Origin: Phycisphaerae bacterium
Lineage (GTDB): Bacteria > Planctomycetota > Phycisphaerae > Phycisphaerales > Phycisphaeraceae
DNA: 64,000 bases
NCBI GenBank assembly: GCA_030432595.1
Contig: JAUIGU010000002.1
Coordinates: 248,001 to 312,000, forward strand
Direction of reading: 5' to 3'
The position numbers and the translations under genes are program-made. Numbering within the stretch: position 1 is the first letter of the stretch; every line of letters starts with the position of its first letter. The notes under the pieces are model-generated. The model was not told where the DNA came from and did not search any database. It saw only the letters and a program-made list of their open reading frames with translations. Shown here piece after piece: positions 1 through 64,000 of this stretch.

Positions 1-393
1 CTCGAACTCCGCATCGACGCCGAGCGCAAGCACCTCGAGACGTTCCTGCGTAATGATCTGCCGGCCGGCGATGACCGCCAGCGCCAGCTCGCCGTCGCGC
101 TGCGCGAACATCACGAAGTCTTCCTCGTTGGGGTTGAATGTCCACGCCCCGACCCGGTTCCGGTCGTGCCATTGCCGGAAGACATGTTCGCCGCGCGTCT
201 CGGTCAGCATGATGACGCCGAGCCCACGGCCGAGCCGTTTCGCGTTGTCGGCCGCGGCGTCCAGGAAGGTTTCGTGATCGAACGCGCGGTAGACGTGGAC
301 GTGCGTGTCCACGCACAGCGGCCCGGGGATCAGGCCGGTCTGTTCGGAGGCTTGGGGTTCGGTTGCGGGGGGCGGCTCGGTGATGCTCATCAT
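1..393 (-). CDS. Hypothetical protein with a DTHVH motif, 3' end outside window (partial)
   Basis: The frame runs open from an ATG at 393 (second ATG at 390) to the window edge, giving 131 residues and no stop. It shares an ATGA overlap with the stop of the upstream gene. After a Pro/Glu-rich start it reads CVDTHVHVYRAFD (about residues 27-39), a D-x-H-x-H pattern like the first metal-binding strand of PHP or amidohydrolase-type phosphoesterases. I cannot place it in a named family. Metal-dependent hydrolase is a guess from that motif only. The coupling to the DUF457 gene suggests shared expression at the edge of the polysaccharide locus. Confidence 0.6.
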   Translation of the reverse strand, partial: MMSITEPPPATEPQASEQTGLIPGPLCVDTHVHVYRAFDHETFLDAAADNAKRLGRGLGVIMLTETRGEHVFRQWHDRNRVGAWTFNPNEEDFVMFAQRDGELALAVIAGRQIITQERLEVLALGVDAEFE

Positions 394-1004
394 GTCGTCA
401 CCCCCGAACGCACGGGGCCGGCGGTGTCGGAGGGCCGGACGCATCGCGCCAACGCCCACCCCAGCGCGGCCATGAGCGCGGCGAAGCCGAGTTCGGTGAC
501 CAGCGTCAGCGCGTGGTGCCCGACGTCTTTCCAGTTGGAGTGCTCAACGCCCACGAACAGGTAGATCGGCGATCCGACGCGGTCGGCGTTGATCGGCCAC
601 CACAACCCCACGCCCCGGCCGGGCGTCAGCCAGTCCATGAGGACGTGCGAGGCGTACGCCCCGGTCCCGATAACCCAGAGCCAGCCCCAGGGCAGCGCGG
701 CGTCGCCGAGGTGATCGCCCGGTGGATTGCTTCGAGGCGGGAACACAAGGCCGCGCACCAGCACCGCCCACACCACGCCGAACAGCCCGGCCAGCAGCAG
801 CGAGTGCGTCGGCCCGCCGTGGAGTTTGAACGGCCCGGCACCGAGCACGAGCCCCAGTGCGATGTCGAGGTCGGGGGCGAGCAGCGCAAACACGACCGCG
901 GCTTGGAATAGCCACCGCCGGCCACGGGTCAGCGCACGCAACCGCGCCCTCAGCGGCGGGGCCACGGCCAGCAACAGCGAGCTGTGGGCGAGTGGGGAAG
1001 GCAT
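390..1004 (-). CDS. Membrane-bound metal-dependent hydrolase, DUF457/YdjM-like
   Basis: This is a 204-residue polytopic inner-membrane protein. It shows the features I associate with DUF457 (LexA-binding inner-membrane-associated putative hydrolase, YdjM type): APDLD near residue 45, HGGPTHS near residues 62-68, SHVLMDWLTP near residues 120-130 and a WWPI segment. The conserved Asp and His residues lie at membrane edges and probably bind metal. Four to five hydrophobic segments are visible, the last near the C-terminus. The substrate is unknown; phospholipid or glycolipid hydrolysis has been proposed for relatives. It overlaps the downstream gene by 4 nt and is 91 nt from the glycosyltransferase upstream. 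Confidence 0.8.
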   Translation of the reverse strand: MPSPLAHSSLLLAVAPPLRARLRALTRGRRWLFQAAVVFALLAPDLDIALGLVLGAGPFKLHGGPTHSLLLAGLFGVVWAVLVRGLVFPPRSNPPGDHLGDAALPWGWLWVIGTGAYASHVLMDWLTPGRGVGLWWPINADRVGSPIYLFVGVEHSNWKDVGHHALTLVTELGFAALMAALGWALARCVRPSDTAGPVRSGVTT

Positions 1005-1058
1005 GGAGAAACCCGTCGCTGCCGGTCCGGGCTCTGAAAAGGCTGTGCGTCGCGAAAC

Positions 1059-1085
1059 AGAGCCGGGAGCGTGAGCGACCGGTGG
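1059..1085. repeat. Dispersed GAGCCGGGAGCGTGAGCG repeat, copy 1
   Basis: This short intergenic element reads AGAGCCGGGAGCGTGAGCGA followed by CCGG. A closely related copy lies at 56615-56641 (AGAGCCGGGCGCGTGAGCGT, then CCGG). Both can fold around a GTGA loop and both sit between genes. From memory, similar GC-rich elements are common between planctomycete genes, but I cannot check that here. Confidence 0.55.
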
Positions 1086-1095
1086 CTTCCGCGTC

Positions 1096-2184
1096 TCACG
1101 CCGCGTCGGTCATGCGGGGCGTGCTGTGTTGGCCCGGCGTGTCGCCGTTGGTCGGCGTCGCGGCGGTGAACACATCGCGCACTTTGTACGGCGGGCGGTT
1201 CTGGCTCTCGTGGTAGATGCGCACCATCAGCTCGGACAGCACGCCCATCATCAGGAAGATCACGCCCATCAGGAACGTCATCATCGCGAACAGCACGAAG
1301 ATGTTGTCGTTGAGCATGACCGGGCTGTTGTGCTCGGTGAGCCAACCGAACTTCTGGATCAGCGCCACGAACAGCGACGCGAACGCCACCGCGAACGTCC
1401 CGGCCGCCAGCTTGCCGAAGAAATAGATCGGCTTGGTGAGGTAGTCGCCCAGGAACTTCACGGTCAGCAGGTCCAGCAGCACCTTGAACGTGCGCTTCAG
1501 GCCGTATTTCGACGCCCCGAACTCGCGGGCGCGGTGGTTGACGACCATCTCGGTGATGCGGGCGCCCCGCCACTTGCAGATCGCCGGGAGGAACCGGTGC
1601 ATCTCGCCGTAGATCGTGACGTCTTCGAGCACCTTGCGGCGGTACGCCTTCATCGAGCAGCCGAAGTCGTGGATCTCCGTGGTCCACGTGAGCTTCTTGA
1701 TCAGGCGGTTGGCGATGATCGAGGGGAACCGGCGGGAGAGCAGTTTGTCCTGCCGCTCTTTGCGCCAGCCCGAGACGATGTCCCACTTGCCGGGCGCGTC
1801 GCCGTTCTCGTCGAGCTTGGCGACCAGCCTGGGGATGTCGGCGGGGTCGTTCTGCAGGTCGCCGTCCATGGGCACGATGACCTTGCCGCGCGCGTGGTCG
1901 AAGCCCGCGGCGGTGGCGGCGGTCTGGCCGAAGTTCCGCATCAGTTCGATGACGGTGACGCGCGGGTCGCCGGCGGTGCATTCACGCAGCGCGCCGACGG
2001 TGTCGTCCCACGAGCCGTCGGAGATGAAGAGCACCTCGTAGGCGTCGCCCGCGGCGGCGCGCTCGTCCATGACCTCGGCGATCTGCGCGTAGAGCTTGGC
2101 GACGCTCTCCTGCTCGTTGTACACGGGGACCACGATGGAGACGTCGAGCGACGCGCGGGAATCGGCGGTGGAGCGTGGCGTCAT
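1096..2184 (-). CDS. GT2 glycosyltransferase with two C-terminal membrane helices (DPM1/ArnC-like)
   Basis: This is a 362-residue family-2 glycosyltransferase. SIVVPVYNEQES (about residues 16-27) opens the nucleotide-sugar fold, DGSWDDT lies near residue 56, and MDGDLQNDP near residue 106 supplies the metal-binding DxD-type Asp residues. Two hydrophobic hairpins follow (about 255-280 and 292-320), the arrangement of undecaprenyl-phosphate sugar transferases such as ArnC and GtrB. It probably loads a sugar onto the polyprenyl carrier at the cytoplasmic face. The ATG at 2184 overlaps the stop of the upstream glycosyltransferase (ATGA), which fixes the start. The C-terminal tail past about residue 335 is polar and low in complexity. 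Confidence 0.88.
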   Translation of the reverse strand: MTPRSTADSRASLDVSIVVPVYNEQESVAKLYAQIAEVMDERAAAGDAYEVLFISDGSWDDTVGALRECTAGDPRVTVIELMRNFGQTAATAAGFDHARGKVIVPMDGDLQNDPADIPRLVAKLDENGDAPGKWDIVSGWRKERQDKLLSRRFPSIIANRLIKKLTWTTEIHDFGCSMKAYRRKVLEDVTIYGEMHRFLPAICKWRGARITEMVVNHRAREFGASKYGLKRTFKVLLDLLTVKFLGDYLTKPIYFFGKLAAGTFAVAFASLFVALIQKFGWLTEHNSPVMLNDNIFVLFAMMTFLMGVIFLMMGVLSELMVRIYHESQNRPPYKVRDVFTAATPTNGDTPGQHSTPRMTDAA

Positions 2185-3497
2185 GGGATCGAGACCCGTT
2201 GGGAGTAGGAGGCGTCGTGCGGGCGCGCCGCGGGACCGGTCGGGTCCGCGGTGTTGTCCCGTTCATCGGCCGGGGGGGGCGGCGGCGTTGGGCCGTCGTG
2301 ATTATCGGGCACGGACGCCCGGGCGGTGCGGACCCACTGCGTCTGCGGCCCGGTGACCATGCCGGCGTAGATCGGGAACTTCCAGACGGCGTACGCCGGC
2401 GCCAGCGCCAGGGTCTTGAGGTCGATCACGCCGCGCCCGAACCGCAGCGCCACCGCCAGGACGGTCAGCCCCAACAGCAGCCCCAACGCCGTCAGCGCCC
2501 AAGCCGGCCACCACACGCCGGCCGCCGCGCCGTTGACCACGCTCAACCCCCACGCCGCCACAAACAAGAACGCCAGCAGCGACAGCGGCGGCACCGCGAG
2601 GTCCAGCCCGACCGCGAGCAGGCCCGGCCGACCCAGCAGCCCCTTGGCGATCAGCTTCGGGCTGCGCGTCAGCATGGTCGTGAGGTAGCCCTGTTCCCAG
2701 CGGGTGCGTTGGACGAGGGTCGCGTCGCTGTCGGCGGGGCGCGACGTGACGCCCGCTTCGAGGCAGAAAGTCGCGGGGTGGCCCGCCGCCAACAAGTCCA
2801 ACCCCATCGACAGGTCCTCGACCAGGTCGTGCCGGGCCAGGTCAACCGCGTCGAGGGTCATCCAGGGGAAAGCCATGCCCGTGCCCTGCAACAAGGCCGG
2901 CAGTTGGAACGTGTGCAGGCCGCGCTGGCGCACGACGTTCTTCACGAGAAACGCGAAGGTGGAGATCTGCCCCATGCGCTGCGACGCGGCCACGGGTTCG
3001 AGGACGTACGCGCCCTGCACCGGGAACCCGCCGTTGCCCGCCACCGCCGCGAGGCGGCCGAGCGCATCAGGCTTGAGCAGGCAGTCCGCATCGATCAGCA
3101 CCACCACCGCGGGCGGGTCGCGGCGCAAGGCGTCCATGCCGGCGGCAAGCGCGTAGCTCTTGCCGCGCCGCTCCTCATCAAACCGCTCCACGACCTCGAC
3201 GCCGTCGTATTGGCGGGCGACGTCGGCGGTGGCGTCGGTGCAGTTGTCGGCGACGACGACGACACGGTCGCCGGGAAGGGTCTGCTCGAGGACGGAGGCG
3301 AGCGTTGCGCCCAGGCCCGCTGCTTCGTTGTGGGCCGGGATGATCACGCCCAGCCGCGGCCGGGCCTGCGGGATCGCCGCCGCCACATGTGGCCGGGGCG
3401 GCAGGAAAGCGAGCAGACACTCGACGATGAACACCACCACCGGGACGGCGACGGCCAGCCCGATCAGCACAGTCACGATGGTCAACGCGGTCGTCAA
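2181..3497 (-). CDS. Membrane GT2 glycosyltransferase (cellulose-synthase/N-acetylglucosaminyltransferase-like)
   Basis: This 438-residue protein starts with a membrane segment (about residues 4-30), then a GT2 domain with IIPAHNEA near residue 50, DNCTDAT near residue 80, the DADCLL metal site near residue 137 and QRTRWEQGYL near residue 260. The last is the Q-x-x-R-W signature of processive and membrane-bound GT2 enzymes. Two or three further membrane helices follow (about 285-350). It probably extends or transfers a polysaccharide repeat at the membrane. The start at 3497 is a TTG sharing TTGA with the upstream stop; a GTG at 3476 is an alternative. The Pro/Asp-rich C-terminus looks disordered. 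Confidence 0.85.
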   Translation of the reverse strand: MTTALTIVTVLIGLAVAVPVVVFIVECLLAFLPPRPHVAAAIPQARPRLGVIIPAHNEAAGLGATLASVLEQTLPGDRVVVVADNCTDATADVARQYDGVEVVERFDEERRGKSYALAAGMDALRRDPPAVVVLIDADCLLKPDALGRLAAVAGNGGFPVQGAYVLEPVAASQRMGQISTFAFLVKNVVRQRGLHTFQLPALLQGTGMAFPWMTLDAVDLARHDLVEDLSMGLDLLAAGHPATFCLEAGVTSRPADSDATLVQRTRWEQGYLTTMLTRSPKLIAKGLLGRPGLLAVGLDLAVPPLSLLAFLFVAAWGLSVVNGAAAGVWWPAWALTALGLLLGLTVLAVALRFGRGVIDLKTLALAPAYAVWKFPIYAGMVTGPQTQWVRTARASVPDNHDGPTPPPPPADERDNTADPTGPAARPHDASYSQRVSIP

Positions 3498-4828
3498 GGC
3501 GTGTCCTGTTGAGCAACTCCCACGGCCGCGGGCACGGCCGACATCTCCTCCACGGCATCGACGACGCCCGGAGCCCCGTCAGCACTATCGGCGGTCACCG
3601 GCGCGGCGCTCAACCCGTCGATGGTCGCACGTAGCTTCGCCGCCTCGGTCGCCGCGTCGTGCCGGGCCCGGACGCGCTCGGCACCGACACGGCCCCAGTC
3701 GCGCAGCTGCTCCGCATCGGCCGATAACACGCGCTCCAGCGCGCCGACCAGCGCATCGAGCGACCCGGCCGGCACGAGCTGCCCGCACCGCTCGTCCACC
3801 AGTTCCGGGATGCCCGCGACGTACGTGCTCACCACCGGCCGCCCCATCGCCAACGCCTCCATGATCACCACCGGCAACCCCTCGGCGAAACTCGGCAACA
3901 CCATCGCCCGCGCCGCCCGCAGATGGTCCCGCACCTCCTGAGCCGAAGCCCAGCCGGTGATGGTGACGCGGTCACCGATGCCCTCGGCGTCGATCAGCGC
4001 CTCGACCTGCGGCCGCATGTCGCCGTCGCCGACGAGCACGAGTTCGCCATCGAAACCGCGGCGCTTGAGTTCCGCGACGGCGCGACACAGCAGTAGTTGA
4101 CCCTTCTGCTCGCACAAACGCCCGACGCACACGAAACGGCGGTTGGATGAAGCGTCCGGCACGTCGGTCACTGCGCCGGGTTCAAAGAACACCGGGTCCA
4201 GCCCGCAGTGCACCTCGACCACCTTGTCCCAGTGTTCGGCGTCGAGCCAGCGGTAGAGCTGACTGCGCCCGAAACTCGAGATCGCGACGACGAACGCGGC
4301 GTCTTCGGACTTTTCTTTCAACGACAGCGCGTGCGGGCCGTCGAACTCCTCGGGGCCATGCGCCGTAAAGCTGTACGGGATGCCGGTGAGCGTGTGCGTC
4401 AGCCGGGCGACCGCGGCGGGGTTGGTGCCGAAGTGGGCGTGGAGGTGGCCCACGCCCTGCGCTTCAACATGTTTGGCCAGGGCGCACGCCTCGGCGAGGT
4501 AGACCAGGTGTTTGACGACCCCGGCATTGGGGTTGCGCCGCCCCATCGCGACGGCCTTCTTCAACGCCGAACACCACGGCCCGGGGCGTTTCAACAGATT
4601 CGACAACACCGGGCCAAGCAAACCCTTCACGCCGCCCGCCAGCAGCACCGTGGTCTTCGTCGCCTCGTCCCGGTCGTCGGGGTCGGCGAGCTGCCCGCCG
4701 TCGCGGATCGAGAAGCGGACGACCGGCCGGCCCGCCGCCACATGCGCGCGGATTTCCCGGCGGATGAAGCTGTGGCTCACCGCCGGGTAGCGGTTCACCA
4801 GGTACGCCAGGGGTCGGGGTTCGGGCAT
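3494..4828 (-). CDS. GT4 glycosyltransferase, colanic-acid WcaL-like
   Basis: This is a 444-residue GT-B fold transferase. The N-terminal domain starts LAYLVNRYPAVSHSFIRREI, typical of WcaL/AmsK-type exopolysaccharide transferases. HLHAHFGTNPA lies near residue 132, FVCVGRLCEQKGQ near residue 230 opens the C-terminal donor domain, and FAEGLPVVIMEALAMGRPVV near residues 305-325 is the E-x7-E nucleotide-sugar motif. The frame stays open upstream to 5755, but that part only mirrors the next gene. The ATG at 4828 starts the conserved domain, so I use it. The stop overlaps the next gene by 4 nt. Confidence 0.88.
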   Translation of the reverse strand: MPEPRPLAYLVNRYPAVSHSFIRREIRAHVAAGRPVVRFSIRDGGQLADPDDRDEATKTTVLLAGGVKGLLGPVLSNLLKRPGPWCSALKKAVAMGRRNPNAGVVKHLVYLAEACALAKHVEAQGVGHLHAHFGTNPAAVARLTHTLTGIPYSFTAHGPEEFDGPHALSLKEKSEDAAFVVAISSFGRSQLYRWLDAEHWDKVVEVHCGLDPVFFEPGAVTDVPDASSNRRFVCVGRLCEQKGQLLLCRAVAELKRRGFDGELVLVGDGDMRPQVEALIDAEGIGDRVTITGWASAQEVRDHLRAARAMVLPSFAEGLPVVIMEALAMGRPVVSTYVAGIPELVDERCGQLVPAGSLDALVGALERVLSADAEQLRDWGRVGAERVRARHDAATEAAKLRATIDGLSAAPVTADSADGAPGVVDAVEEMSAVPAAVGVAQQDTP

Positions 4829-4884
4829 GACTTCAAGCCTACGCGAGCACCACCGCGTCCGTGTTGAGCCCCACCCGCCCGGCC

Positions 4885-5928
4885 TCAGGCCGGCGGCACG
4901 CCCAGGACCGCGCCGGCGGGCGGGCCCGTGATCTCCGTGTCCTTGCGGTTCCGCGTCGCCAGCGCGTCGTCGTTGCGCAGCGGGCCGTGCGCCTCGATCC
5001 ACACCGGCGTCTGCGCTTCGTTCACCAGGCGCGTCGCGTTGGGCTTGCCGCGCAGCAGGCACATCCACTGGTACCGCCGGAGGAACCGCCGGAAGGTCAG
5101 GTCTTCGTAGCGCGGCTTGCTCTGCGCCATGGCCTTGACGAAGCCCCACCACATCGACGCCCCGCCCAGGACCGCTGGCGGTCGCGTCATGCGGTAAAGC
5201 GCGCTGGCGGTCATGTACGCCAGGCTCGTGCCCATGAACCACTGCCCGAAACCGTGCCGTTGCCGGCCGGTGAAGATGCCCTTCTGGCTCGACCCCATCG
5301 GGCGCAGGTGGATGAAGCGCAAGTCGTCGTGCTCCCACGAGCAGGCGATCCAGCCGTGCATCCGGCAGCGGTGGCAGTCGATGCCGTCCCACATCACCTG
5401 CGAGACGAACCCGCCGATCTCTTCGAAGCACGCCCGGCGGTAGAACTTGATCATGCCGACCGACATCTCGTCGCCGCACTTCTCGCTGACCAGCGATCCG
5501 GTGAAGTCCTTGGCGGGGTTGTCGGCGCCGGGGTAGTACGGCTTGCCGGAACACGTGCCGAAGCGCGGGTTGCGCTCCATCTGGTTGATCAGCGTCTCGA
5601 AGTACCCTGGCGGCAGGTCGAGGTCCATGTCGATCTTGCAGACGTAGTCGTAGTCCTGAGGGTCGATCGCGCGGTAGCCCTCGTAGAACGCCTCGATGAC
5701 GCCCGGGCCGACACGCCGCCCGCCCGCGTTGGTGCGGCGGACGACTTGCAGGCACGGGTGCTTCTTCGCGTATTCGTCGAGGATCGCCGGCGTGTCGTCG
5801 GTCGATCCGTCATCGACGACGACCCACTTGGTCGGCGGCTCGGTCTGGTTCAGCACGCTGTCGAGCGTGCGGCGCGCAAACTCGGCCTCGTCCCGGACCG
5901 GGCTGATCAGGCAGTAGCGGCGGCTCAT
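4885..5928 (-). CDS. GT2 family glycosyltransferase
   Basis: This 347-residue protein begins with RYCLISPVRDEAE, followed by VVDDGSTDDTPAI (about 36-48) and CKIDMDLDLPPGYF near residue 100, where the Asp residues correspond to the metal-binding DxD site. No clear membrane span is seen, so it is probably cytosolic or peripheral. The C-terminal third has a conserved-looking Trp/Arg-rich stretch (about residues 225-290) of the sort that shapes the acceptor site. Its ATG overlaps the stop of the upstream GT4 gene by 4 nt. A 56-nt gap separates it from the next gene downstream. Donor and acceptor sugars cannot be read from the sequence. Confidence 0.85.
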   Translation of the reverse strand: MSRRYCLISPVRDEAEFARRTLDSVLNQTEPPTKWVVVDDGSTDDTPAILDEYAKKHPCLQVVRRTNAGGRRVGPGVIEAFYEGYRAIDPQDYDYVCKIDMDLDLPPGYFETLINQMERNPRFGTCSGKPYYPGADNPAKDFTGSLVSEKCGDEMSVGMIKFYRRACFEEIGGFVSQVMWDGIDCHRCRMHGWIACSWEHDDLRFIHLRPMGSSQKGIFTGRQRHGFGQWFMGTSLAYMTASALYRMTRPPAVLGGASMWWGFVKAMAQSKPRYEDLTFRRFLRRYQWMCLLRGKPNATRLVNEAQTPVWIEAHGPLRNDDALATRNRKDTEITGPPAGAVLGVPPA

Positions 5929-7334
5929 CGCGTTACGCCCCTCTTGGGCGGGTTGTTGATTGGCGTTGCAGGCGCTGACTCTTGCCCCCCGTGTTCATGC
6001 CCCGATGCGCCGGGAAACGCTCCGTCGAACGCGGACTCGAGCCGGTCGAGGTTCACGTCGGCGGCGAATTCTTCGGCGACACGGGCCCGGGCGGCCTTGC
6101 CCATCCGCTCTCGCCGGCGGGGTTGCGTGAGCACGGCGTCCAACGCCGACACCAGCATATCCACGTCGCCGGGTTCGACCAACGCCCCGCAGTCGGCATC
6201 CACAATCAACTCGCGGATCGCCGGCAGGTCGCCGCTGATCACCGGCTTGCCGCACGCCATCGCCTCCATCAGCACCACAGGGATGCCGTCGCGGTCACCG
6301 TCGTCCGCGGGCACGCACGGCAGCGCAAACGCGGTGCAGCCGCGCATGCGCGCCCGCACCTGCCGGTTGCTCGCGTCCCCGGTGAATTCAACGTTCCGCG
6401 ATAGCTTCAAATCCTGGACCTTCCGTTCGAGGCGACCGCGCTCCGGGCCGTCGCCCATGATCACCAGCATCGGCCCGGCGGCGCGACCGGTTGAACCTCC
6501 GTCCGAGAAATCCCGCCTTAATCCGTGCCGCTCCAGCCACGCCGACCACGCCTCCAGCAGGACCGCAAAGCCCTTCTTGGGCACCAGCCGGCCGACGGCG
6601 AGCAGTTCGATCGCCCGGAGGTCTGCCTCCGGATCGCCCGACCTTGCCTCGTCATCCTCGACGGGCGCAAACTCGGCGAGGTCCACACCGCAGCGGATCA
6701 CCGGCAGTTGGGCATCGCGCAACCCCGCCTCCACCTCCCGGTAGAACCCGCGGTGCCACGCGCTGATGCACGCGACGAAGTCTGCCCGGCGAAGCTTGGC
6801 CCGCAGCAGTTGCCGGTCCCGGAACAGGTCCGCCGCGTGGCCCGTGAAACTGAACGCGCAGCTCAGCGCGTCCGCGGCCACCATCGCGATCGTCGCGGGC
6901 ACGTGGGCCATGTGCGCGTGGATGCGTTGCACCGCGCCGGGTTGGTTCACGTCGCCGAAGCGTTGCCGGAGTTGCCGCGCGAGCGATAACCCGCCGAGCA
7001 TCTGCCCAAACACCTTCGGCCACGCCGTGAACTTCACGTCGCGCGACCCGCACACGTCCCGCACCAACCGCCACGCCACGCCCGGCCGACGCAACAACTC
7101 GCACAACCCCCGCCCGACGAAACCCGGCGCATACACCACGACCGCCTCGCACGCCAGCGCATCAAGCGCCGGCTCGCCGAGGTCCCGCTCCGGCACACGG
7201 ACCGACGCCGGCACCACGCCGCGCCCGCGCGCCCGCAGCCCCAGCACCTCGCGGTACACAAACGTCTCGGAACGCTTGGGCAACTGCGATCCGACGTACA
7301 CGACCCGGCCGGCCGGCGCGGCGTCACGCGTCAT
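5925..7334 (-). CDS. GT4 glycosyltransferase
   Basis: This is a 469-residue GT-B transferase. It starts GRVVYVGSQLPKRSETFVYR, an acceptor-domain strand seen in WcaL-like enzymes. HAHMAHVPATIA lies near residue 142, LLAVGRLVPKKGF near residue 250, and DGIPVVLMEAMACGKPVI near residue 365 is the E-x7-E donor motif. It overlaps the acyltransferase gene upstream by 11 nt and the GT2 gene downstream by 4 nt, so expression is probably coupled. About 30 polar residues at the C-terminus look disordered. Confidence 0.88.
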   Translation of the reverse strand: MTRDAAPAGRVVYVGSQLPKRSETFVYREVLGLRARGRGVVPASVRVPERDLGEPALDALACEAVVVYAPGFVGRGLCELLRRPGVAWRLVRDVCGSRDVKFTAWPKVFGQMLGGLSLARQLRQRFGDVNQPGAVQRIHAHMAHVPATIAMVAADALSCAFSFTGHAADLFRDRQLLRAKLRRADFVACISAWHRGFYREVEAGLRDAQLPVIRCGVDLAEFAPVEDDEARSGDPEADLRAIELLAVGRLVPKKGFAVLLEAWSAWLERHGLRRDFSDGGSTGRAAGPMLVIMGDGPERGRLERKVQDLKLSRNVEFTGDASNRQVRARMRGCTAFALPCVPADDGDRDGIPVVLMEAMACGKPVISGDLPAIRELIVDADCGALVEPGDVDMLVSALDAVLTQPRRRERMGKAARARVAEEFAADVNLDRLESAFDGAFPGASGHEHGGQESAPATPINNPPKRGVTR

Positions 7335-7962
7335 CGCCCGCCTCCGCGTTCGCGTCGGGCCCGTAGCCGTCGCGGAACCGCTTGACCGTCGCCGGCACCC
7401 CCGCCACCACCGCCCCGTCGGGGACGTCGCGCGTCACCACCGCGTTCGCCGCCACCACCGCGCCGCGCCCGATCGTCACGCCTTTCAATACCACCGCGCC
7501 CCGCGCCACCCACGCCCCGTCGCCGATCTGCACCGGTGCCGCGTCGTGCGGCTGCTGCCGCATCGGCTCGCCGGGCGCGACGCCGTGGTTGCCGTCACGG
7601 ATGCCGACGTACTCGCCGATCAGCACGTCGTCCCCGATCTCCACCGCCGCGTGCGACACGATAAACGTCCCCGCGTTGATGCGGACGTTCGACCCGACCG
7701 TGATCGAGCCCGCGCCCGCGGTTTCCAGCCACACGCGCGCCCCGAACCGGACGTGCTCACCCAGTTTCAGCCGGCAGCCCGGTGACGCGTCCACCGCCCC
7801 GTCGAAACGCGTGGTGCGCGGCACCGTGCCGTCCACCCGCGCCCGCAGCCGAACCAGCGCGCGGTAGCGCACACACGCCTGGCCCACACCGTGCAACTCC
7901 CGGGCCAGCGCCGCGTGCGCATCGGCCACGGCGTCGTAGATCGTGTACACCACATCCTTCAT
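7324..7962 (-). CDS. Left-handed beta-helix acyltransferase (WcaF/maltose-acetyltransferase-like)
   Basis: The 212-residue protein has hexapeptide repeats (ITVGSNVRINAGTF, VEIGDDVLIGEYVGI, VQIGDGAWVARGAVVLKGVT, IGRGAVVAANAVVTRDV; about residues 85-190) that build a left-handed beta-helix. DGNHG near residue 130 holds the likely catalytic His. It ends with the usual PDGAVVAGVPA turn and a short tail. The family moves acetyl groups from acetyl-CoA to sugar hydroxyls, so this probably O-acetylates the polysaccharide or a precursor. It lies 3 nt from the upstream glycosyltransferase and overlaps the downstream one by 11 nt. Confidence 0.88.
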   Translation of the reverse strand: MKDVVYTIYDAVADAHAALARELHGVGQACVRYRALVRLRARVDGTVPRTTRFDGAVDASPGCRLKLGEHVRFGARVWLETAGAGSITVGSNVRINAGTFIVSHAAVEIGDDVLIGEYVGIRDGNHGVAPGEPMRQQPHDAAPVQIGDGAWVARGAVVLKGVTIGRGAVVAANAVVTRDVPDGAVVAGVPATVKRFRDGYGPDANAEAGDDA

Positions 7963-7965
7963 GGC

Positions 7966-9006
7966 TTAACCCGCGCCCGCCCCCGCCGCCGGAGCGCCCG
8001 GCGCATTCGCCCCGGCCTTGTATTCGATCAGCCCGGTGCGCTTGCCGGTCAGCCGGCCCCAGAGGTACTGCAACACGCCCCAGCCCGCGGCCGGCCGGCA
8101 CGCCACGTTCGCCGCCGCGTAACGCAGCGAGTCGCCCCACGGGTACCCGCGCATCACGCACCAACGCATCATCCGCGCCGTCCACCACGCGTACGGCAGC
8201 ATCAACACCAACGCCGCCGGCCACCACATAAACGCGGCCACGACAATCAACACCGGCAACACCAACCCCTGCAACACCAGCGCCACCGCCCGCGTCAGCC
8301 AACCCCGGCCGTGCCCCTTGCGGTGCAGCCAGCCGACCTCCGCGTAAGCGTGCCCCGACCGCCGGCTGCGCTTCCAGTACTCACCGAACCGCCGCATCGC
8401 GATGTCGTGCCAGCACATCAAACCGTCCAGCCGCTCGATCCGCCAGCCCGCGTCGCGCAGGCGATAACTCAGCTCCGGCTCTTCGCCGGCGATCAATGTC
8501 GGGTTCCACCCGCCGACCTGCGCCATCGGTCCCACCCGCACCAGCGCGTCGCCGCCGAAGTACGGCACCTCGCCCGGCTCCAGGTTCCAGTCCATGTCGA
8601 TCAGCCGGTTCCACACCGACCCGTCCATGTCCTCCTCGTGCCGACGCCCGGTCACCGCCACGATGTTTTCGTCGGTGTCCAGGTGCGCCCGCGCCGCGTC
8701 GAGCCAGCCCGCTTCCATCACGCAGTCGCCGTCGATGAAGTGGACGAGGTCCACCGGCGCGTGGCGCGCCAGCCAATCCAACCCCGCCTGCCGGCCGCGC
8801 GCCGCGGTCATCTTCCCGCCCGACAACTCGACCACCGCCACGCCCAGCCCGCGCGCGAGGTCCACGCTGCCGTCGCTCGACGCCGAGTCGACGTAGACCA
8901 CCGCCGTGTCGTCACGCCGCACCGACTCGAGACAACGCCGCAGCCGCGGCCCCTCGTTGCGGCCGATCACCACGACGCCGACTTTGTTCGTTTCCGTCGC
9001 ACTCAC
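7966..9006 (-). CDS. GT2 glycosyltransferase with membrane helices
   Basis: The 346-residue protein starts from a GTG that shares GTGA with the upstream stop. VGVVVIGRNEGPRL opens the GT2 fold, YVDSASSDGSVDLA lies near residue 55, and DLVHFIDGDCVMEAGW near residue 87 carries the metal-binding Asp residues. ERLDGLMCWHD (about 198-208) is a likely acceptor-site segment. Two membrane helices (about residues 240-275) follow, and the last 20 residues are Ala/Gly-rich. The layout suits a transferase working on a lipid-linked acceptor. Confidence 0.85.
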   Translation of the reverse strand: MSATETNKVGVVVIGRNEGPRLRRCLESVRRDDTAVVYVDSASSDGSVDLARGLGVAVVELSGGKMTAARGRQAGLDWLARHAPVDLVHFIDGDCVMEAGWLDAARAHLDTDENIVAVTGRRHEEDMDGSVWNRLIDMDWNLEPGEVPYFGGDALVRVGPMAQVGGWNPTLIAGEEPELSYRLRDAGWRIERLDGLMCWHDIAMRRFGEYWKRSRRSGHAYAEVGWLHRKGHGRGWLTRAVALVLQGLVLPVLIVVAAFMWWPAALVLMLPYAWWTARMMRWCVMRGYPWGDSLRYAAANVACRPAAGWGVLQYLWGRLTGKRTGLIEYKAGANAPGAPAAGAGAG

Positions 9007-9752
9007 GCCGCCGCCTCCGTCCCCGCCCCCGGAAGCGACGATCCCGAAGCCGACGCGTCGTTCAGATTTTCGGGATGTTCTCGATGTTCCTGATGCTCTT
9101 GATTTCCAGCGTTTTCAGACTTTCCCGTGTTTCCTGCTTTTTTGATCACGGCCGGCACCCCCACCGCCACCGCCCCGGCCGGCACGTCCTTGACCACCAC
9201 CGCGTTGGCCCCGATCTGCGCATCGTCCCCGATGCGCACCGCGCCCAGCACCTTCGCGCCCGCGCCGACGTTGACACGGTCGCCCAGCACCGGCGCATCG
9301 TGCACGCGCTCGAGCGTCTTGTTGCCCAGCGTGCAGCCCTGCCGGACGTGGCAGTCGTCGCCGATCACGCACTGGCCGTGGATGACGACGCCGTGCTGGT
9401 GCTCGATCACCAGGCGTCGCCCGATCTTCGCGCTGTAGGGCAACTCGATGCCGTAGTGGTTTCGCACATGCCGGTACATCCAGCGGTACACGACCGATAA
9501 CGGGGCACGCGCCGGCTGCGGCACGCCCATCCGCCACACGCCGAAGCGGTACACCGCCACCGCGCGGAAGCCGGGCTTGGTCCAGTCCCGGCCGTGCGCG
9601 GCATAGTCCTCTTTCAAAAGCGCCCACAACCCCAGGCCGTCCGCGCCGCGCCCGGTGGTCGCGTGCTCGTGCAACGGCGGCGACTCCGGAGACGCCGGGG
9701 GCGGCGGCTCGGGGGCCGCGCTTCGGGATGACGAATCGGGGTCGGGTGCCAC
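9003..9752 (-). CDS. Serine O-acetyltransferase-like beta-helix acyltransferase with repeat-derived tail
   Basis: The core (about residues 45-205) matches the CysE/WcaB type: KEDYAAHGRDWTKPGF, a helical part, then hexapeptide repeats with IEHQHGVVIHGQCVIGDDC, GCTLGNKT and APVLGDRVNVGAGAKVLG. In this locus it more likely O-acetylates sugar than makes O-acetylserine. I chose the GTG at 9752, which has a GAGG about 11 nt upstream; the frame continues to a TTG at 9833. The last 45 residues are low complexity, read from a purine-rich stretch that resembles the intergenic GGAAA/GAAAACGC repeats elsewhere in the window. It overlaps the downstream gene by 4 nt. Confidence 0.83.
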   Translation of the reverse strand: MAPDPDSSSRSAAPEPPPPASPESPPLHEHATTGRGADGLGLWALLKEDYAAHGRDWTKPGFRAVAVYRFGVWRMGVPQPARAPLSVVYRWMYRHVRNHYGIELPYSAKIGRRLVIEHQHGVVIHGQCVIGDDCHVRQGCTLGNKTLERVHDAPVLGDRVNVGAGAKVLGAVRIGDDAQIGANAVVVKDVPAGAVAVGVPAVIKKAGNTGKSENAGNQEHQEHREHPENLNDASASGSSLPGAGTEAAA

Positions 9753-9899
9753 GTCCGCATAACCTCGTCGGGGGCCTCGTCGGCAATCGGCATCGGGCCG
9801 ATACAACCTGCGATAGTACCCCCATCGGCACAAAACCCCGCCGCCTGTGACCCCCCACCCACGCCCGGATCGCCCGCGGGGTCACCGACGCCTCCGCCC

Positions 9900-11078
9900 A
9901 TGAAGCTCCTCGTCGTCATCGTGAACTACAACGGGTTCGGCCTCACCGCCGACTGCCTCGACGCCATCGCGCCCCTCATCGACGAAGTCCCCGACACCCA
10001 CGTCGGCCTCTGCGACAACGGCTCCGCCCCACCCACCCTCGCAGGCGACCCTTCCGACGCCGAGCGCCTGGCTGCGTTCATCGATCAGCGCGGCTACGGG
10101 GACTGGTGCTCGCTCACCGCCATCACCCCCAACCTCGGGTTCACCGGCGGCAACAACGCCATCATCCGGCAACACTTCCCCCCCAAGCCGAGCGATGAGC
10201 GCAGCGAATCGCCGGATCCCCCCGACTACGTCCTTCTCCTGAACAACGACACCCTCGTCTACCCCGGCGCGTTCAAAGCCCTTGTCGACTTCATGGACGA
10301 CCCGGAGAACATCAAAAAGAAGATCGGGTGCGCGGGCTCTCGTTTAGAAGACCGCCCCGTGCCGAGGGCTGAGGAGCCACGCGACGAAGCCTCGGATCAA
10401 CCCGGCAACCCCCAGGTCTCCGCCTTCCGCTTCTTCAACCTGCTCAACGAATTCCAGGGCGCGACCAAGCTCGGCCCGCTCTACCGCCTGTTCAAATCCA
10501 ACGCCGTCGGCATGGACATACCCCCACACAACGCCCCCGCCGACTGGGTCGCCGGCGCGTCCATGATCATCCGCCGCGAGGTCATCGAACAGGTCGGCGC
10601 CCTCGACGACGGGTACTACACCTACTTCGACGACATCGACTATTGCCACAGCGCCAAGAAAGCCGGCTGGTCCACCTGGTACGTCCCCGCCTCGCGCGTC
10701 GTGCACCTGGTCGGCCAAACCACCGGCGTCACCCACGCCAACACTGACGACGCCGCAAAGCAACAAAAAGCCGCCAAACCCCGCGCCGACTACTGGTTCC
10801 AGGCCCGACACCGCTACTGGCTCAAGCACCACGGCAAGCTCACCGCCGCCCTCGCCGACCTCGCGCTCATCGCCGGCACCGCGATCTGCCGGCTCCGCGC
10901 GGTGTTCGGCGGCGATGACCACGGCCTGCCCGCCCGCTTCCTGCGCGACTGCATCAAGAAGTCCGTCTTCGTCGTCGGCTTCCAGACCCCGCACGTCGTC
11001 AATCCCGCGACCGGCACGCCCAACCCCACGACGCCGAACGTGGTGGAAATCGAAGAACCCTCCAACGCGGTCGCGTAA
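9900..11078 (+). CDS. GT2 glycosyltransferase (rhamnosyltransferase-like) with two in-frame repeat inserts
   Basis: This 392-residue protein is the only plus-strand gene in the polysaccharide locus. LLVVIVNYNGFGLT opens the GT2 fold, NLGFTGGNNAII lies near residue 79, VLLLNNDTLVYPGAF near residue 111 holds the DxD-type site, DWVAGASMIIRREV near residue 215 and GYYTYFDDIDYCHSAKKAGW near residue 239. This pattern is typical of WbbL-like rhamnosyl transferases. Two hydrophilic inserts, KPSDERSESPDP and VPRAEEPRDEASDQ, are encoded by copies of a hairpin repeat and lie in probable surface loops. It probably has its own promoter in the 147-nt gap shared with the divergent acyltransferase gene. Confidence 0.88.
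   Translation: MKLLVVIVNYNGFGLTADCLDAIAPLIDEVPDTHVGLCDNGSAPPTLAGDPSDAERLAAFIDQRGYGDWCSLTAITPNLGFTGGNNAIIRQHFPPKPSDERSESPDPPDYVLLLNNDTLVYPGAFKALVDFMDDPENIKKKIGCAGSRLEDRPVPRAEEPRDEASDQPGNPQVSAFRFFNLLNEFQGATKLGPLYRLFKSNAVGMDIPPHNAPADWVAGASMIIRREVIEQVGALDDGYYTYFDDIDYCHSAKKAGWSTWYVPASRVVHLVGQTTGVTHANTDDAAKQQKAAKPRADYWFQARHRYWLKHHGKLTAALADLALIAGTAICRLRAVFGGDDHGLPARFLRDCIKKSVFVVGFQTPHVVNPATGTPNPTTPNVVEIEEPSNAVA
10183..10219 (+). repeat. In-frame hairpin repeat, copy A
   Basis: The element reads GCCGA, stem GCGAT (10192-10196), loop GAGCGCAGCGA, stem ATCGC (10208-10212), then CGGATCC. It lies inside the glycosyltransferase gene and is translated as KPSDERSESPDP. Related copies are at 10360-10400, 37884-37917 (minus) and 44251-44288. 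The stems differ between copies but mostly keep pairing. Confidence 0.75.
10360..10400 (+). repeat. In-frame hairpin repeat, copy B
   Basis: It reads GCCGA, stem GGGCT (10366-10370), a loop 6 nt longer than in the other copies, stem AGCCT (10388-10392), then CGGATCAA. It is translated as VPRAEEPRDEASDQ in the same glycosyltransferase as copy A, in the same reading frame of the element. The 6-nt difference in the loop keeps the frame. Confidence 0.7.
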
Positions 11079-11092
11079 GCGAAGGGGACCGG

Positions 11093-12133
11093 TCACGCGT
11101 CCGCGTGAACCACGTCCAACGCCCGACTCAACGCGTCGACATCGATTTCGATCGGCCGGGCCTGGCACGCGCGCAGCAGGCGCTTCTCTTCCACCAGCTT
11201 CAGGTCTTCGCTGCGCAACCGGCCGGTCACCGCCGACCACGCCCCACCGACCGCCGCCGTGAGTTGGCGGTAGCAGTCCACGACGTACCCGGGGTGGAAC
11301 AACTCAACCACGCGCGGCCGACGCTTCGCGAACGCCAGGTTCGCCACCGCCGCGCCGTGCACCGCGACCACGGACTCGGCGTTCCGCATCGTCGCCCACT
11401 GCTCGATCATCGGCAGGTCTTCGAAGTAGCGCGTGAAGTAGCCGCGCTGCCCGAGCAGCGACTCGACCTCGCCGTGGTTCACCAGCGCCCGCGAACCCCG
11501 CCGCGCGATGAAGACTTTCGCCGGCGTGTCCGTGGGCCAAGGCTCAACGAGTTCCGCATCACCAAGAAGCCGCGGCAGCCGGGCCTCGTAAAACCCGGCG
11601 TCGGCCGAGGTCGCCACGCACCGCGTGCCCCGCACCACCGCATCCGTCCGCACGGTTTCCACGCCCAAGAGGCGACACACCTCCTGCGTCATCGCCGTCG
11701 CCCGCGCCCGCAACACCAGCACCGGCTCCACCCCCGCCACCCGCACCGCCTGCAGCCGCGGCAGCACGTCGTAAAGCACGTGCGCCAGGTTCGCGTCGGT
11801 CTCGTTCCGCGCATCCAGGAACGGCCGGTGCAATGCCAGCGTCTGCATCGCCGTGAACTTCTGTTTCAGCCGACGCGTCCGGTGACGCCAACGCGACTCC
11901 GAACGGCCGAAATTGCGGAGTTGGCTCTCGGCCGATCCCTCCAGCCGAACCGTCACCGGGGCGTACTCGATCTCGCGCCCCTCCAGCCACAGCTCCCGGA
12001 CGCGCGGCGACAACGTCCCCCCCAACGCAGTCGGAAACGTGAACAGCCACGCGTCGGAGACGCGCAAACGCGCCGCAGGCAACACCACCCGGTCGTTATC
12101 GATCGCAGTCGGCACGGTCAAACTTAGCTCCAC
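11093..12133 (-). CDS. GT61 family glycosyltransferase (DUF563)
   Basis: The 346-residue protein carries the GT61 signature in its C-terminal half: VVAVHGAAVANLAFAKRRPR near residue 256 with VVELFHPGY near residue 277, preceded by KVFIARRGSRALVNHGEVES near residue 207. FLDARNETDANLAHVLYDVL near residue 107 is the usual H/N-rich upstream block. Family members add pentoses, hexoses or GlcNAc to glycans. The start is a GTG at 12133. It converges with the plus-strand glycosyltransferase, only 14 nt apart. Confidence 0.85.
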   Translation of the reverse strand: MELSLTVPTAIDNDRVVLPAARLRVSDAWLFTFPTALGGTLSPRVRELWLEGREIEYAPVTVRLEGSAESQLRNFGRSESRWRHRTRRLKQKFTAMQTLALHRPFLDARNETDANLAHVLYDVLPRLQAVRVAGVEPVLVLRARATAMTQEVCRLLGVETVRTDAVVRGTRCVATSADAGFYEARLPRLLGDAELVEPWPTDTPAKVFIARRGSRALVNHGEVESLLGQRGYFTRYFEDLPMIEQWATMRNAESVVAVHGAAVANLAFAKRRPRVVELFHPGYVVDCYRQLTAAVGGAWSAVTGRLRSEDLKLVEEKRLLRACQARPIEIDVDALSRALDVVHADA

Positions 12134-12163
12134 GGGTCGCGCCGCAGGCGCGGGCGCGAACCA

Positions 12164-13123
12164 CTAAGTATACCGGGAGCGATAAAAATCGGCAATAGCA
12201 TCCCACGCTTTTACTTCGTCAAAACCGAGCGCCGCCGCGTCGGGCGTGTCGGTGTTGATGCGGATGCGGGGCTCGGAGAACTCGGTCTGCTGCGCGAGTT
12301 CGAGCTCGCACGGCAAGCCCAGGCGGGGGCGCATTGCGGCGGCGAAGCGTTCGGCAAACGCGCCCTGACTCTCGATGTAGCCGCACGGGCCGACCGTGCA
12401 CGCCGAGCCAGGCTGGGTCTGGAGCATCTCGGCGCACTGCGTGTACACCCGGGCGAGCAGCTCGACGTGGATGTTGTCGCGTACGTACGCCGGCGTGTTG
12501 CAGCCCGCGGTCTTGCCGGCAAACCAGGTCTTCACGAGGTAGTTCGTGAAGCGCGGCTCTTCGTACGGCCCGAACGGGTTGGGGATCACGAACTGCCCCA
12601 GCGGCACGCCGGAAGCTTCGCAGTAATACGCGAACATCTCGGCGGTCAGCGCCTTGCTCAGGCCGTAGGGCGAAAAGTGAGGGAGCTTGCCGCCGCCATC
12701 CGTTGAGCCTGCGCCCTGCCCGCCGGCGAAGACGGAGTTGGTCAGCAACACGGCGGCGTCGGGGTTGCCACTCCGCAGCGTGTCGAGCACAGGCTGTAGG
12801 TTCTTCGTGTTGTTGGTGACCGCCGCGCTGGCGTCGAAGTCGGGGGACTTGTAGTTGGTGACGTCCGCCGCGTGGTGGCAGAGCAGGTCGAAGGGTTTCG
12901 ATTTGAGCGCCGTCATGAACGCGTCGTCGCCGAATGCGCATCCCCACACGGGTGTGCAGTGCGGCTGTACCAACGCGATGCGCTGTTCGCGCACCCCGCC
13001 GTCGGCGTAATCCGCGGCGGCGCCACGCGTAAAGGTGGCGGTGACATCGTGCCCCGCCTCGGCGAGCTGCTTGATGAACCAATAGCCCGTGAACGAGCTG
13101 CCGCCGGTGAAGAGGATGTTCAT
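12164..13123 (-). CDS. NAD(P)-dependent SDR sugar-nucleotide epimerase/dehydratase
   Basis: This 319-residue extended SDR starts MNILFTGGSSFTGYWFIKQL, a Rossmann GxxSxxG cofactor site. LLCHHAADVTNYKSPDFD lies near residue 85, and SPYGLSKALTAEM near residue 151 is the catalytic YxxxK. A nucleotide-sugar C-terminal domain follows with PFGPYEEPRF near residue 184. Nearby rfbF- and rfbC-like genes suggest a CDP- or dTDP-deoxysugar, but the exact step (epimerase, reductase or dehydratase) cannot be told. A palindromic repeat fills the gap to the upstream gene. Confidence 0.82.
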   Translation of the reverse strand: MNILFTGGSSFTGYWFIKQLAEAGHDVTATFTRGAAADYADGGVREQRIALVQPHCTPVWGCAFGDDAFMTALKSKPFDLLCHHAADVTNYKSPDFDASAAVTNNTKNLQPVLDTLRSGNPDAAVLLTNSVFAGGQGAGSTDGGGKLPHFSPYGLSKALTAEMFAYYCEASGVPLGQFVIPNPFGPYEEPRFTNYLVKTWFAGKTAGCNTPAYVRDNIHVELLARVYTQCAEMLQTQPGSACTVGPCGYIESQGAFAERFAAAMRPRLGLPCELELAQQTEFSEPRIRINTDTPDAAALGFDEVKAWDAIADFYRSRYT

Positions 13124-13132
13124 GTTGCGTTC

Positions 13133-13216
13133 TATAAAGCCGCGGACGGTGTCCGCGGTTCCCCTTGTGCAAACATTCTTGCGACACGTTCCGCCGACAC
13201 CGTCGGCGGCTTGATA
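13133..13216. repeat. TATAAAGC paired-palindrome element, copy 1
   Basis: Two inverted half-elements face each other across about 27 nt. The left half starts TATAAAGCCGCGGACGGTGT and folds GCCGCGGAC/GTCCGCGGT. The right half contains GCCGACACCGTCGGCGGC and ends in GCTTGATA. It occupies the whole gap between the SDR gene and the rfbC-like stop codon, and belongs to the same family as copies at 32711-32775, 33940-33967, 34513-34589 and 35284-35360. Confidence 0.8.
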
Positions 13217-13774
13217 TCAAGCGGTCACAACTCCCAGGTGCCAGCTCGGATCAAAGTCGCGCCAGTTCGCGTCCTTGTCGCTGAGCACCTTCGGCTCGGC
13301 GGGCCACTCGATGTTGAATTCCGGATCGTTGTACCGAATGCCGCGCTCGGCGTCGGGGGCGTAGAAGCTGTCCACGAAATAAAACGCCTCTGTGTCGGGC
13401 TGCAGCGTGATGAACCCGTGGGCAAACCCCTTCGGGGCGTACATCATCGTGCGATTCTCGGCACTGAGTTCGGCGCCGAACCACTGCTTGAACGTCGGCG
13501 AGTCGGGGCGTAAATCAATGATGCAGTCCCACAGCGCGCCCTTGATGCAGCGGACGACCTTGGTCTCGGCCGCGTCGCCGAGCTGGTAGTGCATGCCGCG
13601 CAGCGTGCCGACGTCGGCCGACGACGAGTTGTTGACCTGCACGAAGTTGGTCACACAGCCCGCGCCGTCGAACTCGTTCTCGCAGAACACACGGGCAAAG
13701 AACCCGCGTTCGTCGCCGCGCTTTTCGAGGTCGATCAGGTACGCGTCTTTCAGAGGGGTGGGGGTGAATTTCAT
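13217..13774 (-). CDS. rfbC: dTDP-4-dehydrorhamnose 3,5-epimerase family protein
   Basis: The 185-residue cupin matches RfbC/RmlC: LEKRGDERGFFARVF (about residues 16-30), QVNNSSSADVGTLRGMHYQL (about 46-65) with catalytic His62, KVVRCIKGALWDCIIDLR near residue 72, and APKGFAHGFITL near residue 112. The family epimerises C3 and/or C5 of 4-keto-6-deoxy sugar nucleotides. Next to an RfbF-type cytidylyltransferase and SDR enzymes it may act on a CDP-linked sugar rather than in dTDP-rhamnose synthesis, since no rmlA, rmlB or rmlD is seen. Its ATG shares ATGA with a small upstream gene. Confidence 0.87.
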   Translation of the reverse strand: MKFTPTPLKDAYLIDLEKRGDERGFFARVFCENEFDGAGCVTNFVQVNNSSSADVGTLRGMHYQLGDAAETKVVRCIKGALWDCIIDLRPDSPTFKQWFGAELSAENRTMMYAPKGFAHGFITLQPDTEAFYFVDSFYAPDAERGIRYNDPEFNIEWPAEPKVLSDKDANWRDFDPSWHLGVVTA

Positions 13775-13935
13775 GAACCTGCATCAATCTTACGTTGCGT
13801 CGAAGAATGATTGCCGCGCACAAAACGGGCAACTTTTCTAACCATCCATATGGCGGTCAAACACACGAGGGCTGGCACGCCAACATCAAACAACAATGAG
13901 TACCAATCCGGAGTTTGCTGGACTTGATTACTCAT
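13771..13935 (-). CDS. Small single-span membrane protein (hypothetical)
   Basis: A 54-residue frame starts at ATG 13935, 10 nt after the upstream SDR stop, and ends overlapping the rfbC-like ATG by 4 nt, so it fits the coupled pattern of the locus. One hydrophobic helix (about residues 15-35, including VGVPALVCLTAIWMV) is followed by a basic segment KVARFVRGNH, predicting a membrane anchor with the tail in the cytoplasm. No family is recognised. The DNA is less GC-rich than its neighbours. It could be a spurious frame, but position and composition favour a real gene. Confidence 0.55.
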   Translation of the reverse strand: MSNQVQQTPDWYSLLFDVGVPALVCLTAIWMVRKVARFVRGNHSSTQRKIDAGS

Positions 13936-13945
13936 GATTCCAATT

Positions 13946-14965
13946 TCATGCCCCCGCTTCCACGCCGATGCGGTCGAACCGGCCCTTGAGGGTGCGGAGG
14001 CGGACGAACTGGTCGCCTTCGAAGTCCTTGGCGCTGAAGCCGTGGTCCACCATCTTTTTGTGCAGCTCTTCCATGCCCGATTCAAGGTTGTACTTGAGCT
14101 TGAAGTCGGGGAGCAGGTAGTTGAGCTTGTCGAACTTCACGCGGTAATCGCGGGAGTCTTCGCCGTGCTCGCCGGTGTAGACGACCTTGGCGGAGGGAAT
14201 AAGGCGTTCGACCTGGTCGCCGACGTCCTTGACCTGGTAGTTCTCGGTGTTGCCGCCGATGTTGATCGCTTCGCCGTTGATGTTGTCGGCCGGGGCTTCG
14301 CTGAACGCCACGAACGCGCCGGCGATGTCGGCACAGTGGATCAGCGGGCGCCACGGCGAGCCGTCGGACTTGATGCGGATCTCGCCGTACGACAGCGCCG
14401 ACCCGAGCAGGTTGTTCACGACCAGGTCGATGCGGAGCATCGGGCTGTGGCCGTACGCGGTCGCGTTGCGCAGCCAGGACACGCAGAAGCCGTCGTCAGC
14501 GAGCTCGGCCGTCTGTTCTTCGGTTTCGATCTTGCTCTTGGCGTACGCGGTGAGCGGATTGAGCGTGTCGATCTCGGCGAGGGCTTTTTCGGGGTCGTCG
14601 CCCTTGCCGTAGACGCTGCAGCTACCAGAGAACAGGAACCGCCCGACGCCGGCGCTTTTGGCGAGCTTGGCGAGGCGGACCGACGCGTCGCGGTTGATCG
14701 AGTACGTGATCTGCGGGTCCATGTCGCCCATCGGGTCGTTGGAGATGGCGGCGAGGTGGCAGACCGCGTCGATGCCGTCGAGGTCTTTCTCCGTGAGGTC
14801 GCGGACGTCCTTGGCCAGCTCGGTGTCGGGCTTGACGAACGGCTCCCACTCGCAGCCCTCGAAGAGGTTGACGTCCACGCCGGTGACGGTGTGTCCGGCT
14901 TGCTTGAGGAGGTCCACGAGGTGGACGCCGATGTAGCCGCGGTGGCCGGTGACGAGGATGTTCAT
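13946..14965 (-). CDS. NAD-dependent epimerase/dehydratase (extended SDR)
   Basis: This 339-residue SDR starts MNILVTGHRGYIGVHLVDLL, the Rossmann GxxGYIG motif. CHLAAISNDPMGDM lies near residue 70, FSGSCSVYGKG near residue 112 gives the catalytic Ser/Thr region, and LTAYAKSKIETEE near residue 137 is the YxxxK. RPLIHCADIAGAF and INIGGNTENYQVKDV sit in the substrate domain. It is adjacent to the RfbF-like gene, so it probably works on the activated sugar, perhaps as the 4,6-dehydratase or a later epimerase/reductase. It lacks the GFKGSW motif I expect in RfbG. Confidence 0.83.
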   Translation of the reverse strand: MNILVTGHRGYIGVHLVDLLKQAGHTVTGVDVNLFEGCEWEPFVKPDTELAKDVRDLTEKDLDGIDAVCHLAAISNDPMGDMDPQITYSINRDASVRLAKLAKSAGVGRFLFSGSCSVYGKGDDPEKALAEIDTLNPLTAYAKSKIETEEQTAELADDGFCVSWLRNATAYGHSPMLRIDLVVNNLLGSALSYGEIRIKSDGSPWRPLIHCADIAGAFVAFSEAPADNINGEAINIGGNTENYQVKDVGDQVERLIPSAKVVYTGEHGEDSRDYRVKFDKLNYLLPDFKLKYNLESGMEELHKKMVDHGFSAKDFEGDQFVRLRTLKGRFDRIGVEAGA

Positions 14966-14981
14966 GATGAAGTGTCCCGTG

Positions 14982-15077
14982 GTTAGTGGTCAGTGATCAG
15001 TGTCGTTCACCGAAGCTTGCTCTTTTTTCCTGATCACTGGTCACTGACCACTGATCACTTGCTGAGCTTCGCTCAGC
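14982..15077. repeat. Inverted repeat with TGGTCAGTGATCAGTG arms and a stop-codon hairpin
   Basis: The left arm (14982-15002) contains TTAGTGGTCAGTGATCAGTG. The right arm (15031-15060) contains its imperfect complement, CACTGACCACTGATCACT. They fill the gap between the SDR and rfbF-like genes. Directly beside them a perfect hairpin, GCTGAG-CTTC-GCTCAGC (15061-15077), overlaps the rfbF-like stop codon. No T-run follows, so I do not call it an intrinsic terminator. Confidence 0.65.
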
Positions 15078-15897
15078 GCGGCAGCCACGGCGGGTTGCCG
15101 GAGGTCCACAGTTTATTCAGGCCGTCCCAGTCGCGTTGCGTGTCCATGCACTGCCAGAAGCCGCGGTGCTTGAACATCGCGAGTTGACTGTCTTTTGCGA
15201 GCTGGATGAGCGGGGTTTTCTCGAGGATGAGTTCTTCGTCGCTCTTGTCGAGGTATTCGGTGAACCCGCGGCGGAAGAAGAAGTAACCGCCGTTGATCCA
15301 GTTGTTGGCCAAGTCGGGCTTCTCGGCGAACTCGGTGACGGCGTCACCGTCGAGTTTCAGCTCGCCGAAACGTGAGGGCGGGTTGACGCCCAGCACGGTG
15401 CCGAGCTTGTCGTGGCCGAGGTGGAAGGCGAACTCTTCGGTGAAGTTGGCGTCGGTGACGCCGTCGCCGTAGGTCACGGCGAAGTGCTCGGCGTCGCCGA
15501 GATACTTGTCGGTGGCGATCGCGATGCGGCCGCCGGTCATCGTGAGCTCGCCCGTGTAGGCGACGGTGACGGACCAGTCCTGGTCGTGGTCGACGCTGTG
15601 GACGTTCACTTCGTTTTCACCGGCGAGGTCGACGGTGAAGTCGGAGTTCATCGCGGCGTAGTTGAGGAAGTAGTCCTTGATGGATTCGGACTTGTACCCG
15701 GCGCAGAGGACGAACTTCTTGAAGCCGTGCCGGGCGTAGGTGCTCATGATGTGCCAGACGATCGGGTAGCGGCCGATCTGGATCATGGGCTTGGGGCGGA
15801 ACTCGGTCTGCTCGCGGAAGCGCGTGCCCAGGCCGCCGCAGAGGACGAAGACGGGGACGTTTTCCGGGGCGGCGGGGTTCGCGGAGGGGCTGGGCAT
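15073..15897 (-). CDS. rfbF: Glucose-1-phosphate cytidylyltransferase
   Basis: The 274-residue protein shows the nucleotidyltransferase fold with VFVLCGGLGTRFREQTEFRP (about residues 16-35), the activation loop whose Arg and Lys contact CTP. KPMIQIGRYPIVWHIMSTY follows, then CAGYKSESIKDYFLNY near residue 61, VTYGDGVTD near residue 139 with the metal-binding Asp, FAEKP near residue 190 and NGGYFFF near residue 200. The family makes CDP-glucose from CTP and glucose-1-phosphate, the first step to CDP-3,6-dideoxy and branched sugars. The usual partners rfbG and rfbH are not in the window. Confidence 0.92.
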   Translation of the reverse strand: MPSPSANPAAPENVPVFVLCGGLGTRFREQTEFRPKPMIQIGRYPIVWHIMSTYARHGFKKFVLCAGYKSESIKDYFLNYAAMNSDFTVDLAGENEVNVHSVDHDQDWSVTVAYTGELTMTGGRIAIATDKYLGDAEHFAVTYGDGVTDANFTEEFAFHLGHDKLGTVLGVNPPSRFGELKLDGDAVTEFAEKPDLANNWINGGYFFFRRGFTEYLDKSDEELILEKTPLIQLAKDSQLAMFKHRGFWQCMDTQRDWDGLNKLWTSGNPPWLPR

Positions 15898-16005
15898 GGC
15901 GGGTTCGAAGGTCGGGGTGGTCGTGGGGTTGTCGGTTACATCGACTGCGCGGCCGCGTGGGTTGTCGGGCGTGATTCTCGGACCCGCGCAGCGGTCGCGC
16001 GGCGG

Positions 16006-17445
16006 TTATGGGGTCAACCGCGAGCCCGTGGCGGTGCCCGCGGTCAGTGGTGCGGCCGGTTCGGGGCGGCGGCCGTTCGTCGTGTCGCCGCGTGGTTCGT
16101 CCCGCACGGGCACGGGCCGGGCCACCCGCCGCGCCGCCGGCGCCGCACTGGTGAGCATCGAGCACAGGCCGCCGGCGAAGAGGATGAACATCGGGTTCTC
16201 CATCGCGTTGAGCAGGCAGTCGACCTGGTACAGCACCAACACCGTGACCAGCACCGTCACCGGCGCGATCGACGGCGTAAACCACACCCGCGGCGGATAA
16301 CGCTTCATGAACAGCAACGCCGGCATCACCAGCGCGAGGAAGAACGGGATCAACCCGACGAACCCCATCTTGCCGAACAGGATGATCCACATGCCGTCGG
16401 TGGCGGTGCGGTTGCCCCACTCGTCGCGCACCAGGTTTCGACCGTACCCGCCCCACCCGAACAACGGCTTGCGCATCGCCTTGTCGGCGAGCTGGGTGTC
16501 GTTGTCGAAGCGGTATTCCAGGGACTGGGCACGGTCGGCGCTGATCGATTGGACGAACGAAATCAAGCCCTCGCCGGTCCAGAAGTTCTGCGAGCGGACG
16601 GCGATGAACACCGGCGCGACGCACAGCAGCATGATCATGAATGCCCGCGTGCCGCCCAGCCGCGTCGCGAGCAGCACGCAGAACCCGCCGAACGCGAGCA
16701 CCAAGGCGCCCAGGCTGTTGCAAATCAGCGCGGTGACACCCAGGATCGCCACGACCCACCACGGCTGCACCTGGTAGCCGCCCAGGCGGAACGGCGTGCG
16801 GGCGATCCACAGGCACCAGGCGATCAGCGCCGCGGCGCACATCCACATGCCGGTCATGAGCCCGGTCTGCATGAACCCGCGCGGCCGGAAGAAACCGCCG
16901 CGCACGGCGTGCACGAAGTGGTGCGCGTGGAACCCGTACACCCATCGGTGCAACTGCGGCGACATCCGCGCTTCGAACCAGCAGATCGGCACGTACGCCA
17001 GCGCCCCGGCCACGAAGCACAGCGCCAGCACCTGCATGTCCTTGAGCGTCGTGAAATACAGCCGCCCGATGAAGTACGGCATCAGCCAGACCGTGCCCAG
17101 TGCCAGCGCCTCCGAGATCGCGTCGCGCGGCGTCATCGGCGGACTGTTGGTCAGCGTCGTCATCACCGGGGCCACCGTCGCGAACAGCACCAGCGGCAGG
17201 TCGATCCACCGTGGCTTGAACGTCATCAGCCGGCCCGGGTCGAACAGCAGCACGCCCAGCAGCACGCCGAACGACGTCGCCGTCATCTTCGTGTACGTCG
17301 GGATGTTCGGGAAGTCGTACTTGGCCATCGGCAGGAACAGCCAGGCCAGGAAGAACGACCACAGCACCGCCCGCTTGGGCGTCGTCAGCAGGAACAGCGC
17401 CATCACGAACGGCAGCCAGGCGAGCATGACCAGGTTTGCAAGCAT
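16006..17445 (-). CDS. O-antigen ligase/polymerase-like membrane protein
   Basis: From ATG 17445 the protein has 479 residues with about ten membrane helices, starting MLANLVMLAWLPFVMALFLL. A large periplasmic loop (about residues 320-375) contains YRFDNDTQLADKAMRKPLFG and WGGYGRN, the G-x-G region shared by Wzy polymerases and WaaL ligases. Its role is probably polymerising or ligating the undecaprenyl-linked repeat unit. The frame continues to an ATG at 17550, but that adds only a Pro/Ala-rich non-membrane stretch, so I prefer 17445. The C-terminal 45 residues are hydrophilic. It is the only Wzy/WaaL candidate here. Confidence 0.82.
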   Translation of the reverse strand: MLANLVMLAWLPFVMALFLLTTPKRAVLWSFFLAWLFLPMAKYDFPNIPTYTKMTATSFGVLLGVLLFDPGRLMTFKPRWIDLPLVLFATVAPVMTTLTNSPPMTPRDAISEALALGTVWLMPYFIGRLYFTTLKDMQVLALCFVAGALAYVPICWFEARMSPQLHRWVYGFHAHHFVHAVRGGFFRPRGFMQTGLMTGMWMCAAALIAWCLWIARTPFRLGGYQVQPWWVVAILGVTALICNSLGALVLAFGGFCVLLATRLGGTRAFMIMLLCVAPVFIAVRSQNFWTGEGLISFVQSISADRAQSLEYRFDNDTQLADKAMRKPLFGWGGYGRNLVRDEWGNRTATDGMWIILFGKMGFVGLIPFFLALVMPALLFMKRYPPRVWFTPSIAPVTVLVTVLVLYQVDCLLNAMENPMFILFAGGLCSMLTSAAPAARRVARPVPVRDEPRGDTTNGRRPEPAAPLTAGTATGSRLTP

Positions 17446-17580
17446 GGCGTCGGTTCGGGGAGGCGGGGCGTGCGGCGGGCAAAGCGGCGGCGCGGGCAAG
17501 TTCTCGGTCGTTGCGGCCCGGGCCGGCGCGGGCCGGACCATGAACGTCATCGGCCCACGGGCCGACGGGCTTTCAATGGC

Positions 17581-18732
17581 TCACGCGGCGTTGGACGGCG
17601 CCGTCGCGGCGTCGTGGTCTGAATGCTCGGCGGCCAGCGTTTCGTCACGGGCCGCGGCGGCTTTCAGGACGGCTTCGAACCGGTCCGCCGCGTCGTTCCA
17701 TGTGTGCGCGGTCGCGGTGGCGTGGGCCCGGTCCGACATCGCGCGCCAGGCCGGCTCGGCCTGATTCACCACCTCCACGATACGACCGGCCATCGCCTCG
17801 GCGTCGTCCATCGGCACCAGCCCGCCGACTTCGTCGCCCAGCAGTTGCGGCGCCGCGCCCGTCGGCACGCCCACCACCGGCGTCCGGCACGCCATCGCTT
17901 CGAGGATCGGCAGCCCGAACCCCTCGCACCGGCTCCCGAACAGCCACACGTCGCACGCCGCGTACAAATCCCGCAACGTCTCCTGCGGCGGCGACTGCCG
18001 ATACACCGTGCCCTCCGGCACGCCCGCGCCCTCGTCCGGGCCGCAATGACCAAACGACACCACGCGCAGATTCCGCAACTGCAGCTTCGCCAACTCGACC
18101 GCCGCCTTCATCGCGTCCGCGCCCTTGAACGCGACGGTGGAATGCATGTACCCCACCGTCGGCACGCGCTGTTTCCCGCGCGGCGGCGCGTGGAACTGCT
18201 CGATGTCCACCGCGTTGGGGATCACGTCCGTCGGCGTCACGCCGTGTTCTGCGAGAAGGTCCGCCAGCCACTGCGCCACCGCGACGCGCGTCATCGGGAG
18301 CTTCCACGTCGCCTCGACACGTTTGGGGTCGATGCCGACTACATGCGAGAACACCCGCTCGTCGTGCTGGATCAGGTACACCGGCGCACCCTTGTTCGTC
18401 GGCAGCGCCGCCGCCCACTCGGCGGTCTCCCACCACGTCGCGACCACCACGTCCGCATCCGGCACGTCCGCCTCGCCGATCGGCCCCGACGAGTTCAGGT
18501 GCCGCACCGGCACGCCCAACTCGTCGAAATGACTCCGCATCGGCGCACCCAGCGACCACGACCCGCCCGACAACAACAGCGACTTCACCCGCGTCTTCAC
18601 CCCGCCCAGCGCCTCACGCGTCGCCACCACCTCCACGTCGTGCCCGCGGTCACGCAGCGCCGCCGCGTACAGCGCCGCCACCCGCACGCCGCCTTCCATC
18701 GCCGGCCGCTTCATTAAAAACGTCACGCGCAT
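17581..18732 (-). CDS. GT4 glycosyltransferase
   Basis: This 383-residue GT-B transferase starts MRVTFLMKRPAMEGGVRVAA, a GGx acceptor-loop. VVVATWWETAEWAA lies near residue 80 and NAVDIEQF near residue 165. GSRCEGFGLPILEAMACRTP near residues 264-283 is the donor-binding E-x7-E motif. The frame extends upstream to 18960, but the conserved start at 18732 overlaps the upstream stop by 1 nt (TGATG), which supports it. The C-terminus is a short Ala/Asp-rich tail. The sugar specificity cannot be assigned. Confidence 0.87.
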   Translation of the reverse strand: MRVTFLMKRPAMEGGVRVAALYAAALRDRGHDVEVVATREALGGVKTRVKSLLLSGGSWSLGAPMRSHFDELGVPVRHLNSSGPIGEADVPDADVVVATWWETAEWAAALPTNKGAPVYLIQHDERVFSHVVGIDPKRVEATWKLPMTRVAVAQWLADLLAEHGVTPTDVIPNAVDIEQFHAPPRGKQRVPTVGYMHSTVAFKGADAMKAAVELAKLQLRNLRVVSFGHCGPDEGAGVPEGTVYRQSPPQETLRDLYAACDVWLFGSRCEGFGLPILEAMACRTPVVGVPTGAAPQLLGDEVGGLVPMDDAEAMAGRIVEVVNQAEPAWRAMSDRAHATATAHTWNDAADRFEAVLKAAAARDETLAAEHSDHDAATAPSNAA

Positions 18733-21050
18733 CAGTCGCCCCTCCCGCGGTCGCCGGTCGCGGCCACCGCCAACTCCGACGCGCTCAACGCCGACAACCG
18801 CGCCACCGGCGCGGACACGCGCGTCGCCGTCGTCTTGCCGTCCTTGCCGACGAAGACCGGCCCCGTGCTCAGCGCCGCGACCGCTTCCTTCAGCGCCGGC
18901 TCGGCGTCGCTGAGGTACCAGTTCGCCGCCGACACCATCTCCGTGTCGCTGAACACCCACAACACCCCGCCCGACCGCTCCACCTCCATCGCGATCTCAC
19001 GCAGACGCACCGCGCTGGACACCACCTCGCCGCCGGACACCAAATCCACCCGCCGGCCTTCCTCGGTCAGTTTGGCTTGGTTGTACTGGCCCTCCGTGCT
19101 CGCGACGTAGTCCACCCGGCCGAGGTAGTACCGGTAATTCGCCGCGATGTGCACCGGGCCTACGACCAGCACCGTGTCGTTTTCACCGATCTGGTCCTTC
19201 GCCGCCAGCGACGCCGTCTTCTGGTCCTGCGACCAGCCCGCGTAGAACTTGAAGTTGATCACGCTCCGCACCGTGTCCTTCGTGTCGCCGTGCTGACGCG
19301 TCGTCACCGCGTACGCCTTCGCCGGGTTCAGGTCCTGCGTCACGATCATCAGGCCCAGCAAACCCACGCCCGCCACCGCCGACGGCACCAGCCACGCCGG
19401 CCCGGCCTTCACGCGCTCACGGACGATCGCCGCGCCCCACACCCCCGCCGCCGCCAGCAACAGCAGCATCAACGGGTAAAGATGGAAGAAGTAACGCGAC
19501 TCGCTGAACTGCCACTGCAATTCGCTCGTCACCAGGATCGGCGCCGCGATCGCGATCAGCAGCAGCCACGCGCCGTTGGCCCGACCGCCGCGCTCCGTGC
19601 CCCGCGCCGCCAGACGCGCCACGACGTACACCGCCGGCAGCATCAGCACCATCATCCGCTTCCACCCCGGCACGAACCACTGCAGGAAGTAGTGATGCAC
19701 CGCCGGCGTGTCCAGCACCGCGGGCACCCACTGGTGCTTGCTGATCGTGTCGTGCTGCCAGAAATAAAACACCCACACCGCCATCGATGCGCCCACGCAC
19801 GCCAGCGTCACCAGCACCGGCGGCGACAACCAGTGCCGCCACGACCGCACCCGCCACGCCGCGAACACCAGCAACGCCACCACCGCCAGCATGAACTGCT
19901 GAAACGCCGCCGTCCACACCGCGGCCAACAACACCGGCAGCCACAGCCGGCCCGAGCACGGCGTGTCGTCCGCCAAGTCTTCCCCCCGCCGCGGCGCCGA
20001 CAACGCGCGGAGCTTCAACCACACCAGATACCCCGTCGCCGCCGCCGCCGGCAACGCCGCCAACGCCAGCACCCACGGCGTCTCCGACCACGCCTGCTCG
20101 AGATAACGCACTACCGGCAGGTTCACCGGCGGGAACAGCCCCAACACCTTCGCCAGCAACGCACCCGCCGCGCCGCCGCCGAACGAAAGCTCCGCCGTGC
20201 CGTCCGCCTTCACGTCCGGCCACGCCGTCGCCAACGACTCCTGCAGCCCGCGCCACACCTTGTTGTACCCCACCCACAACACGCCGCACACCGCCGACTG
20301 CGCGAAATAAATCGCCTTCGTCCGCGTCGCGTAACCACGCAACGGCAGCACCGCCCAGAAGCACAGCCCCAGCATCACGCCCAGGTCGTGCACCGACACC
20401 GTCAGCATGAACAATACCCAGTACGCCACGCGCCACGACCGGTAGCCACGCCCGTTCCGGAGGTACCCTTGCATGAACGCGAGCACGCCGAGCATGTACA
20501 GCAACTGAAACAGCGAATAAAACCGGCCGTACCGCGCGTACTCGACCTCCCACGCCGACAACGCCATCATCCCCGCCAACAGCAACCCGGCGAGCGCCGC
20601 GAAGAGCGTGTTCGAACCTTCATCCCCGGTGCGCCAGCGCACCCCCAACATCAACCGCGACCCCAGCACATACGCCACCGGGATCGCCAGCAGGCTGAAC
20701 ACCGCCGCAGGGGCCCGCAGCGACCACTCGCTCAACCCGAACAACTTTGCAGACAACGCCTGCGCGTACAGGAACAGCGGGCTGCGCCCGTACACAAACC
20801 CCGACTCCAGCTTCGGGTACCCGTGCGTAAGCACCGCCTCGACCGCCAACGCCTGGAAGCCCTCGTCCACCTGGATCGTCAACGCGTCGAGGTTCGCGAA
20901 GCGCAGGTACCCGCCGACCAGCACGAACAGCAGCAGCACCGCCGCCACCGCGAGGCGTAAACCGCGCGGCGAAGAGGCTTCGCCCTGCGCCGTCGAATCC
21001 GGCGGCATTGTCGTTTTCTGCGTGGACGTCTCGGCTTGCATCGTTTTCAT
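18732..21050 (-). CDS. GT39/ArnT-like membrane glycosyltransferase
   Basis: The 772-residue polytopic protein has an N-terminal helix (about residues 33-52). The first periplasmic loop NLDALTIQVDEGFQALAVEA (about 55-74) carries the Asp-Glu pair typical of GT-C enzymes of the ArnT/PMT group, then GRSPLFLYAQAL. Ten or more helices follow to about residue 560, and a soluble C-terminal domain of about 180 residues. The family transfers a sugar from a polyprenyl-phosphate carrier on the outer face of the membrane, so it may decorate the polysaccharide or a protein. ATG 21050 shares ATGA with the upstream stop. Confidence 0.83.
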   Translation of the reverse strand: MKTMQAETSTQKTTMPPDSTAQGEASSPRGLRLAVAAVLLLFVLVGGYLRFANLDALTIQVDEGFQALAVEAVLTHGYPKLESGFVYGRSPLFLYAQALSAKLFGLSEWSLRAPAAVFSLLAIPVAYVLGSRLMLGVRWRTGDEGSNTLFAALAGLLLAGMMALSAWEVEYARYGRFYSLFQLLYMLGVLAFMQGYLRNGRGYRSWRVAYWVLFMLTVSVHDLGVMLGLCFWAVLPLRGYATRTKAIYFAQSAVCGVLWVGYNKVWRGLQESLATAWPDVKADGTAELSFGGGAAGALLAKVLGLFPPVNLPVVRYLEQAWSETPWVLALAALPAAAATGYLVWLKLRALSAPRRGEDLADDTPCSGRLWLPVLLAAVWTAAFQQFMLAVVALLVFAAWRVRSWRHWLSPPVLVTLACVGASMAVWVFYFWQHDTISKHQWVPAVLDTPAVHHYFLQWFVPGWKRMMVLMLPAVYVVARLAARGTERGGRANGAWLLLIAIAAPILVTSELQWQFSESRYFFHLYPLMLLLLAAAGVWGAAIVRERVKAGPAWLVPSAVAGVGLLGLMIVTQDLNPAKAYAVTTRQHGDTKDTVRSVINFKFYAGWSQDQKTASLAAKDQIGENDTVLVVGPVHIAANYRYYLGRVDYVASTEGQYNQAKLTEEGRRVDLVSGGEVVSSAVRLREIAMEVERSGGVLWVFSDTEMVSAANWYLSDAEPALKEAVAALSTGPVFVGKDGKTTATRVSAPVARLSALSASELAVAATGDRGRGD

Positions 21051-22057
21051 CCCACACCCTCCCCGGCAGTGCTCCGTCCGCGCAGCGCGGGCAGGACACA
21101 CAGCTTGAACAGGTTAATCCACCCCGTCGGCGCGATCGGCCGCGCCCGCACCGCCGACCACCCGGTCCGCAGCCCCGCGCCCCACCGCCCCGCCGACACC
21201 TCGCGCCACGACCGCCCCACCAGCATCCCCTGGATCTGCCCACCGACGCTCATCGCCTTCGCGGCCTGCGACGGCGGCGGCTCGGCCTTGCCCTGGGCCA
21301 GGTCGTCCGTGCCCGTCGCCACGCGCTGCCGCGCAAACTTCCGTGCCTGCTCGGTCAGAAACTCGCGCTGCGGGCTCGGCTGCGTGTGCGTGCTGCTCGC
21401 GTGGTGCAGCCGGTACGCGTACGCGTTGCCCGGCAAATACCACACCCGGCCGGACGTGCCGATGCGCAGTTGCAAGTCGACGTCCTCGGTCCCGATGAAG
21501 TAGTCGCGGGCGCCGTCGAGCTGCCGCACCCTCTTCATCCGCACCAGGAACGTGCCGAAGTGCGTGCGCGTCTCGCCTTCGCGTAGCTCGTTTGTGATCT
21601 CGGCCGGCTCCTGGCCGGTGCCAAGGTCGGACACGAGCGTGCCCTTGGGATCGACGGTGTAGAACGATCCGCAGACCGCGTCGTATTCGGTGTGGGCATC
21701 GAGGAAGTCCGCGTGTTCCTTCAACCGCCCGGGCGGGAACAGGTCGTCCGAATCGCAGCGCGCAAAGTACTCGCCGGTGCATTCGGCCAGCCCCGCGTTG
21801 AGCGCCGCGGCGATGCCTTTCTGCGGACCGGGGATCACGCGCACCACGGCGCTGCCGATCGCGTCCACGACCTCGGCCGAGCGATCCGTCGAACCGTCGT
21901 CCACCACGATCAACTCGACGCACACGCCGTCCTGCTCGATCACGCTGCGCACCGACGCCTCGACGAACGCCTCGGCGTTGCGCATCGGCATCACGACCGA
22001 GACCTTAGGGCCGTTCGGACGCGGCGACTCCGGGTTGAACGCGTTTGCCGCCGTCAC
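21047..22057 (-). CDS. GT2 family glycosyltransferase
   Basis: This 336-residue protein starts at GTG 22057, sharing GTGA with the upstream stop; the open frame reaches 22132 but lacks conserved residues there. KVSVVMPMRNAEAFVEASV (about residues 18-36) opens the GT2 fold, VVDDGSTDRSAEVV lies near residue 50, and ARCDSDDLFPPGRL near residue 98 carries the metal-binding Asp residues. FIGTEDVDLQLR near residue 172 is a usual acceptor/base region. There is no obvious membrane helix except perhaps the final hydrophobic stretch. It continues the coupled run of transferase genes. Confidence 0.86.
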   Translation of the reverse strand: MTAANAFNPESPRPNGPKVSVVMPMRNAEAFVEASVRSVIEQDGVCVELIVVDDGSTDRSAEVVDAIGSAVVRVIPGPQKGIAAALNAGLAECTGEYFARCDSDDLFPPGRLKEHADFLDAHTEYDAVCGSFYTVDPKGTLVSDLGTGQEPAEITNELREGETRTHFGTFLVRMKRVRQLDGARDYFIGTEDVDLQLRIGTSGRVWYLPGNAYAYRLHHASSTHTQPSPQREFLTEQARKFARQRVATGTDDLAQGKAEPPPSQAAKAMSVGGQIQGMLVGRSWREVSAGRWGAGLRTGWSAVRARPIAPTGWINLFKLCVLPALRGRSTAGEGVG

Positions 22058-23097
22058 GCCGCCTTCCCTTCCCACGGGTTCGTGTTGCGGTCCAGCGCCG
22101 GCTCGTTCGTGTCGGTCGTCTCCTGCCGCCACGCCGCGGACACGCGCCGGTCGCCGCTACCCGGCTTGACGCCCAGCACCGACTTGCCCCACAACATCCA
22201 AGCCTGCTTGCTCCACGGGCACAGCCGCAGCGCGTCCCACCCGTACGACGCCGACGTCTCCAACTCCCCGCTCTGCCACGCCCACCATCCGTAAAGCAAC
22301 GCGTACTCCAGCCGCGACGAGCGCGCCTCGGTAGGCCGCCACAAATCACCGCCCTCGAACGGCCGGGACTCGCCCCGCCGCGCCCACGCCTCTTCACAAG
22401 CGCGCTTGCAGTGGTCACGCTGCACGCGCCCCCGCTGCGCGCTGGCCGACTTGTTGTGCAGCCGGTACTTCGTCAACGGCTCGGAGAGGTTTGCCAGCTC
22501 GCCCAGCTCGCCCAGCCGCAGGAACATCTCGAAGTCTTCCGCTGGCGAAAAGCGCTGGTCGTAAGGGCCGACCGTCTCCAACGCCGCCGCCCGGATCATG
22601 CACGAGGGGTTCGCGATCGCGCAGTGGCCGCGCAGCAGTTGGTCCTGGATCGTGGCGTTGTCGGCGGGCCGCTTCTCGACGGTCAGGAACCGCCCGCGCT
22701 CGTCGATCAGCGCCACGTCGCTGCCGCAGCACACCACGCCCGGGTGCGCGTCCATGAACGCGACCTGCTTCTCCAGCCGCGTCGGCTCCATCACGTCGTC
22801 CGAGTCCAGCCGGGCGATCAACGCCGCCGTCGCCGCCGCCACCCCCGCGTTCGCCGCCTCCGCGATGCCCGCGTTGTCCTGCTCGATCAGCCGCACCCGT
22901 TCGTCCTGCGCCGCGAACGCCCGGGCCAACGCGCCGCTGCCGTCCGTCGACCCGTCGTTGACCATGATCAACTCGAAGTCGCGCAGCGTCTGCGCCATCA
23001 CGCTCCGAACCGTCTCGTCCAGGAACGCCTCGACGTTGTACACCGACATCACCACGCTCACGCGCGGCGTCTTTCTCACCTCGGGACCCTGCGTCAC
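22054..23097 (-). CDS. GT2 family glycosyltransferase (first of a tandem pair)
   Basis: The 347-residue protein starts from a GTG sharing GTGA with the upstream stop. RVSVVMSVYNVEAFLDETVR, VNDGSTDGSGALA near residue 47, ARLDSDDVMEPTRL near residue 94 and SPAEDFEMFLRLGEL near residue 179 are the GT2 landmarks. The second half contains SRLEYALLYGWWAWQSGELE near residue 265. It aligns along its whole length with the neighbouring gene at 23094-24146 (shared TLRDFEL, EQDNAGI, LLRGHCAI, GWWAW), so the two arose by duplication. No membrane segment is evident. Confidence 0.86.
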   Translation of the reverse strand: MTQGPEVRKTPRVSVVMSVYNVEAFLDETVRSVMAQTLRDFELIMVNDGSTDGSGALARAFAAQDERVRLIEQDNAGIAEAANAGVAAATAALIARLDSDDVMEPTRLEKQVAFMDAHPGVVCCGSDVALIDERGRFLTVEKRPADNATIQDQLLRGHCAIANPSCMIRAAALETVGPYDQRFSPAEDFEMFLRLGELGELANLSEPLTKYRLHNKSASAQRGRVQRDHCKRACEEAWARRGESRPFEGGDLWRPTEARSSRLEYALLYGWWAWQSGELETSASYGWDALRLCPWSKQAWMLWGKSVLGVKPGSGDRRVSAAWRQETTDTNEPALDRNTNPWEGKAA

Positions 23098-24146
23098 GCG
23101 GCCGCCCTCCCCTCCGCACGCGCGGCCCGCACCGCTTCGGCCAGCTTCGCCGCCGCCACGGTCAGCCCACGCGCTTCAAGCTTCAACGAATCCGCCACCT
23201 CCGCCGGCGACGGGCCCCACCCCCACCTCGACTTCAGCCACAGCATCCACGCTTCCTTGCGCCACGGCGCCAGCCGCACCGCGTCCAGACCGTACGACGC
23301 CGACGTGCCCAGTTCCCCGCTCTTCCACGCCCACCACCCGTACTGCAGCGTGTACGACAACCGCGACGCGCGGTCCGCGCCCGGCCGCCACCGCGTGTGG
23401 CCCTCGAACGGCCGCGTTTCCCCGCGACGCGCCCACGCCGACTCGCACGCCCGGCGGCAGTTCGCCCGCTGCTCCCGCCCCTTGCGCTCGCTCACCGACG
23501 CCGCGTGCAGCCGGTACCGCGTCAGCGGCGCGCTCACGTTCGCCAGCCGGCCGACCTCGCCCAGCCGCAGGAACACGTCCAGGTCCCCCGCCGAGGTGAA
23601 CGCGCTGTCGTAGCCCCCGATCTTCTCGAGCGCGGCCCGCCGGATGATCGACGACGGGTGCCCGATCGCGCAGTGCCCGCGCAGCAGGTCTTCCTGGATC
23701 GCGCGGTCCGCCGTCGGCTTGGCCTCGACGGTCAGGAACCGGCCGCGCCCGTCGATCAGCTTCATGAAGCTGCCGCAACACACCACGCCCCGGTTCGCCG
23801 GCGCGCCCATGAAACCGACCTGCTCCTCGAGGCGCTCGGGCTCGGCGGCGTCGTCCGAGTCCAGCCGCGCCACCAGCGGCGACCGGCACGCCGCGAGCCC
23901 GCGATTCGCCGCCGCGAAGATGCCCGCGTTGTCCTGCTCGATCAGCTCGATGCGGTCGTCGGCCAGGGCGTACGCGCGCAGCATCGCGCGCGTCGATTCA
24001 TCCGAGCCGTCGTCCACAATCACCAACTCGAAGTCACGCAGCGTCTGACGCAGCACGCTCTCCACCGCTTCGGGGATGAAGGGGGCGCGGTTGTGCGTCG
24101 TCATCAAGACCGACACCTTCGGGGTCCGGCGAGTCCGTTCGCTCAT
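23094..24146 (-). CDS. GT2 family glycosyltransferase (second of a tandem pair)
   Basis: The protein has 350 residues from ATG 24146, which shares ATGA with the flippase stop. Upstream frame to 25301 is only a shadow of the flippase gene. KVSVLMTTHNRAPFIPEAVE, VDDGSDESTRAML near residue 42, ARLDSDDAAEPERL near residue 90 and TSAGDLDVFLRLGEVG near residue 178 mark the GT2 domain. It is a paralogue of the gene at 22054-23097, with the same C-terminal GWWAW-xSGELxTSASYG block. The pair probably adds related sugars in sequence. Confidence 0.86.
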   Translation of the reverse strand: MSERTRRTPKVSVLMTTHNRAPFIPEAVESVLRQTLRDFELVIVDDGSDESTRAMLRAYALADDRIELIEQDNAGIFAAANRGLAACRSPLVARLDSDDAAEPERLEEQVGFMGAPANRGVVCCGSFMKLIDGRGRFLTVEAKPTADRAIQEDLLRGHCAIGHPSSIIRRAALEKIGGYDSAFTSAGDLDVFLRLGEVGRLANVSAPLTRYRLHAASVSERKGREQRANCRRACESAWARRGETRPFEGHTRWRPGADRASRLSYTLQYGWWAWKSGELGTSASYGLDAVRLAPWRKEAWMLWLKSRWGWGPSPAEVADSLKLEARGLTVAAAKLAEAVRAARAEGRAAA

Positions 24147-25858
24147 GAGAGGCCTCCGATCGACTTGGCGGCGTCCTTGACCGCCTCGAACCACACGCGG
24201 GCGTCCTCGCCCAGCGCGACAAATGTTGACATCGTGGCCAAGCTCACCCACAGCATCCCCAGCGCCAACGCCGTGGCCACCACGAGCATCACCAGGTCCA
24301 GCTTCCACTGCCACAGGCCCTGGCGACGTGCCAGGTGCGCGTCCACCGGGTACTTCAGCCACTGGCTCGCGGCCAGCCCCAGCAAAAAGCCCGTCTCCCC
24401 GCCCAGCGCGTAGCCCACGCAGCAACCCACCGTCACCAGCAGCCACTGCGCCGTGACCGTCACCGTGTTGTAGACCGTCTTGCCCGTCGACAGGTACGCG
24501 TAGCTGTAGCTCGTGTTGAGCATGCCCGCCAGCGAGTTGATCGCGATGACCTGCACCACCCAGCCCGCGCCCCAGTACTCCACGCGGTACAGCGTGTAGA
24601 ACAGCGCCGGCCCCAGCGCGATCATGCCCAGCAGCACCACGTAGATCATCCCCACCACCGTCAGCCGGACGCGCCACAAAGTGCGGTACGTCTGCTCCGG
24701 CCTTTCGCGGTGCACCTCCGACAACGCGGGGAACCCGATCGTCTGCCCCAGCTTCATCGCCAGCGTCGGCCCGAGCATCGCCAACTGCACGCCGATCCAG
24801 AACACGCCGAACGTCGCCACGTCCGTGAAGCTCTGCAGCAGCAGCTTGTCCGACTCCATCGCCAGGAACGTGATCACCGTCGAGAGGAACAGCCACTTCC
24901 CGAAGTGGATCAGCTCCCGCGCCGCCTCCTTGTCGAAACAGAACCGGTTCCGCAGCCCCGGCAACAAGTGCGACAGCGACGTCCGCATCACCATCATCAC
25001 CAGCGAACCGAACACCAGCGCCCACACCGAAGCGTCGACCAGGTACGCAAACGCGATCATCGCCACCGCCTGCACGGCGATCGACGACAACTCGATCAGC
25101 ATCATCCACTTCACCGCCAAATTGCGGTTGGCCGTGAACCAGTTCGTGGATTGGAAGCCCTGGATCAACGCCGTCAGCGCCGCGACCGGCAGCACGACGT
25201 CGAGCATGCCGCCCGGCCCCTCCCACCACAGGCTCAGCGGGATCGCCAGCACCGACGCCACCACCCACAGCGCCGCGCCGCGGAAGACCTGGATCGTCCA
25301 CGCCGTGTTGAGGAACGCCGGGTCCTGCCGCTTGTTCTGGATGATCGCCGGCCCGATCCCGATGTCGGAGAACATCTGGAGCCCGACCAGCACAATGGTG
25401 ACCAGGCCCATGAGCCCGAAGTCGTCGGGGGCCAGCACCCGGGCCAGCACGATGTTGCTCGCGAAGCGGATGACCTGGCTGCCGCCGTAGGCCCCGACGG
25501 TCCAGAACCCGCCGCGCACGGCCTTCTTCTTCAGCCCGCCCGTCTGGCCCGACTCGACACCGGGACCGTCGTTCGCCGACGCGTCCGATAATCCGGCGGC
25601 CGGAGGCGATTCACGGGCGTCAGCCGGCACGGCACCTCCCTGCGCGGCGTCCGGGCCCGACGCCGGCGGCGTCGGCTTCAATTCGGCCCCGGCGGGCAGC
25701 TCACCGGCAACGCTCTGGGTCAAACCAAGCTCTCCCTGGATCACGGGCTCCACGCGGGGGCGCGTACGGGGTCCACCGCCCCAAAACCGCCGCGCCACGC
25801 GGCAAAACGCCCCGCAGCGGTATCGGCCCGATGCCCGCCGCAGTGCAGATAACGCCAT
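24143..25858 (-). CDS. Polysaccharide flippase (Wzx/MATE-like)
   Basis: The protein has about 12-14 membrane helices starting near residue 115 of the frame (AVRGGFWTVGAYGGSQVIRF), with ARVLAPDDFGLMGLVTIVLV, SDIGIGPAIIQ and TAWTIQVFRGAALWV. These are hallmarks of Wzx/RfbX-type oligosaccharide translocases, which flip undecaprenyl-linked repeat units to the periplasm. The ATG at 25858 gives 571 residues with a Pro/Ala-rich leader of about 110 residues. Family members are usually 420-500, so starts at GTG 25753 or 25744 are more likely. It overlaps the next GT2 gene by 4 nt and seems to head that coupled run. Confidence 0.88.
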   Translation of the reverse strand: MALSALRRASGRYRCGAFCRVARRFWGGGPRTRPRVEPVIQGELGLTQSVAGELPAGAELKPTPPASGPDAAQGGAVPADARESPPAAGLSDASANDGPGVESGQTGGLKKKAVRGGFWTVGAYGGSQVIRFASNIVLARVLAPDDFGLMGLVTIVLVGLQMFSDIGIGPAIIQNKRQDPAFLNTAWTIQVFRGAALWVVASVLAIPLSLWWEGPGGMLDVVLPVAALTALIQGFQSTNWFTANRNLAVKWMMLIELSSIAVQAVAMIAFAYLVDASVWALVFGSLVMMVMRTSLSHLLPGLRNRFCFDKEAARELIHFGKWLFLSTVITFLAMESDKLLLQSFTDVATFGVFWIGVQLAMLGPTLAMKLGQTIGFPALSEVHRERPEQTYRTLWRVRLTVVGMIYVVLLGMIALGPALFYTLYRVEYWGAGWVVQVIAINSLAGMLNTSYSYAYLSTGKTVYNTVTVTAQWLLVTVGCCVGYALGGETGFLLGLAASQWLKYPVDAHLARRQGLWQWKLDLVMLVVATALALGMLWVSLATMSTFVALGEDARVWFEAVKDAAKSIGGLS

Positions 25859-25940
25859 TATCGGCCGTTGTTCAACGCCGACGCCCGCAAATCACACCTT
25901 ACGCAGCCCGCCGCCCCCGGGTTTCGCCCCGCGATGGCCG

Positions 25941-26774
25941 TCAAGCCGCCTCGGCGGCGCGGGGCCAGCCACGCCCCCGATCAAGGATCTCCGGCACCCC
26001 GACGTAGTTGTACGCCCGCCACGGGAACTCGTGGGCGTCCCGGAACGCCTGCTGATCCATCGGGGGACGATCGGCCAGGAAGTCCTCCAGGAAGAACACG
26101 TCGTAGCCGAGGTCGTCCCGGAAGAACGCCCACATGGTGTCGCTGTCGTAGTCGAAGGTGTCCATGCCCGTGCGGGTGCACTCGAACACAATCAGCGGGC
26201 GGGTCCGCCGGATCGTCTCGATGCCGCCACGCAACGCGGCGAGTTCGGCACCCTCGATGTCGATCTTGATCAGGTCGAGCGGTTGATCGGCGGGGTACAC
26301 CGCGTCGATCGTTTGGAGCGGCATCTTGAGCTCGACGTAGTCGGCGTCGCTGCCGTGCCGACGGAGCCCGGAGAAGCCTCGGCGTTTCGAGTTGACGTAG
26401 AACGTGGTCTCGCCCACACGGTCCGACAGCGCGAACTGGTGGACCGTGACCTCGGGAAACTTCTTCCGCAGCCAGGCGGCTTTCTGCGGGTCGGGCTCGA
26501 CAGCGGTGATCTGTCCGTCCTTGCCCACCTGTCTCCTCAGCATCCCGATCATCGAACCCAGGTGCGAACCGACATCCATGCAGTGCGCACCGGATTTGAG
26601 AGCACGGCCGATGACCTGATCGATCAGGCGGTCTTCCTCGGCGAGTTGTGCGAGACCCGGCCCCGCTTTGCGCCGACGACGACGATCCAGCAGGTATTGA
26701 ACATGCTTGAGCGGGGGCTCGAGCGGTGTATCGACCGCCAAGTGCTTGAGATACAACTTGGTTTGGTCAAACAT
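25941..26774 (-). CDS. FkbM family methyltransferase
   Basis: From ATG 26774 it has 277 residues. AHCMDVGSHLGSMIGMLRR near residue 63 is the SAM-binding motif I, ITAVEPDPQKAAWLRKK near residue 88 is motif II with the acidic ribose contact, and LDLIKIDIEGAELAALRGG near residue 166 is the DIEGxE motif that defines FkbM enzymes, followed by RPLIVFECT. These transfer methyl groups to hydroxyls of sugars or polyketides, so O-methylation of the polysaccharide is likely. The frame runs on to 26945 without conserved sequence. It lies between the flippase and the beta-helix gene on the same strand. Confidence 0.88.
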   Translation of the reverse strand: MFDQTKLYLKHLAVDTPLEPPLKHVQYLLDRRRRRKAGPGLAQLAEEDRLIDQVIGRALKSGAHCMDVGSHLGSMIGMLRRQVGKDGQITAVEPDPQKAAWLRKKFPEVTVHQFALSDRVGETTFYVNSKRRGFSGLRRHGSDADYVELKMPLQTIDAVYPADQPLDLIKIDIEGAELAALRGGIETIRRTRPLIVFECTRTGMDTFDYDSDTMWAFFRDDLGYDVFFLEDFLADRPPMDQQAFRDAHEFPWRAYNYVGVPEILDRGRGWPRAAEAA

Positions 26775-26865
26775 GCAGAGACTCCGCGGTCGGGAGGAAA
26801 ACCCTCCGAATGATAACGGTGGCGAAGGTTCCGAACGCGTTGGTCGTGTACATCTCGGGCGCGGC

Positions 26866-29800
26866 TCAGTCGTAGGGCAGGAACTCGAAGCCCGACTCGA
26901 TCCAGTCGGTGGCGCCCTTGGCGGCGAAGCGGTCGTCCCAGGCACCCCGGCCGCGCTGGACCGCCTTGCGGAGCAGGCCGGCGTGGTCGCCCGTGCCCAC
27001 GGCGCGGGCGTAGCCGTTGAGGTCGCGGCCGGGATCGACGAACGGCGGGTCGCTGCCCCCGCCGGACGCGCGGTCCAGGAGGTTCCCGGTGTCGGCGGTG
27101 ATGTTCGCCGACCCCGTGGCCTTGACGATGGAGCGCTTGCCGTTGTCCAGGGGCCAGTCGGCGATGATGTTGCGGCGGATCGCGACGTTGAAGCTGCCCG
27201 GCGGGTCGATGATGTCGTCGCGCCAGCCCATCTCGATCGCGCCGGTCCATCCCGCCGTGCCGGTCTTGTGGGCGAAGAGGTTGTCCTCGATGTCCGCCTG
27301 GCTGCACGGCAGGACCTTGACGCCCACGCCCAGCGGGTAGCCGCTGTTCATGTCGTTGCCGTGCAGGAACACGTTGCGGCGGACCCGGCTGTGCTCCTCG
27401 GCGACCAGCAGACCCCAGGGGTTGAACGCGAAGAGGCTGTCCTCGACGATCCCGCCGCCGCGCAGCTGCACGCCGTTGTGGCTGCCGCGGGTGACGACGC
27501 ACCGGCGGAAGTTCACGCGCTTGGTGTTCTTCTGCACATACACGTTGTGGTTGAACTTGGTCTTGCTGCCGGTGTCGCCGGGCTTCCAGCCGTTGTGGTC
27601 GAAGAGCGACTCGACAATCTCCATGTCGTGTACGCCATCGACGTACATGCCCGAAGAGTGCGAGACGCTGTGCTTGCCGTACGCGTTGTTGCAGATGATG
27701 CGGTACAGGCGGACGTTGCGCAGCGACCCCTCGCTGGGTGCCTGGAAGCACAGGTTGTCCTTGTACCACTCGAAGTGGCAGTCTTCGAAGTGGATGTCCT
27801 CGCCCTTGGCGTACCACGCGACGCCGCGCTCCTGCCAGGGGGCGTTGCCGGAGTTGTAGTCCGGCGAGGACGGGTCGCGTTTGTTGCTGTAGGCGTGGAT
27901 GCCGACGAACGCGACGTGCCGGACGGTGCCGTACGCCTTGACGAAGTCGTCGCCGTCGGTCTTGAACAGCGGACGTGGCCCGCTGCCGTAGACGCCGATG
28001 ACCATCTTCTCGTTGCTGGAGCGCCCCGACTTCTCGAAGCTGCCCAGGCCGCCGCGGAAGGTGTCGCCCGCCTTGAACAGCAGGTGGTCGGGCTTGCCGC
28101 TGCGGAGCAGGTCGTACCCGCGGCGGGGCGAGCGCAGCGGCGCGTTGGGCGAGAGGCCCGAGTTGCTGTCGCTGCCGGACGCGCTGACGTAGATCACCCG
28201 CGAATCGCCCGACGGCGTGAACGTCGTAAAGCCCGCGCCCGCCGGGATGGGCGTGTTGTCCACCGGCTCGGGGTCGGGCTCGGTGACGGGGGCGTCGACC
28301 GTGACGTTCTTCCGCGCGACCTGCACCACGCCGGCCGCGGTGCGCAGGTGCGCCTGGAGTTCGACCCGGCCGCCGGGCAGCTTGTCCAGCCGCGCGTTCT
28401 GCACCCGCCGGTTGCTGCCGGTGAGCGCGTGGGCGAAGGCGTCGATCATGCGGCGCTCGTCGTGGTGCCAGGCGAGCATGAGCACCGAGCCCTCGCCGAG
28501 GTTGCCGCCGACGTTGACGTTGATGACCGCGTTGGAGCCGGCCTTGTAGGCCGACGGCGCGTTCGCCGCGAACCCGACGGTCGGCGCGGGCTCGGGCGCC
28601 GGGGTCGGTGTGGGCGTCTCGGCGGGGTTCGTGTCGGTGATGTCCGGCGTGGTGCCGCCCGAACTGCCGCCGCCGGTGTTGCCCGTGTCGTCCGGGTTCG
28701 CGTTGTCGCCGGTGTCGTTGCCGGTCCCCGTGTCTTGCCCCGGGTCCGGATCGGAATCTTGACCGGTGTTGTTGCTGTTGTTGTTTCCCGACGGCGGCGA
28801 CGCGACGGTCACCGTGTGCGAGACCTTGCGCTTCACCTGCCCGTCCTCACGGACCAGCGCCTGCACCTCGTTGACCCCGGCCGGCAGCTTCGCGAGCTGC
28901 GCCGCGGGGATTACGAACGGCGCACCGTCCAGCTTGACCGCGAACCGCTCGACAACCGATTTCTGCCCCAGCGACCACGCGATCACCAGGATGTCCGCGT
29001 CCTCGGGCAACGCCCCGCCCACCGACAACGCGAGCGTTTTCCCGTCGCCCGGCGTGATCGCTGTCGGCGCGCTTCGGGCGAACGACACGTCCGGCAAACC
29101 GCCGATCGGCTTCGCCTGCGCCGCCACCACATTCACCACCCGCCGCGCCGTCTGCACGAACGACTTGCCGTGACGCACGTGCAGTTGCAGCTCCATCCGG
29201 CCCGTCGGCAGCTCCGCCACCTTCTCGCCGTCGACCTGCCACGGGTCCGCCTCGACGGCGTGGGCGAATTCGTCCACCACCCGCCGCCGGTCCATGTCCC
29301 ACGCCAGCACCAGCACGTCCCCGCCGTCGGGCATCGCGCCGTCCAGCGTGATCGGCAGCGCCCGGCTCACGCCGCCCACCAGTTCGTTGGGCACCGCGCC
29401 GAACGTCGCGCTCGGCAGCGTCGCGTTTCCGTCCAGCTCGACCGCGATCGGCGCAACCGCCGCCGCCGGGGCCCCGGTCGGCTGCACCGCCGCGTCCTCC
29501 ACCCCCGCCGCGTCCGCGCCACCGACCCGGAAGGTCAACCGCTCAACGCCCCAATTCACGCCTCGGAAATACGTCGTCGCCGTCAGCGTATAAACGCCCG
29601 GCGCCGCCTCCCGCGGGTCCCAGGCCAAAGGCGTGCCCGTCGATCGGCTCTCGGCCAAATGCAGCCGACGCCCCGACCCCCGCGCCGCCACCGCGCCGCC
29701 CGGGCCGCGCAGCTCCAGCGTCATCCAGTGCGTCGGGCCCCGCGACTCCGCCCAGATCACCGCCGGCTCCGAGAGCGTCTGCCCTTCCGACACGCCGTAC

Positions 29801-29910
29801 ACCCGCGGCGCTTCCGCCCCGGCCGGCCACGCCACCGCCAGCAGCGCCAGCACCATCAAGGCCGCGTACACCACAACCACACGCCCGGCCTGGTTCGTTC
29901 GTAAAAACAT
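26866..29910 (-). CDS. Secreted right-handed beta-helix protein with three N-terminal repeat domains
   Basis: From ATG 29910 the protein has about 1014 residues with a signal peptide (VVVVYAALMVLALLAVAWPA, cleavage near AEA). Next come a beta-sandwich-like region and three related units of about 100 residues, each with a VLxxAW core and a LPxGxxELQ strand. The third unit lies after a Gly/Asn/Asp/Pro/Thr-rich linker of about 70 residues. The C-terminal half (about 590-1014) begins VIYVSASGSDSNSGLSPNAP, the start of many right-handed parallel beta-helix proteins, with ladder strands such as VEDSLFAFNPWGLLV. It may cleave, epimerise or bind the polysaccharide; catalytic residues are not evident. 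I preferred 29910 to the frame start at 29958 because it directly precedes the signal peptide. Confidence 0.8.
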   Translation of the reverse strand: MFLRTNQAGRVVVVYAALMVLALLAVAWPAGAEAPRVYGVSEGQTLSEPAVIWAESRGPTHWMTLELRGPGGAVAARGSGRRLHLAESRSTGTPLAWDPREAAPGVYTLTATTYFRGVNWGVERLTFRVGGADAAGVEDAAVQPTGAPAAAVAPIAVELDGNATLPSATFGAVPNELVGGVSRALPITLDGAMPDGGDVLVLAWDMDRRRVVDEFAHAVEADPWQVDGEKVAELPTGRMELQLHVRHGKSFVQTARRVVNVVAAQAKPIGGLPDVSFARSAPTAITPGDGKTLALSVGGALPEDADILVIAWSLGQKSVVERFAVKLDGAPFVIPAAQLAKLPAGVNEVQALVREDGQVKRKVSHTVTVASPPSGNNNSNNTGQDSDPDPGQDTGTGNDTGDNANPDDTGNTGGGSSGGTTPDITDTNPAETPTPTPAPEPAPTVGFAANAPSAYKAGSNAVINVNVGGNLGEGSVLMLAWHHDERRMIDAFAHALTGSNRRVQNARLDKLPGGRVELQAHLRTAAGVVQVARKNVTVDAPVTEPDPEPVDNTPIPAGAGFTTFTPSGDSRVIYVSASGSDSNSGLSPNAPLRSPRRGYDLLRSGKPDHLLFKAGDTFRGGLGSFEKSGRSSNEKMVIGVYGSGPRPLFKTDGDDFVKAYGTVRHVAFVGIHAYSNKRDPSSPDYNSGNAPWQERGVAWYAKGEDIHFEDCHFEWYKDNLCFQAPSEGSLRNVRLYRIICNNAYGKHSVSHSSGMYVDGVHDMEIVESLFDHNGWKPGDTGSKTKFNHNVYVQKNTKRVNFRRCVVTRGSHNGVQLRGGGIVEDSLFAFNPWGLLVAEEHSRVRRNVFLHGNDMNSGYPLGVGVKVLPCSQADIEDNLFAHKTGTAGWTGAIEMGWRDDIIDPPGSFNVAIRRNIIADWPLDNGKRSIVKATGSANITADTGNLLDRASGGGSDPPFVDPGRDLNGYARAVGTGDHAGLLRKAVQRGRGAWDDRFAAKGATDWIESGFEFLPYD

Positions 29911-30144
29911 CCTGAAGTCCTCGTGGAACAAAAAGGTCCACGACCCCATCGACCCCATCCTCCGCCTCAGCCACGCCTACCCCTGTGTCGCCTCGGGAAC
30001 CTTCCCAAGCCGTAACGCCTGTATCGCCTGTGACGGTCACGCCACAGCGAGCGCAACACGATAACCCGAACCGGACATTGCCCCGCCCCGCACGGATGTG
30101 ACAAACGGGGGTGCGACCCGTCACTGGCCAGAATCACAACAGAA

Positions 30145-30178
30145 AGCGCCCGCCGAAAAGGCGGGCGCTTCGCATGAA
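30145..30178 (-). terminator. Intrinsic terminator of the PEP-CTERM gene
   Basis: A perfect 10-bp stem AGCGCCCGCC/GGCGGGCGCT with a GAAAA loop (30145-30169), read on the minus strand, is followed by TTCTGTTGT. It lies about 40 nt after the stop of the gene at 30207-30860. Confidence 0.8.
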
Positions 30179-30206
30179 ACTCAATATGTCGTTCGCGTCG
30201 GCCGGC

Positions 30207-30860
30207 TTACTTGCGGCGACGCAGCATCGCCAAGCCGCCCAGGCCCAGCAGGGCCGCGCTCGCGGGCTCGGGGACGTAGTTGAAGTTGACGTCATCGACG
30301 TACACCTGCTGGTTCAACGCGCCGCCGAAGCTCTGGATCGCGTACACCACGCGGGCGGTGTCGGCCCCGGCCGGGATCACGTCGGCGAGGATGAACTCCT
30401 CATAGGTGTCCTGCACCGACGGCCCGTCGGTGATCTGCGTGCGGCTGATCTCGACGTCGTTCACCGAGTCACGCCACTCGATGCGGATCTCGCTGCCGCC
30501 GGTGTCGCCGATCAGCTTGTGCCAGCCGCTCCACCAGGCCATCTGGCCGGCCAGCGCCGGGCTGAACTGAACGTCCTGGAACGCACCCGCGAACTGGTTC
30601 GCGACCCCGTTGATCATCAGGTCCAGGCTCTGCGCACCGGTCCGGGGCATCTGGCCCGACTCGGCCGCCGGGGCGTCCGCGCCGGAGGAGAACGCTTCCC
30701 AGGACCCGACAAACGGCGCGCCGTCCATCGTGAACAGCCCCGGGTCCTCAAAGCTCGGGTCCACAACCTGGTTGGGGTTGTCCAGGTGGGCACCCATCGC
30801 CGACGAGCCCACAAAGGCCACCGCCGCGGCCGCGCTCATCACACTCTTCCACATCTTCAT
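30207..30860 (-). CDS. PEP-CTERM secreted protein
   Basis: The 217-residue protein has a signal peptide (SVMSAAAAVAFVGSSAMGAH) and a C-terminal sorting tail VPEPASAALLGLGGLAMLRR ending in RK, recognised in the family by an exosortase. The middle part, with VVDPSFEDPG near residue 32 and VYVDDVNFNYV near residue 180, resembles the jelly-roll carbohydrate-binding-like domain common in PEP-CTERM proteins. It is probably attached to the cell envelope or exported. It stands alone, with its own terminator downstream and a 259-nt gap upstream. No exosortase gene is visible in the window. Confidence 0.87.
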   Translation of the reverse strand: MKMWKSVMSAAAAVAFVGSSAMGAHLDNPNQVVDPSFEDPGLFTMDGAPFVGSWEAFSSGADAPAAESGQMPRTGAQSLDLMINGVANQFAGAFQDVQFSPALAGQMAWWSGWHKLIGDTGGSEIRIEWRDSVNDVEISRTQITDGPSVQDTYEEFILADVIPAGADTARVVYAIQSFGGALNQQVYVDDVNFNYVPEPASAALLGLGGLAMLRRRK

Positions 30861-30963
30861 GTTCCTACTCCTTCTTCAAAGAGACCGGGGATAGACGAAA
30901 TCGACCCGACATTCTCGCCGAGCGTCCGTCAAGCATATCACGATTTCCACGCCCTCCAAGCAT

Positions 30964-30991
30964 GAAACAGTGGTGAAACTGTTTATTTTTT
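30964..30991. other. AT-rich hairpin followed by a T-run in the gap 30861-31119
   Basis: AAACAG (30965-30970) pairs with CTGTTT (30979-30984) and is followed by A and TTTTTT. On the plus strand this looks like a weak terminator, but no plus-strand gene precedes it. The rest of the 259-nt gap shows nothing I can assign; it should hold the promoter of the PEP-CTERM gene at 30207-30860. Confidence 0.35.
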
Positions 30992-31119
30992 CGGCTTTCC
31001 GCCTCGTTAATCCCGATCGCGGCAACGGCGAGTGTTTCATCCCTGATTCACTTTCCCAGTTTGCCGCGCCCCGGACACGGCACTCCAAATCCGATCGACG
31101 GCCCACCCGACCGCCGCCG

Positions 31120-31446
31120 CTACCACTTGCCTTCCGGGCAGGCCTCGTCCGCCAGCCGCGTCTTGGCCAGCAACTGGCACCGGCAGACGCCGCACGTGCT
31201 GGCCGGGGTCAGCACCGTGAGCCGGTGCGCCTTGCGCGTGCCCCGCGCCGCCGGGCACGCCGCACACACCTGCCGCCGCCGCCGCCGGGTCGCGTCGTCC
31301 GCCGGGTTCACCCGGCCGATCACCCGCGCCCAGCCGACCGCCCCGCGCCAACCGCGTCGCCACCACGCCTCGGCCGACGCCCCAGGCACCGCCGCCACGC
31401 CTTCCTTTGGAAGCTCAACCGCTGCAATCTCAACCGTCGCCGCCAT
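31120..31446 (-). CDS. Small Cys-rich (zinc-ribbon-like) protein
   Basis: From ATG 31446 (GTG at 31452 also possible) the frame encodes 108 residues. The first half is Ala/Trp/Arg-rich with no clear fold. The second half has CxxC (CAAC, about residue 61), then CGVCRC about 23 residues later, and ends in CPEGKW. That spacing suggests a small zinc-binding ribbon. I know this C-terminal pattern from small uncharacterised phage and bacterial proteins but cannot name a family. It is divergent from the membrane-protein gene at 31625. Confidence 0.6.
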   Translation of the reverse strand: MAATVEIAAVELPKEGVAAVPGASAEAWWRRGWRGAVGWARVIGRVNPADDATRRRRRQVCAACPAARGTRKAHRLTVLTPASTCGVCRCQLLAKTRLADEACPEGKW

Positions 31447-31611
31447 ACGCACGCTATCGGACGCCCCGCCCCGCCAGCATCACCCGCCCACCCTTATCGA
31501 TGCCCATCAAACCCCGGCAACACCCGTCCCGGCAGTTTCACCCCGTTTCACCCCCCGCGCCGCCCGCCCGGCGCGATACCTTGATCCTCACGATTCACGT
31601 CTCCCCCTTTC

Positions 31612-31617
31612 AAGGAG
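31612..31617 (+). promoter_or_regulatory. Shine-Dalgarno site AAGGAG
   Basis: AAGGAG lies 7 nt before the ATG at 31625 and decides between that start and an open frame that continues upstream. Such clear sites are uncommon in this window. Confidence 0.75.
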
Positions 31618-31624
31618 CCAACCC

Positions 31625-32188
31625 ATGGCCGACCCCTCGCCCCCCGGCGGCGCCTCCGACCTGCGCCACACCTACTTCGCCACGCTCCGCGAGGAGATCC
31701 TCCAGGTCAAGGCCCGGCTCAACCGCCTCGTCGTCACCGGGCTCATCGGCCTGCCCGTGCTCACCTGGTTCGCCTACGCCGGCAACGAAGAAGGCCGACT
31801 CAACCTCGTACTGCTCATGTCGCCGATGCTCGCGCTGATCCTGCTCGTGCAGTACTTCGCCGAGCAGGCGTCGATGATGCGGGCCGGCCGGTACCTCTAC
31901 GAAAAAGTCGAGACGTCCGGCGACGACTGGGAACACTGGATCAACGAGATGCGCAGCCGCACCACCGAGCCGCCGGTGTTCGGGCTGTTCGTCATCGTCA
32001 TCTTCGGGTACGTGATCCTGATGGGGTCGCTCGCGGTGACGAACCTGCTGGCCATCGAGCCGCGCGAGCTGAGCGTGCTGATGTACCGCGTGTGCCTCAT
32101 CGCCGTGCCCGTGATCTACGGCGTGTCGCTGCTGTGGGTGCTGATCGTGCTCGCCCGCTTCTGGCACAACGCGTTCCGCGCGGTGTGA
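31625..32188 (+). CDS. Four-helix membrane protein, unknown function
   Basis: The 187-residue protein starts at the ATG behind AAGGAG. It has a short amphipathic N-terminus (LREEILQVKARLNRLVVT), a first helical pair (about residues 36-55 and 60-78), a cytoplasmic loop with ETSGDDWEHWINEMRSRT, and a second pair (about 115-140 and 155-180). I recognise no domain. A strong terminator follows 60 nt downstream, so it is probably monocistronic. Confidence 0.75.
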   Translation: MADPSPPGGASDLRHTYFATLREEILQVKARLNRLVVTGLIGLPVLTWFAYAGNEEGRLNLVLLMSPMLALILLVQYFAEQASMMRAGRYLYEKVETSGDDWEHWINEMRSRTTEPPVFGLFVIVIFGYVILMGSLAVTNLLAIEPRELSVLMYRVCLIAVPVIYGVSLLWVLIVLARFWHNAFRAV

Positions 32189-32248
32189 ACCGCGCCACCG
32201 CACCGCGCGCGGAATCCCCGCCGACTTGAAAAACCACACATTCACCCC

Positions 32249-32284
32249 GAAGCCCACACCGTGACGGTGTGGGCTTCTTCCTTC
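32249..32284 (+). terminator. Intrinsic terminator
   Basis: The stem GAAGCCCACACCG/CGGTGTGGGCTTC (13 bp, loop TGA, 32249-32277) is followed by TTCCTTC. It lies 60 nt after the membrane-protein stop codon. Confidence 0.78.
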
Positions 32285-32710
32285 TCTCACACCTCCGTGG
32301 AGCTCCTTACGCCCCTGCTTCACATGTCAAAGAACACCGTGTGCGCCTCTGGCGAGCCGGGCAGTGTCGGCCCGGAATCCGGGGTGACACGCCCCGGCTC
32401 GCTTTCGAAACAAACCCGGGGCGGGACCGTCGTCACGATCCACAGACCCCCGGCCGGCGTCGGTTTTTCAACCCGCCGTCACCGCGCTTCGGATGGGACT
32501 CACTCGGGCGATCCCGGCGGGAGACGGCGTCGATCAGGTTCCGTCCCGATCCACCCGCGTCCAAGGCCACACGTCAATTCGTGATTAAGGAACCAGACCC
32601 CTCACCCACCTGGCACCCACGCGGAGGCCACGCCCTTCACTCTGTACTTCAATTGTATCCGCCCATCGTTCCGCCACGGATGAACTACCGGGCAGACCGT
32701 GCGCAGGAAA

Positions 32711-32775
32711 CCGCAGATGCCCTCCGCGGCTTTGTGATGCGGCGTCTCTTACAAAGCCGCCGACGGCGTCGGCGG
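32711..32775. repeat. TATAAAGC paired-palindrome element, degenerate copy
   Basis: Two half-elements face away from each other. The left (32711-32739), read on the minus strand, has CACAAAGCCGCGGAGGGCAT; the right has TACAAAGCCGCCGACGGCGT and then CGGCGG. The half-units match the family at 34513 and 35284 but the arrangement differs. Confidence 0.6.
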
Positions 32776-32806
32776 GCGGACGTGCGCAGAACACGAGTCC
32801 AAGTTC

Positions 32807-32877
32807 AGCTGCGACGCCACGCGTCGCAGAGGTTCGTAGACCGTCCGGGCTCGTCTGCGACGCGTGGCGTCGCAGCT
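32807..32877. repeat. Perfect 23-bp inverted repeat, each arm itself palindromic
   Basis: The arms at 32807-32829 and 32855-32877 are exact reverse complements, starting AGCTGCGACGCCACGCGTCG and separated by 25 nt. Each arm can also fold alone (CTGCGACGC with GCGTCGCAG). It resembles a REPIN: two inverted REP hairpins with a short spacer. It ends 56 nt before the GH43 stop codon. Confidence 0.8.
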
Positions 32878-32932
32878 AAGGCGCGGGACTCGACACGCTC
32901 GTTCCTTGTGTCGCGTACATGTCGTCCGACGA

Positions 32933-33904
32933 TCAAAAGCCATCGCCGACGCTCATCACCACCGGCACGATCAACCCCTCGTCGTCGTATTCGATGCGCT
33001 CGAGCGCGGTGCTGCGGTGCCCCTTGTATGGCCCTCCACCGTCGCGCCCTTCCCAGCGGTGGTAGGCGATCCATGTTTGGCCCGTGCGCGGATCGACGAA
33101 GAAGCTGTGATGGCCCGGGCCCTTCGCGATCGGGTCGTCGGCAGCGCTTTGCAGAATGCACCCGCGGTACGTCCACGGGCCGGTCGGGGCGTCGGCGGTG
33201 CTGTAGTGCACGCTGTACCCCGCGCTGTTCCACGAGCCGTGCGAGTAGCTGAGGTAGTACACGCCGGTGCGCTCGTGCATGAACGCGCCCTCGGTGAACG
33301 CGCGCGGCTGCTCGACCTCCACCTCGCGCTTCAAACTCGCCATGTCGTCGTTGAGTTCCCACACGCGCAGCGTCGCCCCTCGGCTGCCGCCGGCGTAGAG
33401 GTACGTCGCGCCGGTCGCCGGATCGCGGAACACCATCGGGTCGATCGCTTCGAACTGTTGCACCGGGTATCCGGTCGTGTCGGTGATCAGCGGCTTGCCC
33501 GAATCCACGAACGGCCCGGTGGGTTGGTCGCCGACCGCGACGCCGATGCGCGACGGGTGCCCGCCGACGGAGAAGTAGAAGTAGAACCGCCCGGCGTGCT
33601 CGTGGACCGCCGGCGCCCACGCGTTGCGCGTCCCGGGCTCCAGCCACGACACGTCTTTGAAGTGCAAGATCGATCCGTGCGCTTGCCAGTCGCGAAGGTC
33701 GGCCGACGACCAGGCCTGGAAGTGGTCCCCGCCGTTCGTGGGGTAGACGTACACGCGCCCATCAAACACCGCCGCGTGCGGGTCGGCCGCGTGTTCGAGC
33801 ACCGGGTTGGCGGGCGGCGTTTGCGCGGCAGCGTTCGGCACGGCGGAACCAACGAGTAATAAGGCGACAACGAAACACCACAGACGAAAACCCACGTGAA
33901 TCAT
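32933..33904 (-). CDS. Secreted glycoside hydrolase family 43-like protein
   Basis: The 323-residue protein has a signal peptide (FRLWCFVVALLLVGSAVPNA). The mature part starts with DPHAAVFDGRVYVYPT, where the first Asp is the GH43 catalytic base. DPMVFRDPATGATYLYAGG near residue 148 gives the pKa-modulating Asp, and FTEGAFMHERTGVYYLSYS near residue 200 gives the general-acid Glu. HHSFFVDPRTGQTWIAYHRW near residue 266 is the usual fifth-blade segment. The family fold is a five-bladed beta-propeller acting on arabinan or xylan. The frame extends to 34219, but 33904 directly precedes the signal peptide. It is flanked by repeats and has no polysaccharide-utilisation neighbours. Confidence 0.88.
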   Translation of the reverse strand: MIHVGFRLWCFVVALLLVGSAVPNAAAQTPPANPVLEHAADPHAAVFDGRVYVYPTNGGDHFQAWSSADLRDWQAHGSILHFKDVSWLEPGTRNAWAPAVHEHAGRFYFYFSVGGHPSRIGVAVGDQPTGPFVDSGKPLITDTTGYPVQQFEAIDPMVFRDPATGATYLYAGGSRGATLRVWELNDDMASLKREVEVEQPRAFTEGAFMHERTGVYYLSYSHGSWNSAGYSVHYSTADAPTGPWTYRGCILQSAADDPIAKGPGHHSFFVDPRTGQTWIAYHRWEGRDGGGPYKGHRSTALERIEYDDEGLIVPVVMSVGDGF

Positions 33905-33939
33905 GATGACCACACGGTAGCGACCCGCCCGCCCGTCCT

Positions 33940-33967
33940 TATAAAGCGGCGGCCGGTGGCCGCCGTC
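33940..33967. repeat. TATAAAGC element, single half copy
   Basis: TATAAAGCGGCGGCCGGTGG then CCGCCGTC matches the left half of the complete copies at 34513 and 35284. It folds GGCGGCC/GGCCGCC. The right half is absent. Confidence 0.75.
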
Positions 33968-34204
33968 TCCCCCACCACCCGCCACCGGATCCGACCGACA
34001 CCGCAGGGCGCTTGAACAAGCCGCCCCACTGCACCGCACGCCGGTTCCGCGCGTGAATCTGCAAGTCAATCTCATGTGTCGGTGTAACCCGAAATGCCGT
34101 AGAAACCGCGGCCGGCGAAACTTAAAATGGAGGGTGTCGGATCGGGCCACGCATGCGACCACGCCGCTCGGCCGGAACGACGACGAACCCGCGACGCCCC
34201 CACG

Positions 34205-34211
34205 AAAGGAG
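34205..34211 (+). promoter_or_regulatory. Shine-Dalgarno site AAAGGAG
   Basis: AAAGGAG lies 6 nt before the ATG at 34218 and selects this start over an open frame extending to 34053. Confidence 0.75.
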
Positions 34212-34217
34212 TTCCCC

Positions 34218-34421
34218 ATGTTGACGCTTCACGAAGGCCAGTGCGGCCTGTGCAAACACTTCGGCGAGCACGACAACGCACCGCAGCTTGTGCAGGTGCG
34301 CACCAGCAAGTCCGCGCCAGAAGACCTCAAGGCCGACTGCGGCCACCCCAAACTCGAGCCGCTGCACCTGACCGTCACCCCCGACTCGGGCTGCGAAGGC
34401 TTCGAAGCCGCCGCGGCGTAA
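34218..34421 (+). CDS. Small Cys-rich protein, probable zinc binder
   Basis: This 67-residue protein has Cys9, Cys12, Cys41 and Cys59 in the arrangement GQCGLCKHF, DCGHP and GCEGF. The spacing suggests one zinc site with two Cys from an N-terminal knuckle and two from C-terminal loops. No signal peptide or membrane helix is present, so it is probably cytosolic. I cannot name the family. A strong ribosome site precedes it and a terminator follows 38 nt downstream, so it is a single-gene unit. Confidence 0.75.
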   Translation: MLTLHEGQCGLCKHFGEHDNAPQLVQVRTSKSAPEDLKADCGHPKLEPLHLTVTPDSGCEGFEAAAA

Positions 34422-34458
34422 CCCCTGCGCCCGCGACACAGGTCTGAATCGTCCCCCA

Positions 34459-34485
34459 GCCTCGCAAGCGCTTGCGGGGCTTTTT
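34459..34485 (+). terminator. Intrinsic terminator
   Basis: The near-perfect stem GCCTCGCAAGC/GCTTGCGGGGC (34459-34480) is followed by TTTTTC. It ends the small Cys-rich gene. Confidence 0.82.
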
Positions 34486-34512
34486 CATGCGCGAGCGCGC
34501 AGATCGCCGCCT

Positions 34513-34589
34513 TTATAAAGCGGCGGCCGGTGGCCGCCGTCCGGGTGGAAGCGCGACCCGAAGACGGCCGACACCGTCGGCCGCTTTAT
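34513..34589. repeat. TATAAAGC paired-palindrome element, complete copy
   Basis: This 77-bp element starts TATAAAGCGGCGGCCGGTGG and ends GCCGACACCGTCGGCCGC then TTTATA. Each half is a hairpin and the ends TATAAAGC/GCTTTATA are inverted. It is almost identical to 35284-35360 over its whole length, including the spacer. It lies between a terminator and the DM13/PEP-CTERM gene. Confidence 0.85.
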
Positions 34590-34660
34590 ACGAGAGCATT
34601 TCGACGCGGGGCTTTTTCGTGCACCGCCTTGACGGTCAAGCATGAATGGATGGCGGCGCG

Positions 34661-35185
34661 TCACCGCGCCCGTCGGCCGCGCCGCAAGAGCCACCCCGCG
34701 CCCAACGCCGACAGCCCGGCGGCGCTCGCTGGCTCGGGGACCGGCGCGAACACGGCGTCGCCGAAGCTCACGCCCGCCGGCACGCACCACACCGAGATCG
34801 CGCGGTGGCCGGCCAGGGAGGCGGTGCCCAGGTCGATCGTGAACGACTCGTCCACGTACGGCGAGCTGCGCAGCAGTTGGCTGCCGATCGCGTAGCCGTC
34901 GCGGAAGCTGATGGGCTCGGTCGGGTCGCGGACCTCGTCGAGCCAGAAGAACACGCTGATCCCGGTGCCGTCGTAGTGGAAGCCATCGACCTGGAGCGTG
35001 TGCTCATCGACGATGGTGACCGTGCCCGCCACATCGTGGAAGCGCGTCTCCAACTCCGCCTGCCACCCGGCCATCTCGAACCCCTGCCCGGCGGCGGTGA
35101 CGACGCCGGCCCACAGCACCACGGCCAAGGTCAGGACCAAGGCCCCCACCCCACCGACACGACCCGCTCGAAACCACACACGCAC
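34661..35185 (-). CDS. DM13-domain PEP-CTERM protein
   Basis: From GTG 35185 the protein has 174 residues. A GAGGAGG lies 6 nt upstream, deciding this start over the open frame to 35344. A signal peptide (VGALVLTLAVVLWAGVVTAA) is followed by FHDVAGTVTIVDEHTLQVDG, FHYDGTGISVFFWLD and SFTIDLG, the pattern of a DM13 domain, which in eukaryotes is a proposed electron-transfer module. The C-terminus PVPEPASAAGLSALGAGWLL with an Arg tail is a PEP-CTERM sorting signal. It is flanked on both sides by near-identical repeats. Confidence 0.8.
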   Translation of the reverse strand: MRVWFRAGRVGGVGALVLTLAVVLWAGVVTAAGQGFEMAGWQAELETRFHDVAGTVTIVDEHTLQVDGFHYDGTGISVFFWLDEVRDPTEPISFRDGYAIGSQLLRSSPYVDESFTIDLGTASLAGHRAISVWCVPAGVSFGDAVFAPVPEPASAAGLSALGAGWLLRRGRRAR

Positions 35186-35191
35186 GGCCAA

Positions 35192-35198
35192 CCTCCTC
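35192..35198 (-). promoter_or_regulatory. Shine-Dalgarno site GAGGAGG
   Basis: On the minus strand GAGGAGG precedes the GTG at 35185 by 6 nt and fixes the start of the DM13 protein. Confidence 0.75.
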
Positions 35199-35283
35199 GT
35201 CACGAAACACACGGCACCGTCTCCACGGTACCGCACAACCGCCGAATCACCGGAACTATTCCCGGCATTCCCGAGGTGATCCG

Positions 35284-35360
35284 TATCAAGCGGCGGCCGG
35301 TGGCCGCCGTCCGGGTGGAAGGGCGCCCCGAAGACGGCCGACACCGTCGGCCGCTTTATA
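35284..35360. repeat. TATAAAGC paired-palindrome element, complete copy
   Basis: This 77-bp copy differs from 34513-34589 at only a few positions. Its left end reads TATCAAGC and the right end GCTTTATA. It lies between the DM13 gene and the restriction-modification island. Confidence 0.85.
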
Positions 35361-35416
35361 CGAAGCCACGCCGACGCGGAGTGAACGCCCGCAGCCGGAA
35401 CATGGCAGGTTCCGGT

Positions 35417-35437
35417 CCGGAGGCTGCCAGCCTCCGG
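35417..35437. repeat. CCGGAGGCTG palindrome
   Basis: CCGGAGGCTG (35417-35426) and CAGCCTCCGG (35428-35437) form a near-continuous palindrome with a one-base centre. It lies 28 nt past the stop of the methyltransferase gene and could act as a REP hairpin or weak terminator; no T-run follows. Confidence 0.6.
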
Positions 35438-35464
35438 CTAAACGTCACGACGATGTGGGGAGTT

Positions 35465-36157
35465 CTACGCTCGAATCTTCATATCACCGCGATAACCGAG
35501 CGGTGCTTCGGTCAAACGCAACTGAGGTTCGACGTGGCCCTTACGAAATGCCACGTTGTGAATCGAGTTTTCCTCGACATCTTCGTTACCCCACTGATCC
35601 CAACCGTCACGCGGGAAACGGGCGAATAGTTCGAGACGTGGACTTGGGGAACACGATTCCACGATGTCGTAGATCTCGTCGGGCTTGCGTGAGTGTTCAC
35701 GCTTTCGCGTTGCGAGAAGATTGACCTGGGTACGCCCTGGCTGTTCCGTCCGCATCCGACCACGCACCCCGAACAAGATCAGTTCGGTCACGTTGCGGAA
35801 ATAAAAACCCACGCCACGCCCATCCGGGCCACCGTCTTTACGAACCTTGAACCAGACGAGGTTCGATTTGTACGTGAATCCCCAAGCCTCCATCACCTGA
35901 AGTCCCTGCATCAGTAGTGCATTGGGGACCCAGAGGTAAAGGTGAGATTTTGCGGCGGCGAGTTTTGGCACCGGGAGTTCCATGATCTCCTTGAGCTCCA
36001 TCGTCGGATACCGCAAGAGCCGACGATGTTCCGGCGCGACTTTGCCCGTGCGGTTCTGAAACTGCCATGGCGGGTCCGCGAGGATGGTCGCATATGGACC
36101 AGAAAACTTTGACGCCAAATCTTCGGCCGGCGTGCTTGTTGTGTCAGTTTCTGCCAT
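35465..36157 (-). CDS. MT-A70 family DNA adenine methyltransferase (restriction-modification)
   Basis: The 230-residue protein contains ILADPPWQFQNRTG near residue 25, the DPPW catalytic motif of MT-A70-type N6-adenine methyltransferases. KSHLYLWVPNALLMQGLQ near residue 70 and FYFRNVTELILFGVRG near residue 118 are the other usual blocks, and REHSRKPDEIYDIVE near residue 155 follows. It probably protects host DNA against the endonuclease encoded just upstream. The ATG at 36157 is preferred to the TTG at 36178. GC content is visibly lower than in the neighbours (near 50% by eye), pointing to horizontal acquisition. Confidence 0.9.
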   Translation of the reverse strand: MAETDTTSTPAEDLASKFSGPYATILADPPWQFQNRTGKVAPEHRRLLRYPTMELKEIMELPVPKLAAAKSHLYLWVPNALLMQGLQVMEAWGFTYKSNLVWFKVRKDGGPDGRGVGFYFRNVTELILFGVRGRMRTEQPGRTQVNLLATRKREHSRKPDEIYDIVESCSPSPRLELFARFPRDGWDQWGNEDVEENSIHNVAFRKGHVEPQLRLTEAPLGYRGDMKIRA

Positions 36158-36180
36158 GGCTATTTCCCAGGATTTCAATC

Positions 36181-36906
36181 TTACACGATGATATTAGCAG
36201 GCAATCCAATCAACAGCAGTGGACAAGGGTTTCCCACACCTCGAGCGACCCTGGTCTCAAGCTTTCGCCAATGGGTCGATGCTTCCCCGAACTTGCTCTT
36301 CACAAACGCATGCGACCAACCTTCAGGAAACGCGCCTTTCGCTTTCACGGCACGTAGAATCCCCGCCTTTTGTTTGCTGGTTGGCTCGTAGTAAGCAGAC
36401 AGATCGTCAAACGAACCAATGCCTTGGCGTTTAGCGAAATCTAGGATGATTCTCGGAATCGCATCTTGAAGTGATCGACCACGGGTAATAATCCCCCCGA
36501 CAGAAATCACCCCGTCTGCATGAAGGCGCTTGAAATTCTCCAGGTCCCGGTCGTAAAAAGGGTCTTTGTTATTCCATTCGATTTCAAGAGCAAATGTGTG
36601 ATCGCCAAATTTTTTGACGTGATCGATTTCATGTGAGATCGATTCTTTCTCTTCACCGTCAACAATCTTTTTAATCTCGAAATTGTGTTTCACCCACCCA
36701 AACCGTTGGCTAAGGTCGCGACGGATTCTTTGGGTCAGTTTCCCTTCACCACCACCGCTCTCAACAAGTTCGCGCACCGGAAGTTCGACCGACTCTAGGA
36801 TTTGCTCAAGTTCCGCAACCGCGGCTCCCATGTCATGCGTCAAAATCGCTTCTGCATGATGAAGCGCAAGGATTTCGAAGCCTCGCTCCTTGAGCTTTTC
36901 AAACAT
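36181..36906 (-). CDS. BglII/BstYI-like type II restriction endonuclease
   Basis: The 241-residue protein starts MFEKLKERGFEILALHHAEA. The central block HTFALEIEWNNKDPFYDRDL (about residues 107-126), followed by ENFKRLHADGVI, is characteristic of the BglII/BstYI endonuclease family; the acidic residues of LEIEW and the upstream Asp are the likely metal ligands. The family cleaves AGATCT or RGATCY, so a GATC-centred site is probable but not proven. It is 23 nt upstream of the methyltransferase gene and begins 2 nt after the sucD stop codon. Base composition is AT-richer than the surroundings. Confidence 0.9.
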   Translation of the reverse strand: MFEKLKERGFEILALHHAEAILTHDMGAAVAELEQILESVELPVRELVESGGGEGKLTQRIRRDLSQRFGWVKHNFEIKKIVDGEEKESISHEIDHVKKFGDHTFALEIEWNNKDPFYDRDLENFKRLHADGVISVGGIITRGRSLQDAIPRIILDFAKRQGIGSFDDLSAYYEPTSKQKAGILRAVKAKGAFPEGWSHAFVKSKFGEASTHWRKLETRVARGVGNPCPLLLIGLPANIIV

Positions 36907-36908
36907 GA

Positions 36909-37847
<939 letters not shown>

Positions 37848-37883
37848 GGTGGGTCTGGGGTTGGGGTCTGGATCGGGGTTGGC

Positions 37884-37917
37884 GGATCCGGGGCTTCGCG
37901 TTGCTCAGCACCGGCTA
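37884..37917 (-). repeat. Hairpin repeat, copy D (intergenic)
   Basis: On the minus strand it reads AGCCG, stem GTGCT, loop GAGCAACGCGA, stem AGCCC, then CGGATCC. It matches the consensus of the three genic copies but lies in the gap upstream of sucD and has one mismatch in the stem. Beside it (37850-37882) is a GGGTCTGGGGTTGGGGTCTG stretch related to 58119-58273. Confidence 0.65.
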
Positions 37918-38026
37918 AAAGGGATGTCGTGCGGGGTCGCGTGGGTTTCGGGGGTGTTCCGGGGGTGCGACTTTCCGGGGGGCGGAGGATAACGGATGGG
38001 GCGCGGGGCGGGCTTAGGATGCGGGG

Positions 38027-38626
38027 ATGGCAGCGGGTGCAGAACACAACAGCGCGGTCGGCGACGGAGCGAGGGCGTCGGCGAGTTGGGTGGAGGTCGG
38101 GCGTTACGCCAACGGTCTGGACGCGGACCTGGCGGTGACGCTGCTGGCGGGTCAGGACATCCCGGCGGTGCTGGACAACCGCGAGTTCGTGGGGATGGAC
38201 TGGATGCTGGCCAACGCGACCGGGGGGATCAAGGTGCTGGTGCCGCCCGAGCACGGGATCGAAGCGGCGAAGCTCTTGCGGTTGTCGGAGCGTTCGCGCG
38301 GCGGGGACGTGCGATTGGGCGAGGCGGGCGAGTTGGAGGACGCGGAGGTGTGTCTGCGTTGCGGCGGGCGCATGCCGATGGGCGACGCGGTGTGCGACGC
38401 GTGCGGGTGGACGTACACGGAGGAGTTGGAGTCGAGCGAGGCGTTGACTCAACACGAAGGCGACGTATCAGCTGCCCCAGAACCCCGAGGATTGTCACCC
38501 GCGTTGCGTCTGTTGTTGCTGGCGTTTTTACTGATCATCATCCTCGCGCTGATCGAAGGTTCGGTTTTTCGATTTCCGTACTTTCCGGTATACAACGAAC
38601 GATTTCCAGGATGGTGGTGGCGTTGA
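38027..38626 (+). CDS. DUF2007-like protein with zinc ribbon and C-terminal membrane helix
   Basis: The 199-residue protein begins with SWVEVGRYANGLDADLAVTL and LDNREFVGMDWMLANATGGI, the fold of DUF2007 (putative prokaryotic signal-transducing protein), followed by VLVPPEHGIEAAKLL. A CxxC-x10-CxxC zinc ribbon (CLRCGG, CDACGW) follows near residues 110-128. A membrane helix (about 161-182) lies near the C-terminus. The layout suggests a membrane-anchored regulatory or sensor protein. It is divergent from sucD. Confidence 0.8.
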   Translation: MAAGAEHNSAVGDGARASASWVEVGRYANGLDADLAVTLLAGQDIPAVLDNREFVGMDWMLANATGGIKVLVPPEHGIEAAKLLRLSERSRGGDVRLGEAGELEDAEVCLRCGGRMPMGDAVCDACGWTYTEELESSEALTQHEGDVSAAPEPRGLSPALRLLLLAFLLIIILALIEGSVFRFPYFPVYNERFPGWWWR

Positions 38627-38643
38627 GAACCTGACCATTAAAA

Positions 38644-38680
38644 CGACAACGCCCACGGCGGCGAACCGTGGGCGTCGTCG
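38644..38680. terminator. Bidirectional terminator-like hairpin
   Basis: CGACAACGCCCACGG pairs with CCGTGGGCGTCGTCG around a short loop. It lies between convergent genes (DUF2007-like on plus, PEP-CTERM on minus) and can serve both. On the minus strand TTTTAATGG follows closely. Confidence 0.7.
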
Positions 38681-38730
38681 AACAAGGGAGTGGGAAAGGG
38701 GAAGGCTTGGTCTCGGGGAATCCGGTCGGG

Positions 38731-39573
38731 TTACGCGACGCGTCGCCGGCGGAGCATCGTCAGGGCGCCGAGCGTGCCCAGCGCCGCGGCGCTGGCGGGT
38801 TCGGGGACGACGCTGATCTCGATGGTGGCGAGCAGTTCGCCGGGCGCGAGCAGGTCGGTGACGGTGACGCCGGCCGGGGTGCCGATGCCGGCGAAGTTGT
38901 CGAGCTGGCTGCCGGTGACGGCGGTGACGACGCCGTTCTCATCGGTGGGCGTGTTGGCGACGACGGCGAAGGCGGCGCCGAGGGTGTCGTTGACTTCGGT
39001 GCCGGAGTCGTAGAGGTCGCTGCCGAAGATCTGGATGGTGACGGTGCCGGAGGGGTCGACGATGTTGCCGGCGTTGTCGAAGACTTCGTAGGCGAGCGGG
39101 TCGCCGTTGCCGATGAAGGTGTCGTTGGAGGGGATGACCATGGAGGCGAAGGAGAACCAGCGGTAGGCGGCGGGGTTGGCGGGGGTGACGAACCCAAGGC
39201 CGGTCTCGCCGGGATCGATGACGGGGGGTTGGCCCGCGCCGCTGCCGAAGCCGGCGGGCCCGGTGGCGACGCCCTGGAAGTTGGGGTGCGCCGCGCTGAA
39301 GGCGGCCTGGAGCCCGCCGACGATGCCGTCCTCGGCGAGGTCTTCGAGTTCGGTGCCGCCGAGCGGGACACTCGCGGCGCTGCCGGTGTCGAAGAGGTCG
39401 AACGTGCCGTCGTGGAACCCGAACCACAGGGGCGTGAGGAAGAAGTCGGAGTTGCCGTGGTTGGTGATGGCGACCTGGATGTCGCCGTTGGCCTGGGCGG
39501 CCGCGTCGTTGGACCAGGTGCTCACGCCGACGCCGGCGCACGCGACAGCTCCCGCGATCAGAAAACGATTCAT
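38731..39573 (-). CDS. Spondin-domain PEP-CTERM protein
   Basis: From ATG 39573 (AGGAGA 12 nt upstream) it has 280 residues. A signal peptide (FLIAGAVACAGVGVSTWSND) is followed by VAITNHGNSDFFLTPLWFGF, HDGTFDLFDTG and GTELEDLAEDG, matching the bacterial Spondin_N domain, and FASMVIPSNDTFIGNGDPLA near residue 160. The C-terminus VVPEPASAAALGTLGALTML with RRRRVA is the PEP-CTERM tail. It is exported and probably envelope-attached; the role is unknown. The frame extends to 39792, but the signal peptide fixes the start. Confidence 0.88.
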   Translation of the reverse strand: MNRFLIAGAVACAGVGVSTWSNDAAAQANGDIQVAITNHGNSDFFLTPLWFGFHDGTFDLFDTGSAASVPLGGTELEDLAEDGIVGGLQAAFSAAHPNFQGVATGPAGFGSGAGQPPVIDPGETGLGFVTPANPAAYRWFSFASMVIPSNDTFIGNGDPLAYEVFDNAGNIVDPSGTVTIQIFGSDLYDSGTEVNDTLGAAFAVVANTPTDENGVVTAVTGSQLDNFAGIGTPAGVTVTDLLAPGELLATIEISVVPEPASAAALGTLGALTMLRRRRVA

Positions 39574-39949
39574 GACTCTGCTTCTCCTACTGGAAGGGTG
39601 AAAAAGAAAAACGCAATCCGCAAAAAAGAAACGCGCAGCACCCTTCGATGGGGGGTGAACCGGCGGGCGTCGCGCGTTATTCCGTGGTCGCGAAAAAAAA
39701 GTGGAAGGTGTAGGTGGTGCGGTGTGTGTCTTTGATGACTGCAACCCGCGCGGGCAAACCCCGACGGCCGCGTGGCCAAAGCGCGCACGCATGCTCTACA
39801 TTGCGGTCGTGGTTCACTTTGCTTTCAGTGGCACCGGCATCTTGCCGGTGGTCGGCCGCGAGGCCGAAGGGGGCCGCGTTTTCGCCTGCGGCGAACCACC
39901 GGCAAGATGCCGGTGCCACTAAAAGTGAACCCGTGCCTACATTGCCGGC
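39574..39949. other. Intergenic region with a long inverted repeat
   Basis: These 376 nt separate divergent genes (spondin PEP-CTERM and tag). The stretch 39574-39811 should contain the PEP-CTERM promoter and shows nothing else I can name. The inverted repeat at 39812-39929 fills the side next to tag. Confidence 0.5.
39812..39929. repeat. Long inverted repeat with ACCGGCATCTTGCCGGT arms
   Basis: The left arm holds GTTCACTTT, then AGTGGCACCGGCATCTTGCC (39827-39846). The right arm holds GGCAAGATGCCGGTGCCACT (39901-39920), then AAAAGTGAAC. Each arm is itself a hairpin. The element ends 21 nt before the tag start codon. From memory, GGCATCTTGCC elements are frequent in planctomycetes and related bacteria. 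Confidence 0.82.
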
Positions 39950-40567
39950 ATGCCCGCGACACCGGCTTCGCCTTCCGAACCGCCCAAGCCCAACGCCAAA
40001 CGCTGCGCGTGGGTGAGCAACGACCTGGCGGCCGCGTACCACGACACGGAGTGGGGCGTGCCGTTGCACGACGAGCACAAGCTGTTCGAGTTTCTGATCC
40101 TCGAGGGCGCGCAGGCCGGGCTGAGCTGGGACACGATCCTCAAGAAGCGTGAGCACTACCGCACCGTCTACGACGGCTTCGACCCCCGGAAGGTCGCGCG
40201 TTACACCGAGACCAAGCAGGCGAAGCTCCTCGCCGACGCGGGCATCGTGCGTAACAGGCTCAAGGTCGCGTCGTCGGTGCGCAACGCGAAAGCGTTCCTC
40301 AAGGTGCAGAACGAATTCGGCGGTTTCGACGCGTACGTGTGGCGCTTCGTCGATGGAACGCCCGTGCAGAACCGTTGGAAGACGCTGAAGGACATCCCCG
40401 CGAGCACGCCCGTGTCCGATGCGCTGAGCAAAGACCTCAAGAAGCGTGGCTTCAACTTCGTCGGCAGCACGATCATGTACGCGTTCATGCAGGCGACCGG
40501 CATGGTCAACGACCACACGACCGACTGTCATCGGCACGCGGCGTGCTTTCAACATCAACTAAAGTGA
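39950..40567 (+). CDS. tag: DNA-3-methyladenine glycosylase I
   Basis: The 205-residue protein contains KRCAWVSNDLAAAYHDTEWG (about residues 18-37) with the first Cys and His zinc ligands, and FLILEGAQAGLSWDTILKKR near residue 51. KDLKKRGFNFVGSTIMYAFM near residue 161 is the HhH-like DNA-binding part. The C-terminal DHTTDCHRH gives the remaining His and Cys ligands. It removes 3-methyladenine from alkylated DNA as the first step of base-excision repair. The short Pro-rich N-terminal extension may mean the real start is a little downstream. Confidence 0.93.
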   Translation: MPATPASPSEPPKPNAKRCAWVSNDLAAAYHDTEWGVPLHDEHKLFEFLILEGAQAGLSWDTILKKREHYRTVYDGFDPRKVARYTETKQAKLLADAGIVRNRLKVASSVRNAKAFLKVQNEFGGFDAYVWRFVDGTPVQNRWKTLKDIPASTPVSDALSKDLKKRGFNFVGSTIMYAFMQATGMVNDHTTDCHRHAACFQHQLK

Positions 40568-40619
40568 AGCAATCGGAAGCAAGAAGCGCCGGCGCCATAA
40601 CGCTCAGGAGCATGATCAA

Positions 40620-41315
40620 ATGAATGCCTGTTGCCCGATTCATCAGTTCATTCTTGGTGTGTTGATCTGTGTGACTCCATGCCCCGCGCAGTCCGAATTG
40701 GATCAGGGTCCGGACGCGTTCGGTGACGAGCCCCCCACCCGGGTGGTCGTCATGGTCGGCAATCACGCGACGGTCGCCGAACTGGGCCGGCCGATCGAGC
40801 TGGTTTTCGACGGCAAGCGGCAGCTTGTCACCATCATTCCAGATTCACACAAGACGTTCGAACACGGCCCATTGCGGTTTGAGTACCCAAGCAACATGTC
40901 GTTTGGATACGCGCTCCACGAAGGCACAGCACACGAATGGAAACTGAAAGGGCCAGACGTGGTGCTTCAGGTTCTGTGGATGCCTGACCCGGACTTCGCC
41001 GCCGGCCCGTGGACCGACGCATTCGCGGTAACAATCAGAAAAAAGTACGGCTTAAAAGATGCCGAGTTGACGCCTGAACATCTTGAGTTCGGGGGGTTCG
41101 ACTTGACCGGCTACAAGCTTGCCGCGCCGCTGATCGGAGGCGAGTTGATCGTTCAGTCGTTTTGTTCGATCGACACGATCAGGGGGCCTGTCATGTTTGT
41201 TCTGACGCAATCTCCGCCCGACCTGGCCGACGATACCGATGGCTATGTTGAGTTGATGGCCTCGCTGAAGGATTCATTGCGCGTGGAAACCCACGCGAAT
41301 CAGGCCGGCCACTGA
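40620..41315 (+). CDS. Hypothetical secreted protein
   Basis: The 231-residue protein starts with a possible signal peptide (FILGVLICVTPCPAQS). The mature part has HATVAELGRPIELVFDGKRQ and LLxxAPLIGGELIVQSF-like beta strands, with two Trp-rich loops. I recognise no domain. The overall feel is a beta-rich periplasmic protein. GC content is somewhat lower than in its neighbours. It is 52 nt after tag and 97 nt before the thioredoxin-like gene on the same strand; co-transcription is possible. Confidence 0.65.
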   Translation: MNACCPIHQFILGVLICVTPCPAQSELDQGPDAFGDEPPTRVVVMVGNHATVAELGRPIELVFDGKRQLVTIIPDSHKTFEHGPLRFEYPSNMSFGYALHEGTAHEWKLKGPDVVLQVLWMPDPDFAAGPWTDAFAVTIRKKYGLKDAELTPEHLEFGGFDLTGYKLAAPLIGGELIVQSFCSIDTIRGPVMFVLTQSPPDLADDTDGYVELMASLKDSLRVETHANQAGH

Positions 41316-41412
41316 ATCGGCCTAATTCACCGGGCAACGAAGACCCTGTGCCTATCATGTGTTCGGCCCGCCGGGCTGTGTCGTTGCCGTCCCCTCCAAC
41401 CGGGAGTTCCCG

Positions 41413-42522
41413 ATGAATGTGCTTTCTCCTTGCCGTGTGCTGACCACTGTCCTGATGGCCTGTTTGATGTTGGTGTTCTGTGTCGACCCCGCCGCGGCGT
41501 TGAAGGTCGGCGACGACGCCCCGCCGCTGCAGCAGGGCAAGTACGTCAAGGGCGACCCCGTCAAAGAGTTCGAGGACGGCAAGGTGTACGTGCTCGAGTT
41601 CTGGGCGACGTGGTGCGGCCCGTGCATCAGCGCGATCCCGCACGTCACCGACCTGCAGCACCAGTACGCCGACGACGTGGTGATCATCGGGCAGAACGTG
41701 TGGGAGCAGGACGAGTCGGCGGTGCAGCCGTTCGTCGCGAAGATGGGCGACCAGATGGACTACCGCGTCGCGCTCGACGACAAGAGCAAGGACGCACAGG
41801 GCGCGATGGCCAAGACGTGGATGGAGGCCGCCGAGCAGAACGGCATCCCCTGCTCGATGATCGTGGACCAGAAGGGCAAGGTCGCGTGGATCGGCCACCC
41901 GATGTCGATGGACGGCGTGCTGGCGCGCGTGGTGGCGGGCACGTTCGACCCCGCCGCCGAGGCGCTGCGTAACCAGAAGCTCGAAGCGATGCAGCAGGAG
42001 ATGATGGCCGCGTTGCAGGTCGGCGACATCGACAAGGCCCTGGAGGTGGTGGACCGGGTCGAGGCGCTCGCGCCGGAGATGGCACCACAGATGGCGCAGG
42101 CGCGGATCGCGCTGCTCGGCCAGGCCGAGCGTTTCGACGAGATGGCGGTCGTGATGAAGGCCCGCATCGAGGCGAGCGACAACCCGGGCGAGTTGAATGA
42201 ACTGGCGTGGATGATCGTCGCGCCCGACTCGCCGATCCCCGACGGCGCAAAGGACCTCGACGCCGCGATGGCCGCCGCCGTCGAAGCCAACGAGCGCACC
42301 GACGGCGAAGCGCCCGGCATCATCGACACGCTCGCCCGGGTCCACCACCTCAAGGGCGATCACGCCAAGGCGATCGAGCTGCAGACCCAGGCGGTGGAGT
42401 TGAGCAAGGACACGCCCGAGATGCACGAGATGCTCAAGGCCACGCTCGAGGAATACAAGGCCGCCGCGGAACAGCAGTCGTACTGGGACGCGTTGCCGAT
42501 GATTGAAGTGTTCGGTTGCTGA
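41413..42522 (+). CDS. TlpA-like secreted thioredoxin with C-terminal TPR-like region
   Basis: From ATG 41413 (GGGAG 6 nt upstream) the protein has 369 residues. A signal peptide (VLTTVLMACLMLVFCVDPAA) is followed by LKVGDDAPPLQQG and YVLEFWATWCGPCISAIPHV, with the CGPC redox site near residue 67. NGIPCSMIVDQKGKVAWIG near residue 138 holds the cis-Pro region. The C-terminal half (about 175-369) is helical, with TPR-like pairs such as LEVVDRVEALAPEMAP and HAKAIELQTQAVELSKDTPE. It is probably a periplasmic thiol-disulfide enzyme with a partner-binding domain. Confidence 0.86.
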   Translation: MNVLSPCRVLTTVLMACLMLVFCVDPAAALKVGDDAPPLQQGKYVKGDPVKEFEDGKVYVLEFWATWCGPCISAIPHVTDLQHQYADDVVIIGQNVWEQDESAVQPFVAKMGDQMDYRVALDDKSKDAQGAMAKTWMEAAEQNGIPCSMIVDQKGKVAWIGHPMSMDGVLARVVAGTFDPAAEALRNQKLEAMQQEMMAALQVGDIDKALEVVDRVEALAPEMAPQMAQARIALLGQAERFDEMAVVMKARIEASDNPGELNELAWMIVAPDSPIPDGAKDLDAAMAAAVEANERTDGEAPGIIDTLARVHHLKGDHAKAIELQTQAVELSKDTPEMHEMLKATLEEYKAAAEQQSYWDALPMIEVFGC

Positions 42523-42584
42523 CGCGCCCGGGGGTGCGCGGCCGGGGGCGCGCGTGGACGAACACTTGAAACCTGAGACCCAAG

Positions 42585-42615
42585 CCCGCGCTCGCCGGAT
42601 CGAGCGCGGGTTTTT
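42585..42615 (+). terminator. Intrinsic terminator
   Basis: A perfect 10-bp stem CCCGCGCTCG/CGAGCGCGGG with a 6-nt loop is followed by TTTTT. It ends the thioredoxin-like gene. Confidence 0.88.
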
Positions 42616-42677
42616 CAATGGTTGCCTGAACCCTTTGGCGGGGCCCGGCTCGGCCGCAACCGTAGAATCCCCGCCGC

Positions 42678-44537
<1,860 letters not shown>

Positions 44538-44562
44538 CCCGCCTTGTTATGATCCGCCCACG

Positions 44563-44880
44563 ATGAGCAACCAGGCCCAGCCGATCTCCGAAGACGACGT
44601 CCGCCACGTCGCCAAGCTCGCCCGGCTCACGCTCAACGACGAGCAGGTCCACCACTTCACCGACCAGCTCGGCGCGGTGCTCGGCTACATCGCGCAGCTC
44701 GGCGAGCTGGACGTCGAGGGCGTCGAGCCGCTCGCCCACCCGCTGGACCTGGTGAACGTGCTGCGCGAGGACGTCGCCCAGCCCGGCGCCGACCGCGACG
44801 CGATGCTCGCCAACGCGCCCGACCGGCAGGATGCGTTCTTCAAGGTGCCCAAGGTGCTCGGCGACGGGGGCGGCGCGTAA
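44563..44880 (+). CDS. gatC: Asp-tRNA(Asn)/Glu-tRNA(Gln) amidotransferase subunit C
   Basis: The 105-residue protein matches GatC: ISEDDVRHVAKLARLTLNDE near residue 8, FTDQLGAVLGYIAQLGELDV near residue 31, PLAHPLDLVNVLREDV and NAPDRQDAFFKVPKVLG at the end. GatC wraps around GatA and stabilises the GatCAB complex, which converts Glu-tRNA(Gln) or Asp-tRNA(Asn) to the amidated form. It is 2 nt upstream of gatA. gatB is not in the window. Confidence 0.94.
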   Translation: MSNQAQPISEDDVRHVAKLARLTLNDEQVHHFTDQLGAVLGYIAQLGELDVEGVEPLAHPLDLVNVLREDVAQPGADRDAMLANAPDRQDAFFKVPKVLGDGGGA

Positions 44881-44882
44881 GC

Positions 44883-46346
44883 ATGGACGTCACGAACACC
44901 ACGATGCTCGGGGTGCGCGACGCGGTCGCTTCGAAAGAAGTCTCCGCGGTCGAAGTCACGCGGGCCTACCTCGACCGCATCGAAAAACACAACGAAGCGC
45001 TCGGCGCGTACCTCGAAGTACACGACGAACGCGCTCTGCAACGCGCCGCCGACGTCGACAAAGGCCAACTCACCGGCCCGCTCGCCGGCGTGCCCATCGC
45101 GGTCAAAGACCTGTTCTGCACGAGCTACGGCAAGACCACCGCTTCGTCGCGGATGCTCGAAAACTACCGCTCGCCCTTCACCGCCACGGCGGTGCAGCGG
45201 CTCGAAGACGCCGGCGCGATCATCTTGGGCAAGACGTCGATGGACGAATACGCCATGGGCTCGTCGTGCGAGACGTGCGCGTTCGGCGGAGCGAAGAACC
45301 CGTGGGACCCGTCGCGCGTGCCCGGCGGCAGTTCCGGCGGCAGCGCCGCGGCGATGGCCGCCGACCTGTGCGCCGCGGCGATCGGGTCGGACACCGGCGG
45401 GTCGATCCGCCAGCCCGCGGCGCTCACGGGCGTGGTGGGCATGAAGCCGACCTACGGCCGGATCTCGCGGTACGGCATGATCGCCTTCGCGTCGTCGCTG
45501 GACCAGTGCGGCCCGTTCGCGCGGACCGTCGCCGACGCGGCGCTGCTGCTCAAAGTCATGTCGGGCGTGGACCCCATGGACGCGACCAGCGCCCCGGTCG
45601 ACGTCGAACCCGACCTCGACGAGGTCGAACGGGAAGTGAAGAACCTGCGCATCGGCGTCGCGAAGCAGTACATGCTCGAGGGCGCGAACGACCCGGCCGT
45701 GCAACAAGCCACCGACGACGCGATCAAGTTCTACGAGTCGCAGGGCGCGACGATCGTCGAGGTCGACCTGCCGCACACCAAGTACGGCATCCCGGTCTAT
45801 TACGTCGTCGCCACCGCCGAGTGCTCGTCCAACCTCGCGCGGTACGACGGCGTGCACTTCGGGCACCGCACCGCCGAGCCGGCCAACGACATCGTCGAGC
45901 TGTTCAGCAAGTCGCGTGCGGAAGGCTTCGGCGACGAGGTGAAGCGCCGCATCATGCTCGGCACGTACGCGTTGTCGTCGGGGTATTACGACGCGTACTA
46001 CAACCGGGCGCTGAAGGTCCGCCGGCTAATCAAGAACGATTTCGACGCGGCGTTTGAGCAGTGCGACGCGATCCTGTGCCCGACGACGACCACGCCGGCG
46101 TTCAAGATCGGCGAGAAGGCCGACGACCCGCTGAGCATGTACCTCAACGACGTGTACACCGTGAACGCCCCGCTGGCGGGCATCGCGGGCATCTCCCTGC
46201 CAGCCGGGACGACCGAGGTGGACGGGAAGGCGTTGCCGGTCGGCGTCCAACTCATCGGCGACGCGTTCGCGGAGGCGAAGCTGCTGCGCGTCGCGCGGCT
46301 GTACGAAGCGGGGCATGATCACTGGAACCTTCGTCCCGCGCTTTGA
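44883..46346 (+). CDS. gatA: Asp-tRNA(Asn)/Glu-tRNA(Gln) amidotransferase subunit A
   Basis: The 487-residue amidase-signature enzyme shows GVPIAVKDLF with Lys75, RVPGGSSGGSAAAMAADLCA with the cis-Ser near 151, and SDTGGSIRQPAALTGVVGMK with the nucleophile Ser174, together the Ser-cisSer-Lys triad. PTYGRISRYGMIAFASSLDQ and GANDPAV lie in the core. It hydrolyses glutamine to supply ammonia to GatB. Full family length, coupled to gatC. The presence of GatCA suggests indirect Gln and/or Asn tRNA charging. Confidence 0.95.
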   Translation: MDVTNTTMLGVRDAVASKEVSAVEVTRAYLDRIEKHNEALGAYLEVHDERALQRAADVDKGQLTGPLAGVPIAVKDLFCTSYGKTTASSRMLENYRSPFTATAVQRLEDAGAIILGKTSMDEYAMGSSCETCAFGGAKNPWDPSRVPGGSSGGSAAAMAADLCAAAIGSDTGGSIRQPAALTGVVGMKPTYGRISRYGMIAFASSLDQCGPFARTVADAALLLKVMSGVDPMDATSAPVDVEPDLDEVEREVKNLRIGVAKQYMLEGANDPAVQQATDDAIKFYESQGATIVEVDLPHTKYGIPVYYVVATAECSSNLARYDGVHFGHRTAEPANDIVELFSKSRAEGFGDEVKRRIMLGTYALSSGYYDAYYNRALKVRRLIKNDFDAAFEQCDAILCPTTTTPAFKIGEKADDPLSMYLNDVYTVNAPLAGIAGISLPAGTTEVDGKALPVGVQLIGDAFAEAKLLRVARLYEAGHDHWNLRPAL

Positions 46347-46347
46347 T

Positions 46348-46443
46348 TGGCCACAAGATGCACAAAAGTCACAAATCAATGCGTTGAAGGGCAAACGAGC
46401 GATTTCATCTTTTCTTTTGTGTCTTCTGTGCCTTTTGTGGCCA
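46348..46443. repeat. Inverted repeat with GGCCACAA...TTGTGGCC arms
   Basis: TGGCCACAAGATGCACAAAA (46348-46367) is the imperfect reverse complement of TTTTGTGTCTTCTGTGCCTT and the following TTGTGGCCA (to 46443). The arms are A/T-richer than the genome. It fills the gap between gatA and the ROK gene. Confidence 0.7.
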
Positions 46444-46467
46444 CTGCTCTGAATCAAGAAACACACC

Positions 46468-47427
46468 ATGCCCGACACCCCCCTCTACCTCGGCGTTGAC
46501 CTGGGCGGCACGAACATCCAGTGCGGGATCGTTTCCGGCAAGCAGGTCACGCACCGTTCGAGCACGAAGACCAAGAAGGATCAGGGCCTGGACGCGGTGC
46601 TCGAGCGCATCGCGAAGTTGCTCGAGGGGATCGTCGATGACGCGGGCCTGAAGATGTCGGACATCGCCGGCGTGGGGATCGGCGCGCCGGGCGTGATCGA
46701 CTTCGACAAGGGCGTGGTGACCCTCGCGGTGAACCTGGGCTGGAAGGACGTGCCGTTGGGCAAGCTGTTGAGCAAGCGGCTGGACGGCATGCCGGTCACC
46801 CTGGACAACGACGTGAACGTCGGCGCGTGGGGCGAGTACCGGGCGGGGGCAAGCGAGAAGTTTGATTCGTCGCTGGCGGTGTTCATCGGCACCGGCATCG
46901 GCGGCGGTCTGATCTTCGACGGGCAGCTCTTCCACGGCCACCACATGACCGCCGGCGAGATCGGGCACACCGTCTACAACCCGTTCGGGCTGACCGGGCG
47001 GCGCACCGTCGAGAACATCACATCGCGCACCAACCTCGTGCAGCACCTCACGCAGCTCATCCACACTGGGCACAAGTCTGTCGTGACCGAGCTGGTCGAC
47101 GGCGACCTGTCGAAGATCCGCTCCAAGGTGCTCGCCAAGGCGGTGGAGAAGAAGGACCCGTTGACCCTGCAGGTGTTGCAGCACGGCGCGGACGCGTTGG
47201 GCGTGGCGATCGCGAACGCGGTGACGCTGCTGTCGCTGCCGTGCGTGGTGGTCGGCGGGGGCCTGACCGAGGCGGTGGGCGAGCCGATCGTGGAAATGGT
47301 CCGCGCGAGCTTCGAACAACACGTCTTCCCGGATGCGCTGCGGAAGGTTAAGGTGGTGCCCGGCAAATTGTTCGACGACGCCGGGGTCGTGGGTGCCGCC
47401 CTGCTGGCCCGCGACCGCCAAGGGTAA
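46468..47427 (+). CDS. ROK family sugar kinase without the Cys zinc motif
   Basis: The 319-residue protein starts with LYLGVDLGGTNIQCGIVSG, the phosphate-1 motif. GVGIGAPGVIDFDKGVV near residue 69, PVTLDNDVNVGAWGEYRAG near residue 109 with the catalytic Asp, and VFIGTGIGGGLIFDGQLF near residue 139 (phosphate-2) are typical of ROK glucokinases. GEIGHTVYNPFG has the conserved His, but the usual CxCGxxGCxE zinc loop is replaced by GLTGRRTVENI. The substrate is probably glucose or another hexose. It could be an atypical glucokinase or a related kinase. Confidence 0.87.
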   Translation: MPDTPLYLGVDLGGTNIQCGIVSGKQVTHRSSTKTKKDQGLDAVLERIAKLLEGIVDDAGLKMSDIAGVGIGAPGVIDFDKGVVTLAVNLGWKDVPLGKLLSKRLDGMPVTLDNDVNVGAWGEYRAGASEKFDSSLAVFIGTGIGGGLIFDGQLFHGHHMTAGEIGHTVYNPFGLTGRRTVENITSRTNLVQHLTQLIHTGHKSVVTELVDGDLSKIRSKVLAKAVEKKDPLTLQVLQHGADALGVAIANAVTLLSLPCVVVGGGLTEAVGEPIVEMVRASFEQHVFPDALRKVKVVPGKLFDDAGVVGAALLARDRQG

Positions 47428-47730
47428 AGACGCCGCTTTGACCGTTGATTGCCCGGAGAGGACGGGCAAGTCCCAACGCCGTCCCGCCACGGAAAAACCG
47501 CTCTGAACAGCGGACAACGGGGTTTTTAGTCGGCGCTAATGTTAAAATGGGCAAGTTGAACGCGGATCAGCCGGTTCGATCCGCCGTCATTTTGTGTAGG
47601 GCCGGCACGCCCGCGGGCGATACCAACAGCGCACCCATTGCTTTCTCCCCTCCGCCCCGTTGTCGCTTCGGCGGCAGCGGGGTTTGTTGTCTGGGCGTTG
47701 GCCGGCGGCGAGGGGAACCGACGTTTCGTG
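47428..47730. other. Intergenic region between convergent genes
   Basis: These 303 nt separate the ROK gene and the minus-strand protease gene. They contain a weak hairpin CCGCT-N6-AGCGG at 47498-47513 with T-runs on either side, a hairpin GCGGATC/GATCCGC at 47560-47582, and the strong UUCG hairpin at 47655-47682. I see no gene. Confidence 0.55.
47655..47690 (+). terminator. Terminator with 12-bp stem and UUCG tetraloop
   Basis: CCCCGTTGTCGC, loop TTCG, GCGGCAGCGGGG form a fully paired stem (two G-U pairs), followed by TTTGTTGT. It lies between convergent genes, 228 nt after the ROK stop and 49 nt after the protease stop on the other strand, so it may serve as a barrier for both. Confidence 0.75.
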
Positions 47731-49212
47731 TTATCGGACGCGGCTCAAGCGAACCCGGCGCCCGACGAGCGCCGCCGCGGCGAGAAAGAAACCAACCGCC
47801 GGCTCGGGGACGACGCGGCCGTCGGCGAGGCGTTGCACGGCGTCGGCCCACTGTCCCGGGGTCAACGCGTCGGCCTGGTCCGGCGTGAGGGCGAGGGCTT
47901 CGAGCTGCGGCGCGGTGAACGCGAAGTTCCGTCGAAGCGTCATCGCGTCCAGGAAGTCGATGTCGTGGTCGCCGTCAGTGTTGCCGGCCAACCACGGCAG
48001 CGCTTCGCCGGCGTCGGCGGAGCCGGTGAAGTTGGCGAGCAGGCGTTGGGCGTCTTCGAAATCGACGTCGCCGTCCAGGTCGGTGTCGCCGGGCAGGGTG
48101 TTGGCCAGGCCGGTGATCCACGCGTCGGCGTCGAGGGCGTCGATGACGTTGTCGGCGACGAGGTTGAAGCGGGCGCGGTTGTACAGCCCCGAAGGGCCGA
48201 AGGACGCGAAGAGCTCGTCGATGTCGTCGCCGTCGAGGCTGCCGTCGTAGTCATAGTCGCCGGTGACGGGCGGGGCGACGTCCCAGCCCAGGTCGTCGAG
48301 GCCCGCGACGTCGAGGTCGGTGATGAGCTTGCGGCGTCCGAGCAGGATGTCGGGGTCGAGGGATGCTTCCTGGGAAGTGGGGGTGTTATAGATGTGGCTG
48401 AAGGTGAAGTTTTCCCAGTGCCCGCCGGCGGATTGGAGGTCGATGAGCGGGGCGTTGCCGTTGTTGGCGGCGGTGGACTTGGGGCCGGTGAAGGTGTTGC
48501 CGGTGATCTGTGAGTACCACGAGTCGGCGGTGCCCAGGCCCAGGACGTGGGCGAGCTCGTGCAGCGCGATGGAGTAGAGGTCGTTCTGGTTGCCCGCGGG
48601 GAACTGGGTGTGGTCGAAGTTCCAGTTCTGGCCGAGGTCGAAGGACAGGAACCCGCCCCAGGGCGCGAAGTCGTCGGCGTTGTTTCCGGTGTGGATGCCG
48701 GGTTGGCCGCGGGTTTCGATCAGGGTTTCCCACGCCGCCGAGCCCGACGCGCCGTAGGTGCCCGGCCCGGCCTCGGCGAGGCCCGGGAGATTTTTCGCGC
48801 CCACGTACACGCGGATCGTGTCGGCGGGAAGGGACGGGTCGATGATGTGCAGCCCGCCGGGGTTGACGCCGGGGTCGTACGCCTGCTGGCTGGTCGAGGG
48901 GTGCTCGAAGCGGATGTCCCACGTGTCGCCGCCGGTGGGCGTGATGGGGGCGAGCGTGTCGGTGAGGATGTCGCTGTAGAACTGCCCGGCCTTTTCGAGG
49001 GTGGCCCGGGCGGTGGGGTTGTCCAGGAAGAAGCGGTTGGTGTCCAGGGCGTAGCTGAACGAGACGGTCAACCCGGCGGCGGGGGTCGCCACGACCAGGG
49101 GGAGCAGGAGCAGACAAGCCGACAGACACCGCGCGGGCACGCCGGCCGGTTTGGCCCGGACCGCGCCGGCGGGCACGGCGCCCGCCCCGATGAACTGCAC
49201 TTCACGCTTCAC
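47731..49212 (-). CDS. Leishmanolysin-like metalloprotease with dockerin-type repeats and PEP-CTERM
   Basis: From GTG 49212 (AGGAGA about 12 nt upstream) it has 493 residues. A signal peptide (LSACLLLLPLVVATPAAGL) is followed by a catalytic domain with SIALHELAHVLGLGTADSWY, a HExxH zinc site. The third ligand of HExxHxxGxxH metzincins is absent, but GGHWENFTFSHIY about 45 residues later fits the distant His of M8-like enzymes. Three calcium-loop repeats follow (GDYDYDGSLDGDDIDELF, GDTDLDGDVDFEDAQRLL, GNTDGDHDIDFLDAMTL). The VVPEPAVGFFLAAAALVGRR end is a PEP-CTERM tail. Confidence 0.84.
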   Translation of the reverse strand: MKREVQFIGAGAVPAGAVRAKPAGVPARCLSACLLLLPLVVATPAAGLTVSFSYALDTNRFFLDNPTARATLEKAGQFYSDILTDTLAPITPTGGDTWDIRFEHPSTSQQAYDPGVNPGGLHIIDPSLPADTIRVYVGAKNLPGLAEAGPGTYGASGSAAWETLIETRGQPGIHTGNNADDFAPWGGFLSFDLGQNWNFDHTQFPAGNQNDLYSIALHELAHVLGLGTADSWYSQITGNTFTGPKSTAANNGNAPLIDLQSAGGHWENFTFSHIYNTPTSQEASLDPDILLGRRKLITDLDVAGLDDLGWDVAPPVTGDYDYDGSLDGDDIDELFASFGPSGLYNRARFNLVADNVIDALDADAWITGLANTLPGDTDLDGDVDFEDAQRLLANFTGSADAGEALPWLAGNTDGDHDIDFLDAMTLRRNFAFTAPQLEALALTPDQADALTPGQWADAVQRLADGRVVPEPAVGFFLAAAALVGRRVRLSRVR

Positions 49213-49459
49213 GGCACCGTTTCTCCTGCGGGGCGGGGCCGGTCGGGGCCCGGGAAGCCCGGCCAAGCCGAGCAAGGATAGCACCGACCGGGCCGGTTAC
49301 GAACCGTTTTGTCGCCGATTCACGACGCGCCGCCACCGGCGGAAACGGCGAAATACGCCGCAATTACCCCACGTTAACCGTTTTTTCTGCGCGATTGACT
49401 CTTGACAAAACGGCGGACGTGGGGCATCTTCTCAGGAAGTCTGCGGGGGTCGGGGTGCC

Positions 49460-50410
49460 TTGGCGCATGGAGAAGTGAGCTTGCGTGATCAAATCAACGG
49501 AACGGAGACGCCATCGGTCCAACCCGGTCGGCGGATCGGCAGTACCGATGCCTCGCGCGCGGCCCGGCGGTCGGCGCGCCTGGCGGGGTATTCGGCGGCG
49601 GTGACGGCGGTCGTGGCGGGGGCGGCCGAGGCGGAGGAGTTCTTCCTCGAGTTCGAATTCGAGATCCCGCAGTTCACCAACCAGCCGCTGGACCTGAATC
49701 TCGACGGCACACAAACCGACCTGAACCTGAAGAATTACATCTTCAACGGCGGCAACTACCAAGGCGCCACGGTGCCTTATGCCCCGGGTCAGATCGTCGG
49801 GTTCACCTCGGCGCAGAGCTCGTTCCCCTACGTCAGCGTGCTGCAGCCGGGCGACCCCATCAACGCCTCCACCGTCGGGCCTTCGTTCTACGGCAACATG
49901 TCGTACAACACGAACACCCCCAACGCCCAGTGGAACCTGGTCGATGACGGCTACCTCGGGCTGTCGTTCCCGGCCGGCGACACCACGTTCTACGCGTGGG
50001 TGCGGGTCGATGTCGACAACGCGAACGGCACGATGTACCTGCACGACGCCTACGCCTCGGACGACCCGGCGGGCATCGTCGCCGGCCAGGTGCCGATCGC
50101 CACGCTCGAGGGCGACTACAACGACTCGGGTCAGGTTGAACAGGGCGACCTGGACCTGGTGCTCACGAACTGGGGCTCGGACACCGATCAAAGCGGCATC
50201 CCCGCCGGTTGGGACAACGACTTGCCCTCGGGCCTGATCGACCAGGCCGAGTTGGACGGCGTGCTGCTGAACTGGGGCAACGCGGTGGCGTCCCCGGATT
50301 TCGGCGGTTCCCCCGTGCCCGAACCCGGCGCCCTGGGCCTACTGGCCGCGGGGGCGGCGGGCCTGACCGCGATGCGTCGCCGCCATCGATTTTGGCGGGA
50401 AGCCGAGTAG
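49460..50410 (+). CDS. PEP-CTERM protein with dockerin-like repeats (paralogue 1)
   Basis: The frame encodes about 316 residues; the start is uncertain (TTG 49460, GTG 49475 or TTG 49481, the last 8 nt behind GGAG). A hydrophobic leader (SARLAGYSAAVTAVVAGAAE) precedes FEIPQFTNQPLDLNLDGTQT, a beta-rich domain with PGQIVGFTSAQSSFPYVSVL, and FYAWVRVDVDNANGTMYLHD. GDYNDSGQVEQGDLDLVLTN and a second LPSGLIDQAELDGVLLNWG are dockerin-like calcium loops. The tail SPVPEPGALGLLAAGAAGLT with Arg residues is PEP-CTERM. Its core aligns with the next gene, which lacks the dockerin part. Confidence 0.82.
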   Translation: MAHGEVSLRDQINGTETPSVQPGRRIGSTDASRAARRSARLAGYSAAVTAVVAGAAEAEEFFLEFEFEIPQFTNQPLDLNLDGTQTDLNLKNYIFNGGNYQGATVPYAPGQIVGFTSAQSSFPYVSVLQPGDPINASTVGPSFYGNMSYNTNTPNAQWNLVDDGYLGLSFPAGDTTFYAWVRVDVDNANGTMYLHDAYASDDPAGIVAGQVPIATLEGDYNDSGQVEQGDLDLVLTNWGSDTDQSGIPAGWDNDLPSGLIDQAELDGVLLNWGNAVASPDFGGSPVPEPGALGLLAAGAAGLTAMRRRHRFWREAE

Positions 50411-50487
50411 AATGAATGTCTCCCACACGGGCCTCCCGTGTCTGCCTGCGTGATGTTTTCAACCCCGGAGTGAAGGAAGAAGCCACG

Positions 50488-51120
50488 ATGAAACCGACCC
50501 ACGACCAAGCCACCCGCCTGACTAAGTACTCCCTGGCCGCCGGTGCCGCCGCGACCGCCACTGCCGGCGCGCACGCCGCCGTGCAGTACTCGGGCCTCCA
50601 GAACATCGACATCGCCCAGTTCAATTCTCAGGATCTGAACCTGGACGGCGACGCGTACAACGACATCCTGCTGAAGAACTATGTCTTCGGTGGCGGCCCC
50701 TACCAGGGCGTCTACGTCAACTTCGCGCCCGGCAAGGTCGTCGGATTATTCAGCGGCTTCGGCTACGCCACCGCCCTGAACACCGGCGACCTCATCGACG
50801 CCACCACCACCGCGGGCGGCCCGTTCCAGGCGTCCCTGGCCTACGGCGGCAACAACCCCAACGCCCAATTCAACAGCGTCACCGGCGCGTTCATCGGCCT
50901 GGAGTTCCCCATCAACGCGACGAGCCACTTCGGCTGGATCCGCGTCGACATCGACAACGCCGCCGGCACGTTCAACATCGTTGACTGGGCCTACGAAGAC
51001 CAGCCCGGCGTCGGCATCAACGCCGGCGACGGCATCCCCGAGCCCGGCAGCCTCGCGCTGCTCGCCGCCGGCGCCGTCGGCCTGGCCGCCAAGCGCCGCC
51101 GCAAGACCTCGGCCGCGTAA
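50488..51120 (+). CDS. PEP-CTERM protein (paralogue 2)
   Basis: From ATG 50488 (AAGGAA upstream) the protein has 210 residues. The leader YSLAAGAAATATAGAHAAVQ precedes IDIAQFNSQDLNLDGDAYND, LKNYVFGGGPYQGVYVNFAP, ANPNAQF-like NNPNAQFNSVTGAFIGLEFP and HFGWIRVDIDNAAGTFNIVD. These match the paralogue upstream block by block. The end IPEPGSLALLAAGAVGLAAK with KRRRKTSAA is the PEP-CTERM tail. The LNLDGD motif may bind calcium. A terminator follows 57 nt downstream. Confidence 0.86.
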   Translation: MKPTHDQATRLTKYSLAAGAAATATAGAHAAVQYSGLQNIDIAQFNSQDLNLDGDAYNDILLKNYVFGGGPYQGVYVNFAPGKVVGLFSGFGYATALNTGDLIDATTTAGGPFQASLAYGGNNPNAQFNSVTGAFIGLEFPINATSHFGWIRVDIDNAAGTFNIVDWAYEDQPGVGINAGDGIPEPGSLALLAAGAVGLAAKRRRKTSAA

Positions 51121-51176
51121 ACCCGCCGGCCCGCCCCTTCGCTTCGCGCCATGGCGCGACGATACGAACCCCATCC

Positions 51177-51213
51177 AGCCCGGTCTCTCATCAGAGGGTG
51201 GCCGGGCTTTTCT
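51177..51213 (+). terminator. Intrinsic terminator
   Basis: AGCCCGG (51177-51183) pairs with CCGGGCT (51202-51208), with an inner CTCTCATCAGAG hairpin, and is followed by TTTCTC. It ends the second PEP-CTERM paralogue gene. Confidence 0.75.
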
Positions 51214-51334
51214 CTCTCCCGGCTTCGTCACGCATTCTCGCCCGACCAGCCCGTCCCGACGTCGCCCCGACAACTCCCGCCGATCAACCCGCCCGCGTTG
51301 TCTTCCCGCCGTCCGTTGAACCGATTTACTCCGC

Positions 51335-53383
51335 ATGGCTGAACGCATCGCAAAACGCGTGCTGCTCATCGGCTGGGACGCCGCCGACTGGCAGATGATC
51401 CGCCCGCTCATGGACGCCGGACACATGCCCGCGCTCCAAGGCCTGATGCAGCGCGGCGTCTGGGGCAACCTCGCCACGCTCCAGCCCGTCCTCTCGCCGA
51501 TGCTCTGGACCAGCATCGCCACCGGCAAGACCGCCGACAAGCACGGCATCCACGGCTTCACCGAGCCGCTCCCCGACCACTCCGGCATCCGCCCTGTCTC
51601 CAGCGTCAGCCGAACGTGTAAGGCGCTGTGGAACATCCTGTCCCAGAACGACCTGCGCTCCAACGTCGTCGGCTGGTACGCCTCGCACCCGGCCGAGCCC
51701 ATCAAAGGCACGATGGTCTCCAACCAGTTCGAGCACCCCGTCGGCCCGCCGGACCAGCCCTGGCCCGTGCCCGACGGCGCGGTGCATCCCGCCGAACGCG
51801 CCGACGAGCTCGCCGAGCTGCGCGTCCACCCCACCGAGATCGACGCCACCGCGGTGCTGCCGTTCCTGCCCGACGCGAAGCGCTTGATGGAAAAAAACGA
51901 CGAGCGCCTGCGGAAGTTCCGCCAGCTCATGGCCCAGACCGCGTCGATCCACGCCGTCGCCACGCAGCTCGTCGCGCAGGACGATTGGGACCTCACGGCC
52001 GTGTACTACGAAGGCATCGACCGCTTCGGGCACGAGTTCATGGAGTTCCACCCGCCCAAGATGGAACAGGTCAGCCAGGAAGACTTCGACGCCTACCGCC
52101 ACGCGATGGAAGGCATCTACCGCTTCCACGACATGATGCTCCAGACGCTGCTCAAGCTCGCCGGCGACGACACCGCGGTGATCCTGCTCAGCGACCACGG
52201 CTACTACAACGACCACCAGCGCCCCGACCCGCGCGAGGGCAAGGCGGGCCCGACCGACTGGCACCGGCCGTTCGGGATGGTGTGTATGGCCGGGCCGGGC
52301 GTGAAACCCAACGACCAGCTCTTCGGCGCGAGCCTGCTGGACGTGACGCCCACGGTGCTGCGCCTGCTCGGCCTGCCGGTGGGCATGGATATGTCCGGCC
52401 GCGCGTGGGTCGAGGCCTTCGACCCGCCGCTGACCGCCGACCGCATCGTGAGTTGGGAAGCCGTCGAGGGCGACGCGGGCCAACACCCCGCCGACGCCGC
52501 GGGCGACCCCGAAGCCCAGAAGGCAGCGCTGCAACAACTCATCGACCTGGGCTACGTCGAAGCGCCCGGCGAGGACGTGCAACAGAGCGTCGACGACACG
52601 GTCGCCCACAACGCGCTCAACCTGAGCACCGCGTTGATGTCGATCAACCGCCACGCGGATGCGCTCGAGCTGCTCGACGGCCTGCCGGAGAAGTGGCAGA
52701 CCCAGGACGCGCTCAAGCTCAAGGTCGCGCTGTGCTGCCTCGCCGCGGGGGACACGCCGCGCGCCGAACGCATCGCCGCGGAACTGGCGGACAAGGACGA
52801 CGGCCCACTGCGGGCACGGATGCTGCTGGGCGCGATCGCGATGAGCCGGCGGGACTTCGGCGCGGCGCTGGAACACTTCACCGCCGTGGAATCGGCCGCG
52901 CCCGAGACGCCCGGGCTGTGTACCCGGCTGGGCGGCGTGTACCTCCAGACGCGCCAGCCCGAGAAGGCCGAGCGCGCGTTCGAAAAAGCCCTGCGCCTCG
53001 ACGACGACTCCGCCGTTGCGCTCGACGGCCTGGCGCAGGCGTGCCTCGCGCTCAACCGGCCCGACGACGCGCTCGACCACGCGCTCAGCGCCGTCGGGCT
53101 GGTCCACCACTTCCCGCGTGGGCACCTGCACGTCGGCCAGGCGCTCGCGGCCCTCAAAGACTACGAGCACGCCGCTGAGGCCCTGGAGTTGTGCCTCCGG
53201 CAGGCGTCGCAGTTCGTCGAGGCCCACCGCGCCCTGGCCGAGGTCTACCGCCAACTCGGCCGCGGCGACGACGCGGCCCGCCAGGACTTCCTCGCCGCCG
53301 AAGCCCAGACCCTCCGCCGGCAGAAGGCCGCCCCGACGGCCGCCGCCCCTGCCCCCGACTCAGGCCTCGGCTCCACCGCATAA
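51335..53383 (+). CDS. Alkaline-phosphatase-superfamily phosphodiesterase with C-terminal TPRs
   Basis: The 682-residue protein starts KRVLLIGWDAADWQMIRPLM, where the Asp residues bind the first metal. SPMLWTSIATGKTADKHGIH near residue 51 has the nucleophile Ser/Thr, YYEGIDRFGHEFMEFHPPKM near residue 226 and LLSDHGYYNDH near residue 286 supply more metal ligands, and DVTPTVLRLLGLPVG near residue 337 completes the type I phosphodiesterase/nucleotide pyrophosphatase pattern. Residues of about 420-660 form TPR helices (AERAFEKALRLDDDSAVALD). There is no signal peptide. The substrate is unknown. Confidence 0.86.
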   Translation: MAERIAKRVLLIGWDAADWQMIRPLMDAGHMPALQGLMQRGVWGNLATLQPVLSPMLWTSIATGKTADKHGIHGFTEPLPDHSGIRPVSSVSRTCKALWNILSQNDLRSNVVGWYASHPAEPIKGTMVSNQFEHPVGPPDQPWPVPDGAVHPAERADELAELRVHPTEIDATAVLPFLPDAKRLMEKNDERLRKFRQLMAQTASIHAVATQLVAQDDWDLTAVYYEGIDRFGHEFMEFHPPKMEQVSQEDFDAYRHAMEGIYRFHDMMLQTLLKLAGDDTAVILLSDHGYYNDHQRPDPREGKAGPTDWHRPFGMVCMAGPGVKPNDQLFGASLLDVTPTVLRLLGLPVGMDMSGRAWVEAFDPPLTADRIVSWEAVEGDAGQHPADAAGDPEAQKAALQQLIDLGYVEAPGEDVQQSVDDTVAHNALNLSTALMSINRHADALELLDGLPEKWQTQDALKLKVALCCLAAGDTPRAERIAAELADKDDGPLRARMLLGAIAMSRRDFGAALEHFTAVESAAPETPGLCTRLGGVYLQTRQPEKAERAFEKALRLDDDSAVALDGLAQACLALNRPDDALDHALSAVGLVHHFPRGHLHVGQALAALKDYEHAAEALELCLRQASQFVEAHRALAEVYRQLGRGDDAARQDFLAAEAQTLRRQKAAPTAAAPAPDSGLGSTA

Positions 53384-53456
53384 CACGCGCGGGATTCCGA
53401 CCTGCGCCCGGTACAATCTCCCGCTTGCTCTTCCCGCCCCGACGTGAACCCCCGCC

Positions 53457-54299
53457 ATGAACCGCCCCCAACCCCAAGCCTTCACCCTGATCGAACTGCT
53501 CGTGGTCATCAGCATCATCGCGCTGCTGATCGGCATCCTCCTGCCCGCCCTTGGCGCTGCGCGAAAGACGGCACGTCAGATCGCCTGCGGCAGCAACGTG
53601 CGACAGGTCGCCATCGCGTTCAACGCGTACACCGTGGACCACAACGGCAGCGTGATCCTCGTGGATCACGACAACGACATCGACACGACGAATTGGCTCG
53701 CACCGGGTTTCCTCGGCGGCGTCCGCATCGTGACCCCGTCGGTGAATTACGGTGGCAACGACGTGTCCGGCGGCATCAAAATCCAGAACCTGCGCAACGC
53801 CGTCCTTCCCTCGAATTTCGGTGTGCTCTACGCCGAAGGTTACATGAGTGATCTGATCAGCCTCTGGTGCACCGACCCGCCCCTGGACGGTCAGTTCGAG
53901 CGACAGATCCTTCCGTATGACGAGGAGTACGGCATCCAGCAATGGGGGCAGAACCGACAGATCGGCTATGGTTCGTACCACATCCGTAACGAGTATTTCG
54001 AGCGCACCTCCCCGGTGAAAGCTCCCAAATGGATGCCTGTCCCCAGCATCGACGATTTGGGCAGCGACTGGATGATCGGCCACTGCCCTCGCTACATCGA
54101 CAACGCCCCATATGTGAAAGACATCGAACGCGCCCACAGCGGCGCGGGCATCAACGCGATGTATTCCGACGGCAGTGTCGGCTTCCTCCAGGCCGACGCC
54201 ACCTTTGAGGAAGCTTCCGAAGCCCCCGAGATCGGCACGTGGTACAGCTTCATCGACTCGCGCGGCGAAGAGCTCGACCGTTACGACGACAACCCGTAA
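53457..54299 (+). CDS. Prepilin-like protein with N-terminal methylation motif
   Basis: The 280-residue protein starts [20 protein letters not shown], a class III signal cleaved before Phe by prepilin peptidase, followed by [20 protein letters not shown], typical of planctomycete type II secretion-like pseudopilins. The C-terminus has [20 protein letters not shown], an H-x10-DG box close to the H-X9-DG signature of these proteins. The middle domain is variable. It probably forms or decorates a pilus-like or secretion structure. It is 45 nt upstream of the peptidase gene on the same strand. Confidence 0.9.
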
Positions 54300-54343
54300 A
54301 CGCCGCGTGTCGGATGCGTGATTCAACCCGACGGAGAAACGAC

Positions 54344-55957
54344 GTGTCGCCTTGCGCCCACAACCTCGGCCACGCCCTCGCCGCCGGCGTCGTCGCGGCC
54401 GGCACGGGCTTGAGCGCGGCCCCGGCGACCGCCGCCGACTTCGACTTCTTCGGACGCAGCGGCGACGGCATCACCCTGGACTTCGGCCGGTTGCCCGGCG
54501 TAAACCCCGGTGCCGCGTTCACCAACCTCGACCTCAGCGCGTTCGGCTCGCACGTCGGGCTCACCAGCGACGTGCTCGAAGGCACCGCCTTCGCGCAGAC
54601 CGGCCGGCTGTTCGTCTTCGCCGACAACGACCGCGGCCCCGGGCGCGGCGGCGACACCGACCCCGACGCCCCCGGGTACCAGGGCACGTTCGCCGGGTCG
54701 GTCGACATCGACGGTGTCACGCACGACTTCTCGGTCACGGTGCAGCCCGGGTACACCGGCGTCGGGCGCGGCGCGGTCGGTCAGTCGCTCGAGCGCCTCG
54801 GCGGCACCAGCAACAACCCGCTGTTCGTCGCGCAGCAGCAGCAACGCCTCGCGTACCTCGACTTCCAGCGCGACGGCGGCGGCAACCCGGACATCACCGG
54901 CACGTTCGACACCGCCACCGACGAGGCGCTCCGCACCTTCCAGGCCGCGTTCGTCGGCGGGCTCAACACCACGCAGAACAGCGTCGATGGCATCGTCGGC
55001 CCCACCACCGCGGGCTGGCTCAACGCCGGCAACGCCCCGCGCTGGGAACGCCTGCTCCCCAACGCCGACATCAGCAGCGTCTCGTCGTTCGAGCCCTACG
55101 CCACCTCGTGGGCAGTTGAACTCATCCTCGCCGCCGCCACCGACGCCAAGGCCGCCACCGGCATCGACCAGCGCGTCACCGCGCTGTCCACGTTCGACGG
55201 CTACGGCTCGTCCGCCATCCACTCGACCCACCGCGCCGGCATGGACATCGACTTAGGCATCCCGCTCGAAGCCCGCAACCTGGGCAACGGCAGCCTCAAC
55301 GCCGGCGAGGCCGACGCCGCCGACTTCGCCCGCGCCTTCATCGACGCGCACCTCCACCACGACCTCGACGTCCGCGTGTCGCGTCTGCTCACCTCCAACA
55401 CCGACCTCTTGGGCGCCATCAACGGCACGCACCCCGGCGGCGCGACCTACGACTCGTCCGGCGGCCACGACGACCACTTCCACTTCGACGTCACCCCGCT
55501 GGGCCAGGACGCCCCCGCGTTCAACCTTGCCGGCGACTTCAACCTCGACGACGTGGTGAACGCCGACGACATCGACCTGTTGTATCGCAACCTCGGCGGC
55601 GACCCGGACACCTACAGCCTCGTCGGCCGCGGCACCCCCGTCGTCGACACGTTCGACCTGACCCACCTGGTCGAGACGATCCTGGGCACGACCTTCGGCG
55701 ACGCGAACCTGTCGGGCCAGGTCGAACAGGGCGACCTGGACGTGGTCCTCCAGAACTGGGGCCAACTGGGCGTCGGCTTCGCCGGCGGCGACGTCAACGG
55801 GTCGGGGCAGGTCGAACAGGGCGACTTGGATTTGGTGCTGCAGTTGTGGGGGCAGACGGGATCACCAACGTTTCAAGACATGAGCGTGCCGGAGCCGGCG
55901 GCCGCCGCGATTATGCTTCTTTTTGGCGGGGTCCGCCGACGGCTGAATCGGCACTGA
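54344..55957 (+). CDS. LAS-type murein peptidase with peptidoglycan-binding region, dockerin repeats and PEP-CTERM
   Basis: From GTG 54344 (GGAG 7 nt upstream) the protein has 537 residues. A signal peptide (LGHALAAGVVAAGTGLSAAP) is followed by an N-terminal beta domain, then TFDTATDEALRTFQAAFVGG and DGIVGPTTAGWLN, a peptidoglycan-binding-like repeat. HSTHRAGMDIDLG near residue 293 and GGHDDHFHFDV near residue 375 match the H...D and HxH zinc ligands of MepA/LAS peptidases. Dockerin-like units (NLDDVVNADDIDLLYRNLGG, LSGQVEQGDLDVVLQNWGQL, GSGQVEQGDLDLVLQLWGQT) and SVPEPAAAAIMLLFGGVRRR finish it. Confidence 0.82.
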   Translation: MSPCAHNLGHALAAGVVAAGTGLSAAPATAADFDFFGRSGDGITLDFGRLPGVNPGAAFTNLDLSAFGSHVGLTSDVLEGTAFAQTGRLFVFADNDRGPGRGGDTDPDAPGYQGTFAGSVDIDGVTHDFSVTVQPGYTGVGRGAVGQSLERLGGTSNNPLFVAQQQQRLAYLDFQRDGGGNPDITGTFDTATDEALRTFQAAFVGGLNTTQNSVDGIVGPTTAGWLNAGNAPRWERLLPNADISSVSSFEPYATSWAVELILAAATDAKAATGIDQRVTALSTFDGYGSSAIHSTHRAGMDIDLGIPLEARNLGNGSLNAGEADAADFARAFIDAHLHHDLDVRVSRLLTSNTDLLGAINGTHPGGATYDSSGGHDDHFHFDVTPLGQDAPAFNLAGDFNLDDVVNADDIDLLYRNLGGDPDTYSLVGRGTPVVDTFDLTHLVETILGTTFGDANLSGQVEQGDLDVVLQNWGQLGVGFAGGDVNGSGQVEQGDLDLVLQLWGQTGSPTFQDMSVPEPAAAAIMLLFGGVRRRLNRH

Positions 55958-55985
55958 ACGCATTTGCCAGCGGCGCGAGCGTGCG

Positions 55986-56480
55986 TCATTCAAGATCGAC
56001 AATCGCCGCATCGGCCTGCTTTTTGCGGAACGCTTCGAGCTTTTCTCGCAACTCCGGCCGGGTGTTGCCCAGGATGGCGACGGCCAGCAGTGCCGCGTTC
56101 TTAGCGCCGCTGTCGCCGATGGCCAGCGTGCCCACCGGGACGCCGCCGGGCATCTGCACGATGGACAGCAGGGAGTCCAGGCCGCTGAGCGCCTTGCTCT
56201 GCACCGGCACGCCCAGCACGGGCACAACCGTCCGCGCCGCGACCATGCCCGGCAGGTGCGCCGCGCCGCCGGCACCGGCGATGATGACTTCCAACCCGCG
56301 CCCGGCCGCGGCGTCGGCGTACTCGAACATCCGCCCGGGGGTGCGGTGCGCGGAGACGACCTGCGCCTCGTAAGGGACGTCGAACTGCGCGAGCAGGTCC
56401 GCCGCGTGCTTCATCGTCGGCCAGTCGGACTTCGATCCCATGATCACGCCGACGAGGGGAGACTCCGTGTTGCTACTCAT
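55986..56480 (-). CDS. purE: 5-(carboxyamino)imidazole ribonucleotide mutase
   Basis: The 164-residue protein matches class I Pur[21 protein letters not shown] near residue 9, [20 protein letters not shown] near residue 37 with the catalytic His, [20 protein letters not shown] near residue 61, and [20 protein letters not shown] near residue 83. It moves the carboxyl group of N5-CAIR to C4 in purine synthesis. purK is not adjacent. It is convergent with the peptidase gene (28-nt gap) and divergent from the peroxiredoxin-like gene. Confidence 0.95.
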
Positions 56481-56614
56481 CGCCTGAACTCCGGGTGGGA
56501 ACCATCATTAAATACAGATTGACACAGATGAACACAGATCGATCCAATTGACAACTTCAGGCGTGACCCGTCGCGCACGCTCCGGGCTCCGATGAATCCA
56601 CGCGTCGTTCCGTC

Positions 56615-56641
56615 AGAGCCGGGCGCGTGAGCGTCCGGTTG
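56615..56641. repeat. Dispersed GAGCCGGGCGCGTGAGCG repeat, copy 2
   Basis: AGAGCCGGGCGCGTGAGCGT then CCGG can fold GGGCGC-GTGA-GCGTCC. It matches 1059-1085. A partial inverted piece (GCTCCGGGCTCCGAT) lies at 56577-56591, and CACAGATGAACACAGAT at 56525-56541 is another low-complexity repeat in the same gap (56481-56710). Confidence 0.55.
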
Positions 56642-56710
56642 GTTTTCTCAACGGGCGGGATGCGCTACGCTGTTTCCGCTCAACCGCCAACGCCCCCGGA
56701 GATGCAAGCT

Positions 56711-57307
56711 ATGGCCCTCACCCCCTCCACGATGCTCGAACTGGGCACGACCGCGCCCGACTTCGCGTTGCCCGACACCGACGGACACACCGTTTCGCGC
56801 GGCGACTTTGCCGGCCGACCGCTGCTGGTGATGTTCATCTGCAACCACTGCCCGTACGTCAAGCACGTCGCGATGGAGTTGAAACAACTCGGGGACGATT
56901 ACGCGGACCGGGTCGGCGTCGTGGCGATCCAGAGCAACGACGTCGCGAACTACCCGGACGATTCGCCGGAGAAGATGAAGGCCGAGAAGGCGGCGCGCGG
57001 GTGGGCGTTTCCGTACCTTTACGACGCGACGCAGGAAGTCGCCAAGGCGTACACGGCGGCGTGCACGCCGGACTTCTTTCTGTTTGATGCGGAGCACAAG
57101 CTCGTGTACCGCGGGCAACTGGATTCGACCCGGCCGCACCGGATCAGCTCGGGCAACTACGACGACCGCGACGGCGCGGCGAACGGGGAAGACCTGCGTC
57201 GCGCGTTGGACGCGGTGCTGGCCGGCGGAGCGGTGGGCGGGGAGCAGGTGCCGTCGATGGGGTGCAACATCAAGTGGAAGCCCGGCAACGAACCGGCGTA
57301 CGCGTGA
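56711..57307 (+). CDS. Thioredoxin-fold peroxiredoxin-like protein (AhpC/TSA)
   Basis: From ATG 56711 (GGAG 9 nt upstream) it has 198 residues. LELGTTAPDFALPDTDGHTV opens the AhpC/TSA fold. PLLVMFICNHCPYVKHVAME near residue 37 carries CxxC (Cys-Asn-His-Cys), typical of the PRX-like1 group. VVAIQSNDVANYPDDSPEKM near residue 69, TAACTPDFFLFDAEHKLVYR near residue 116 with the cis-Pro, and PSMGCNIKWKPGNEP at the end are also characteristic. It lacks a signal peptide. It is probably a cytosolic thiol reductase or peroxidase. Confidence 0.88.
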   Translation: MALTPSTMLELGTTAPDFALPDTDGHTVSRGDFAGRPLLVMFICNHCPYVKHVAMELKQLGDDYADRVGVVAIQSNDVANYPDDSPEKMKAEKAARGWAFPYLYDATQEVAKAYTAACTPDFFLFDAEHKLVYRGQLDSTRPHRISSGNYDDRDGAANGEDLRRALDAVLAGGAVGGEQVPSMGCNIKWKPGNEPAYA

Positions 57308-57400
57308 GCATGCGTCCAAAGCCGACGGCGGGGTCGGCGGTGCTCGGTGTGATTACGGATAGCGCCGGTGATGCGTGTTGGGTGTTTTGTTTTTAGGATG

Positions 57401-57421
57401 CCCACGGTCACAGACCGTGGG
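57401..57421. repeat. CCCACGGTC palindrome
   Basis: CCCACGGTC (57401-57409) and GACCGTGGG (57413-57421) make a perfect 9-bp stem with an ACA loop between convergent genes. A T-rich stretch precedes it on the plus strand but none follows on either strand, so it is a REP-like hairpin rather than a standard terminator. Confidence 0.6.
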
Positions 57422-57445
57422 TATCGAGGGGGATGTGGTGGGGCG

Positions 57446-58072
57446 TCACGCGTTGGCGGTTTGTTGGACCGCGTAGCGTCCGCGCTGGTTGATGCGGGCG
57501 TGGACATCGTTGAGGACCCAGTGGAACAGCAGCAGGTGCAGGGACTCGACGATGCCCATGTCGTCGAGTTCGACGTGCAGGCCGTCGTCCTGGAGCTGTT
57601 TGAGTTTGCCGCCGGTGTAGCCGGTAAGCCCGAAGGTCTCGACGCCGTGGTCGCCGGCCCAGCGGACGGCCTCGAGGATGTTGGCGGAGTTGCCCGAGCC
57701 GGAGATGGCGATGAGCAGGTCGCCTTGCTTGCCGTAGTTCATGAGCTGCTGGACGAAGACCTGGTCGTAATCGAGGTCGTTGGCGGCGGCCATGATCCAG
57801 CCGAGGTTGTCGGTGAGGGAAAGGACGCGCAAGCGTTTGCGGTCGGGGTCGCGGAGGTGTTCGTCGGGAATGGACGACTTGCCCAGGTCCTCGGCGAAGT
57901 GCGAGGCGTTGAGGCCCGACCCGCCGTTGCCGATGATGAACACGAACCGGCCGGCGTCGTAGCGCTGCACGATGGCGTCGGCGAGGCGGCGCATGGCGGC
58001 GGCGTCGAGGTTCCGCGTCTGTTCGGCGGCCTTGACGAGGTAGTCCGGGGCGTCGTGATCGAGTCCAAGCAT
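57446..58072 (-). CDS. SIS-domain sugar-phosphate isomerase (GmhA-like)
   Basis: From ATG 58072 the protein has 208 residues. FVFIIGNGGSGLNASHFAED near residue 43 is the SIS phosphosugar-binding Ser-rich loop with the His seen in phosphoheptose isomerases. GDLLIAISGSGNSANILEAV near residue 117 and TFGLTGYTGGKLKQL follow, and VESLHLLLFHWVLNDVHA is the C-terminal helix. The family converts sedoheptulose 7-phosphate to D-glycero-D-manno-heptose 7-phosphate, or binds similar sugars. The frame continues to 58246 without conserved sequence. No other heptose genes are seen here. Confidence 0.86.
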   Translation of the reverse strand: MLGLDHDAPDYLVKAAEQTRNLDAAAMRRLADAIVQRYDAGRFVFIIGNGGSGLNASHFAEDLGKSSIPDEHLRDPDRKRLRVLSLTDNLGWIMAAANDLDYDQVFVQQLMNYGKQGDLLIAISGSGNSANILEAVRWAGDHGVETFGLTGYTGGKLKQLQDDGLHVELDDMGIVESLHLLLFHWVLNDVHARINQRGRYAVQQTANA

Positions 58073-58118
58073 GGGTCGTGCGGGTCCGGGTGAGCGTGGC
58101 CAACGCATAGGGTAGCCG

Positions 58119-58273
58119 AGCGCGGGGCTGGGGTCCGGGGCTCGGGGCACGGAAGAAACTCGGAGCGAGCGTGCTTTGGCGATGCAGAACAAGTTGCCCC
58201 ACGCGATCAGACCGCTCCCCGTTGAATGCATCGCGACGAACCCCAATCCCCAGACCCCAGACCCGCGCCCCGG
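58119..58273. repeat. Inverted pair of G-rich GGGTCTGGGG-type arms
   Basis: GAGCGCGGGGCTGGGGTCCG (58119-58138) is an imperfect inverse of CCCCAGACCCCAGACCCGCG near 58249-58268. Together they bracket most of the gap between the SIS gene and the HD-GYP gene. A related GGGTCTGGGGTTGGGGTCTG run lies at 37850-37880. Confidence 0.5.
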
Positions 58274-59269
58274 TCACCCTGCGCCAACGGCGTCGAGCGT
58301 GCCCAGAAACGCGTCCACCACCGCCGGGTCGAAGCTCGTCCCGCGCTCGGTGCGGAGGGTTTCGACCACGCGGTCGGGCGGCCAGGCGTCTTTGTAGACC
58401 CGCGGCGAGGCGAGCGCGTCGAAGACGTCCACGACGTGCACGATCCGCGCCGGCAGCGGCACGGCGTCGCCGGCGAGGCGGTCGGGGTAGCCGGTGCCGT
58501 CGTGGTTCTCGTGGTGGGACCGGGCGATCACGCGGGCCAGGTCGAAGAAGGGGTTGGTCCCGAGGATGCGTTGGCCCTCGACGGTGTGTTTCTGCATCGC
58601 GGTGCGTTCGGCGTCGGTGAGTCGGCCGGGCTTCTTGAGGATGCCGTCGGGCACGGTGATTTTGCCGACGTCGTGGAGGATCGCGGAACGCCCGAGGTGC
58701 TCGGCGAAGTCGTCGGGCAGTCCGAGCGCCAGCGCGGTGTCGCGGGCCATGCGTTCGATGCGGCGGACGTGGGCGCCGGTGTCCGTGTCGCGCGCTTCGG
58801 ACGCCACCGCGAGCATGGTCAAGGCGTCGACGTTGGCGTCGTGCAGCTCGGCGGTGCGTTGGCGGACGCGCTTCTCGAGCTCATCGTTAAGTTCCCGGCT
58901 CTCCAGCGCCGTCGCGACGGCCTGATCCGACAACCGAGACACCGTGGTCAGCAGTTCGTGCTGCGCCGTGGTGTCCAGGAAGACCAGCACGCGGTGCGCC
59001 GCGAGTTCGCCGGCATCAAGCAAGCGCCCGGCCGCGGTGACCGCCCGGGTCTGGCCGTCGTGATCGAAAACGATCTCACGCGGGACGCCGTCGTTGAGTT
59101 CGGCGGGATCGACATCGCTACGCGGGGCGCGGCCGAGGAGCGCGGAGCATTCTCGGCCGACCGTGTCGCACCAGGGCGGGTTGGCGTGGACGAACCGGCC
59201 CGAAGCATCGAGCACCGCTGCCGGGCAGGGCAACAGGTCGAGCGCGGCGAAGACCGATGCGGCGTTCAT
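58274..59269 (-). CDS. PAS-like/HD-GYP cyclic-di-GMP phosphodiesterase
   Basis: The 331-residue protein has an N-terminal PAS-like domain (LLPCPAAVLDASGRFVHANP, about residues 12-31), a coiled coil (about 125-150, with LEKRVRQRTAEL) and an HD-GYP domain. The last has RSAILHDVGKITVPDGILKK near residue 194, ERTAMQKHTVEGQRIL near residue 220, and SHHENHDGTGYPDRLAGDAV near residue 252, including HHExxDGxGYP. These residues bind two or three metal ions and cleave c-di-GMP. It is probably cytosolic, sensing through the PAS-like part. A phosphatase regulator gene is immediately upstream on the same strand. Confidence 0.92.
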   Translation of the reverse strand: MNAASVFAALDLLPCPAAVLDASGRFVHANPPWCDTVGRECSALLGRAPRSDVDPAELNDGVPREIVFDHDGQTRAVTAAGRLLDAGELAAHRVLVFLDTTAQHELLTTVSRLSDQAVATALESRELNDELEKRVRQRTAELHDANVDALTMLAVASEARDTDTGAHVRRIERMARDTALALGLPDDFAEHLGRSAILHDVGKITVPDGILKKPGRLTDAERTAMQKHTVEGQRILGTNPFFDLARVIARSHHENHDGTGYPDRLAGDAVPLPARIVHVVDVFDALASPRVYKDAWPPDRVVETLRTERGTSFDPAVVDAFLGTLDAVGAG

Positions 59270-59296
59270 ATCGCGGAAGGATACGGGCGGGCCGTT

Positions 59297-59461
59297 TGGA
59301 GTCGAAAGTCGAAAGTAGAAAGTCGAAAAGCGATAGTGAGAAGTCAGACCTCAGAAGCACGGACCGGGGGTGAAACGGGATCGAAGCCGCGTCCCGGGCC
59401 TCGACCTGCCGCTGTGGTCATGCCGATTACGTCTTTCGCCTTTTGACTTTCGCCTTTTTCC
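59297..59461. repeat. Inverted pair of GTCGAAAGT/ACTTTCGCC-type arms
   Basis: AGTCGAAAGTCGAAAGTAGA and AAGTCGAAAAGCG (59299-59331) face CGTCTTTCGCCTTTTGACTT and TCGCCTTTTTCCCGGGA (59429-59463). The arms are degenerate inverse copies and fill the gap between the HD-GYP and SpoIIE-like genes. Confidence 0.55.
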
Positions 59462-59467
59462 CGGGAC

Positions 59468-60802
59468 TCACACAAACGTCGCTTCGAGCAGCGTGAAGTC
59501 GTCGTCGAAGCGGGCGTGGCCCAGGTGGGCGTGGAGGTCGGCGACAACGCGGTCGAGGCGCGAGGCGCTGGGGCCGTACGCGGCGTCGGGGTTCGCGTCG
59601 GCGGCCGGGTCGTGGTGGGCGTGCTTGGCGAGGATGGCCGCGAGCCCGTCGATGCCGAGCATGGGCTCGTCGGGGTCGTCGTTTCGGCGGACCTCGAACG
59701 CGCCGTCGCTGTAGAGGTACAGCCGGGCCCCGGGCATGAGCGCGACCTCGCGGGCGTGGTAGGCAAAGTCCGCGTCGACGCCGATCATCAGGCCCGGCTC
59801 GCCGAGCGCAGTGACTTCTTCGACGCCGGGCACGAACAGGCTCGCGGGGTGGTGCCCGGCCGCGCAGTAACGCAGCGTGCGCGTGTCGGGGTGGTACACG
59901 CCGTACCAGAGCGTGACGAACTTGCCGTCGTTTTGTTCCATCGGGAACGCGCGGTTGAGCGCGGTGAGCACGGCCTCGGGGCAGCGCCAGTTCACGCCCG
60001 GCAACGTCATGTTGCGGATGGTCTGGAACACCGACGCCGAGTGCAGCGACGCGCCCACGCCGTGTCCCGAGACGTCGAGCAGGTAGAGCGCGGTGCGGCC
60101 GTCGGGCAACGCGTGGTAGCCGAACAGGTCTCCGCCGACCGCGGAGCTGGCGTCGAAGCGCCAGTCGAACCGGACGGGCCCGTCGCTCGTCGGGGCCGGC
60201 AGCAGCGAGGTTACGTACTGCCCGGCGGCTTCGAGCTCGTGGGCGAGCCGGCGCTGCGCCGCGTCGCGCTCGGCGCGGGCGGCGAGGAGCTCTTCCTGCG
60301 CTTCGATCACGCCGACCAGGCCCAGCTCGCGCTCGGCGAGCTTCGCCAGCTCGGCCAGCGCTTCGAGGTTCACGTCCTCTTTTTTGCGTGGCCGGGAGTC
60401 CACGACACACAGGGTCGCGACGAGGTGGCCGTTCGGGCCCCGCAGCGGGAAGCCGGCGTAGAAACGCACATAAGGCTCGCCGGTAACCAGCGGGTTGTCG
60501 GCGAAGCGTTCGTCGGCCGAGGCGTCTTCGATGATCAGCGGCTCGCCCGCGGCGATGGTGTGGCCGCAGAAGGACTGGTCTCGGGGGATCTCGCGCTTGC
60601 ACACGGGCACGTTCTGGGCGGACTTCATGAATTGCCGGTTGGCGTCGACCAGGGCGATGTAGGCGGTCGGCACGCCCAGCACACGCGTGGCCAGCCGGGT
60701 GAGCTGGTCGAAGCGTTCCTCGGGCGGCGAGCCGACCAGGCCCAGGCGGCGGAGGTCGTCGAGGCGCTGCTGTTCGTTGTCGGGGATGGGCGGGGCGAGC
60801 AT
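59468..60802 (-). CDS. GAF-SpoIIE (PP2C-like) phosphatase, RsbU-type
   Basis: From ATG 60802 it has 444 residues; an ATG at 60865 would leave only 11 nt to the divergent transporter gene. A GAF domain (about residues 20-150) has ALVDANRQFMKSAQ, DQSFCGHTIAAGEPLIIEDA and FYAGFPLRGPNGHLVATLCV. A helical linker (about 165-210) is followed by the SpoIIE phosphatase domain with SAVGGDLFGYHALPDGRTAL, LLDVSGHGVGASLHSASV, LWYGVYHPDTRTLRYCAAGH and DDFTLLEATFV, including the metal-binding Asp residues. Such proteins dephosphorylate anti-sigma antagonists. Confidence 0.9.
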   Translation of the reverse strand: MLAPPIPDNEQQRLDDLRRLGLVGSPPEERFDQLTRLATRVLGVPTAYIALVDANRQFMKSAQNVPVCKREIPRDQSFCGHTIAAGEPLIIEDASADERFADNPLVTGEPYVRFYAGFPLRGPNGHLVATLCVVDSRPRKKEDVNLEALAELAKLAERELGLVGVIEAQEELLAARAERDAAQRRLAHELEAAGQYVTSLLPAPTSDGPVRFDWRFDASSAVGGDLFGYHALPDGRTALYLLDVSGHGVGASLHSASVFQTIRNMTLPGVNWRCPEAVLTALNRAFPMEQNDGKFVTLWYGVYHPDTRTLRYCAAGHHPASLFVPGVEEVTALGEPGLMIGVDADFAYHAREVALMPGARLYLYSDGAFEVRRNDDPDEPMLGIDGLAAILAKHAHHDPAADANPDAAYGPSASRLDRVVADLHAHLGHARFDDDFTLLEATFV

Positions 60803-60876
60803 CACGGAAGCGTAGAACGCGGATGGGCCGGCGGCTATTCCGAGCGGTTCGCTTTCCTTTAGCATGCGTCCCCAGC

Positions 60877-62268
60877 GTGGAAGCGGTGCTCCCCTATCTC
60901 CGCGGATTGTTCGGGCTGGTGGTGTTGTTGTCGCTGGCGTGGGCGATGTCGTCGCACAAGCGGCGGGTGCCGTGGCGCGTGGTGTTCTGGGGCATCGGAC
61001 TGCAACTGACGCTGGGGGTGCTGATCCTGGGCACGGGGGTGGGGCAGGGCGTCCTGGCGGCGGCCGCGAACGGCGTGCAGAACTTCGTCGAGGTCAACAC
61101 CTTCGGCGCGGACATGTTGTTCAAAGACCTGTCGAATCCGAAACGGACACAGCGTCACCTTCCGGACATCGAGGGCTCGGGGTTCATCTTCGCCTTCGCG
61201 GCAACGGGCTTGCTCGTCATCATCTTCTTTTCGGCGCTCATGTCGGTGCTGTATCACCTCGGGATCATGCAGGTACTCATCTGGCTGATTGCCCGCGTGA
61301 TGATGGTCACCATGGGCGTCAGCGGTGCCGAGGCGATGGCGATGGCGGCGAACCTGTTCGTCGGGCAGACCGAGGCGCCGCTGGTGGTCAAGCCGTATCT
61401 GCCGGACATGACGCGCAGCGAGCTCAACGCGCTGATGACCGGCGGGTTTGCGACGGTCGCGGGGTCGGTGCTGGTGGTGTACATGTCGTTTTTCGCCGAC
61501 GCGCTGGGGCCGTTGGGCACGACGATCGGGCCGCACCTGCTGACCGCGTCGGTGTTGTCGGCGCCGGCGGCGTTCGTGATCGCCAAGATCATGCTGCCCG
61601 AGGTGGGCACGCCCCAGACGGCCGGCAAAGTCGAGCTGCGCATCGAGCGCACCGCGGACAACGTCATCGAGGCCGCCGCCAACGGCACCACCGACGGGCT
61701 GAAGCTGTACCTCAACGTGATCGCCATGCTCATCGCCTTCACCGCGCTGGTGAAGCTGGTCGACTGGCCGCTGGGCGCGCTCGGCCACGCCGCCTTCAAG
61801 ATGCCGGCCACGGGCAACGACGCGCTGTCGCTGGCATGGATCTTGGGCTGGGTGCTCTCGCCGGTGGCGTGGGCGATCGGCGTGGACAACTGGACGGACG
61901 CGCGGCTGCTCGCCGGGCTCATCGGGCTCAAGCTCACGACCAACGAGTTCGTCGCGTTCGGCGAACTGGTGACCGCCGCGACGCCCCCGGAAGCCGCCGT
62001 TCCGGTTTCAGAAGCCGTCGACGCAGGCTTGACCAGCGCCGCGGACGCGACCGCCGCGGGCTCGTCGCTCTCGCCCCGGGCGGCGCAGCTCGCGGCGTAC
62101 GCCCTGTGCGGCTTCGCCAACTTCGCCAGCGTGGGTATCCAGATCGGCGGGATCGCGCCGTTGGCGCCCAACCGCAAAACCGAGTTGTCCCGGCTGGCCC
62201 TGCGTGCCATGCTGGGCGGGGCGCTGGCCTCGGCGTGCACCGCGGCGGTCGCGGGCATGTTCTTGTGA
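60877..62268 (+). CDS. NupC-type concentrative nucleoside transporter
   Basis: From GTG 60877 the protein has about 463 residues (GTG 60886 also possible). Ten or so membrane helices are seen, starting LRGLFGLVVLLSLAWAMSSH. FIFAFAATGLLVIIFFSALM lies near residue 102, GVSGAEAMAMAANLFVGQTE near residue 146 and APLVVKPYLPDMTRSELNAL contain the nucleoside-binding residues of CNT transporters, and LCGFANFASVGIQIGGIAPL near residue 411 is the C-terminal substrate helix. It imports nucleosides with Na+ or H+. It is divergent from the SpoIIE-like gene. Confidence 0.92.
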   Translation: MEAVLPYLRGLFGLVVLLSLAWAMSSHKRRVPWRVVFWGIGLQLTLGVLILGTGVGQGVLAAAANGVQNFVEVNTFGADMLFKDLSNPKRTQRHLPDIEGSGFIFAFAATGLLVIIFFSALMSVLYHLGIMQVLIWLIARVMMVTMGVSGAEAMAMAANLFVGQTEAPLVVKPYLPDMTRSELNALMTGGFATVAGSVLVVYMSFFADALGPLGTTIGPHLLTASVLSAPAAFVIAKIMLPEVGTPQTAGKVELRIERTADNVIEAAANGTTDGLKLYLNVIAMLIAFTALVKLVDWPLGALGHAAFKMPATGNDALSLAWILGWVLSPVAWAIGVDNWTDARLLAGLIGLKLTTNEFVAFGELVTAATPPEAAVPVSEAVDAGLTSAADATAAGSSLSPRAAQLAAYALCGFANFASVGIQIGGIAPLAPNRKTELSRLALRAMLGGALASACTAAVAGMFL

Positions 62269-62284
62269 AACGCAACAAACACCG

Positions 62285-62411
62285 TAAACCCAGAAAACGC
62301 AGGAAATGAAGGTGTCTATCCGCAAAGCCGATACAACCCACGGCTGTGCCCGGTTCTGAACCGGCACGCCCCGGCTTTTTTCTTGCGTTTCCTGCGTTTT
62401 CTGGTTTCCTG
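62285..62411. repeat. Inverted pair of AGAAAACGCAGGAAA-type arms
   Basis: CCAGAAAACGCAGGAAATGA (62290-62309) is the inverse of TTTCCTGCGTTTTCTGG near 62388-62405. Between them is a hairpin CCGGTTC-T-GAACCGG (62350-62364). The element fills the gap between the transporter and GNAT genes and resembles the DNA that encodes the tail of the acyltransferase at 9003. Confidence 0.65.
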
Positions 62412-62422
62412 TTCTCCACCCC

Positions 62423-63286
62423 ATGGCCCGCCGGAAGCACAAAGACCCCAACGACCCCGCCCGCCTGGCCCGCATCGCCGCGCGCCGCGAGATCGACGAG
62501 GCGCTCATCCGCCACTGGCCGGGCCTGGTCGAGAAAGAGGACGACGGCTGGGTCATGCGCTTCTCCAAGGCCTACACCCGCTGGGCCAACGCCGTGTTCC
62601 CCATGGAGGCCGGCCGGTACCCCATCCAGAACAAAATCGAGATCGTCGAGCCGCTGTACGTCCAGCAGAAGCAGCGCCCGCTGTTCCGCCTGACGATCTA
62701 CACCCAGCCCGAAGACCTGGACAAGTACCTCGCGGACAACGGCTACGCCCGGGTCGGACGCACGTCCGTGCTGACCTACGACCTCACCGCGCCCGCGCAC
62801 GACGGCGACGTGGAACTGCTCGACGCCCATGCGGACCGGCTCGTGCTCGGCAACGACCTCCACGAAGGCGACAACGGTCACCCGAGCTGGCTCGACGCCA
62901 CCAACGCGTGGCTGGCGTACGGCATCGACACCAAGATGCCGCCCGCCCGTCCGGACGTGCTGAAAAACTTCCTCTACGACACGCACTACGCGATGCACCT
63001 GCACGACGGCAAGCCCGCCGCCGCCGCCGTCTTCGTCGCCGATGCCGACGAGAAGCAGGGCTTCATCACCAACCTCATGGTCGACCCCGCCTTCAACAAG
63101 ACCGACGAGATCGGCCAACGCGTCGCGCTGGTCCGCGAGCTGATCCGCAAGGCCCGCGCGGCCGGCCTGCACCGCCTCATCGTCGAGGCCGACATGGAGA
63201 AAGACGACCTCCACGAACACCTCACCGCCCGCTTAGGCCTCGAAGAACGCTACCGCTACTGGTACCGCGCGAAGATGTTCTTTTGA
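62423..63286 (+). CDS. GNAT family N-acetyltransferase
   Basis: The 287-residue protein has an N-terminal region with GWVMRFSKAYTRWANAVFPM near residue 42, seen in GNAT-fold proteins of the YncA/RimI type. The acetyltransferase domain (about 130-280) contains AAAAVFVADADEKQGFITNL, MVDPAFNKTDEIGQRVALVR and LIRKARAAGLHRLIVEADME, the acetyl-CoA binding strand-loop-helix. The Q/RxxGxG/A pyrophosphate loop is degenerate (Q-R-V-A-L). GLEERYRYWYRAKMFF ends it. The acceptor is unknown. Confidence 0.84.
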   Translation: MARRKHKDPNDPARLARIAARREIDEALIRHWPGLVEKEDDGWVMRFSKAYTRWANAVFPMEAGRYPIQNKIEIVEPLYVQQKQRPLFRLTIYTQPEDLDKYLADNGYARVGRTSVLTYDLTAPAHDGDVELLDAHADRLVLGNDLHEGDNGHPSWLDATNAWLAYGIDTKMPPARPDVLKNFLYDTHYAMHLHDGKPAAAAVFVADADEKQGFITNLMVDPAFNKTDEIGQRVALVRELIRKARAAGLHRLIVEADMEKDDLHEHLTARLGLEERYRYWYRAKMFF

Positions 63287-63296
63287 GGAAGTAGAC

Positions 63297-63385
63297 AGGA
63301 GCCAGTAGTCAGTAGCTCCAAAAAAACCTGCATGACCACCTCGGACTCACCACTCCTGACTACTGGCTACGGACTACTGACTACT
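63297..63385. repeat. Inverted pair of CAGTAGTCAGTAG-type arms
   Basis: AGGAGCCAGTAGTCAGTAGC (63297-63316) faces CTCCTGACTACTGGCTACGG and ACTACTGACTACT (63353-63385). It fills the gap between the GNAT and SlyX-like genes. It is similar in layout, not sequence, to 14982-15060. Confidence 0.7.
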
Positions 63386-63390
63386 CAACC

Positions 63391-63624
63391 ATGGACCCCC
63401 GCTTCACCCGCCTCGAAGAAAAGATCACCTTCGTCGAGCACCAGCTCGGCGAACTCGATGGCGTCGTGCGCGACCTGGGCTCCACCCTCGACGCGATCGC
63501 CCGCAAACTCGACCACGTCGCCGACCGCCTCCAGCAGCAGGAAGAAAACCAGACCACCCCCGCCGGCTCCGACGGCCCGCCCACCGACGAACAACTCGAA
63601 GAGGACCGCCCCCCGCACTGGTGA
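63391..63624 (+). CDS. SlyX family protein
   Basis: The 77-residue protein starts MDPRFTRLEEKITFVEHQLG and continues VVRDLGSTLDAIARKLDHVA, a heptad-rich coiled coil typical of SlyX. The family's role is unknown; it was first found with the slyD gene of E. coli. The C-terminal 25 residues are acidic/Pro-rich and end PPHW, as in many SlyX proteins. It is downstream of the GNAT gene on the same strand. Confidence 0.85.
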   Translation: MDPRFTRLEEKITFVEHQLGELDGVVRDLGSTLDAIARKLDHVADRLQQQEENQTTPAGSDGPPTDEQLEEDRPPHW

Positions 63625-63861
63625 CGCCGCGGACACCGGCGAGCCCTGCCCGGGCCCGCCGACTTCCCGGGATATCCACATACTCTTCACCACAATCCAC
63701 ACGCTTCACACCGGACGCAAACGTGCTCGAACGCGGATCAAAGCGGCCTGAGCCACCGGGAACGCCCTGTGCCGGTTGTTCCGTGTGAGCGGCGCAAGTG
63801 ATATAAAAAACGGGGCCGAAGCGCTAGCAAACCGTGAGCGCGCAGGTACGCTTTCCGCCCC

Positions 63862-64000
63862 ATGATCCTCCCGGCCAACCCCCCGCGCACGATGACCGGC
63901 CGCACCGTCCTCATCCTCGCCAACCCCTACAGCGGCACCGGGCCCAACCGCCGGTGGGTCGAGGACTTCGCCGGCCGACTCCGCGACACCGGCCTGGCAC
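63862..64000 (+). CDS. Diacylglycerol-kinase-family protein, 5' part (partial)
   Basis: The frame opens at ATG 63862 (another ATG at 63892) and runs to the window edge, giving 46 residues. TVLILANPYSGTGPNRRWVE is the first strand and phosphate loop (NPxSGxG) of the DAGK catalytic domain, used by diacylglycerol and sphingosine-type lipid kinases. The rest lies outside. The 237 nt before it (63625-63861) shows no gene; GTGATATAAAAAACGGGGC at 63797 may be part of its promoter. Confidence 0.78.
   Translation, partial: MILPANPPRTMTGRTVLILANPYSGTGPNRRWVEDFAGRLRDTGLA

Follow-up and report, generated by a model that had tools for sequence, protein, structure and literature searches.

A BglII/BstYI-type endonuclease gene paired with an MT-A70 methyltransferase gene behind sucD in a Phycisphaerae bacterium, a probable horizontally acquired restriction-modification system

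Genes at the locus and their products

Three consecutive genes, all on the minus strand, were analyzed in the window, by which we mean the whole 64,000-nucleotide stretch of DNA under study (its genome is G000); the positions of the open reading frames are those of the initial annotation. The first is the host gene sucD (36909 to 37847), encoding the succinyl-CoA ligase alpha subunit (Pfam CoA_binding and Ligase_CoA). Directly downstream lie a 241-codon gene, R (36181 to 36906), for a putative restriction endonuclease of the BglII/BstYI type in its long form, and M (35465 to 36178), for an MT-A70 methyltransferase that is presumably specific for DNA N6-adenine. The junction of sucD and R (36904 to 36911, minus strand) reads TAA-TC-ATG, and the distance of 2 nt between the sucD stop and the R start codon given in the initial annotation was therefore correct and is close enough for a common transcript. 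A GGGGG run within the final sucD codons may be the ribosome-binding site for R. The M open reading frame as called begins with a TTG at 36178; judging from the sequence, however, M more likely starts with the ATG at 36157, which follows the R stop at a distance of 23 nt.

The GC content of positions 35465 to 36906 is 0.524, compared with 0.671 on one side (30000 to 35400) and 0.646 on the other (36909 to 42000), and the GC content at third codon positions is 0.50 in R and 0.62 in M against 0.91 in sucD. In the whole genome, one match each to PF09195 and PF05063 was found, namely, R and M. The Pfam matches and the composition bear out the initial description of the pair as a compact unit of BglII-like endonuclease and MT-A70 methyltransferase genes with foreign composition.

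The R product matched PF09195 (Endonuc-BglII) with 81.5 bits (E = 7e-23; cut-off, 26). It contains the BglII/BstYI block LEIEWNNKDPFYDRD quoted in the initial annotation, and 10 of the 15 residues of this block were invariant in all 37 proteins of an alignment comprising the window protein and 36 relatives. Residues D94, E107, and E109 and the run from W110 to K113 were likewise invariant in 37 of 37 rows, and the D...ExE/Q residues are those that we take to be the catalytic acidic residues of the active site. A search of PDB sequences with R gave no phmmer match, and a profile search of them gave chance-level matches only, but comparison of the fold recovered BstYI and BglII. The AlphaFold2 model built from the 37-row alignment had a mean pLDDT of 93.8 and a pTM of 0.89; Foldseek placed BstYI and BamHI entries on top, and VIA-align Z scores were 19.2 for BstYI, 17.7 for BglII, 16.5 for BamHI, and 14.5 for OkrAI, whereas the entry ranked next scored 6.4. 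By family and by modeled fold, R is very probably a BglII/BstYI-type endonuclease. BstYI (2p0j/1sdo/1vrr) and BglII (1d2i/1es8) have the same fold as R over 166 and 152 aligned residues, respectively, with 19 to 20% identity across the aligned part; the partner of R is an MT-A70 protein, whereas the partner methyltransferases of BglII and BstYI are of the N4-cytosine type.

The M product matched PF05063 (MT-A70) with 112.8 bits (E = 2e-32; cut-off, 23.9) and the PADLOC profile MTase_II with 302.6 bits. Its DPPW motif was invariant in all 22 aligned M rows, and relatives with 78 to 80% identity were found in other phyla. PF05063 and DPPW are common to M and the eukaryotic MT-A70 family (METTL3/METTL14, chain 7f4r; phmmer E = 6.8e-18 to 7f4r), but M is a short bacterial protein adjoining a restriction nuclease, unlike the eukaryotic enzymes, which act in larger complexes.

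Beyond the end of the pair distal to sucD, at 35290 to 35367, lies a copy of a GC-rich repeat, and a near-identical copy lies at 34520 to 34593. The two copies, of 74 to 78 bases and 0.77 kb apart, flank a DM13-domain gene (34661 to 35344). By blastn against the sampled contigs of the same genome, further copies (79 to 81%) were found no more than 300 bases from the contig start in 4 of 20 contigs. The repeat is therefore a multicopy element and one that may break assembly; the copy at 35290 to 35367 is not claimed as part of the restriction-modification unit.

Pairing, distribution and acquisition

The initial annotation had marked the pairing of a BglII-type nuclease with an MT-A70 enzyme as worth checking; that it is unusual was not supported by wider comparison: an MT-A70 gene was present in the same locus for 121 of 123 R-related loci, which are not fully independent, since two of them (L226 and L040) share identical upstream sequence; one such pair has been biochemically tested; and a plasmid record is already annotated accordingly. 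The 123 loci comprised 80 genome-contig loci (the best 80 of at least 564), 8 Planctomycetota loci, 32 viral contigs, and L001, L002, and phage NrS-3. MT-A70 genes were found in 79 of the 80 genome-contig loci, the exception being L051, where only about 900 bases of contig follow R; the other locus without one was the viral contig L251. Outside the count were the copies of the window itself, phage NrS-2 (whose proteins are identical to those of NrS-3), plasmid locus L267, where an MT-A70 gene was present, and three loci with weak PF09195 matches in near relatives (L003, L005, and L006). These three had no MT-A70 neighbor, two of them being cut by contig ends, and they belong to the six near relatives, among 61, in which PF09195 was present. 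The nuclease and methyltransferase genes are kept together across lineages.

Two forms of R were distinguished among the 123 loci, a long form (88 loci) and a short form (26 loci), with 9 loci unscored; the stretch from the EWNNK block to the TTH motif is longer by about 47 residues in the long form. On the Rhizobium plasmid NZ_CP072159.1, the same two families adjoin and are annotated as “BglII/BstYI family type II restriction endonuclease” and “MT-A70 family methyltransferase”; the plasmid R is 52.7% identical to that of the window, and the two plasmid genes are convergent, whereas those of the window lie on the same strand. At a further locus (L229, genome G121, 643 to 1944, minus strand), the BglII-like and MT-A70 profiles matched one continuous stop-to-stop frame, a possible natural fusion of the two enzymes.

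Relatives of R (E <= 1e-10) were found in 9 of 392 sampled Planctomycetota, at full length in the window's own genome and in G235 only. Eleven plasmid records, five phage records, and 32 viral contigs also carried R relatives. This patchy distribution in Planctomycetota, the close M relatives in other phyla, and the R relatives on plasmids, phages, and viral contigs mean, on comparative sequence grounds, that the pair has been horizontally transferred. Comparison of the sucD 3' region with relatives agreed with the initial placement of the pair as an insertion behind sucD. The same-genus genome G001, which is 96% complete, contains a sucD gene 93.5% identical to that of the window and gave no PF09195 match in a profile search; homology between the two genomes ends at the end of sucD, with quite different sequence beyond. 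A precise empty site was not recovered in G001, as the sequence after sucD differs altogether.

By eye, no common sequence was found in the 70 bases upstream of R across 31 inspected loci (L226 repeating L040), and in the loci of relatives, the nearest same-strand open frame (at least 80 codons, called mechanically) overlapped R in some cases and in others ended as much as several hundred bases upstream. Given no shared upstream sequence and a variable upstream distance, the R ATG seems to be where the unit begins. In the window there is no room for a promoter of its own between sucD and R, and the unit is most likely read from sucD transcription. Read-through and re-initiation from sucD are likely because the gap is only 2 nt: ribosomes would re-initiate on R at the sucD stop, and M would follow 23 nt behind R.

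Predicted recognition site and alternative readings

We think it likely, from sequence and from analogy with a studied system, that the two genes form a horizontally acquired type II restriction-modification pair that probably recognizes RGATCY, with 6mA as the mark, and is read from sucD transcription. R would cut RGATCY, presumably as a dimer in keeping with its fold class, and M would mark the adenine as RG-6mA-TCY, sparing host DNA.

The system with which the pair can be compared is that of the deep-sea Nitratiruptor phage NrS-3, R.Nph3I and M.Nph3I (BCD83124.1 and BCD83123.1), which belong to the same Pfam families (R.Nph3I matched PF09195 and M.Nph3I matched PF05063 in our profile search) and are likewise encoded with R before M on one strand. 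As described for the phage enzymes, R.Nph3I cuts all four RGATCY sequences in vitro and is blocked by 6mA, M.Nph3I makes RG(6mA)TCY from RGATCY in vitro with a preference for GGATCC, and in earlier SMRT data the RGATCY motif was almost completely methylated in phage and host; the term MT-A70 is absent from the main text of that paper (PMC10734518). In the NrS-3 record (L268, 1468 to 2055), the R.Nph3I gene is annotated as “methyltransferase” and would escape keyword searches. The Nph3I pair is phage borne, whereas the window pair is chromosomal. Identities were computed against the proteins of NrS-2, which do not differ from those of NrS-3. Over 172 residues, the window M shares 72% identity with M.Nph3I, and it is from this identity that RGATCY with 6mA is predicted for the window pair. 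The window R, in contrast, shares only 30% identity with R.Nph3I and is a long-form protein of 241 amino acids, compared with 195 amino acids for the short-form R.Nph3I, so that the site in the window could differ. The initial guess of 6mA in GATC-centered sites accordingly stands in an indirect form only, by way of M.Nph3I.

It is possible, but in our judgment unlikely, that the genes form the same type II system with a long-form R that recognizes another palindrome, such as GATC, some of the RGATCY sequences, or another hexamer, owing to an inserted helical region. The roughly 47 extra residues between EWNNK and TTH speak for this possibility, as does the position of the window M outside the M.Nph3I group, whereas the 72% identity of M to an RGATCY methyltransferase speaks against it. 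The tree of M proteins places M.Nph3I together (96/92) with the methyltransferases of long-form R enzymes, mostly in convergent arrangement, and with that of one short-form R, and the pairing of one M group with both R forms favors a common recognition site. The window M falls into the other main group, and we know of no biochemically tested member of its own tree group.

Palindrome statistics gave no consistent recognition site, either in the pooled carriers or in the comparison of G000 (430 kb) with G001 (303 kb). The ratio of observed to expected RGATCY was 0.57 in G000, compared with 0.68 in G001, a non-carrier, and 0.83 in four other genomes of the family (400 kb; G004 and G010, which had no PF09195 match, and G066 and G071, which were outside that PF09195 search). 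Since G001, without PF09195, is also short of RGATCY, most of the shortage is common to a non-carrier. The M gene itself contains one AGATCT, a point against the predicted RGATCY site. Pooled counts covered 36 to 37 same-strand carriers, 43 to 44 other carriers, and 67 Planctomycetota control stretches, and the carriers avoided GATC-centered hexamers no more strongly than did the controls, an impure set in which the stretches of G003, G028, G031, and G033 have PF09195 matches.

Two other hexamers would fit a different palindrome. CTCGAG was low in the pooled same-strand carriers (62 of 146 expected, versus 334 of 534 in controls), and GTCGAC was halved in G000 but not in G001. These signals, however, indicate different sites; CTCGAG was not among the ten lowest motifs in a bootstrap comparison of the two carrier groups and was over-represented in the window (29 versus 20.3 by an order-2 estimate), and G000 may have further restriction-modification systems. 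The GTCGAC counts were 233 of 475 expected in G000 (20 contig starts plus the window) and 375 of 434 in G001, and the shortage in G000 hints at another restriction system, present or past.

That the system has decayed, leaving a solitary M beside an inactive R, is very improbable: the lower GC content and third-position GC content of R than of M suggest that constraint or age may differ between the genes, but the R reading frame is full length and without frame breaks, the residues invariant in 37 of 37 rows are kept, and the fold is predicted with confidence. The least probable alternative, an assembly artifact or contaminating fragment joined to sucD, would suit a 73-contig draft genome and the abrupt change in composition, but the junction lies inside a 321-kb contig and exactly behind the sucD stop, the unit is intact, and abrupt AT-rich units also lie behind sucD in G010, G013, and G026. 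The reading of the genes as a horizontally acquired RGATCY system is retained; our confidence in the full explanation is lowered because M lies outside the M.Nph3I group and because some palindrome controls carry PF09195.

The sucD 3' end in related genomes and the meaning of the pair

A sucD match was found in 50 of 51 genomes of the family, and the flanks of 48, the window genome included, were compared; G065 and G069, whose matches were no more than a fragment or a paralogue of 43% identity, were left out, as was G074, with no match. Two genomes with <1000 bases of flank and eight with a local GC content of <0.57 were then dropped, leaving 38. An insert was scored where the GC content of the first 900 bases behind sucD was at least 0.10 below the local value, a threshold set after four cases had been seen. 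Foreign AT-rich DNA lay directly behind sucD in 4 of these 38 GC-rich genomes, G000, G010, G013, and G026. The insert of G010 (L119) encodes an OLD nuclease (PADLOC, 2e-207), that of G013 (L123) encodes a 250-amino-acid protein with a sub-threshold HEPN match (PF18735, 20.9 bits versus 28.4) and no PADLOC match, and that of G026 (L140) contains two small open reading frames. In G013, a 91 to 92% copy of the final 73 bases of sucD plus a further 16 bases is found past the insert, and in G026, two inserts are separated by a degenerate sucD fragment; no sucD 3' copy was found beside the window pair. A Pfam scan found no integrase gene in the window pair, in the G010 or G013 inserts, or in seven nearby window open reading frames. 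One scan of the viral contigs with one SucD protein as query, able to recover close relatives only, found no sucD tail. No report of sucD as an insertion site was found in a literature search that covered few subscription journals.

In other families of the order, 61 sucD loci were considered, nine partial or paralogous loci (L273, L274, L298 to L301, and L329 to L331) having been left out beforehand. Four flanks were too short, leaving 57, and L277, which passed the threshold because of a masked N stretch, was dropped, leaving 56. No AT-rich insert was found behind sucD in any of the 56 (0 of 54 with a GC content of at least 0.57), the GC baseline here being sucD plus its upstream flank rather than the local median used for the family itself. 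Among background windows, 81 of 3,820 (2.1%) passed in one set and 29 of 2,877 (1.0%) in another, giving binomial p values of 0.008 and 0.0006, respectively, for 4 of 38, and the comparison of 4 of 38 with 0 of 54 gave a Fisher p of 0.026; these values are to be read with the commonness of AT-rich islands, the overlap of the windows, and the post hoc choice of threshold in mind. The difference between 4 of 38 and 0 of 54 is suggestive only, and there may be a weak insertion preference behind sucD. A stronger proposal, which we regard as doubtful, is that short foreign cassettes, largely of defense genes, repeatedly land at the sucD 3' end in this planctomycete family, with the sucD tail recombined in and sucD, presumably a well-expressed gene of central metabolism, serving as both docking point and promoter.

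Several weaker resemblances were seen behind sucD. Weak sucD-like matches (60 to 78%, some on the other strand) occurred in G004, G011, G015, G017, G025, and G034, and a 24% protein-level sucD match occurred in G022; we took these to be chance resemblances between GC-rich sequences. In another family (L269), a single weak sucD-like match (63%) was seen. By eye, a minus-strand frame 133 to 618 bases behind sucD in G066 (L138) resembles a REP-associated transposase, and one 10 to 426 bases behind sucD in G007 (L135), also on the minus strand, resembles a PIN-domain toxin.

The window pair is very probably, to judge from its sequence and from the phage system, a planctomycete, chromosomal, long-form example of a known defense system whose pairing of enzymes has already been proven in phage NrS-3. 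The combination of a BglII-fold nuclease with an MT-A70 methyltransferase is a widespread and mobile restriction-modification type with biochemistry known from at least one phage pair, and the mark predicted for the window, RG-6mA-TCY, would be simple to test. If the sucD lead is true, the end of a protein-coding gene would be a docking place for defense genes in an under-studied phylum.
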